IMG/VR virus record: IMGVR_UViG_3300036985_001466
Coordinates: 1 to 31,162 of that record
From: a virus
Length of the DNA: 31,162 bases
Strand: one strand, 5' to 3'
The notes under the pieces were generated by a model. It was not told where the DNA came from. It worked only from the letters and a program-made list of their open reading frames with translations, and searched no databases. This document shows positions 1-31,162 of this stretch, piece after piece (position 1 is the first letter of the stretch; each line of letters starts with the position of its first letter). The translations under genes were made by a program, and so were the position numbers.

Positions 1-380
1 TCTATAGCACGAATATCATCCCTAGCAGCATCCAGCGCGGCATCTCTAATGGCAGCGCATTGAATCCTACCCTCAGACCAATCAGCTTCATCTGCTTTCC
101 TTTGATCTTCTTTACTATCTTGCTTCTCCTCAGCACCATCATCTGATTCTTTACCCCAATAAAACTCTTCTGTTCTGTCTGTGATGCTGTCGCTACGTAC
201 CCATCTCGCCACAAACGTCAAGCCGCCAACATCTTCAGAAAGTATTACTACATCCCCCAAACCTTTTACTATGGCATAACCTTTTGCGTCTAGTGGGGCA
301 ATCATATCTAGCTTCTCCTTTATGCTGGTTGGCGGCTCCCCTTGCTCATAGATATACGCCTCCCATTCTTGGTTTTTCAT
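1..380 (-). CDS. hypothetical protein, C-terminus outside the window
   Basis: An open frame of 126 codons without a stop runs off the left edge. It starts with ATG at 380, whose ATGA overlaps the stop of the 44-residue gene upstream, with AGGG a few bases before it. The N-terminal half (about residues 30-70) looks like a small globular domain, with runs such as GYAIVKGLGDVVILSEDVGG. An acidic and lysine-rich linker follows at about 72-98, then an alanine-rich helix ending AALDAARDDIRAI at the edge. I do not recognise the family. Overlap with the upstream gene suggests translational coupling in the leftward operon. Confidence 0.7.
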   Translation of the reverse strand, partial: MKNQEWEAYIYEQGEPPTSIKEKLDMIAPLDAKGYAIVKGLGDVVILSEDVGGLTFVARWVRSDSITDRTEEFYWGKESDDGAEEKQDSKEDQRKADEADWSEGRIQCAAIRDAALDAARDDIRAI

Positions 381-511
381 AACGCCCTCACTATATCTAC
401 CAAATAGATTGCGCCAAGCAGGGCTAATAATGCAATAACTGATCCACCTATAGTCATCACGTATATAACCGTTGTGCTGTACTCACTGTTCTTGCCCCAA
501 TTTCTACTCAT
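377..511 (-). CDS. 44-residue single-span membrane protein
   Basis: A short ORF with a clear ribosome site (GGAG, 8-nt spacer, ATG at 511), starting two bases after the upstream stop and overlapping the next gene by ATGA. A polar N-terminus (MSRNWGKNSEYSTT) is followed by one uninterrupted hydrophobic stretch at residues 15-41 (VIYVMTIGGSVIALLALLGA then IYLVDIV) and a very short tail. This predicts one transmembrane helix with the N-terminus on one side. Size and topology would fit a holin-like or other small phage membrane protein. Function is not shown by the sequence. The GG, A and S residues in the helix could allow oligomerisation. Confidence 0.72.
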   Translation of the reverse strand: MSRNWGKNSEYSTTVIYVMTIGGSVIALLALLGAIYLVDIVRAL

Positions 512-513
512 AA

Positions 514-819
514 TTATTTCTCCGGTGTCCAGTATATTTTTCTATTGCCTCTAACTTCGTAGTACCACTTTGTTATCGGCTCTTCTATAACTATATCTTT
601 TGATTTATTAGCCCAAAACGGGTAATGAGCATCTATTAAACTCCATAATGACACCCCCGTTCTTTGATCTATACTTTGTTTAAGTGCTTCTATGTCAGCC
701 TTTGGGTCAAAATCATGTGCATATAAAGACCTATACCCATACTCTCCCTCCATAAACTCTGTATAACTTATGGAGTTATTAACCCATCTATAATAGTCTT
801 CATTTTTAGACCAACTCAT
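514..819 (-). CDS. hypothetical protein, 101 aa
   Basis: The longer frame could start at 831, but AAGG sits directly against that ATG. The ATG at 819 has AAGGA 11 bases upstream, so the start MSWSKNEDYY is preferred, with modest certainty. The protein is soluble, rich in aromatic residues (YYRWV, WSLIDAHYPFW, KWYYEV) and has no membrane segment or recognised motif. It opens the group of three coupled small genes at the left edge, directly after a hairpin at 840-858. Confidence 0.65.
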   Translation of the reverse strand: MSWSKNEDYYRWVNNSISYTEFMEGEYGYRSLYAHDFDPKADIEALKQSIDQRTGVSLWSLIDAHYPFWANKSKDIVIEEPITKWYYEVRGNRKIYWTPEK

Positions 820-831
820 TTTTCTATCCAT

Positions 832-969
832 CCTTAAAATTACCCCTTACGGGGGTAAGTCGGTTTGCGCCCAGCTTGGAGGCCACAAATGAATAAAGCT
901 CAGGGCTGTCGCATACTGCGTGTGTTATTTGGCTACCAACCACCCCACCGCACGCTGGGGATTAAAACA
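832..969. other. 138-bp non-coding gap with several dyads
   Basis: This stretch separates the 57-aa gene from the 101-aa gene. Besides the hairpin at 840-858, it holds a 5-bp dyad CCCCA/TGGGG (943-960) and short complements such as AGCTT and AAGCT. No leftward ORF fits. A structured leader or small RNA is possible, but I match it to no known class. Confidence 0.35.
840..858 (-). terminator. hairpin upstream of the 101-aa gene, possible weak terminator
   Basis: A perfect 7-bp inverted repeat, TTACCCC and GGGGTAA, has a 5-nt loop. On the minus strand it is followed by TTTT. It could end part of the transcription arriving from the polymerase genes, or be a structured leader just before the ribosome site. 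The U-tract is short, so termination would be weak. Confidence 0.4.
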
Positions 970-1143
970 TTAGGCCAACTTCACCTGTTGTAATTCTCCT
1001 GTTTGACTAGGGTTATCCCCCATAACTTTCTTAATAGCTTCTTCTGCTGTATCAGCTAATACAAAATGCGTTATAGTCATATCACGTTTATCAGCGTCAG
1101 TTCGTGTACTTCTTACTACATATACGACCATCCAGTTCTTCAT
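970..1143 (-). CDS. hypothetical protein, 57 aa
   Basis: A small ORF directly coupled to the polymerase gene: the polymerase ends TAA and this gene begins ATG on the next base. GGGAAG six bases before the ATG, inside the polymerase end, can serve as ribosome site. The protein (start MKNWMVVYVVRSTRTDAD) resembles a beta strand followed by a helix, AEEAIKKVMG near residues 33-42. It shows no membrane segment or known motif. Small proteins of this kind beside phage polymerases are common, but their role is unknown. Confidence 0.7.
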   Translation of the reverse strand: MKNWMVVYVVRSTRTDADKRDMTITHFVLADTAEEAIKKVMGDNPSQTGELQQVKLA

Positions 1144-3009
1144 TTAGCACTTCCCATATGATACCCCTACTTTAGCTTCACATGCCACAGGTAAGCCTGT
1201 AGCCCATTCTGGAGGGGTAGACATGACCTTGACGATATATGTCATAGCCTCATCTACCTCATCCTCTGGCACTACACATACTGCTGCATCATGTACTGTT
1301 AATACTACTTTATACTGCTTAATAATCTCTATCATTTGCTGCCCCACGATGATACGCGCAAGGGCTTGGACTACATTCTCAACTAACCCACCACCCCATA
1401 AGGATTTCATCCCAAATCGTGACTTATAACAATATCCACTCATGGGTGACATTAAATCTATCTGCAGATCTGCGTAGCGAATATACAGTTCATTTGGTAG
1501 TTGTATACCTTCTTTAGATACTTGTAGGCAGTTATGCCGTCCGTACCAGTAATTAGGTTCTTTATCTGCCCAATTACTGAGGTCTTTTATTACTTTATTA
1601 CCCACTGTCCATAAGGCACTTATCTTGTCGTTATTCTCTCTATAGAGCTTAACTATGCGATCACACTCAGTTAGGGATAGTTCTGCACCGGGGGGTTGAG
1701 TAGCTAGGGTATGTTTTAGTTTAGCTGCTCCTGTACCATAGCCTAGCCCTAGTACACACGTTTTTCCCACAAATCTTTCAACAGGATTGGCCTTTGTGAT
1801 GGGCTTATCGTAGATATCTGAGGCAAACAAGGAATATACATCTTCACCGTCGGCAAACTGCTTAACAACATCTTCCTGACCTGCAAGCCACGCAAGTACA
1901 CGTGCTTCAATCTGAGATGAGTCGCAATTGATAATTGTATAGCCGTCAGGCGCAATAATTGCATTTTTAAGCGTCTTTTTCTTAGCATCCCTACTGGGCA
2001 AGTTCTGGAAGTTAACCTTGTCTGAACCAGACCACCGCCCCGTATGTGCCCCGTAGTATTTAAGCGGTATCGGGAGACGGCCCTTGTTACGTTGCCCAAC
2101 GCTAATGAATCTTTCAATTCTTGATTCCTCGATGGTAGATTTAGTACCTAGACGTACAGCGCATAGCTGCTGTATAAACGGATCTTCATGCGCTGTTAGT
2201 TCTATGAATCCTACATCATTCTTAGCGAGTGCGAAAGTTTCTTTGTTAGTTGTTTTACTTGTTTTCATCGGGGGGATGATATTAAAATCTGTTAGAACTT
2301 GCGCGAATTGCTTGTTGCTGGCTATTTTCTTTCGTACTTCTTCCTCTGTCTCGCAGCCTAGCTTTTCTTTTAGTGTGCCTAGTAACTCTAATTTTTCAGA
2401 TACCAGTTCCTCTAATCTATTTACCAACATTGCATCGTCTACTTCAAGTATCGGATTAATAAACATACGAAGTGTCATATCTATTAAGGTTAGCTCATCC
2501 TCTGGGAACACCCTAGACAATACAAGGTATAGCTTATACGTTAGGTTGACATCATTCTTACAGTATTCACCATATTGTTTAAGATCTTCTTCACTGAAGT
2601 CTAGTCTATGCTTGCCCTTAGCTGCTATAACTTCCTCACCCTTTACACCTAGAGCATACTTGCTAGATAGTGATGCCAGTGACCCACCTACTTCTATGCC
2701 GTGTATACCACGTGCCATACATAGAGTGTCTAAATAAAAACGGGGGGCTATGTTGAAAATCCAGCGTAGTATAGAGGCATCAAACATGGTGTTATGGCAC
2801 AGCAAGGATGCGTGTTTCCAGTCATACTGCATCAGGAATCTCCTTATCTCCTCATGTGTACCACTGAACCATCGCGGCGCTGCATCGTCAACGCTAACCC
2901 CAACCCCTATTACTTCAAACTCTTTGTGGCGTATGTATTCCTCAGTTGTTAGCCGTCTAAAGCCAACCTTGTCGGTGTAATACGTCTCGAAATCTACAGT
3001 GATAATCAA
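1144..3009 (-). CDS. DNA polymerase I-like, family A, with 3'-5' proofreading domain
   Basis: Replicative phage DNA polymerase. A TTG start at 3009 is chosen: AAGG lies 9 bases upstream and the protein then begins LIITVDFETYY, the usual beginning of this family. An in-frame GTG at 3057 has no good ribosome site. The exonuclease domain has DFE (D6, E8), HNTMFD (N73, D77) and a Y/D motif near D153. The polymerase domain has TGRW at 323-326, motif A DSSQIEAR (D363), the O-helix R412-K416-L420-Y424G and motif C HD (H573, D574). There is no 5' nuclease domain; 621 residues is typical for phage forms. The residue aligned with E. coli Phe762 is Leu420. All catalytic residues are present. Confidence 0.96.
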   Translation of the reverse strand: MIITVDFETYYTDKVGFRRLTTEEYIRHKEFEVIGVGVSVDDAAPRWFSGTHEEIRRFLMQYDWKHASLLCHNTMFDASILRWIFNIAPRFYLDTLCMARGIHGIEVGGSLASLSSKYALGVKGEEVIAAKGKHRLDFSEEDLKQYGEYCKNDVNLTYKLYLVLSRVFPEDELTLIDMTLRMFINPILEVDDAMLVNRLEELVSEKLELLGTLKEKLGCETEEEVRKKIASNKQFAQVLTDFNIIPPMKTSKTTNKETFALAKNDVGFIELTAHEDPFIQQLCAVRLGTKSTIEESRIERFISVGQRNKGRLPIPLKYYGAHTGRWSGSDKVNFQNLPSRDAKKKTLKNAIIAPDGYTIINCDSSQIEARVLAWLAGQEDVVKQFADGEDVYSLFASDIYDKPITKANPVERFVGKTCVLGLGYGTGAAKLKHTLATQPPGAELSLTECDRIVKLYRENNDKISALWTVGNKVIKDLSNWADKEPNYWYGRHNCLQVSKEGIQLPNELYIRYADLQIDLMSPMSGYCYKSRFGMKSLWGGGLVENVVQALARIIVGQQMIEIIKQYKVVLTVHDAAVCVVPEDEVDEAMTYIVKVMSTPPEWATGLPVACEAKVGVSYGKC

Positions 3010-3071
3010 AACTAAAAACCTTAAATAGTGGGAATGATAGAGACAAAAAGGGGGCACACACCGTAAAGCGT

Positions 3072-3085
3072 GTACCCCAAGGTAC
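3072..3085. promoter_or_regulatory. palindromic element, copy A
   Basis: GTACC-CCAA-GGTAC is a perfect 5-bp inverted repeat with the same CCAA centre as copies B and C. It lies between the VRR-NUC gene and the polymerase gene, upstream of the polymerase start. On the minus strand it is preceded by AGTTAAGTAG, as near copy H. It could be an operator or an RNA hairpin in the leader. Confidence 0.45.
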
Positions 3086-3121
3086 TACTTAACTACACAC
3101 AGGTAATTTCATAATTAGCGA

Positions 3122-3137
3122 TACACCCCAAGATGTA
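3122..3137. promoter_or_regulatory. palindromic element, copy B
   Basis: TACACC-CCAA-GATGTA lies directly after the stop of the VRR-NUC gene. Downstream on the plus strand is ACCCTATTTA, matching the A-C-x-CTA-W-WTA flank of other copies. The arms pair fully in minus-strand RNA if one U-G pair is allowed. Confidence 0.5.
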
Positions 3138-3140
3138 ACC

Positions 3141-3425
3141 CTATTTAGTAAGGTATTCACGTAGCTCATCTATATTTAATTCATTAATAACTATAGCCTT
3201 ACCACCAGCAATACGTATTTCATGTAAGTGTTTCTCTTGTAATGATGTTGTTATACCTTTACCAGCCTTACACTCGATGCCGTAAAACCTACCCTGATTA
3301 CAAACAACAAAGTCGGGCACACCTGATGATCCATACCCACCTGTAGATGGCATGGTGTAGTACGCCCCTATATCTTTTAAGATACCTTTTACTAAAGCTT
3401 TTACTTTACCCTCAGGTGTTGCCAT
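3141..3425 (-). CDS. VRR-NUC family nuclease
   Basis: A 94-residue stand-alone PD-(D/E)XK nuclease of the VRR-NUC type found in many phages. The motif GVPDFVVC (D38) is followed by YGIECKAG (E51, K53) and Q63 (TSLQEKH), which are the expected catalytic aspartate, ExK pair and the conserved glutamine. Length is normal for the phage family. It is coupled by TAATG to the upstream gene and lies in the same leftward unit as the polymerase, so a role in DNA replication, branch resolution or recombination is likely. Family members act on structured DNA; the substrate here is inferred. Confidence 0.92.
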   Translation of the reverse strand: MATPEGKVKALVKGILKDIGAYYTMPSTGGYGSSGVPDFVVCNQGRFYGIECKAGKGITTSLQEKHLHEIRIAGGKAIVINELNIDELREYLTK

Positions 3426-3754
3426 TAGTATGCTCCTCGTAAGTCAGCGTAGGTTTGTGCATCTACCATAATGCAATAGCTATTATCATATAGTCCCGTA
3501 GCCCAACCGATATCCATAAGAAGCTCTGGTGTATGGTCATTTATTGATAGCAACATAGTCAGTTTAATCTTTATCTCATCTGGTAAAGTTTCTGCATCAA
3601 ATGTCCTTGTTAGCCCACTTGCTGTGATAAATACCTTATAGATATCCCCAATCTTTTGTAGGCTAATGGCTCTAAGTTCTGGGGAGGACTTTATAAACAC
3701 AAGTTCACCTATAGTATCATGTCCAAAGGTATCGCTATCCATGCGATGTTCCAT
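3425..3754 (-). CDS. hypothetical protein, 109 aa
   Basis: A soluble protein of unknown family between the 338-aa gene and the VRR-NUC gene. The ATG at 3754 makes it overlap the upstream gene by 46 bases. A second ATG at 3742 (MDSDTFGHD) would shorten the overlap; neither has a strong ribosome site, so the start is uncertain. It ends TAATG with the nuclease gene. Mixed strands and helices are suggested, with the core KVFITASGLTRTFDAETLPD; no motif is recognised. Confidence 0.72.
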   Translation of the reverse strand: MEHRMDSDTFGHDTIGELVFIKSSPELRAISLQKIGDIYKVFITASGLTRTFDAETLPDEIKIKLTMLLSINDHTPELLMDIGWATGLYDNSYCIMVDAQTYADLRGAY

Positions 3755-4725
3755 TTATTTCCAAGCCTACCCCCCGCAGTATGATCGTTTGTAACCACAC
3801 TAAGATTAGGCTCATAGTTTTCTCGTATAGGTATTCTAATAGTAGGAACATTAGGGTCTACAACCCATGCTGAGTCTTTGTATACGCCTTCTGCTGTACC
3901 AAGCATAGCAAATATAGGTAATAACTTTTCATAATCCTCATGCTGCGATAAAGAACTAAGCCGCTTAAATGGGGTAACCTGTTCGGACATTTGCAATACC
4001 TTAAATGTCTCCTCTTCCATACGTGCAGCGCCAATTACGTAGCTAACTGATTCTTTATTTCCGGGTATGTAAGAAGCCCCTATAGCGCAGAACCCTTTAG
4101 AGAATATTTCTTTACCCGCTTCTATCTTATTGGCTGCTATGATATCAGCTTTGTCGTAATTGTCAAGTATCTTTTTACATAAGGTCATGTCGAGTGTCGT
4201 TGCATATGTGTCTAAAGATAATTTATTTACAACTATATCAAGAAGTTTATGTAGGGTCGTGCCGTTAATATCATAGGTTCCTTTACTACTATTACCGAAA
4301 GAACGCTCTACAGTAGTGCCCATTTGTTCAAAGGCTTTAGTGACATCGGCATATACTGTTTCTTTTGAAGGGATAACTTCTTTACGCTTCAGTGTACCCA
4401 TCAATGAAGGTAGCTTTACACTCGTGAATGTATGCCTATCTAGTGCGGAACGCCCTCGTACTTTTTCATAGAAAGGGGTAGTAAATGTAAATTCATTGTT
4501 ATGCCCCATACTTATCTCACATATATGGAAGCCATCATCATTGCACATTGATATATTTACCTCAGTTCTTACATTCTCTAGCCCTTCTGCATATATGACG
4601 GTGCGGAACACCTTTAGTCCATAGGTGTAGTTTAGTTCTTTAACAAACCTATATAGATCCACATCAAGACATACTATACGTTCTAACTCTGGGGTGTAGC
4701 ATGAGTCAAGTATATATTTATTCAT
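3709..4725 (-). CDS. hypothetical protein, 338 aa
   Basis: A good ribosome site (GGAG, 6-nt spacer) precedes the ATG at 4725. The protein is soluble and of mixed character with no signal peptide. Regions of note are the N-terminal strand-rich part (about 35-90), a lysine-rich segment near 105-125 (GTLKRKEVIPSKETVYADV) and a helical middle at about 150-215. I do not recognise a family. Its position between SleB hydrolase and nuclease/polymerase genes does not settle its role. Confidence 0.8.
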   Translation of the reverse strand: MNKYILDSCYTPELERIVCLDVDLYRFVKELNYTYGLKVFRTVIYAEGLENVRTEVNISMCNDDGFHICEISMGHNNEFTFTTPFYEKVRGRSALDRHTFTSVKLPSLMGTLKRKEVIPSKETVYADVTKAFEQMGTTVERSFGNSSKGTYDINGTTLHKLLDIVVNKLSLDTYATTLDMTLCKKILDNYDKADIIAANKIEAGKEIFSKGFCAIGASYIPGNKESVSYVIGAARMEEETFKVLQMSEQVTPFKRLSSLSQHEDYEKLLPIFAMLGTAEGVYKDSAWVVDPNVPTIRIPIRENYEPNLSVVTNDHTAGGRLGNKWNIAWIAIPLDMIL

Positions 4726-4737
4726 TGTATTCTCCGT

Positions 4738-5847
4738 TTATTTGTATTGGTTAACTTCTTTTTCGCCTACGTATACCTTATAGCCCCACTTGGTAGATGG
4801 GTAATATTCTTCTACCTCATATCTTACCTCATCAAACGCACTGGGATTTGCTAGTAAAACAGTACGCCTAAATATTGCCATTAATAGACGATAGGATAAG
4901 CTACCATCCCAATCATGCCGTACTCTAATTGGGAATGAGGTTTCAGTTTTACCCTCTCCTTTCCATTTATATAAACTTTTAGCGTTATCCCATATACGAT
5001 GAATATCATGTGCTGCGCATAGCATAGCGAACGCTTCTAATGGGGATTCATCACGCATAGATAATGCTTTCTTAATAAGCGGCTGCTGTCTCTCGTTAGT
5101 CATGTGGTATCCTGTGACTAAATCTAATAGCACCAAGTGAGGTAAGACCATATCTAAAAGGATTTTATATGTAACTCCATGTGACATGGCGGCGGACATG
5201 ATGATAAAATCATCAAACTGTCCCATAATTTTCTTAGCCCTTGTGCGATTTACTTTTCTACCTACTACAGTGTACTTACTATCCTTGTGTACCATACCTG
5301 TATCAATGTTAACCCTCATACCCTCAAATATAGGTATGTAATTTTGGTCATCTTTAGACCCAGACCCCGTACAATAGACTAGCCCCCCACGCTTCTTTGA
5401 ATATCCCGTGCCTTGATACCCCGCGCCTCGATACCAGTGCCTATCTCCATGTACAATATTTATATCTGATATACCCCATCTATGCCCTATACCTGTACTT
5501 GGTCTAGTATATTCAAAGGTATTATCTGGGCGCACAATTCCCAACTCATTACGTATCCTCATGTGTCTATACTCTTTACCATCTTCTGCGGAAATCCATG
5601 TACCCGTATTACGCGGGTTATGCCGTAGGCTCGATGGATCATCCTGTAAAACTTCTTCCCTACGATAAGCATACCTGTTGAATATCTTATAACATACCTC
5701 ACCATCAATTTCTTCTACCATAAAATACTTATAGCTATCCTTTCTACGGTATATTGGAAATCTATTGGTTGACCCGCGATATGGCTTTACCTCTGGTGCA
5801 AGCCTAATATCTGTTAGACGTTTATAGCTTATATATGAACTTAACAT
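4738..5847 (-). CDS. hypothetical protein, 369 aa
   Basis: The start is fixed by GGAGAAACAA directly before the ATG at 5847 (MLSSYISYKRL); the frame extends to 5880, but that part contains palindrome copy C. The protein is basic and rich in Tyr, Arg and Trp. Its N-terminal 200 residues carry many G/R/W turns (IGHRWGISDINIVHGDRHWY), and the C-terminal part is helical (about 205-300). No family is recognised. With the following 338-aa gene it forms a pair of unknown proteins, and a joint function is possible. Confidence 0.8.
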   Translation of the reverse strand: MLSSYISYKRLTDIRLAPEVKPYRGSTNRFPIYRRKDSYKYFMVEEIDGEVCYKIFNRYAYRREEVLQDDPSSLRHNPRNTGTWISAEDGKEYRHMRIRNELGIVRPDNTFEYTRPSTGIGHRWGISDINIVHGDRHWYRGAGYQGTGYSKKRGGLVYCTGSGSKDDQNYIPIFEGMRVNIDTGMVHKDSKYTVVGRKVNRTRAKKIMGQFDDFIIMSAAMSHGVTYKILLDMVLPHLVLLDLVTGYHMTNERQQPLIKKALSMRDESPLEAFAMLCAAHDIHRIWDNAKSLYKWKGEGKTETSFPIRVRHDWDGSLSYRLLMAIFRRTVLLANPSAFDEVRYEVEEYYPSTKWGYKVYVGEKEVNQYK

Positions 5848-5870
5848 TTGTTTCTCCATTAATTTAAGAT

Positions 5871-5886
5871 TACACCCCAAGGTGTA
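5871..5886. promoter_or_regulatory. palindromic element, copy C
   Basis: TACACC-CCAA-GGTGTA is a perfect 6-bp inverted repeat with a 4-nt centre. It lies between the 64-aa gene and the ribosome site of the 369-aa gene. The plus-strand flank TGACTATTTA matches other copies. As minus-strand RNA it would form a hairpin about 25 bases before the start codon. Confidence 0.55.
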
Positions 5887-5889
5887 TGA

Positions 5890-6084
5890 CTATTTATTCT
5901 TTTTAAGACCGCGTTTCTCCTCCTCCTCCTTCATACGTTTCAACTCTGTAGGGGGAATCCATCCTAACTTTCTAAAGGTTTTCATAACATCTGTAGATAC
6001 ATTATTGGTGTATATGAAATCTTTATCTGTTATATGAACATTGCGTATAACTACTACTTCATTGTCATCATCTGTATGTTTCAT
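5890..6084 (-). CDS. hypothetical protein, 64 aa
   Basis: AAGGAGATAGAT directly precedes the ATG at 6084 and contains the stop of the hydrolase gene, so this start is preferred over the longer frame from 6120. The protein begins MKHTDDDNEVVVIRNVHI and ends in a very charged tail (KRMKEEEEKRGLKKNK). No membrane span or known motif is seen. Its position right after the SleB gene leaves a lysis-related role open but unsupported. Confidence 0.7.
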   Translation of the reverse strand: MKHTDDDNEVVVIRNVHITDKDFIYTNNVSTDVMKTFRKLGWIPPTELKRMKEEEEKRGLKKNK

Positions 6085-6094
6085 ATCTATCTCC

Positions 6095-6475
6095 TTAGGA
6101 ATAAAAGTGATGCCCGCCACAAGTTTGTACCCATTTAAGTTTTGCCCAACTCTTAGGCTTATCTATATATACAGCATGGAAGTGTGTAGCCTTTTGTTTA
6201 GCTGTCGTATATATCGCCTTAATAGCCGCTACCTCAGATTGTTTCCAGCCCGCAGAGTTCTTATCAGGTTTGGCATGAGGCTTTAATACCCCATTAACCA
6301 TATCTGTAGCTACCCATGAGAATTGAGACTCTTGCAGGACAATACTCCTAACATCCAGCTCGGCTCTTGCACTACGTTCCAACACCACATGAGCAACCGC
6401 CATTTGGCATACAGACGGTTCCCCCCTAGCTTCTTTGTATACTGTAAGTGTTAACCACAAGACTAATTCAGCCAT
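6095..6475 (-). CDS. SleB-type cell wall hydrolase (Hydrolase_2), probable endolysin
   Basis: A 126-residue compact catalytic domain of the SleB/CwlJ hydrolase family, which cleaves peptidoglycan glycan strands. It shows YKEARGEP with the catalytic Glu15, MAVAHVVLERS (25-35), the VLQESQFSW motif (46-54), ATHFHAVYI (96-104) and the ending GGHHFYS. There is no signal peptide and no binding domain, so export would need a holin or another route. The ribosome site is GGAG, 8-nt spacer. It lies in the leftward early arm, six bases after the VWA gene, rather than among the late genes. It is therefore either the endolysin or a virion/entry enzyme. Confidence 0.87.
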   Translation of the reverse strand: MAELVLWLTLTVYKEARGEPSVCQMAVAHVVLERSARAELDVRSIVLQESQFSWVATDMVNGVLKPHAKPDKNSAGWKQSEVAAIKAIYTTAKQKATHFHAVYIDKPKSWAKLKWVQTCGGHHFYS

Positions 6476-6480
6476 GATAA

Positions 6481-7761
6481 TTACTCCTTATCAAAGATTA
6501 CTACCTTACCTACTGGCGGGGTAAAGCCCCTATTAGATGTTACCATCCATAGTGTAGGCATAGCTATATCCCATATAACTTCCTGTTCCAGATAACCGTC
6601 TGTGAACATAATCACCGCTTCAGACTTAACCTTATTGGTAATTATATACTCAGCTACACAACTTGCTATTGTTCCCCCACCCCCTAAAGGTTTCAGGAGC
6701 TTACCTATCCCGTCATAGTTCGGTAAGAATACTTGTTCCCCATGTACTCGCGTATCCCACCACAACACACGCACCTTCTCTGGCGTACACATCGCACACA
6801 CAGATGCCAGTTCCGTAGCAAACTCATTCAACTCAGTCTCGCCAATAGAACCACTTGTGTCGATAGCTATGATAACCTCTCCCATTGTGTCCGTCTCATA
6901 GCTAGGTAGGTACACGTCATTCGATAGTTGACGTTTGTTCAGTTTGCGCCAAGTAAGTTCCTCGTTACCCTTAGTAGAGGCTTGCACAAAATCCCGTAGC
7001 ACATCACGCCAATCTATCTTAGGTTCGAGCATCTCAGTAACAGCCCTCGGAATATTACTACCCAATCTACCCGCTAGTATCCCGCCCTCTCGTATGGCTT
7101 TCTCTACCCCATCGTTAACCTTCTTCAACTCCTCAGGGCTAAGTTTCTCCAACCCCTTGTAGTCATGCTCATCATGCTTAGAAGTATCATACTTCTTGCC
7201 GTTCACTGTAACAGATGTCCTCTTGCCACTCGGTTGCCCATCACCGTCACCGTCACTTGGCGCACTATTTCCCTCTACACCATCAGGTGTATTACTATCT
7301 TCCTCCTCTACTTCATTTTTCTTTAGATAGTCATACACCGCCCTCATTGACCAATTGTTAAACATCTCATCGTGCAACGCCTCGTCAGGTAGCTCTACTA
7401 ACAACTCACCGTTCGATAGTTTATCTTTTATATCAAAGATGATTGCGTTAACAACAAAGTCGGCTGCCATGTTAGCTAGTTTATGATGCTCTTTGAACAT
7501 ACTTAGCCCACGCGGTAGCTGCTTCAGCCCAACGTGTAAGTTCTCGTGCATTATCAACCCACGTATCTTAGAATCTTTCTTGATATCTGCCACGAATTGA
7601 CGGCAATACCTCTTGTTCACCCCATCGGTAGATGCAGTGAAGTCACCATCCTCCACCTCAGTCTTACCTAATAGAAACACCCCGCCCCAAAGGGCGGTAG
7701 CACGATGCTTCATTAGAGTTATATGTCCACGTTTAATACGTGTCTCCTGTGTCTCTTTCAT
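6481..7761 (-). CDS. VWA-like protein with HExxH motif (DUF2201/CobT-like)
   Basis: A 426-residue protein with two domains. The N-terminal one has LIMHENLHVGLKQ (H72, E73, H76), the HExxH zinc-peptidase signature, followed by an AADFVVN helix (99-105), as in the putative metallopeptidase domain DUF2201_N. An acidic Ser/Gly/Asp linker spans about 150-180. The C-terminal VWA-like domain has an intact MIDAS: DTSGS (D301, S303, S305), GGGT (T364) and FTDG (D388). It directly follows a MoxR-like ATPase and a DUF3150-like gene, the usual partners. Such ATPase/VWA pairs remodel or insert metals into target proteins; here the target is unknown. The start is supported by GGAG, 6-nt spacer. Confidence 0.88.
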   Translation of the reverse strand: MKETQETRIKRGHITLMKHRATALWGGVFLLGKTEVEDGDFTASTDGVNKRYCRQFVADIKKDSKIRGLIMHENLHVGLKQLPRGLSMFKEHHKLANMAADFVVNAIIFDIKDKLSNGELLVELPDEALHDEMFNNWSMRAVYDYLKKNEVEEEDSNTPDGVEGNSAPSDGDGDGQPSGKRTSVTVNGKKYDTSKHDEHDYKGLEKLSPEELKKVNDGVEKAIREGGILAGRLGSNIPRAVTEMLEPKIDWRDVLRDFVQASTKGNEELTWRKLNKRQLSNDVYLPSYETDTMGEVIIAIDTSGSIGETELNEFATELASVCAMCTPEKVRVLWWDTRVHGEQVFLPNYDGIGKLLKPLGGGGTIASCVAEYIITNKVKSEAVIMFTDGYLEQEVIWDIAMPTLWMVTSNRGFTPPVGKVVIFDKE

Positions 7762-7785
7762 TTCATTCTCCTGTGTGTAGTTAAA

Positions 7786-8901
7786 TTAAACAGCTACTAA
7801 CTCATGATGGTTCTTTGCCCATTCTTTTATGAGTTCATTTCTACTTGCCATCTTGACCATACGTGCAGTATTCATAGACAACGTAAAGAATATCGCCTGT
7901 ATTTCTTCTGACTCGATACGCCCAACAAACTCCATGAATGAAGATAGATCATCTTGTGTGTCGATAGTATCCACCGCTTGCAGCATCATCATTACCTGTG
8001 CAGCTATCTCCTTCGGTACAGTCACCGTCTTAGGGGACTTGATAACTTCCTTTACATCAATCAATGTACTCTCAATTGATACAAACGTAGCCAGATCCTT
8101 CGCCGCTGATGCCCCAATCGTGCCAGCTAATGCACACTTAACAGAGTTCTCAGACAATGCACTTACATTACGCACGATCACATCGCACTTAGCCAGACTG
8201 CGCGGTGAACAGAACGAAAGCGCCGGTGTCTTAGGGTTAAAGATGTATGGATTATCTTCTTGCCCACCGTCAAGGTAACTTGCTAATGCCCTTGGATACA
8301 TCGTTACCCATGCTCTAATAGGTCTAGCAATATGCTTCTCGGTTGCCCACACTAACCACTGACTAGCCGTAGGTTTAGCCATGTGTAAGATACATACCCG
8401 ATTACCAGCATGGGCTAACAGACTATCACCCACCCCATCGCTTGCGTTATTACTTGTGCCAAAGATGTAAGACCCAATAGGTAGCGGCACATCCCCGACC
8501 ATACGTTCCAATACCAAGCGGGTGAATACAACCTGCATCAACTTGTTAGACTTCATGTACTCATCAAGTAGAATTACCTTAGGCCGCTTATCTAGTATGT
8601 TGAACAACCCCGCAACGTAATACTCCAATGACTTGGTAGCGTGTACTGGAATGGTCATACCTATGTCGGACATATCCTTAACGGGGCAGTCTACATATAT
8701 ATAATCGTACTTGTCATCAGGGAAGTAATCCCCGGGCTTTCTCCACTGATCCCCGTTATCTAATGCTATTGCAGCTAACAGTGAAGTCTTACCACATCCC
8801 GGCTCGCTCAGTATGATCGGTGTTATCTCCTCACCAATGATCGGAATCATCTTACGCAGTTCATTGATTGATACGGTATCTCTAAAATTAATCTTACTCA
8901 T
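7786..8901 (-). CDS. MoxR/CobS-like AAA+ ATPase
   Basis: A 371-residue ATPase. Walker A is EPGCGKTS (33-40) and Walker B is KVILLDEYMKS (D113, E114). Sensor 1 lies in FGTSNNASDG (N151/N152), and a possible arginine finger is R168 in HAGNRVC. The C-terminal half is helical. This architecture is that of MoxR/CobS ATPases, which act as hexameric rings together with VWA proteins. Its direct neighbours are a DUF3150-like and a VWA/HExxH protein. Phage homologues are often labelled CobS, but nothing here indicates cobalamin synthesis. GGAGAAACAA precedes the ATG. Confidence 0.92.
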   Translation of the reverse strand: MSKINFRDTVSINELRKMIPIIGEEITPIILSEPGCGKTSLLAAIALDNGDQWRKPGDYFPDDKYDYIYVDCPVKDMSDIGMTIPVHATKSLEYYVAGLFNILDKRPKVILLDEYMKSNKLMQVVFTRLVLERMVGDVPLPIGSYIFGTSNNASDGVGDSLLAHAGNRVCILHMAKPTASQWLVWATEKHIARPIRAWVTMYPRALASYLDGGQEDNPYIFNPKTPALSFCSPRSLAKCDVIVRNVSALSENSVKCALAGTIGASAAKDLATFVSIESTLIDVKEVIKSPKTVTVPKEIAAQVMMMLQAVDTIDTQDDLSSFMEFVGRIESEEIQAIFFTLSMNTARMVKMASRNELIKEWAKNHHELVAV

Positions 8902-8927
8902 TTGTTTCTCCTTAGGTTAATGTTGAA

Positions 8928-9854
8928 TTAAACGCACTTGAAGCTACTAAACTTAGACAAGATGTTATCTATGTCACTCTTTACTGACTCACGCACTGAA
9001 TCAGACTCCCTTATGTCACTTGCCGTTACACCATTGAGTGTAATCTCCAACGCTGCTCTTGCTTCTTCTAACTCATTACTACCTGACACATTGAACCCCT
9101 TGAACGTCTCGCACATCTCTTTAGCACGTTGAATCGTGGTGTCATATATCTTGCGCTTCTTGGTCTTGGGATCGCCATGCTTATCCACACCCGTATCATC
9201 CAGCCCACAACAAAAGGATATAGACTCCATAACATCTGTGAATCTATCTGCTTGCTCGGACATTAATGTGTTAACTATGGTTGCGGCTTGGTTGCTGTAT
9301 GTATTAAACAAGTCATCAGCCAAGTCTTGGGCTATCCCACATCGGAAGTCGTACATCGGCACATCGGCTAAGAATAAACTTATCGCAAATTTTGATTGCA
9401 CTACGTTAACGTCAGGATAGTCATTCCTATCAAACATATCACCCTGCTTGAACGCCATGTCTGACACGATACTGCTATAGTCCTTGCAGAATTTATCCAA
9501 TAGATCATGGAACGCGGCTTCATGGGCACGATACTCCACCATAAACGTAGGTATATCTGTAGATGGTAGAAGGTCTTGGCTGTGACTCCAAGGATATGTT
9601 CTACGCTTCATCCAGTTATATACTGTTTGGCGATAGTTAACTACGGCTTTGTGCTTCGGATTGTCAGCTAAGATGTTCTTAACAAACCGACCGCTGTTCT
9701 TATCGGCTTTCTTGGCTGATGTTACTTCATCGCTGATGCTACGGTCTTGCTTGGTTGCCGACCATACTTTCACATCTACGGCTACTAGGACTGCGCTTGA
9801 TGCCAGTGACACAAGATGCTTGGGCTTCTGTAATACTAAATTAACTGAGTTCAT
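8928..9854 (-). CDS. DUF3150-like protein, partner of the ATPase/VWA pair
   Basis: 308 residues, first gene of the P1 transcript (GGAG, 7-nt spacer). The N-terminal part, DVKVWSATKQDRSISDEV followed by a Lys/Asn-rich segment, is typical of DUF3150. The rest is mainly helical with charged surfaces and no enzyme motif. DUF3150 proteins lie beside MoxR-like ATPases and VWA/metallopeptidase-like proteins in bacteria and phages, and this gene order is the main support. It may be the substrate adaptor or regulator of the complex; that is inference. Confidence 0.8.
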   Translation of the reverse strand: MNSVNLVLQKPKHLVSLASSAVLVAVDVKVWSATKQDRSISDEVTSAKKADKNSGRFVKNILADNPKHKAVVNYRQTVYNWMKRRTYPWSHSQDLLPSTDIPTFMVEYRAHEAAFHDLLDKFCKDYSSIVSDMAFKQGDMFDRNDYPDVNVVQSKFAISLFLADVPMYDFRCGIAQDLADDLFNTYSNQAATIVNTLMSEQADRFTDVMESISFCCGLDDTGVDKHGDPKTKKRKIYDTTIQRAKEMCETFKGFNVSGSNELEEARAALEITLNGVTASDIRESDSVRESVKSDIDNILSKFSSFKCV

Positions 9855-9908
9855 CGTAATACTCCTATGACTTTATGAATTAACTAAATGTATTTCACTA
9901 TTTATAAC

Positions 9909-9924
9909 TACATCTACTGATATA
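9909..9924. promoter_or_regulatory. palindromic element, copy H, in the P1 leader
   Basis: TACATC-TACT-GATATA on the plus strand, followed by ACACTACTTA. It lies in the 5' leader between P1 and the DUF3150-like gene. The arms pair in minus-strand RNA with one U-G pair. Confidence 0.42.
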
Positions 9925-9989
9925 ACACTACTTAACTACTGCCGGTACTTCGTACGTATCTTCTATACAGATCCCTCACTTACAAGTAC

Positions 9990-10018
9990 ATTATAACATA
10001 ACTTTACATATAGATCAA
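9990..10018 (-). promoter_or_regulatory. P1, sigma70-like leftward promoter
   Basis: On the minus strand, TTGATC (10018-10013) and TATAAT (9995-9990) are separated by exactly 17 bases. The block from about 9970 to 10040 is a near copy of the P2 region. It includes AAAAAGTT-R-CC upstream of the -35 and GTACTTGTA-R-GTGAGGGAT downstream of the -10. It should drive the DUF3150-like gene and the genes behind it, with a leader of about 130 bases. Confidence 0.82.
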
Positions 10019-10044
10019 TACTTCTAGGCAACTTTTTTATACGT

Positions 10045-10081
10045 CCACTGATAAGTTATTAACTCACCACTGATAAGTTAT
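10045..10081. repeat. 15-bp direct repeat pair
   Basis: CCACTGATAAGTTAT occurs at 10045-10059 and 10067-10081, a 22-bp period of about two helical turns. It lies just upstream of P1 and its second copy overlaps the end of the 67-aa gene. Helical phasing next to a promoter suggests a regulator binding site; this is inferred. Confidence 0.6.
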
Positions 10082-10281
10082 CGCCTTAGATGCCACCGTT
10101 CCTTAGCTACTGCTAGTTGAAACTCTGACCATAGTTCCTTATCCACCATTATCAAGGCGGCGTGTGCATAGGTAGTCTCTTCTTCAGCATCGCATAGTAG
10201 GTTATAGGCAAGAGACTTTATATCATCAACTGCACGTTCCTCTAGCATATCTATTGTTACCTTATCGAATTCATCTTTCAT
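10078..10281 (-). CDS. hypothetical protein, 67 aa
   Basis: A small acidic, helical protein (start MKDEFDKVTIDMLEERAVDD) coupled by ATGA to the HTH gene upstream, with GGAG seven bases before the ATG. No motif is recognised. It is the last gene before P1. Confidence 0.75.
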   Translation of the reverse strand: MKDEFDKVTIDMLEERAVDDIKSLAYNLLCDAEEETTYAHAALIMVDKELWSEFQLAVAKERWHLRR

Positions 10282-10778
10282 GTTGTTTCTCCTCGTAGGT
10301 TATTAATATGCTTAATGATGCGTGACACGGTGTTATGGTGTATGTCTAGCATTGTGCCTATCCTTGTTGGGGGATACTTACCCATCAACTCCTCTACCTC
10401 TGCCACCCGCAGTAGCGTAGCCTTGCCTAACCCTTGTCGCATAGAAGTATATTTACGGTCAACCTTTGGTCTAGTGGTTAGTCCTGCGTCTGCTCTGTAC
10501 TTATCTATCATTGCAGCAACATAATTCCTATTCATCTTAGGCTCACTAGAACTAGCTATCTCCTTTATAGTTATACCTCTATCAAACATATCATTGCATT
10601 GCGCCGGACTGAATGAATACTTCCTCGGCCTACCCTCTCGGTCAGCCTCCTCCTCGTCAGCCTTCTTCACGATTCGGTGTACATGGCTAGGTGTATCCTT
10701 ATGTAGCCCGTTCAATACTGTGATAACTGCTTGCTGCACCTCCTTGTAAAAACATAGCATTAACTTCATGTTATTCAT
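10278..10778 (-). CDS. DNA-binding protein with two helix-turn-helix segments
   Basis: 166 residues from the ATG at 10778; AGGAGG is four bases upstream, while the in-frame GTG at 10781 is too close to it. One HTH-like segment is at about 57-93, FSPAQCNDMFDRGITIKEIA and following. A second at about 124-158 contains TRIGTMLDIHHNTVSRIIKH, a resolvase/Mor-like HTH. Linkers are basic (REGRPRKY, RPKVDRKY). No catalytic domain is present, so it is a likely transcription regulator or origin-binding protein of the early arm. It is encoded downstream of P2, close to the repeated palindromes and the iteron region, which are possible targets. Confidence 0.78.
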   Translation of the reverse strand: MNNMKLMLCFYKEVQQAVITVLNGLHKDTPSHVHRIVKKADEEEADREGRPRKYSFSPAQCNDMFDRGITIKEIASSSEPKMNRNYVAAMIDKYRADAGLTTRPKVDRKYTSMRQGLGKATLLRVAEVEELMGKYPPTRIGTMLDIHHNTVSRIIKHINNLRGETT

Positions 10779-10938
10779 CACGCCTCCTTATGAAATAAAA
10801 TTCTTCTTCCTCATAGATACCTCTAGCTAGGGCTTCTTCATGTAACTCCTTCAAAGAGTATTCCTCCCATGCTAACTTATCGTACTTGGTTAAAGCCCTG
10901 ACTAACTCCTTCTTACTTCGTTTCTTCTTGTCCGGCAT
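10771..10938 (-). CDS. hypothetical protein, 55 aa
   Basis: A very charged small protein (start MPDKKKRSKKELVRALTKYD; glutamate-rich end), overlapping its upstream neighbour by 26 bases and the HTH gene by 8. GGAGG lies about five bases before its ATG, within the upstream gene. It is predicted wholly helical. Function unknown. Confidence 0.68.
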   Translation of the reverse strand: MPDKKKRSKKELVRALTKYDKLAWEEYSLKELHEEALARGIYEEEEFYFIRRRDE

Positions 10939-11068
10939 ATTGCGCCTCCCATATATCTCGTTCCTTCTTACGTTCTTCCTCCCATTGCTGTGCTAATTGA
11001 TCCTTCATCCATTGTTCATCGGTCATCTCCCGTTCAATTGAATCCATGAACCACTCATCTGATTTCAT
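10913..11068 (-). CDS. hypothetical protein, 51 aa
   Basis: The ATG at 11068 (MKSDEWFMDSIEREMTDEQW) has GGAG seven bases before it; the frame is open further upstream, but the preceding ATG lacks such a site. The protein is strongly acidic and helical with a charged repeat-like middle (QQWEEERKKERDIWEAQ). It overlaps its upstream neighbour by 14 bases. Unknown function. Confidence 0.68.
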   Translation of the reverse strand: MKSDEWFMDSIEREMTDEQWMKDQLAQQWEEERKKERDIWEAQYAGQEETK

Positions 11069-11219
11069 TTTGTATCTCCATGTCGTAAGCATCCAACGCA
11101 GCATAAGCTGCTATCCACACAAGTCGAGCAGCCGCCCAATCGCACACATCACCATCAACAGCACCCCAAGCATCCATCGCCGCACGTTGCGCCTTCACCA
11201 GCTCTTCTCTTGTCTTCAT
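11055..11219 (-). CDS. hypothetical protein, 54 aa, first gene after P2
   Basis: The ATG at 11219 follows GGAGAACAAA. The protein is an alanine- and tryptophan-rich helix (RLVWIAAYAALDAYDMEI) with an acidic end. It could associate with membranes weakly, but no clear span exists. It begins a run of overlapping small genes leading to the HTH protein. Host-takeover proteins are often found at this position in phages, but that role is not shown here. Confidence 0.68.
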   Translation of the reverse strand: MKTREELVKAQRAAMDAWGAVDGDVCDWAAARLVWIAAYAALDAYDMEIQNEIR

Positions 11220-11243
11220 TTTGTTCTCCTAGTAGTTAATGAT

Positions 11244-11259
11244 TACATCTCTTGGTGTA
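11244..11259. promoter_or_regulatory. palindromic element, copy D, in the P2 leader
   Basis: TACATC-TCTT-GGTGTA is followed by ACGCTATATA, the most typical flank. It sits between P2 and the first start codon, at the same relative place as copy H after P1. Confidence 0.52.
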
Positions 11260-11306
11260 ACGCTATATAACGCTGTGCTTCGTATTCATCCCTCACCTAC
11301 AAGTAC

Positions 11307-11335
11307 ATTATACCATAACTTTACATATAAAGCAA
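11307..11335 (-). promoter_or_regulatory. P2, sigma70-like leftward promoter
   Basis: On the minus strand, TTGCTT (11335-11330) and TATAAT (11312-11307) have a 17-base spacer. The -10 is preceded by TATGG, giving an extended TG-like context. The surrounding 70 bp closely match P1. It reads away from the iteron region into the small-gene cluster. Confidence 0.84.
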
Positions 11336-11520
11336 TCGGAATGGGTAACTTTTTCTTGTAGAGTTCTTGTTCCGTTTGTTCCATTCTTGTTCCATTTTGG
11401 GTTTTATAGCTAGACCTACTATCCACGCCGTTTGCGGGAATTCTTGTTCCGTTTGTTCCATTTTGACAACTTTACGAATAGCAACAAAAAAGAGTGATTT
11501 AGAAAAACTATGTTGTTGTT

Positions 11521-11561
11521 TTATATAGTATTATTATTATTATTATTATAAATATATATAT
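11521..11561. repeat. (ATT)n and AT tract, probable unwinding element
   Basis: Six or more tandem ATT/TTA units are followed by an ATATATAT run. It borders directly on iterons at 11563 and 11572. This pure A/T stretch is the easiest place in the window to melt. Confidence 0.7.
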
Positions 11562-11562
11562 T

Positions 11563-11724
11563 TGTTCCATTTGTTCCACTGTTTTTTAGAGGATACGTCC
11601 CCCTTTTGAGTGATGCTGTATAAAACGCGGTTTTAGATTTTGCACTTGCTGCCTCCGAGTGAACGACCGAGTTATTATTTTATTTTCCCCGACCTATCTA
11701 AAAAACAGTGGAACAAATGGAACA
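11563..11724. repeat. perfect 28-bp inverted repeat around a 106-bp core
   Basis: The left arm 11563-11590 and the right arm 11697-11724 are exact reverse complements. Each contains two TGTTCC iterons followed by an ACTGTTTTTTAGA sequence. The enclosed core (11591-11696) contains no gene. The dyad could form a cruciform or present four initiator sites symmetrically. Confidence 0.88.
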
Positions 11725-11817
11725 GATGGAACAAACCGCATGGATAGGGCGTTCCAGCCTCGTTTTTTGTTCCATTTACTTTTTCTTGTTCCATTTCATA
11801 TTGGAACAAAACCGCAT

Positions 11818-11833
11818 TACACCTCATGATGTA
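11818..11833. promoter_or_regulatory. palindromic element, copy E, at the origin edge
   Basis: TACACC-TCAT-GATGTA with outer A/T extends to TTACACC and GATGTAA; the flank is ACGCTAAATAGCG. It lies ten bases after the iteron at 11803. No promoter is recognised beside this copy. Confidence 0.55.
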
Positions 11834-11992
11834 ACGCTAAATAGCGAAAAGCACATCAAAAAGATAGATTTATAACATCATAAAATGAAGTTTGTGGAGA
11901 TGTTCCGGATGTTCCGCTTTCTATCTTTTTAGCGTGGATTTATAATGTTATAAACTGATGGCTGAATTTGCTCGGTATGCGCGCGACATTGT

Positions 11993-12052
11993 GTAACTGG
12001 CATCACCGACCCGCTGCGCTATCTACGCTCTCGACACCAAGTAACTGGCATC
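11993..12052. repeat. GTAACTGGCATC flank repeat, two copies, related third copy at 12897
   Basis: GTAACTGGCATC occurs at 11993-12004 and 12041-12052, and GTAACTGGTATC at 12897-12908. The copies at 12041 and 12897 each precede an A-run and a terminator hairpin, so the 3' flanks of the two leftward units share ancestry. Confidence 0.55.
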
Positions 12053-12060
12053 GCGAGGCC

Positions 12061-12093
12061 AAAAAAAGGGCGATCGGCTTTCGCCGATCACCC
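12061..12093 (-). terminator. rho-independent terminator of the 204-aa gene
   Basis: On the minus strand an 11-bp stem with one mismatch (GGGTGATCGGC with GCCGATCGCCC) is closed by a GAAA tetraloop and followed by seven T. It lies 12 bases after the stop of the 204-aa gene. This is one of the clearest terminators in the window. Confidence 0.93.
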
Positions 12094-12105
12094 AGTCACG
12101 CTATG

Positions 12106-12720
12106 TTACTTATTCCATTCCATCATTCGTTTCGCTGCGATTTCAAACTTGATGAGATCAGCAGTGGGGTCACCCCTTGTATTGGCAGTCTTACATTTTA
12201 CTCTGAGATCATCTATAACCTTTTTAACTCGATCAGCAAATTCTGCTGTTAGACCGCGTTGACGTTGTGCTGCTGGTACTAATGCTACAATTGCAGCTTT
12301 CAATGCGATCCGTTTATTGCCTACATAATTGCTGATCTTGTCACGATAACTCTTTATTAATGTTTTATACTGTGGCGAATGGGTTTCGCCGAGTTTACCG
12401 TACTCATGAGTCGAGTAGTTCATTGCTAATTCCGCACCAACTAAGACATTTTCAATACCTGTAGGGCATGAGTCTGCTGGTAGATAGTTACCGTCTACCA
12501 CGCAATACTTAACAGCAGGATGAGTTTTATAATAATGAGTCTGAAATCCTACCGTTAACTCTGCACGTTCCTCTGAGCTAATACCATCTTTTTCCAGATA
12601 TGTTGGAATCCGCTCAAGTATATAGCGGGCAGGTACTAATTTGCTGTCGTCTTCTTGTGCGAAGATTGAACCAGCTTGCAACAGACTTTTGAATTCTATT
12701 TCTTTGGTATTGGTTTTCAT
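12106..12720 (-). CDS. hypothetical protein, 204 aa
   Basis: The start is supported by AAGGA, 6-nt spacer, ATG at 12720. The protein is soluble and helical. Notable parts are RYILERIPTYLEKDGISSEE (32-51), a cysteine-containing turn (KYCVVDGNYLPADSCPTG) and a basic helical end (DRVKKVIDDLRVKCKTAN). No domain is recognised. It has its own promoter P3 and terminator, so it is an independent one-gene unit beside the putative origin. A replication or regulatory role is possible by position only. Confidence 0.8.
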   Translation of the reverse strand: MKTNTKEIEFKSLLQAGSIFAQEDDSKLVPARYILERIPTYLEKDGISSEERAELTVGFQTHYYKTHPAVKYCVVDGNYLPADSCPTGIENVLVGAELAMNYSTHEYGKLGETHSPQYKTLIKSYRDKISNYVGNKRIALKAAIVALVPAAQRQRGLTAEFADRVKKVIDDLRVKCKTANTRGDPTADLIKFEIAAKRMMEWNK

Positions 12721-12775
12721 TTTGTATCCTTATTAAATTATGTCTCAATCAGTCGCTGCTGTTTTGACAGTTCTA

Positions 12776-12804
12776 GTTATACTTGATGCTCATCGCTATG
12801 TAAA
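12776..12804 (-). promoter_or_regulatory. P3, promoter of the 204-aa gene
   Basis: On the minus strand, TTTACA (12804-12799) and TATAAC (12781-12776) are separated by 17 bases. The leader after it is shared with P4. Confidence 0.78.
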
Positions 12805-12806
12805 GT

Positions 12807-12822
12807 TACATGACAAGATATA
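12807..12822. promoter_or_regulatory. palindromic element, copy F, upstream of P3
   Basis: TACATG-ACAA-GATATA with the typical flank ACGCTATACAGCG, three bases upstream of the P3 -35. The arms are less symmetrical than in other copies. Its location upstream of, rather than behind, the promoter would fit activation or a shared regulatory site. Confidence 0.45.
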
Positions 12823-12914
12823 ACGCTATACAGCGGGAAGCCTAGACTATAGGCACATTCTCGGCGCGCTCGCTCTCAGTACCACCGCGACGATTAGTAA
12901 CTGGTATCAAAGGC

Positions 12915-12941
12915 TAAAAGAAAGGGGAGCCGAAGCTCCCC
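12915..12941 (-). terminator. rho-independent terminator of the 68-aa gene
   Basis: On the minus strand, GGGGAGC-TTCG-GCTCCCC forms a 7-bp stem with a UUCG tetraloop, followed by TTTCTTTT. It starts five bases after the stop of the 68-aa gene and separates the two small units. Confidence 0.92.
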
Positions 12942-12946
12942 ATCCC

Positions 12947-13153
12947 TCACTCGAAGTCGTCCATATTGATCTTTGTTCCTATGAAGTCCCAGATTAGAAA
13001 CTTCACGTTGTGCGGTGTTATAGTTTCATCAATTGATTCAGCATACACAAGCAGCTCAGGTATATCACCACATAGGCGTTTAGGGAAAAACTTAACATAG
13101 GCTTCTATTGTTAGTACTGCCTCTTCAGTTGATAAGCAGGTCATTGGATGCAT
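12947..13153 (-). CDS. hypothetical protein, 68 aa
   Basis: The ATG at 13153 follows GGAGAATGAA, so the start MHPMTCLSTEEAVLTIEAYV is preferred over the frame extension to 13189, which would run through a hairpin. The protein is acidic and helical, with an aromatic end (KFLIWDFIGTKINMDDFE). It is the second gene of the P4 transcript. Unknown function. Confidence 0.74.
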   Translation of the reverse strand: MHPMTCLSTEEAVLTIEAYVKFFPKRLCGDIPELLVYAESIDETITPHNVKFLIWDFIGTKINMDDFE

Positions 13154-13173
13154 TTCATTCTCCTTTAAGATTA

Positions 13174-13197
13174 CCCACCTAGCGATCACTAGGTGGG
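13174..13197. other. perfect 9-bp hairpin between two small genes
   Basis: CCCACCTAG and CTAGGTGGG are separated by 6 bases. It lies between the 102-aa gene stop and the ribosome site of the 68-aa gene. There is no T-tract, so an RNA processing or mRNA-stabilising hairpin, or an operator, fits better than a terminator. Confidence 0.6.
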
Positions 13198-13206
13198 GCG
13201 CTGCTA

Positions 13207-13515
13207 TTAGTAGTTGTTTTCTAGTACTTCACTCAGTAGTTCGTATACAGGTTTGTATGTATTGTTATCCTTACAGTACCAACCATAGGGTATCTTCTTG
13301 TAGTCTTGGGTAGATAACATATGAGTAGATGCAGCACAGGCATGGCTATACACAGCACAGTCTGTCCGTAGGCTTGGTAGTCGCCATGATAGGTGGACAT
13401 ACAGCGAGGGGTCCTGCTTGATAACCTGTAATATATCGGTGAGGATCTGGATGCGCTCATCTGCTATTTCACAGAAGAGACGCGTGTGTGTACCGAACGA
13501 TTCGATCTTATCCAT
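13207..13515 (-). CDS. hypothetical protein, 102 aa
   Basis: AAGGA eight bases before the ATG at 13515 supports the start. The protein is soluble; an N-terminal helical part (ADERIQILTDILQVIKQDPS) is followed by a middle with two cysteines and a tyrosine-rich end (YKKIPYGWYCKDN). No family is recognised. It is the first gene of the leftward P4 transcript. Confidence 0.76.
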   Translation of the reverse strand: MDKIESFGTHTRLFCEIADERIQILTDILQVIKQDPSLYVHLSWRLPSLRTDCAVYSHACAASTHMLSTQDYKKIPYGWYCKDNNTYKPVYELLSEVLENNY

Positions 13516-13572
13516 TTCATATATCCTTATTGAATTATATCGCTGTCAGTCGCTGCTGCATCGACAGTTCTA

Positions 13573-13601
13573 GTTCTACTCTGATCCAATCAGTATGTAA
13601 A
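13573..13601 (-). promoter_or_regulatory. P4, promoter of the 102-aa/68-aa unit
   Basis: On the minus strand, TTTACA (13601-13596) and TAGAAC (13578-13573) are separated by 17 bases, in the block duplicated from P3. The -10 is weaker than in P3. Confidence 0.65.
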
Positions 13602-13781
13602 GTTTGAATTATAAAACTCAGTTGTTATATTCAGCGGAAAGCCTGTTCTCTCGAGGGTACTCACCCCCAAGACCCTAAATAGGTTTAGGAGTCCCTTTGT
13701 TTCTTATATCCATAATAGACACAAATCACTGGACAGTTTTCCACGGAACACCCCCCGGTCTCATTTAGAAAACCCAATTGT

Positions 13782-13811
13782 TTGACTATTATATAAAAAA
13801 TTTGCTATAGT
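13782..13811 (+). promoter_or_regulatory. P5, promoter of the late operon
   Basis: TTGACT (13782-13787), an 18-base AT-rich spacer and TATAGT (13806-13811). It lies 37 bases before the terminase small subunit start and is the only good rightward promoter ahead of the packaging genes. Confidence 0.75.
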
Positions 13812-13847
13812 TCGTCATGTTGGAGTATGTAGACACTAAGAGATTCT

Positions 13848-14414
13848 ATGGAAGTATTAATACCTGAAATAGAAGAGAACATTCCCTTACCAGCTAATGC
13901 TAAGGAAGCCTGCCCAAACCTATCCGTGTCTCAAGAGCTAGAGATGCGGGCAAACATAATTAAACTATTCTCTGACATAACAGGTCAGCCACTCACCGCA
14001 ACACAAGATAATGTCAGCGAAGCTAAAGATCTAGCTATGGAAATGGCTGCCAACCCCACTTATAGACCGGAGTTTGCTAACTACCCCAATGAAACCCTAG
14101 CCCTTCTTGCTGGTATGGTTGCTCAGATGAACGTGGCTATTGTTGCGGATCTAGCTGAACTAAAACTATATATAGTTAATAGTCTAATACGTGAGATAGA
14201 GAACTCCGCAAATGCCAAGGAAAGAATAATGGCACTTACTAAACTAGGTGAAGTAGATGGTGTTGATGCATTTAAGAAGCGCTCCGAAGTAACGCACAAA
14301 ATCCAGTCTATGGAAGAAGTCGAGAGAGAGCTCCTAGAGACCTTAGAAAGTATTGAGGCTAGGACAATTGACGTTACTCCTATTAGGATACCCCGGATTA
14401 AACCACCCAAATGA
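13848..14414 (+). CDS. probable terminase small subunit
   Basis: 188 residues, the first late gene, overlapping the large terminase by ATGA. It is acidic at the N-terminus (MEVLIPEIEENIPLP), helical in the middle (about 60-140) and ends with a coiled-coil-like stretch (QSMEEVERELLETLESIEAR) and a proline/basic tail. Small terminases bind the packaging site and form rings; they diverge so much that position is the main evidence. No clear HTH is seen. AAGAG about five bases before the ATG is the probable ribosome site. Confidence 0.65.
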   Translation: MEVLIPEIEENIPLPANAKEACPNLSVSQELEMRANIIKLFSDITGQPLTATQDNVSEAKDLAMEMAANPTYRPEFANYPNETLALLAGMVAQMNVAIVADLAELKLYIVNSLIREIENSANAKERIMALTKLGEVDGVDAFKKRSEVTHKIQSMEEVERELLETLESIEARTIDVTPIRIPRIKPPK

Positions 14415-15931
14415 CAGGACTTGTTCTTACTCCACAAGATATTATCCGGCTAAAACAGGCACTTCCTACAATGCCGGATACACAAAAGAGAAGAACCGCT
14501 GAACTATTAAGGGAATATAAGACTAAGTTAACCCAGACTAATGCTCAGGTTGACCTATTGAGCTTTGCAGAACATGTGTACTCTGGCTATAAGGTTGGTC
14601 CCCACCACCGCAAGTTGGCTAGGATCTTTGAGGATATAGCTGCTGGTAAGAAGAAACGGGTGATTGTTAATATTGCCCCCCGGCACGGAAAGTCAGAGCT
14701 TATCTCGTACCTAGCCCCAGCTTGGTTCTTAGGCAAGTACCCAAACAAAAAGATTATCATGGCTTCCCACACTGCCGACTTAGCCGTTAACTTTGGTAGA
14801 CGGGTGAGAAACTTGGTAGCCAATGACCAGTACAAGGAAGTCTTTCCACAGATAGAACTTCAGCAAGATTCTAAGTCTGCCTCACGTTGGGGCACTAACT
14901 TTGGTGGGGAGTATTTTGCTATTGGGGTGGGGGGTGCACTGGCAGGGCGGGGTGCAGATCTGTTTATCATTGATGACCCTCACTCAGAACAGGATGCCAA
15001 GTCAGGTCTATCTTCAGCTTTCCTTCCAGCTTGGGAATGGTTTCAGGCTGGCCCAATACAACGGCTAATGCCGGGTGGAGCCATTATTATAGTGATGACC
15101 CGCTGGAGTAAGCTAGATCTAACAGGTCAGATCATTAATCATATGACCAAAAATGAAGGAGCTGACCAGTGGGAGATAGTTGAGTTCCCAGCCATATTAG
15201 ACTCGGGTAAAGCCTTATGGCCTGACTTCTGGCCTGTTGAGGAACTAGAAGCTAAACGGATTGGCATGGACCCCCGGTACTGGCAAGCGCAGTACATGCA
15301 AGACCCCACTGCAGAATCTGGGGCGCTCATAAAAAGAGAGTGGTGGCGAATATGGGACAAACCAGAACCGCCTAAGTGTGAGTTTATTATAATGAGCTTA
15401 GACGCGGCTCAAGAAGCTACCAATCGTGCGGATTATAATGCCCTTACTACTTGGGGGGTATTTCTTAACGAAGAGACTGATAAACATAATATAATACTAC
15501 TTAATTCCATAAAGCAGCGCCTAGAATTCCCGGAGTTAAAGAAACTTGTACTAAGAGAATATAAAGAGTGGGAGCCTGATGCCTTTGTAGTTGAGAAGAA
15601 AAGTAATGGCGCAGCCCTCTACCAAGAGATGAGAAGGATGGGAATTCCTGTAGGGGAATTTACTCCAAGTAAAGGTAATGACAAGGTTTCTAGGGTAAAT
15701 GCAGTGTCTGACCTCTTTGCTTCTGGTATAGTTTGGGCTCCAGACAAGCGATGGGCTAAGGATGTTATGGAAGAATGTAACGACTTTCCCAGTGGCAGTA
15801 ATGATGACTTGGTTGATTCCACGACTCAAGCATTATTAAGGTTTCGCAAAGGAGGGTTCTTAACCCTGCCAGATGATGAAGTTGGGGAACCAATAGGATT
15901 CAGAAGTCACAGAAGAGAAGGTTACTACTGA
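14411..15931 (+). CDS. terminase large subunit
   Basis: 506-residue packaging motor. The ATPase domain has a Walker A-type loop APRHGKSE (89-96), Walker B LFIIDD (D188, D189) and the coupling motif VMTRW (228-232). The C-terminal RNase H-like nuclease has SLDAAQ (D331), VVEKKSNG (E395) and NDDLVDSTTQAL (D466, D469). Length and motif order are complete. It cuts concatemers and drives DNA into the prohead through the portal encoded next. It overlaps the following gene by TGATG. Confidence 0.96.
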   Translation: MTGLVLTPQDIIRLKQALPTMPDTQKRRTAELLREYKTKLTQTNAQVDLLSFAEHVYSGYKVGPHHRKLARIFEDIAAGKKKRVIVNIAPRHGKSELISYLAPAWFLGKYPNKKIIMASHTADLAVNFGRRVRNLVANDQYKEVFPQIELQQDSKSASRWGTNFGGEYFAIGVGGALAGRGADLFIIDDPHSEQDAKSGLSSAFLPAWEWFQAGPIQRLMPGGAIIIVMTRWSKLDLTGQIINHMTKNEGADQWEIVEFPAILDSGKALWPDFWPVEELEAKRIGMDPRYWQAQYMQDPTAESGALIKREWWRIWDKPEPPKCEFIIMSLDAAQEATNRADYNALTTWGVFLNEETDKHNIILLNSIKQRLEFPELKKLVLREYKEWEPDAFVVEKKSNGAALYQEMRRMGIPVGEFTPSKGNDKVSRVNAVSDLFASGIVWAPDKRWAKDVMEECNDFPSGSNDDLVDSTTQALLRFRKGGFLTLPDDEVGEPIGFRSHRREGYY

Positions 15932-16326
15932 TGAACGCAGAACAGAAAGAAGCCCATAGACTACGGAATAAGCGGTGGCGGGAGCGTAACCCCAAATGGT
16001 CATGGGTAGTCAGTGCTGTCGGCGGTGCTAGGGTGAGGACAAAGCAGGCGGGGGGTGAGTGGGGTGAGAATAGCATTACTAATAAATATGTTATGAGTAT
16101 CACCCCAGATATATGTCCAGTCTTCGGAACAACCTTTACGTTTGTAGGGTTAATAAAGCAGCAACCATGCAGTCCCTCACTAGATAGGATAGATCCTAAT
16201 GGCGGATATGTCGTAGGAAATGTCGCAGTAATATCTATGAAAGCTAATTCTATTAAGTCGGATGCAACGACCGCAGAAGTAGCAAGGACGCTGGTTTGGA
16301 TGAAGTCAGTAGAAAAGATTAAGTAG
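15931..16326 (+). CDS. HNH-like/His-Me finger nuclease family protein
   Basis: 131 residues. A basic N-terminus (HRLRNKRWRERNPKW) precedes CPVFGTTF (62-69) and the core SPSLDRIDPNGGYVVGNVAV, ending with IKSDATTAEVARTL. The SLDRID...GYV-GNV...N pattern is that of a phage family usually assigned to HNH-type endonucleases, with Asp where classical HNH has His. It lies directly after the large terminase. In several phages an HNH protein there is needed for packaging, but it could also be a mobile nuclease. Activity is inferred. Confidence 0.7.
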   Translation: MNAEQKEAHRLRNKRWRERNPKWSWVVSAVGGARVRTKQAGGEWGENSITNKYVMSITPDICPVFGTTFTFVGLIKQQPCSPSLDRIDPNGGYVVGNVAVISMKANSIKSDATTAEVARTLVWMKSVEKIK

Positions 16327-16387
16327 AAAGACGTATAAAGATAAGTCGAAAAGCACTACCGAATGTCCACCAAAAGGGGTATATAAA

Positions 16388-18865
16388 ATGGCAAACATGG
16401 ATAAGGCACTGTATCAAGCACCTGTTGGTTTAGATGAAGCAGAAAGCCCTGCGGAGATTGTAATAGTATTAGGTGAAGAAGAAGATGCTAATACTGATGA
16501 GACTACTAAAGGAGACTTTGATGCTAACTTAGCGGAAGAGATGAAGGATGGTGTACTGTCGTCACTAGGGACTACTCTGGTAGATCAGTTCAACGAAGAT
16601 TGGAACGCACGTAAAGACTGGGTTGACACATACGTCAAAGGACTAAAACTGCTGGGCCTCAAATATGAGGAACGGTCAGAGCCTTGGAGTGGTGCTTGCG
16701 GTGCGTTCCATCCTATATTGGCAGAAGCAGTAGTCAAGTTCCAAGCAGAGTCCATTATGGAGACCTTTCCTGCCGCTGGACCCGTAAAAACCACAATAAT
16801 CGGCAAGGAAACGCCGGTTGCTCAGGCAGCTGCTGCCCGGGTTCGTGATGATATGAACTTCCAGCTTACTGAACGTATGGTTGAGTACCGTCCAGAACAT
16901 GAAAAGATGCTTTGGGCCCTACCATTAGCTGGTTCAGCATTTAAAAAGGTCTACTACGACCCATCATTAGGCCGTCAAGTATCAATGTTCGTGCCAGCAG
17001 AGGATATGGTAGTGCCTTATGGGTCATCTAGCCTCGAAACAGCTGAATGTGTGACACATGTAATGCGCAAAACAGCCAACGATATACGCAAATTACAGGC
17101 TTCTGGGTTCTATTTAGACATAGATTTAGGTGAACCAACCGCTACTTTAGATGATATTGAAAAGCAAAAGTCAGAAGAACAGGGCTATACCGCTACCTCA
17201 GATGACCGTTTTCGGGTACTGGAGATGCATATTGACCTGAATCTTGAGGGTTATGAGGATAAAGATAATATCGCCCTGCCGTATGTGGTAACTATCGAGA
17301 AAGGGACTAGCCAGATCCTTGGAATTCGCAGGAATTGGTACGAAGATGATACTTTGAGACTCAAAAGGCAGCATTTTGTACATTATACGTACGTTCCGGG
17401 GTTTGGCTTCTACGGTTTTGGTCTGATTCATCTTGTAGGTGGCTTTGCCCAGAGCGCAACGTCTATTCTTAGACAATTAGTTGATGCAGGTACGCTATCT
17501 AACCTCCCGGGCGGGTACAAGACCAAGGGATTACGCGTTAAAGGTGATGATACCCCTATCGCCCCGGGCGAGTTCCGTGATGTAGACGTGTCATCAGGTG
17601 TGATCCGCGACAATATCATGCCACTGCCATATAAAGAGCCAAGCCAGACCCTGTACCTGCTCATGCAGAACATCGTAGAGGAAGGACGTAGGTTTGCATC
17701 GGCTGGGGATATGCAGATCTCAGACATGTCAGCCAATACACCGGTTGGGACAACACTAGCCATACTAGAAAGGACATTAAAGGTTATGTCTGCGGTACAG
17801 GCTAGGCTCCACTTCGCTATGAAGCAAGAGTTTAAGCTGTTAGCAGGTGTGATCCGCGACTATACACCTGAGGAGTATGAATATGATGTAGAGGGTGGGG
17901 CTCAGATCAAGCAAGCTGATTACGATATGTGTGACGTGATCCCTGTATCTGATCCTAATGCATCAACCATGAGCCAAAAGGTTATACAGTATCAAGCAGT
18001 AATGCAGAACGCACAGGCGGCTCCTCAGATATACAACCTACCATTGCTACACCGTCAGATGGCTGAGGTGCTAGGAGTAAAGAATGCTAACAAGTTAGTG
18101 CCAATGGATGAGGACCAGAAACCGATGGACCCTGTATCAGAGAATATGGCTGTACTTACAGGTAAACCGGTTAAAGCCTTCCAGTACCAAGATCATGAGG
18201 CACATATCAAGGTTCATATGGCCTTTATGCAAGATCCTAAGTTGGCACAATTAATTGGTCAAGACCCAACAGCGCAGGCTAAACAAGCCGCAGGGATGGC
18301 GCATTTAAGTGAGCATATTGCTATGGAGTATCGTAACCAGATTGAGAAACAACTTGGTGTGGCACTTCCAGCTAATAAAGATGAAGCAGGTGAGGATGTT
18401 ACTTTACCTCCAGAGATTGAGCTTCAAATATCTAAGCTTACTGCAGCTGCGGCTCAACAGTTATTACAGGCTAATCAAGCTGAAATGCAGCAACAACAGG
18501 CACAGCAACAGCAACAAGATCCTATTGTACAGATGCAACAGCAAGAACTGCAGATGAAGCAAAAAGAGCTAGAACTCAAGGAAAAGAAACTACAGATGGA
18601 CGCAGTAGCTGCGGCAGATAAACAAGACCTAGAAGAGAAACGTCTTGAGTTCGATATGCAGTTAGCTGGGTCTAAATTAGGGGCAGAAATTAAGCATAAG
18701 GATAAACAGTTACAGATGACGGCAGTGGCTGCGGCTGATAAGCAGGCATTAGGTGAAGCTCAAACTCATCTTGATGCTCAATTTAAAGGTACACAGCTAG
18801 GTCATCAGATGGCTCAGGCTCACAAAGCTGGGATGAATCCTAAATTACCCGGTATAGGAGAATAA
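16388..18865 (+). CDS. portal protein, P22 gp1-like
   Basis: 825 residues, in the size range of P22-type portals. The clip, stem and wing parts occupy about 50-600 (RSEPWSGACGAFHPILAEAV near 97-116 is a family-typical start of the core; QTLYLLMQNIVEEGRRFASA near 423-442). From about 640 the protein is helical and glutamine-rich. Two related blocks of about 45 residues each contain DAVAAADKQ or TAVAAADKQ, resembling the long helical barrel of P22. It forms the dodecameric DNA channel and anchors the tail adaptors. AAAGGGG lies a few bases before the ATG. Confidence 0.93.
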   Translation: MANMDKALYQAPVGLDEAESPAEIVIVLGEEEDANTDETTKGDFDANLAEEMKDGVLSSLGTTLVDQFNEDWNARKDWVDTYVKGLKLLGLKYEERSEPWSGACGAFHPILAEAVVKFQAESIMETFPAAGPVKTTIIGKETPVAQAAAARVRDDMNFQLTERMVEYRPEHEKMLWALPLAGSAFKKVYYDPSLGRQVSMFVPAEDMVVPYGSSSLETAECVTHVMRKTANDIRKLQASGFYLDIDLGEPTATLDDIEKQKSEEQGYTATSDDRFRVLEMHIDLNLEGYEDKDNIALPYVVTIEKGTSQILGIRRNWYEDDTLRLKRQHFVHYTYVPGFGFYGFGLIHLVGGFAQSATSILRQLVDAGTLSNLPGGYKTKGLRVKGDDTPIAPGEFRDVDVSSGVIRDNIMPLPYKEPSQTLYLLMQNIVEEGRRFASAGDMQISDMSANTPVGTTLAILERTLKVMSAVQARLHFAMKQEFKLLAGVIRDYTPEEYEYDVEGGAQIKQADYDMCDVIPVSDPNASTMSQKVIQYQAVMQNAQAAPQIYNLPLLHRQMAEVLGVKNANKLVPMDEDQKPMDPVSENMAVLTGKPVKAFQYQDHEAHIKVHMAFMQDPKLAQLIGQDPTAQAKQAAGMAHLSEHIAMEYRNQIEKQLGVALPANKDEAGEDVTLPPEIELQISKLTAAAAQQLLQANQAEMQQQQAQQQQQDPIVQMQQQELQMKQKELELKEKKLQMDAVAAADKQDLEEKRLEFDMQLAGSKLGAEIKHKDKQLQMTAVAAADKQALGEAQTHLDAQFKGTQLGHQMAQAHKAGMNPKLPGIGE

Positions 18866-18868
18866 GGG

Positions 18869-19075
18869 GTGGATGGTGTAAAGCTACTTAGGCATTTGAT
18901 AGAAGAAAACAACGCGGATATCCGTGCGTATGTAGAAAGCGTCGCCTCTGGTAAACCCCCTAATATGGAGGAGTACCGGAGGTTGTGTGGGGTAATTCAT
19001 GGGTTAAACCTTGCGAATGAGAAGATAAAGCACATGCTAAATATGATAGAGCGCGGGGAGGATACAGATGAGTAG
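18869..19075 (+). CDS. hypothetical protein, 68 aa
   Basis: A GTG start four bases after the portal stop, with GGAG eight bases upstream inside the portal end. It is a helical protein (VKLLRHLIEENNADIRAYVE) with a conserved-looking LCGVIHGLNLANEKIKHML segment. Similar small helical proteins follow portal genes in many phages and may be assembly aids. Not assigned. Confidence 0.75.
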   Translation: MDGVKLLRHLIEENNADIRAYVESVASGKPPNMEEYRRLCGVIHGLNLANEKIKHMLNMIERGEDTDE

Positions 19076-19151
19076 ATGACCCCATCCTTGTAATAACAAG
19101 AGCGAAGTACAATTAACCGGTCGAAAGACTGTGCACAGAAAGGAGTTTTAT

Positions 19152-19562
19152 ATGTCTGATATTCTTATCGGGGTTGATGCAACTAACCCTAATATAGCAT
19201 TTACACAAGATACAACCAATGAAGAGAAAGCCTCACAACTCCCAACTCCTAGTGGATTCAACATCTTATGCGCTATTCCTGAAGTAGATAAGGAGTATGA
19301 GGGTGGCATTATAAAGGCTGATACTACACGCCAGACGGAAGAGTTTACTACTATGGTGTTGTTTGTAGTGCGGTTGGGCGACCTAGCATATAAGGATGAA
19401 ACACGGTTTCCTACAGGTGCTTGGTGTAAGGAAGGGGATTTTATCTTGGTACGGCCTTATGCTGGTACTCGGGTGAAAATACATGGTCGGGAATTCCGAC
19501 TCATTGCAGACGATAACGTGATGGCTACCGTGGATGATCCACGTGGTTATTCTCGCGTATAA
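19152..19562 (+). CDS. GroES-like co-chaperonin
   Basis: 136 residues from the ATG at 19152, which has AGGAG seven bases upstream; the in-frame GTG at 19131 lacks a site. The Cpn10 beta-barrel pattern is visible: NILCAIPEVDK, then EGGII (51-54, the GGIVL-like tripeptide of the mobile loop), MVLFVVRLG, KEGDFILVRPYAGTRVKIHG and IADDNVMATV. Like T4 gp31 it would replace host GroES on host GroEL during capsid folding. Its position between portal and scaffold agrees. An N-terminal extension of about 33 residues is unusual for GroES. Confidence 0.82.
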   Translation: MSDILIGVDATNPNIAFTQDTTNEEKASQLPTPSGFNILCAIPEVDKEYEGGIIKADTTRQTEEFTTMVLFVVRLGDLAYKDETRFPTGAWCKEGDFILVRPYAGTRVKIHGREFRLIADDNVMATVDDPRGYSRV

Positions 19563-19573
19563 GGAGATTAGAT

Positions 19574-20497
19574 ATGGATAAGGAAGAAGGAGTATCAGTA
19601 ACAGCAGAAGAAAACCCTGATATCGAAATAGATATTATTGATGACACCCCTGAGGTAGATAAAGGCCGACCTGTAGCTAAAGAAACAGCCGATGCAGAGG
19701 AAGGGGATGAGGGGGATGATGAGCTAGATAAGTATTCTGGTAGTGTTCAGAAGCGTATCAAGAAGCTAACCAAAGGTTATAACGATGAGCGCAGGGCTAA
19801 AGAAGCAGCCTTACGGGAGCGAGAAGAAGCAGTTAAGTTTGCCAACCATCAGTTTGAGAACACGAAGAAGCTACAAAAACAACTAAGTGAGGGTAGTGAA
19901 GTTCTAGTTAATACCTCACGGGAAGCAGCGGATCAGCAAATGGAGGCAGCTAAACGAGGATTCAGAGACGCTTATGATACTGGAGACTCAGATAAAATTG
20001 CCGACGCACAGGAGGCAATAACTAGGGCTACACTAAGAAAAGAACACTCTAGTTCGTTGAGACCTTTACAATTTGCGGAAGATCCTGTATATAATCAACC
20101 TCAAGAGCAGCAAGTTCCAACGCCCGATACTAAAGCACTCGCGTGGCAAGAAGAAAACGAGTGGTTTGGACCCGATAAGGCAATGACGGGATTTGCGCTA
20201 GGGCTACACACTGAGTTAGTTGAGTCAGGTGTTGATCCTAAGTCAGATAAGTACTACGAGAGGGTTAATTCTCGTATGCGAGAGGTTTTTCCGGGAAGTT
20301 TTCCGAGCGATTCAGATCCGGTGGAGAGAGCAACAGCAACCCCCAACCGTGCTAGAAGTGGAAGTGTGGTAGCCTCAGCAGCAAGGAGCACTGCGTCGAA
20401 GCGGGTTAGCTTAACTGCATCACAGGTATCCTTGGCTAAACGGCTGGGCTTGACCAATGCGCAATACGCGCATGAACTTATGAAATTAGGAGATTAA
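19574..20497 (+). CDS. scaffolding protein
   Basis: 307 residues. The very acidic N-terminus (about 10-60) is followed by a charged coiled coil (about 58-110, NDERRAKEAALREREEAVKF), a disordered centre rich in Gln, Pro and Ser, and a basic helical end (RLGLTNAQYAHELMKLG), typical of phage scaffolds that bind capsid protein by their C-terminus. It lies before the capsid gene. No protease motif is present. Confidence 0.8.
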   Translation: MDKEEGVSVTAEENPDIEIDIIDDTPEVDKGRPVAKETADAEEGDEGDDELDKYSGSVQKRIKKLTKGYNDERRAKEAALREREEAVKFANHQFENTKKLQKQLSEGSEVLVNTSREAADQQMEAAKRGFRDAYDTGDSDKIADAQEAITRATLRKEHSSSLRPLQFAEDPVYNQPQEQQVPTPDTKALAWQEENEWFGPDKAMTGFALGLHTELVESGVDPKSDKYYERVNSRMREVFPGSFPSDSDPVERATATPNRARSGSVVASAARSTASKRVSLTASQVSLAKRLGLTNAQYAHELMKLGD

Positions 20498-20499
20498 TC

Positions 20500-20943
20500 A
20501 TGACAACGACTGTAAATCGCGCATCACGTGAAAACGATCAAAGACCAACATCTTGGGCACCAGCTGAGTTACTACCAGAACCGGATAAGTTACCGGGATG
20601 GGCATACCGCTGGGTTCGCATCAGTACTCTTGGTGCTGCAGACCCGATGAATATGTCATCGAAACAACGTGAGGGATGGGAACCGGTTGATTCTAGTGAG
20701 CAACCTAAACTTAAACTTCATAAGAGTCAAGACGCACGTTTTCGTGGAAACATTGAAATTGGTGGGTTGATTCTCTGCAAGATACCTGAGGAATTTATTG
20801 CGCAACGGACTGAGTACTTTTCCAATGCTACTAGATCCCAGATGGACTCTGTGGATAACAACTTTATGAGAGAAAGTGACTCGCGTATGCCTTTGTTTGC
20901 GGAAAAACGCAGCAAGGTTACATTTGGGTCAGGATCTAAATAA
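20500..20943 (+). CDS. small virion-associated protein, 147 aa
   Basis: GGAG precedes the ATG. The protein contains a tryptophan-rich N-terminal part (PGWAYRWVRIST, KQREGWEPV), GLILCKIPEEFIAQRTEYFS near 88-107 and a basic end. Proteins of this type lie between scaffold and capsid genes in related podovirus-like phages. The role is not known; an accessory head protein is the most likely. Confidence 0.7.
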   Translation: MTTTVNRASRENDQRPTSWAPAELLPEPDKLPGWAYRWVRISTLGAADPMNMSSKQREGWEPVDSSEQPKLKLHKSQDARFRGNIEIGGLILCKIPEEFIAQRTEYFSNATRSQMDSVDNNFMRESDSRMPLFAEKRSKVTFGSGSK

Positions 20944-20964
20944 CGAAATATAAGGAGATTTATT

Positions 20965-21591
20965 ATGGCATCGACCGCAACCCCCTACGGCCTTAAACCC
21001 GTAAACCGGATCGGAGGACTACCGTATGCTGGTAGCACTCGTTCCTTGCAATTTGACCCTGCTGGCTACTCTGCTAATGTTTACACTGGTAGTTTAGTGT
21101 ACATCAAAAGCACTGGCTATTTGGAGCTTGTATCTGCTACCGGCGCTGACGCAACCACTAATTCGTGGCCTGTTGGTTCTACCGATAACACGGGTACGAT
21201 TGGCGTTTTTGTAGGCGCCTCATATACAAACTCGCAAAGTCAGACTGTATTTGGTCAATACTATCCTTCCGGTTCACTAAATGGCGTAGCTTACGTCATC
21301 GACGATCCTGAAGTTATATTCCAAATACAATCTGCTGGTTCCGTAACTATTGCTGCTTTGGGTGCAAACACCTTCTTCTCAACAGGCGCAGTACTTACAG
21401 GTAGTACAACTACAGGCAACTCAACAGCATCTATTGTTGTTGGTAGTTCTGCTATTCAAACTACAGCCGGTTTCCGTATTGTTGGCTTCCCTGATATGAA
21501 GGGTTTTTCAGCTGTTGGCGATGCATTTACCGATGTGTTTGTAAAAGTAAACCCCGGTTGGCATTCGTATAACACAGTTAAAGGAGTTTAA
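20965..21591 (+). CDS. probable head decoration or virion protein, 208 aa
   Basis: Ser/Thr/Gly-rich, beta-strand-rich protein without membrane segments, from a strong ribosome site (GGAG) and directly before the capsid gene. A motif-like start, TPYGLKPVNRIGGLPYAGS, is shared by many phage proteins at this location. Position and composition suggest a decoration or head-fibre protein. Confidence 0.72.
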   Translation: MASTATPYGLKPVNRIGGLPYAGSTRSLQFDPAGYSANVYTGSLVYIKSTGYLELVSATGADATTNSWPVGSTDNTGTIGVFVGASYTNSQSQTVFGQYYPSGSLNGVAYVIDDPEVIFQIQSAGSVTIAALGANTFFSTGAVLTGSTTTGNSTASIVVGSSAIQTTAGFRIVGFPDMKGFSAVGDAFTDVFVKVNPGWHSYNTVKGV

Positions 21592-21593
21592 TC

Positions 21594-22508
21594 ATGGCAA
21601 TATCACGTGCACAGTTACTTAAAGAACTACTCCCGGGGCTGAATGCCTTGTTTGGTCTGGAGTACAAGCGTTACGGCGAAGAACACAAAGAGCTCTACGA
21701 AACTGAGACTTCTGAGCGTTCGTTTGAAGAAGAAACCAAACTATCAGGTTTCAGCGCCGCACCGGTAAAGAGTGAAGGTAATGCAATCGCCTACGACAAT
21801 GGGCAAGAAGCATGGACCGCTCGCTTTAACCACCAAACCATTGCTTTGGGCTTCTCTATCACTGAAGAAGCTGTTGAGGACAATCTGTATGATGCACTGT
21901 CTTCACGCTATACCAAGGCTTTGGCTCGTGCAATGAGCTACACCAAGCAAGTTAAGGCTGCAGACATTCTGAACTCCGGTTTCACTGGTTCAGGCAACCC
22001 TACCTACGGCGACGGTAAAGTTCTATTTGCTACAGACCACCCGCTGGTTAGTGGTGGCACAAACAGCAACACGCAATCAACCGCTGCTGATCTGAACGAA
22101 ACGACCCTTGAGGCCGCTGTAATTCAAATCGCTGCATGGAAAGATGAGCGTGGTCTGTTGATTGCTGCTAAACCTCGCAAGCTGGTCGTTCCACCTAACC
22201 TGCAATTCGTTGCAGAGCGTTTGTTGAAGACCGAACTGCGTGTTGGCACGACTGACAATGACATCAATGCATTGAAGAACATGGGCGTTATTCCTGAAGG
22301 TTACTGTGTAAACCACTTCTTGACCGACACCAATGGTTACTTCTTGCTGACTGACGTGCCTAACGGCTTGAAGCATTTCGTTCGTACACCTCTGGCTACT
22401 TCGATGGACGGAGACTTTGATACGGGCAATGTGCGTTACAAGAGCCGTGAGCGTTATTCATTTGGCGTTAGTGATGCCCTTGGTATCTGGGGTAGCCCCG
22501 GAGCATAA
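21594..22508 (+). CDS. major capsid protein
   Basis: 304 residues, the expected size, preceded by GGAG and followed by the strongest rightward terminator. HK97-fold features can be inferred: N-terminal helix (LLKELLPGLNALFGLEYKRY), an acidic E-loop region (ETETSERSFEEETKLSGF), the spine helix around 90-125 and the LFATDHPL motif (about 143-150) seen in Mu gpT-like capsid proteins. The C-terminal segment RERYSFGVSDALGIWGSPG is typical. Codons are more regular than in neighbours, as expected for a highly expressed gene. Confidence 0.88.
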   Translation: MAISRAQLLKELLPGLNALFGLEYKRYGEEHKELYETETSERSFEEETKLSGFSAAPVKSEGNAIAYDNGQEAWTARFNHQTIALGFSITEEAVEDNLYDALSSRYTKALARAMSYTKQVKAADILNSGFTGSGNPTYGDGKVLFATDHPLVSGGTNSNTQSTAADLNETTLEAAVIQIAAWKDERGLLIAAKPRKLVVPPNLQFVAERLLKTELRVGTTDNDINALKNMGVIPEGYCVNHFLTDTNGYFLLTDVPNGLKHFVRTPLATSMDGDFDTGNVRYKSRERYSFGVSDALGIWGSPGA

Positions 22509-22524
22509 TAGCTCTAGTGTCTGG

Positions 22525-22551
22525 AACCCCGCTTCGGCGGGGTTTCTTTTT
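22525..22551 (+). terminator. rho-independent terminator after the capsid gene
   Basis: AACCCCGC-TTCG-GCGGGGTT forms an 8-bp stem with a UUCG tetraloop followed by TTTCTTTTTG. It would stop or reduce transcription leaving the capsid gene. Confidence 0.95.
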
Positions 22552-22563
22552 GGGTGGTACAGG

Positions 22564-22592
22564 TTGCACACATATCTAAATAGGTGTATAAA
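22564..22592 (+). promoter_or_regulatory. P6, promoter restarting late transcription
   Basis: TTGCAC (22564-22569), a 17-base spacer and TATAAA (22587-22592), just behind the terminator. The spacer includes CTAAATAGGTG, like flanks of the palindromic elements. The leader before the next gene has a CGTCT/AGACG pairing at about 22608-22645. Confidence 0.72.
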
Positions 22593-22690
22593 GTGAGTAG
22601 CGTCTAGGATTCTTATACCCCATTCTGACTGACCTAGCAGACGTTATAGAGACAGTATGGGTAAAGTGCTATAACACAAGGAGATATATT

Positions 22691-23215
22691 ATGGCAAAGT
22701 CAACATTTCAAGGCCCCGTTAAATCACTGAGTGGGCTTATCAGCGCAGGTCCCGGTGGTGCTGTTACCCTTACTACTTCTACTCAGCTAACCGTAGATGA
22801 CCATGCAGGTCGAATCATTCGTGTTAACGGCGCAGCTATTACCCTTACACTTCCATTGATTAATGCTGTTGCAGCAAATTCGGCTGATGGTCCCGGGTTT
22901 GCTCCAGCTGGGCTGAATAACCAAGGTGCTACGTTTAGGTTCTTTATTCAGACAGCATCAACTGCTCTGATTATTACCACCTCAGGCACGACTGATAAGC
23001 TGTACGGTAGTGTGTTCACTGGTATTGATAATGCAGCTACAGGTAAATCATTCTTCCCAGCCGCAACCAATGCAGTTATTACGCTGAATGGTACGACTGC
23101 TGGTGGGTTGGTTGGCAGCTACATAGAACTTACAGTACTAAGCGCCCTTGCATATATGGTTAAGGGTACACTGAATGGTTCAGGTACATTAATAACTCCG
23201 TTCTCTGATTCGTAG
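22691..23215 (+). CDS. virion protein, 174 aa
   Basis: Beta-rich, Thr/Ala/Gly-rich protein with GGAG before the ATG. Stretches such as VTLTTSTQLTVDDHAGRIIR and AITLTLPLINAVAAN give the appearance of a small head or fibre protein. First gene of the P6 transcript. Exact role not assigned. Confidence 0.7.
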   Translation: MAKSTFQGPVKSLSGLISAGPGGAVTLTTSTQLTVDDHAGRIIRVNGAAITLTLPLINAVAANSADGPGFAPAGLNNQGATFRFFIQTASTALIITTSGTTDKLYGSVFTGIDNAATGKSFFPAATNAVITLNGTTAGGLVGSYIELTVLSALAYMVKGTLNGSGTLITPFSDS

Positions 23216-23229
23216 TATTGGGGGTAATT

Positions 23230-23727
23230 ATGACTATGCAAACTGACGTAAAATCAGGGCACCTAAATGTAAATGGGTTTTTTCTTAAAGATAGAACTCG
23301 GTTAAAAGGGTTAATGACGGTGTCTTCTGGGGCATCGACACTTACTCTTTGGGATACTACTACGGTCCCTGTTTCTGCTACTTATGAACGCGCTGGTACA
23401 TTAATCACAGTTACTAAGAGCAGTCATGGTTTGACTGATGGGCAGATACTAGGGCTAACCTTTGCTGTAGCTACAAACCAAGGCACTGCTGGTAACTATG
23501 TAATCTCTGTTCTAACGTCAAGTACATTTACAGTAGTGGACGTAAATACCGGCACGGTTGCTGCTAGTACAGCTTGTGTGTATGCCCAGCGTTTCCTAAT
23601 GGCAACGGATGGTAATGCAGCCAACAATGTACAAACAATATTGATTCCGGGTGAAGGAATACTTGCCTATAATGGTATATATGCAGCTATGACTAATACT
23701 GTTGATGTTACTGTTTTTTATGGCTAG
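23230..23727 (+). CDS. virion protein, 165 aa
   Basis: The ATG at 23230 is preferred over the TTG at 23218 because a G-run (TTGGGGG) lies five bases before it. The protein is beta-rich (SKGASTLTLW-like stretches and THGLTDGQILGL-like turns), without membrane segments. It resembles short tail or head fibre proteins in composition. Not assigned. Confidence 0.66.
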   Translation: MTMQTDVKSGHLNVNGFFLKDRTRLKGLMTVSSGASTLTLWDTTTVPVSATYERAGTLITVTKSSHGLTDGQILGLTFAVATNQGTAGNYVISVLTSSTFTVVDVNTGTVAASTACVYAQRFLMATDGNAANNVQTILIPGEGILAYNGIYAAMTNTVDVTVFYG

Positions 23728-23729
23728 TC

Positions 23730-24278
23730 ATGCCTAGCAAATCAAAAGCTCAAGCTAATCTGATGAGGGCAGCATCTCATGACCCAGCCTTTGCTAAGAA
23801 GGTTGGTGTTCCTGCTAGTGTAGCTGAAGATTTTACACAGGCAGATAAGGGCAAGAGGTTTAAGCGAGGGGGTAGGACCCAAGAGAGTACAGAAATGTCT
23901 TTTATGAGTCCAGAGCCTAAGAAGGGTGGGAAAATCCGTGCGGGGAATAGGACAGCAATCTCCGCACCTAATGCAGGGATTAAATTTAAGGATGGGGGAA
24001 ATGTGGCTAAAAAACTATTTGGCGGTAAGGAATCTTATAACGAGGAATTTGGCGAAGCTAAAGCAGTGGCTGATAAAAAAATTACTCCCAAGCAATTCGT
24101 AGCTGGAGAGAAGTCTGAGGGTAATAAAGAAGAGCCTTGGATGGGTAAAACAGCTAAGAAACTTGCTAGCGGTAAGATGCGCCCTGCCCAGTACGCTAAG
24201 AAAGAAGCTAAAGAACCTAAGTTTGCTCGTGGTGGTGGTGTTGAGCAACGCGGTAAAACTAAAGGGAAGATCGTATAA
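23730..24278 (+). CDS. basic virion-region protein with RGKT C-terminal motif, 182 aa
   Basis: Begins MPSKSKAQANLMRAASHDPA, a start common in phage proteins of this type. It is Lys/Gly-rich and probably disordered, with repeated basic-x-GG elements (FKRGGRT, PKKGGKIR, IKFKDGGNV) and the C-terminal motif ARGGGVEQRGKTKGKIV. It is coupled by TAATG to the next gene. High positive charge suggests DNA contact or packaging inside the head. There is no strong ribosome site. Confidence 0.72.
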   Translation: MPSKSKAQANLMRAASHDPAFAKKVGVPASVAEDFTQADKGKRFKRGGRTQESTEMSFMSPEPKKGGKIRAGNRTAISAPNAGIKFKDGGNVAKKLFGGKESYNEEFGEAKAVADKKITPKQFVAGEKSEGNKEEPWMGKTAKKLASGKMRPAQYAKKEAKEPKFARGGGVEQRGKTKGKIV

Positions 24279-24595
24279 TGGCAGTCATAATTGCGGTTAA
24301 ACCTAAAGTCCCAGCAGAGCAAGCTGCACGTACCGCAGCTAAGAATGATCCTACGCCTGACGATAAAGCTATGGAAGAAATGCGTAAGCAACTAGCAGAA
24401 AAAAAGCTTCAAGACCAGCTAAATAAAGGGTATGAAGGGGCTACTGGCGGTAATAGTACGGTTGTGCCTAACGACTTTAAAAAACTACCAATGGGAGAAA
24501 GTTCACCCCAGAAAAAGGCTAAAGGCGGTACAGTTAAGTACGCTCGTGGCGGTGGTGTTGAGCAACGTGGCAAGACTCGCGGGAGGTTTGTTTAA
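24278..24595 (+). CDS. basic small protein with RGKT C-terminal motif, 105 aa
   Basis: The N-terminal half is helical (DDKAMEEMRKQLAEKKLQDQ). The C-terminal region carries KAKGGTVKYARGGGVEQRGK and then TRGRFV, nearly the same ending as the previous protein. The DNA of the shared motif differs at several third positions, so protein-level conservation is indicated. Coupled by TAATG on both sides. Confidence 0.72.
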   Translation: MAVIIAVKPKVPAEQAARTAAKNDPTPDDKAMEEMRKQLAEKKLQDQLNKGYEGATGGNSTVVPNDFKKLPMGESSPQKKAKGGTVKYARGGGVEQRGKTRGRFV

Positions 24596-25038
24596 TGGCT
24601 AATGAAGACAAGGTGGAGTTAAACAAAGAACATCGATTTTATAAAAACCCGCTAAAGAAAGGGGAAACATACTCTAACCCCAACCATCCAAAATACAAAG
24701 CAGCGCAAAAAGCAGAAGAAGATCGTATAGGTTATAGCTTTCCATATGACGATGAAGGGAATCTAAAAAAGTTTCCTCCATATGAACAGCAGAAGATAGA
24801 GGAAAAAGCTATGATAGATACAGTGGAGAAAGGTAAGAATGTTGGGTATGAACCAATCCCCGGACGTAGAACCTATAGCCCATCAGCAGAAGCAGGTATG
24901 CGTAGAAAAGAGCTACCAACACCCGAATTTAAGAAAGGTGGTTCAGTTAAGGCTGCAGCTTCACGTATTAAATCTTCAGCCTCTAAACGGGCAGATGGTG
25001 CAGCTACACGTGGCAAGACAAGGGGTAAGATCTTATAA
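24595..25038 (+). CDS. basic small protein with RGKT C-terminal motif, 147 aa
   Basis: The N-terminal part is charged, with KKGETYSNPNHPKYKAAQKA at about 21-40. The C-terminal part has EFKKGGSVKAAASRIKSSAS and ends RGKTRGKIL. The third protein in a row with this ending, also coupled by TAATG. Likely disordered and DNA- or capsid-associated; function unknown. Confidence 0.7.
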   Translation: MANEDKVELNKEHRFYKNPLKKGETYSNPNHPKYKAAQKAEEDRIGYSFPYDDEGNLKKFPPYEQQKIEEKAMIDTVEKGKNVGYEPIPGRRTYSPSAEAGMRRKELPTPEFKKGGSVKAAASRIKSSASKRADGAATRGKTRGKIL

Positions 25039-25292
25039 TGGCTAAGACTCCTGCGTGGCAACGCAAGGAGGGGAAGGCTGAGAGTGGTGGGCTTAATGCC
25101 AAGGGTAGGGCCTCGTATAATAAGGCTAACCCAGATAAGCCCGGGCTAAAAGCCCCTCAGCCAGAAGGTGGTAGTCGTAAGAAGTCATTCTGTGCCAGAA
25201 TGTCGGGCATGAAGAAGAAGTTAACTTCAGCTAAGACAGCGAATGATCCTGATAGCCGCATAAATAAAAGCCTTCGGGCATGGAAATGTTAG
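25038..25292 (+). CDS. small basic protein, DUF6321-like, 84 aa
   Basis: TPAWQRKEGKAESGGLNAKG followed by RASYN, then RKKSFCARMSGMKKKL and NDPDSRINKSLRAWKC, is a pattern I know from a small family in aquatic phages (DUF6321). It is strongly basic with two cysteines. Its constant place near head-tail adaptor genes suggests a virion component. Function unknown. Confidence 0.72.
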   Translation: MAKTPAWQRKEGKAESGGLNAKGRASYNKANPDKPGLKAPQPEGGSRKKSFCARMSGMKKKLTSAKTANDPDSRINKSLRAWKC

Positions 25293-26000
25293 ATGACAAC
25301 AACTGCTACAACAGCCTTTAACCTAGACATCACAGACCTCATAGAAGAGGCTTATGAACGTGCTGGGTTAGAGGTACGCTCAGGTTATGATATGCGCACT
25401 GCTAGGAGATCTCTAAATCTTCTGACGATTGAGTGGGCTAATCGTGGTATTAACCTGTGGACAGTTGAGCAAGGATCTATACCATTACTCACGAATGTGG
25501 GCACATATGATTTACCTGTCGATACAATCGACTTAATTGAACATGTTATACGCACGGGTACAGGCACATCGCAGGTTGATATTAGCATCAGCCGTATAAG
25601 CGTTAGCAATTATGCAACACTGCCTAATAAGAACTCACAAGGTCGGCCTATCCAGTTATATATCAATAGGCAAAGCGGAGCAACCGCCCCAACAGGAGTA
25701 GTCTATCCCACGATAACTGTATACCCTTTACCATCTAATGACTCATATACGTTGCAGTACTGGCGTTTAAGACGCATCAAAGATGCAGGGAATGGTGTAG
25801 AGACTGTGGATGTCCCATTCAGATTCCTTCCTGCCTTAGTCGCAGGGCTAGCTTATTATGTGTCTGTGAAGCGTCCAGAATCCACTGATAGAGTGCAAAT
25901 GCTAAAGATGATGTACGACGAGTCATTCCAGATGGCTATTGATGAGGATAGAGAAAAGGCAAGCATCCGTGCAGTGCCACGACAGATGTTTATTGGGTAG
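25293..26000 (+). CDS. probable head-tail adaptor, P22 gp4-like
   Basis: 235 residues. Helical N-terminus (DITDLIEEAYERAGLEVRSG, then TARRSLNLLTIEWANRGINL), a beta middle with WTVEQGSIPLL, and a long helical C-terminal part (FLPALVAGLAYYVSVKRPES). This arrangement is that of phage adaptor proteins that close the portal and connect the tail. It follows the DUF6321-like gene after a single TAG, without a strong ribosome site. Confidence 0.75.
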   Translation: MTTTATTAFNLDITDLIEEAYERAGLEVRSGYDMRTARRSLNLLTIEWANRGINLWTVEQGSIPLLTNVGTYDLPVDTIDLIEHVIRTGTGTSQVDISISRISVSNYATLPNKNSQGRPIQLYINRQSGATAPTGVVYPTITVYPLPSNDSYTLQYWRLRRIKDAGNGVETVDVPFRFLPALVAGLAYYVSVKRPESTDRVQMLKMMYDESFQMAIDEDREKASIRAVPRQMFIG

Positions 26001-26003
26001 GAC

Positions 26004-26351
26004 ATGGCTAGTAAGTTCTCCTCAGGCAAAAATGCTATTGCCCAATGTGACAGGTGTGGGTTTAGGTTTAAGCTAACAAAGCTTAAAAGCATTGTAATTC
26101 GTACCAAGAGCATTAACATCTTGGTGTGTCCTGAGTGTTGGGAGCCAGATCAGCCGCAGAACTTACAGGGGATGTACCCTGTTAATGATCCACAAGCAGT
26201 ACGTAATCCTAGACCAGATACAATGACGTTTGATGGCAGTAGAGTGATACAATGGGGGTGGAATCCAGTAGGCTTGAGCGATCCTCATAACTACGAGCCC
26301 GATGCACTTAGAGCAGTAGGTGAAATAGGTCAGGTAACAGTTACTACATAG
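26004..26351 (+). CDS. zinc-ribbon virion-region protein, 115 aa
   Basis: Two CxxC pairs, C15-x2-C18 (CDRCGFRF) and C42-x2-C45 (CPECWE), form a probable zinc ribbon in the N-terminal half. The C-terminal half is polar and beta-like (TFDGSRVIQWGWNPVG). Short proteins with such ribbons lie between adaptor genes in related phages. Role unknown. Confidence 0.76.
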   Translation: MASKFSSGKNAIAQCDRCGFRFKLTKLKSIVIRTKSINILVCPECWEPDQPQNLQGMYPVNDPQAVRNPRPDTMTFDGSRVIQWGWNPVGLSDPHNYEPDALRAVGEIGQVTVTT

Positions 26352-26360
26352 GAGTTAATC

Positions 26361-26543
26361 ATGAGTATAGGCGGCGGAATTGAACGTAAAGGTAAGACTA
26401 AAGGCAAACAATTAGGTACTGATGGTCCTGCAGTTAGCACCAAAAGCCAGTTTAAAAGTGGTAACAGCGTAGGTAAGAAGAACGCTGACATGAAGGCAGT
26501 TGGTCGTGGGATGGCTAAAATCCGTGCTCAAAAAGGAGGCTAA
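26361..26543 (+). CDS. basic small protein with RGKT-like motif, 60 aa
   Basis: GGAG precedes the ATG. The motif GGGIERKGKTKGKQL lies at residues 4-18, thus at the N-terminus rather than the C-terminus. The rest is Lys/Gly-rich and ends KIRAQKGG. It belongs with the other motif-bearing proteins at 23.7-25.0 kb. Confidence 0.68.
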   Translation: MSIGGGIERKGKTKGKQLGTDGPAVSTKSQFKSGNSVGKKNADMKAVGRGMAKIRAQKGG

Positions 26544-26544
26544 C

Positions 26545-26700
26545 ATGGCAATATACAGACAACCTAAAGAAGCTCCAGCCGCGGCCCTTGATAAGAAAGA
26601 TGTTGGGTATCCTAACAACATCCCTAAGACCAATACCAAGACAATGCGTGGTGCTGGTGCAGCTATTAAGGGTAAGGGCTTTAGCAAGAACAGCCAATAA
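26545..26700 (+). CDS. hypothetical protein, 51 aa
   Basis: AGGAGG five bases before the ATG at 26545 decides the start; the frame is open further upstream. The protein is basic and Pro/Ala/Lys-rich, disordered in appearance (MAIYRQPKEAPAAALDKKDV), ending KGKGFSKNSQ. Unknown. Confidence 0.66.
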   Translation: MAIYRQPKEAPAAALDKKDVGYPNNIPKTNTKTMRGAGAAIKGKGFSKNSQ

Positions 26701-26708
26701 GGTAGGTT

Positions 26709-27347
26709 ATGAACTATACTGAACTGAATTCTTCCATACAATCGTTTTGTGAGAACTACGAGACTGACTTCGTAGCGGCTATTCCTACGTTTGTAAAACA
26801 AGCAGAGCAGTATATATACAACACCGTTCAGCTACCGGCTATTAGAAAGAATCAGACAGCTAATGTAACCTCGGGTAATCAATATTTAACACTACCTACT
26901 GATTACTTAGCTGCTTTTTCTTTATCAGTTGTTACACCTACTACATTAGCCCAGTCCTTTCTACTACAGAAAGATGTAAACTTCATCAGAGAGTCATACC
27001 CAGCTCCCGGGTCAACAGGCACCCCTAAGCATTATGCGCAGTTCGATGCTAATACGTATATAATGGGGCCAACTCCTGATGCCAGTTATGGTGTTGAACT
27101 GCACTACTATTACTATCCTGAGAGTATCGTAACAGCAGGTACATCATGGGTGGGGGATCATTTTGATTCGGTACTTCTGTATGGCTCGTTAGTTGAGGCA
27201 GCTATATTTATGAAAGCCGAGGCAGACATTCTTACGTTCTATAAAGCACATTTTGACACATCTATGAATTCACTGAAGGTACTAGGTGATGGTAAAGACA
27301 GACGCGATGCTTATCGCGCTGGACAAGTGAGGGTAGACGTAAGATGA
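26709..27347 (+). CDS. phage adaptor / head-tail connector protein
   Basis: 212 residues with the pattern of the phage adaptor family: MNYTELNSSIQSFCENYETD, then FVAAIPTFVKQAEQYIYNTV, a beta region with LTLPTDYLAAFSLSV, PKHYAQFDANTYIMGPTPDA and YGVELHYYYYPESI. The C-terminal helix is DHFDSVLLYGSLVEAAIFMK. It probably docks beneath the portal and forms part of the tail hub. It overlaps the next gene by ATGA. Confidence 0.78.
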   Translation: MNYTELNSSIQSFCENYETDFVAAIPTFVKQAEQYIYNTVQLPAIRKNQTANVTSGNQYLTLPTDYLAAFSLSVVTPTTLAQSFLLQKDVNFIRESYPAPGSTGTPKHYAQFDANTYIMGPTPDASYGVELHYYYYPESIVTAGTSWVGDHFDSVLLYGSLVEAAIFMKAEADILTFYKAHFDTSMNSLKVLGDGKDRRDAYRAGQVRVDVR

Positions 27348-27625
27348 GCGAGATAGGGATTTTGCTGGGCGGGAGTGTCATGGTACACACCACAAATAAT
27401 AGAGGGTTTACTCCAGAAGAAATAGCTGAGAGGGCCTTAGACACTATTATCAGTGTGGGTAGTCAGAGTCATCCAGCTATACGAGATCAAGCAGAGGCTT
27501 TTAGAAATCAGATAAGAGAGGTACTAATATTCTATATGAAAGAAACGGTAAAGTCCGATAGGACTACAGTAGCAGCAAAACTACGGGAGGCAGGGCACCC
27601 TGAATTAATTAAACTTTTAAGTTAA
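27344..27625 (+). CDS. conserved small phage protein, 93 aa
   Basis: MVHTTNNRGFTPEEIAERAL and HPAIRDQAEAFRNQIREVLI form a pattern I recognise from short proteins next to adaptor genes in aquatic phages. The frame starts with ATG at 27344; an ATG at residue 13 (GGGAG four bases upstream) is an alternative. It is a helical, soluble protein. Function unknown. Confidence 0.75.
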   Translation: MSEIGILLGGSVMVHTTNNRGFTPEEIAERALDTIISVGSQSHPAIRDQAEAFRNQIREVLIFYMKETVKSDRTTVAAKLREAGHPELIKLLS

Positions 27626-27637
27626 AGGAGCAGGATC

Positions 27638-28066
27638 ATGGCAATTACACAAGCAATGTGCACCAGTTTTAAAGGTGAGCTGCTGACAGCTACACATAAT
27701 TTCACAACAAGTACAGGGAATGTTTTTAAAATAGCATTATATACATCAGCCGCCACTCTGGGGGCAACTACAACAGCTTATGCTGCAACCAATGAAGTTG
27801 TTGGTGCTGCATATGTGGCTGGCGGTAATACACTTACTAATGTAACCCCAACCACTTCTGGGACTACGGGGCTCACAGACTTTGCGAATACTACATGGAC
27901 TACAGCAACTATTACGGCACGTGGGGCTCTGGTCTATAACAGCTCGGCTTCCAACAAAGCAGTAATTGTGTTAGATTTTGGTGGAGATAAAACTTCTACC
28001 GCTGGGGATTTTACAATTGTGTTTCCAGCTGCTGATGCTTCAAATGCTATTATTCGTATAGCTTAG
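27638..28066 (+). CDS. virion protein, 142 aa
   Basis: GGAG, 7-nt spacer, ATG. Thr/Ala-rich beta protein: MAITQAMCTSFKGELLTATH, FKIALYTSAATLGATTTAYA, AVIVLDFGGDKTSTAGDFTI. The pattern is known from phage structural proteins located before fibre genes; probably tail or fibre associated. Confidence 0.74.
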   Translation: MAITQAMCTSFKGELLTATHNFTTSTGNVFKIALYTSAATLGATTTAYAATNEVVGAAYVAGGNTLTNVTPTTSGTTGLTDFANTTWTTATITARGALVYNSSASNKAVIVLDFGGDKTSTAGDFTIVFPAADASNAIIRIA

Positions 28067-28075
28067 GAGGGTTAA

Positions 28076-28882
28076 ATGGCGTTCGGGTTTTCAACCTTCT
28101 CGGGTACGCCATTTGCAGATCTTGAATCAGTAAGTATAACTATAAATGTAGTTGGTGTTGCAGGTACAGGTGTAGTAGGAACAGTAGTTGTATATGAGAA
28201 TGAAGTTGTAAATGTAACTGGAGTTAGTGCCACTAGTGCAATAGGAACAGTTACTGTAGTAGCTAAAGCGGTTGTAAGTCCTACGGGAGTTGCAGGTACA
28301 GGTGTAGTAGGAACGGTTACTGTAACGGGTAAGGCGGTTGTAAGTCCTACTGGTGTTGCAGGTACAGGTGTAGTAGGAACAGTAAGTATAGCAGCTGGAG
28401 CGGTTGTAAGTCCTACTGGTGTTGCAGGTACAGCGTCTGGGTTTTTAACCTTCTCGGGTGCACCATTTGCAGATCTTGGATCGGTAAGTATAAATCTTAA
28501 CGGTACAGGTGTAGTAGGAACAGTAGTTGTATATGAGAATGAAGTTGTAAATGTAACTGGAGTTAGTGCCACTAGTGCAATAGGAACAGTTACTGTAGTA
28601 GCTAAAGCGGTTGTAAGTCCTACGGGAGTTGCAGGTACAGGTGTAGTAGGAACGGTTACTGTAACGGGTAAGGCGGTTGTAAGTCCTACTGGTGTTGCAG
28701 GTACAGGTGTAGTAGGAACAGTAAGTATAGCAGCTGGAGCGGTTGTAAGTCCTACTGGTGTTGCAGGTACTGGGTACATTGGATATGTGTTGATATGGGA
28801 GCAAATAGTACCTAACCAAACACCGAATTGGCAAATTGTAAACGATGGGAATACCGCTGTATGGGTTGAAGTAATAACGTAG
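28076..28882 (+). CDS. repeat-built virion/fibre-like protein, 268 aa
   Basis: AGGAGG precedes the ATG. After FGFSTFSGTPFADLESVSI the protein consists of about seven repeats of 22 residues (consensus VAGTGVVGTVTVTGKAVVSP plus TG) and ends with QIVPNQTPNWQIVNDGNTAV. Such beta-repeat proteins form elongated virion fibres or neck appendages. A 339-bp segment is tandemly duplicated inside, so the N-terminal TFSG-PFADL-SVSI block appears twice. Confidence 0.82.
   Translation: MAFGFSTFSGTPFADLESVSITINVVGVAGTGVVGTVVVYENEVVNVTGVSATSAIGTVTVVAKAVVSPTGVAGTGVVGTVTVTGKAVVSPTGVAGTGVVGTVSIAAGAVVSPTGVAGTASGFLTFSGAPFADLGSVSINLNGTGVVGTVVVYENEVVNVTGVSATSAIGTVTVVAKAVVSPTGVAGTGVVGTVTVTGKAVVSPTGVAGTGVVGTVSIAAGAVVSPTGVAGTGYIGYVLIWEQIVPNQTPNWQIVNDGNTAVWVEVIT
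28163..28770 (+). repeat. 269-bp exact direct repeat, 339-bp period
   Basis: 28163-28431 and 28502-28770 are identical by eye at every base, including silent positions. The 70 bases between them contain a diverged copy of the gene start. Within each copy, shorter related units of 66 bp occur. Confidence 0.93.
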
Positions 28883-28897
28883 TTAGAGGAGTAACTT

Positions 28898-31039
28898 ATG
28901 AGTTTAATTTTAAAAGACAGAGTAAAAGAGACTTCCACCACCTCAGGTAATGGCGTATTCACGCTTAATGGAGCTAGTACGGGGTTTCAATCCTTTGCTG
29001 TAATTGGCAATGGAAACACCACCTACTACTGCATTGCAACTCAAGGTATTTCAGAGTGGGAAGTAGGTATTGGAACCTATGCGTCTGCTGGCACTACTTT
29101 AACTCGTACTACAGTTCTATCTAACAGCTCAGGAACGCAGCCAACAGCTCTAACATTCTCCGGTGGGACCAAGGATGTATTCGTAACTTATCCTTCAGGA
29201 AAATCAGTTAACCTAGATGCCTCAGGTAACGTTAACATCAACGGTACTGTTGGTGCAACAACACCAGCCGCAGGAACTTTCACAGCACTGACAGATAGCG
29301 GCAACCTAACATTCACTGGAACAGGCAACAGAATTACTGGTGATATGAGTAATGGTACGATTGCTAACCGCGTGATGTTTCAGACGAGTTCTGCTGGGAG
29401 TAATTCGGTCATTTCTGCAATACCTAATGGAGCAGCAACGCAAAGCTCTTTTGTTGCGGCAGGAAATTCAGACCCAACAAATGCCAGCATTATTCAAATG
29501 CTTGCAAATGGCACAACGGATACACGCCTCGTATCTACCTTTTTTGGCACAGGCACATCTCTGCCAATGACCTTCCACACAGGAGGCAGTGAGAAAGTAA
29601 GGATAGACACCAGTGGTAATGTTGGGATTGGTCTGACTCCTAGTGCTTGGACTGACTCGATTGGCGTGATTCAAGGGGCTGTTGGAACATACGCAATTTC
29701 TTCAAATGGAACTAATAATAATCAATTTGATTTATTAAGTAATGCGTATCGCAGTGGTGGTACTAGCACATATTTATATTTTGCAAGTTCCACCGCCACT
29801 CGTTATCAGCAAGTTTCAGGCGCTCATGTTTGGTACACCGCTATCAGTGGCACGACAGGCGGAACAATCACCTTCTTAGAAAAAATGCGTATTGACACCA
29901 GTGGTAATGTTGGGATTGGTCTGACACCAACGGCTTCTGTTGGCGCATTGCAAGTAAGTGGGCGTGCCTTTGCAACGTCACAACTATATGTTGGTGCAGC
30001 AGGCTCTACTGCATATTCTGGTGGAATTCAAAATGTGAGCAATACCAGCAAGTCTGTTTCTATCGAAGCGGACCCAACTAATGTTGGCGCAAACTCGTTA
30101 ATTCTTTTTAACATCGACGCAACAGAACGTATGCGTATTGACTCTACTGGTAATGTTGGGATTGGTACGACATTCAATAATGTATATGACCAAGTCGCTT
30201 CTGCAAGACCTTTGGTTGTTCAGAAATCAGACACAAATACCACGCTTAACGGAAGTCTAGCCAGTATAACGATTGTTAATGGCGATACGACAACGAATAA
30301 TACCGCTCAGTTAAACTTTGCGGCAATTACTGGCGCAAGTACAAATCAGTATTCTTCGGCGTCTATTTCTACTATTTTTGGGGCAAGAACAAATACTGTA
30401 TACCCATCAGGTATCTTGACATTTTCAACAAGTGCGGCTACCCAAGCACCGGCAGAACGTATGCGTATTGACTCTACTGGTAATGTAGGTATTAACAATA
30501 CGAATCCAGCCGACACACTAGATGTTGTTGGAAATATAAGAATATCATCTGCAAGCCTTCTAAGATGGGTAGATGCTGGAACCGTAAGGTCATCTATACA
30601 AGGCGATGCAAGTTCAAATCTTATAATTAGCACTGGCGGCACAGAACGTATGCGTATTGATTCCGTTGGGAATACCTATGTTGAGACAGGTAATCTCTGG
30701 GAGTATTCTCCAGCGCCTACAGCACTAGCAGCAGGAGCAAATGCTGGAACAGCAGCGCAGCTTAGAAGCGGAATGTTCTCTGCTGCACAGACAACAGCAG
30801 TAACACTAACAATGCCAACAGGAACAGCGATTGATACAGGTTTTGCTGGAGTCCCTGCTGTAGACATTGGGTTCTACTTTTATGTTATTAATACAGGAAG
30901 TGCGCTTGGAGCTGTTACCGTAGCTGTTAACACTAATGTTACTTCTCTTGGCTCATTAGTAGTTGCTATAGGAACTTCTGCTCAGTTTAGACTACGCAGG
31001 ACCGCTTCAAATACTTATATTATGTATCGTTTAAGTTAA
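28898..31039 (+). CDS. tail fibre protein
   Basis: 713 residues. The N-terminal anchor (LILKDRVKETSTTSGNGVFT to VFVTYPSGKSVNL, about 1-106) is the one found on many aquatic phage fibres. The shaft contains five copies of an E-x-M/V-RID-x-x-GNVGI element at about residues 231, 327, 409, 518 and 582, separating variable beta modules. The last module (about 590-713) ends SAQFRLRRTASNTYIMYRLS. There is no S74 chaperone domain and no enzyme motif. It is the likely receptor-binding protein. Confidence 0.88.
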   Translation: MSLILKDRVKETSTTSGNGVFTLNGASTGFQSFAVIGNGNTTYYCIATQGISEWEVGIGTYASAGTTLTRTTVLSNSSGTQPTALTFSGGTKDVFVTYPSGKSVNLDASGNVNINGTVGATTPAAGTFTALTDSGNLTFTGTGNRITGDMSNGTIANRVMFQTSSAGSNSVISAIPNGAATQSSFVAAGNSDPTNASIIQMLANGTTDTRLVSTFFGTGTSLPMTFHTGGSEKVRIDTSGNVGIGLTPSAWTDSIGVIQGAVGTYAISSNGTNNNQFDLLSNAYRSGGTSTYLYFASSTATRYQQVSGAHVWYTAISGTTGGTITFLEKMRIDTSGNVGIGLTPTASVGALQVSGRAFATSQLYVGAAGSTAYSGGIQNVSNTSKSVSIEADPTNVGANSLILFNIDATERMRIDSTGNVGIGTTFNNVYDQVASARPLVVQKSDTNTTLNGSLASITIVNGDTTTNNTAQLNFAAITGASTNQYSSASISTIFGARTNTVYPSGILTFSTSAATQAPAERMRIDSTGNVGINNTNPADTLDVVGNIRISSASLLRWVDAGTVRSSIQGDASSNLIISTGGTERMRIDSVGNTYVETGNLWEYSPAPTALAAGANAGTAAQLRSGMFSAAQTTAVTLTMPTGTAIDTGFAGVPAVDIGFYFYVINTGSALGAVTVAVNTNVTSLGSLVVAIGTSAQFRLRRTASNTYIMYRLS

Positions 31040-31049
31040 GGAGATATAA

Positions 31050-31162
31050 ATGGCAACGACAATTACTTGGATAATTGAACAGATGTGGGTTAAGCCACTA
31101 GAAGATGGTCAGGATGACGTTGTAGTGACCGCTGCTTGGCGCTGCAATGGAGTTGATGGAGA
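31050..31162 (+). CDS. hypothetical protein, N-terminal part, cut by the window end
   Basis: GGAG seven bases before the ATG at 31050. The visible 37 residues begin MATTITWIIEQMWVKPLEDG and continue DDVVVTAAWRCNGVDG, a pattern typical of a short phage protein family (DUF7936-like) behind fibre genes. The frame is open to the window end. Confidence 0.72.
   Translation, partial: MATTITWIIEQMWVKPLEDGQDDVVVTAAWRCNGVDG

Follow-up and report, generated by a model that had tools for sequence, protein, structure and literature searches.

Three adjacent genes in the window (the whole 31,162-bp stretch analysed, a virus record) form a real and strictly conserved cassette, which encodes a distant DUF3150 relative, a MoxR-like AAA+ ATPase and a putative metallopeptidase fused to a VWA domain, and homologous trios are carried by plasmids. 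We hold with moderate confidence that the three products make up an ATP-driven machine that remodels or processes a complex met by mobile DNA in the cell, rather than serving only as a virion-assembly chaperone. The architecture of the cassette, the conservation of its motifs and the linkage of its genes were observed directly, as set out below.

Layout and linkage of the cassette

The three ORFs proposed by an earlier, sequence-only reading of this DNA were all found on the minus strand (Table 1). They share this strand with the gene for a family A DNA polymerase in the left part of the window, where many genes without assignment are also located, and lie opposite to the large terminase, portal, head protein and tail fibre genes, which occupy the plus strand in the right part. 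A cell wall hydrolase gene begins a few bases past the VWA gene, located on the strand of the replication side and apart from the late genes; in other relatives it was found further from the VWA gene or not at all. Two larger proteins, of 380 and 338 aa, accompany the trio in most related contigs; neither had a match in Pfam or PHROG, and a Pfam search of the conserved neighbour genes returned no matches. At the DNA level, a nucleotide search found no phage relatives.

Table 1. Position, strand and basis of the features of the window
Feature	Position	Strand	Basis or remark
380-aa protein	4738-5880		Accompanies trio in most related contigs
338-aa protein	3709-4725		Accompanies trio in most related contigs
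Family A DNA polymerase	1144-3057	-	Left part of window
Cell wall hydrolase, 126 aa	6095-6475		Hydrolase_2, E 2.7e-12
Putative metallopeptidase (DUF2201_N) fused to VWA domain (DUF2201), 426 aa	6481..7761	-	Pfam
MoxR-like AAA+ ATPase, 371 aa	7786..8901	-	phrog_1297; Walker motifs
DUF3150-type protein, 308 aa, first gene of trio	8928..9854	-	ORF list; homology to DUF3150
Sigma70-like promoter TTGATC-17-TGTTATAAT	9990..10018	-	Upstream of trio
Two direct exact 15-bp copies of ATAACTTATCAGTGG, 22 bp apart	10043..10081 (approximate bounds)	-	Possible operator
Strong terminator-like hairpin plus seven T	12068-12093	-	Separates upstream leftward genes

Linkage of the three genes in relatives, on which the earlier reading depended, held throughout: no related viral locus departed from collinearity unless truncated by the end of its contig. 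Relatives of the 308-aa protein were encoded by 113 IMG/VR stretches, and the complete trio was present in 216 viral loci (overlapping contigs counted). The order DUF3150-ATPase-VWA was found in all viral loci fetched, including a divergent viral trio (L185), and every locus without one of the genes was cut by a contig end. Approximately 160 triads were distinct by sequence, five of these from plasmids. Hundreds of phage records contain relatives of the VWA protein, and N4, Vibrio phage D456, XaC1 and further phages carry the ATPase-VWA pair in regions where a DUF3150 homologue was not detected; a tblastn search for such a homologue in cultured phages found none. As many phages have the pair alone, the DUF3150 subunit is not needed everywhere. 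In Vibrio phage JSF3 an HNH gene, apparently an intron, splits the pair's ATPase gene, and in Escherichia phage YP-6 a gene annotated as 'anti-sigma factor' precedes the VWA gene, with a separate MoxR ATPase ∼3 kb off on the other strand.

The trio had been placed directly behind a promoter and at the head of the early operon, and the first part of this claim fared better than the second. A sigma70-like site ends ∼135 bp before the start of the trio. Beyond it, on the same strand, are at least five predicted ORFs, several of them small and one encoding an HTH, such that the trio would head a transcription unit but not the whole leftward module. Sigma70-like sites occurred at chance level in the region (22 found, 21.3 expected), and strong sites (score ≥ 11 of 13) were found within the 250 bases before the first gene in 30 % of 142 distinct upstream regions and in 1 % of shuffles. 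Since the upstream sequences are related, this conservation supports a promoter without proving one. The layout suggests that expression of the trio may be early. Just upstream of the promoter-like site lies a pair of direct repeats, kept among the relatives in L002 only, which are a possible operator; the terminator-like hairpin is located beyond them.

Motifs and family placement of the three proteins

The 426-aa protein belongs to DUF2201_N and DUF2201, with both of its domains scoring above the Pfam gathering cut-off. The N-terminal part matched the DUF2201_N 'putative metallopeptidase' (PF13203; E 4.9e-22, 79.3 bits against a cut-off of 23.2), and the C-terminal part the 'VWA-like' DUF2201 (PF09967; E 4e-18, 66.2 bits against 26.4). 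It also fell into phrog_1314 (E 5.4e-73), a PHROGs family labelled 'HNH endonuclease'; as DUF2201_N and DUF2201 are the sole Pfam matches, this label looks wrong and was rejected. The same label is found on many GenBank phage records and is thus widely propagated. An intact MIDAS and an HExxH motif had been described, and every residue named proved invariant in 34 relatives, namely H72-E73-N74-L75-H76 (HENLH) with D101, 25 residues on, and D301/S303/S305/T364/D388 of the MIDAS. Amongst the family members read, plasmid and cultured-phage copies included, HExxH was kept in 245 of 245; an aspartate 20–25 residues past it was found by pattern in 238 of these and is visible by eye in the other seven. 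The AlphaFold model (mean pLDDT 79) consists, in order, of strands, the HENLH helix (63-78), a long helix bearing D101 (86-110) and a VWA-type fold. Almost all PDB matches listed for this model were to VWA domains (best E 9.5e-4), with no fold match for the N-terminal peptidase domain among them; a putative zincin fold for this domain has the support of its motif and modelled secondary structure.

The 371-aa protein was assigned to the PHROGs 'ATPase' family phrog_1297 (E 1.1e-46), whilst its Pfam AAA match was weak (E 0.055). It contains a Walker A motif (SEPGCGKT), a Walker B motif (ILLDE) and a sensor-1-like TSNN. The view that the Walker motifs are intact stands in so far as K38 and D113/E114, together with N151, N152, R168, R234 and S235, are invariant in 34 relatives; the Walker A sequence is, however, a variant, with Ser replacing the first Gly of the textbook form. 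The MoxR label used herein follows the published naming of the homologous pair. CobS/CobT cobaltochelatase subunits share the AAA+ plus VWA logic of the trio, and the doubt already expressed over a CobS-type label was well placed: no CobS or CobT Pfam match was found in the window proteins at E up to 0.1, nor any cobalamin gene among the neighbours searched. Lacking Pfam support, the CobS/CobT reading was dropped. A known defence system was likewise rejected, with PADLOC giving weak ATPase matches alone (best E 0.0016).

The 308-aa protein can be placed with DUF3150, as had been suggested, but as a distant relative. Pfam and PHROG searches with it were blank at the thresholds used, save for a chance-level Pfam match (E 0.076). 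The gathering cut-off of the DUF3150 model PF11348 was not reached: the window protein gave no match and its orthologue in L079 scored 22.6 bits against a cut-off of 24.9, and is hence sub-threshold. Matches to PF11348 below cut-off nevertheless fell at the orthologous gene in 6 of 17 related contigs. Using tblastn with the L079 orthologue, we retrieved 42 plasmids, some annotated DUF3150, and an HMM built from eight plasmid proteins recovered 34 of 34 phage proteins (E ≤ 1.1e-23, with Z set to 100,000). HHalign aligned the phage family with the plasmid family, which includes at least one protein annotated DUF3150, over its full length (278 columns, probability 99.8, E 1.1e-29), and the best Foldseek match among viral structures was a phage 'DUF3150 domain-containing protein' (E 7.4e-13). 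The predicted structure is mostly helical with two long helices and of modest confidence (pTM 0.52); a known PDB fold was rejected, as the best match (E 0.17) was amongst merely helical look-alikes. The sole match for the 308-aa protein in the genome collection was a 7.6-kb contig (L094) from the MAG of an uncultured actinobacterium, which hints weakly at the host unless a viral contig was placed in that bin by chance.

Plasmid trios and related systems

Homologous trios were found on plasmids of Rhodovastum, Cupriavidus, Burkholderia, Paraburkholderia, Robbsia and Simplicispira. Of the eight plasmid regions that we read around a DUF3150-type gene, seven contained the ATPase, DUF3150-like and VWA-like genes, adjacent in six and with the ATPase ∼3.6 kb upstream in Simplicispira; the eighth (P. 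acidisoli) has no listed ATPase, and the reading frame for it is apparently split in two. As in the window, all three genes of the Cupriavidus basilensis plasmid pRK1-1 (ATP-binding protein-DUF3150-VWA-like) are homologous and adjacent. The plasmid trios differ in their order, which is ATPase-DUF3150-VWA as opposed to DUF3150-ATPase-VWA, and in their surroundings, with PRTRC genes a few kb away from several Burkholderiales copies, and with type IV secretion genes adjoining several copies. Full-length homology of the plasmid and phage DUF3150-type proteins points to shared ancestry of the trios. Viral triads and plasmid trios did not form one clade in trees, where the VWA protein of L185 grouped with plasmids (with weak support) and its ATPase fell outside the window clade; the trio may have had a single origin, with which the trees are compatible, as they are with several.

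RavA-ViaA, which pairs a MoxR-type ATPase with a VWA partner, resembles the trio in this respect, and to our knowledge has neither a peptidase domain nor a DUF3150 protein; the window proteins showed no match to RavA- or ViaA-type Pfam models. Closer relatives exist in Schitoviridae, where the VWA proteins matched are ∼23–26 % identical to that of the window. In N4, gp24 and gp25 are a homologous ATPase and metallopeptidase-VWA protein, adjacent and in the middle/replication region, differing from the window in that no DUF3150 homologue was detected beside them; they are middle genes and two of the 14 N4-like core genes, where their descriptions read 'unknown' and 'vWFA domain' (PMC4193335). 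A survey of jumbo phages described a MoxR AAA+-vWA pair of the same two-protein architecture, noted its N-terminal metallopeptidase and proposed a role in virion assembly and processing; its passage on the pair makes no mention of a DUF3150 partner (Iyer 2021; PMC7824862). In other systems, MoxR ATPases and their VWA partners serve in remodelling or assembly (PMC7159879). The cassette had been put forward as an undescribed phage system; the pair is already published (PMC4193335, PMC7824862), whereas the third, DUF3150 subunit and the sharing of the trio between phages and plasmids seem to be undescribed. The term 'DUF3150' was absent from the open-access literature, a scope that leaves out most subscription papers and bioRxiv preprints and so provides weak evidence of novelty; open-access literature containing 'DUF2201' includes one phage genome report.

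Possible functions of the trio

In the mechanism that we propose, a MoxR-like AAA+ ATPase, presumably a hexamer, would work with the VWA cofactor, whose MIDAS metal site would grip a substrate or adaptor. Cutting or processing of the substrate would fall to the N-terminal zincin-like domain (HENLH with D101), and fusion of an HExxH domain suggests that what is remodelled also gets cut; the DUF3150 protein would act as a third subunit, either structural or as an adaptor. The trio would have a promoter of its own and be expressed ahead of the replication genes, and the leading candidates for the substrate are complexes of replication or maintenance and host factors. We infer complex formation, peptidase activity, timing and target alike. 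More narrowly, a DUF3150-bearing ATP-dependent metalloprotease or remodelling machine might process a replication or host protein and so establish incoming mobile DNA, both in uncultured phages and on large, partly conjugative plasmids, and DUF3150 would be its dedicated third subunit; we offer this only tentatively.

Alternatively, the MoxR-VWA proteins could be a chaperone that assembles tail or head parts, with the metallopeptidase trimming structural proteins, as proposed for the jumbo-phage version of the pair (PMC7824862), with Acidianus two-tailed virus as an analogy; some cultured-phage copies, in S-TIM5 and RHEph22, are indeed near structural genes. We consider this unlikely for the trio, given that the window copy lies on the opposite strand to the identified structural genes and that N4 gp24/gp25 are middle rather than late genes (PMC4193335). 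Moreover, plasmids make no virions, which renders a purely virion-specific role less likely, and the presence of homologous trios on them argues against a virion protein as the sole substrate. The plasmid copies fit a role in replication, takeover or evasion better than one confined to the virion.

These same plasmids would suit a counter-defence or takeover protease that, soon after infection begins, disarms or destroys a defence or regulatory protein of the host, and does likewise on plasmid entry, as phages and conjugative plasmids both meet host defence when they enter; the early-type layout with its promoter-like site also agrees with this. Typical anti-defence genes are patchy, however, whilst the window clade keeps the trio whole with its replication-side neighbours, and the relation detected by PADLOC was not strong, making such a role quite unlikely. 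Alternatively, the metallopeptidase domain might be catalytically idle and the module a pure remodelling chaperone, as known MoxR-VWA systems such as RavA-ViaA act as chaperones and are not known to have a peptidase domain (PMC7824862, PMC7159879). We regard this as distinctly improbable, because the invariance of H72, E73, H76 and D101 in 34 window-clade relatives, and of HExxH in the whole family read, would be difficult to account for if no metal chemistry took place. The reading that we prefer remains a machine that remodels or processes a complex within the cell.

The VWA/ATPase pair belongs to the N4-like core genes, and the plasmid trio offers a virion-free genetic system for finding the function of the pair, and makes the published virion-assembly proposal directly testable. 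DUF3150 would, in turn, gain a functional context.
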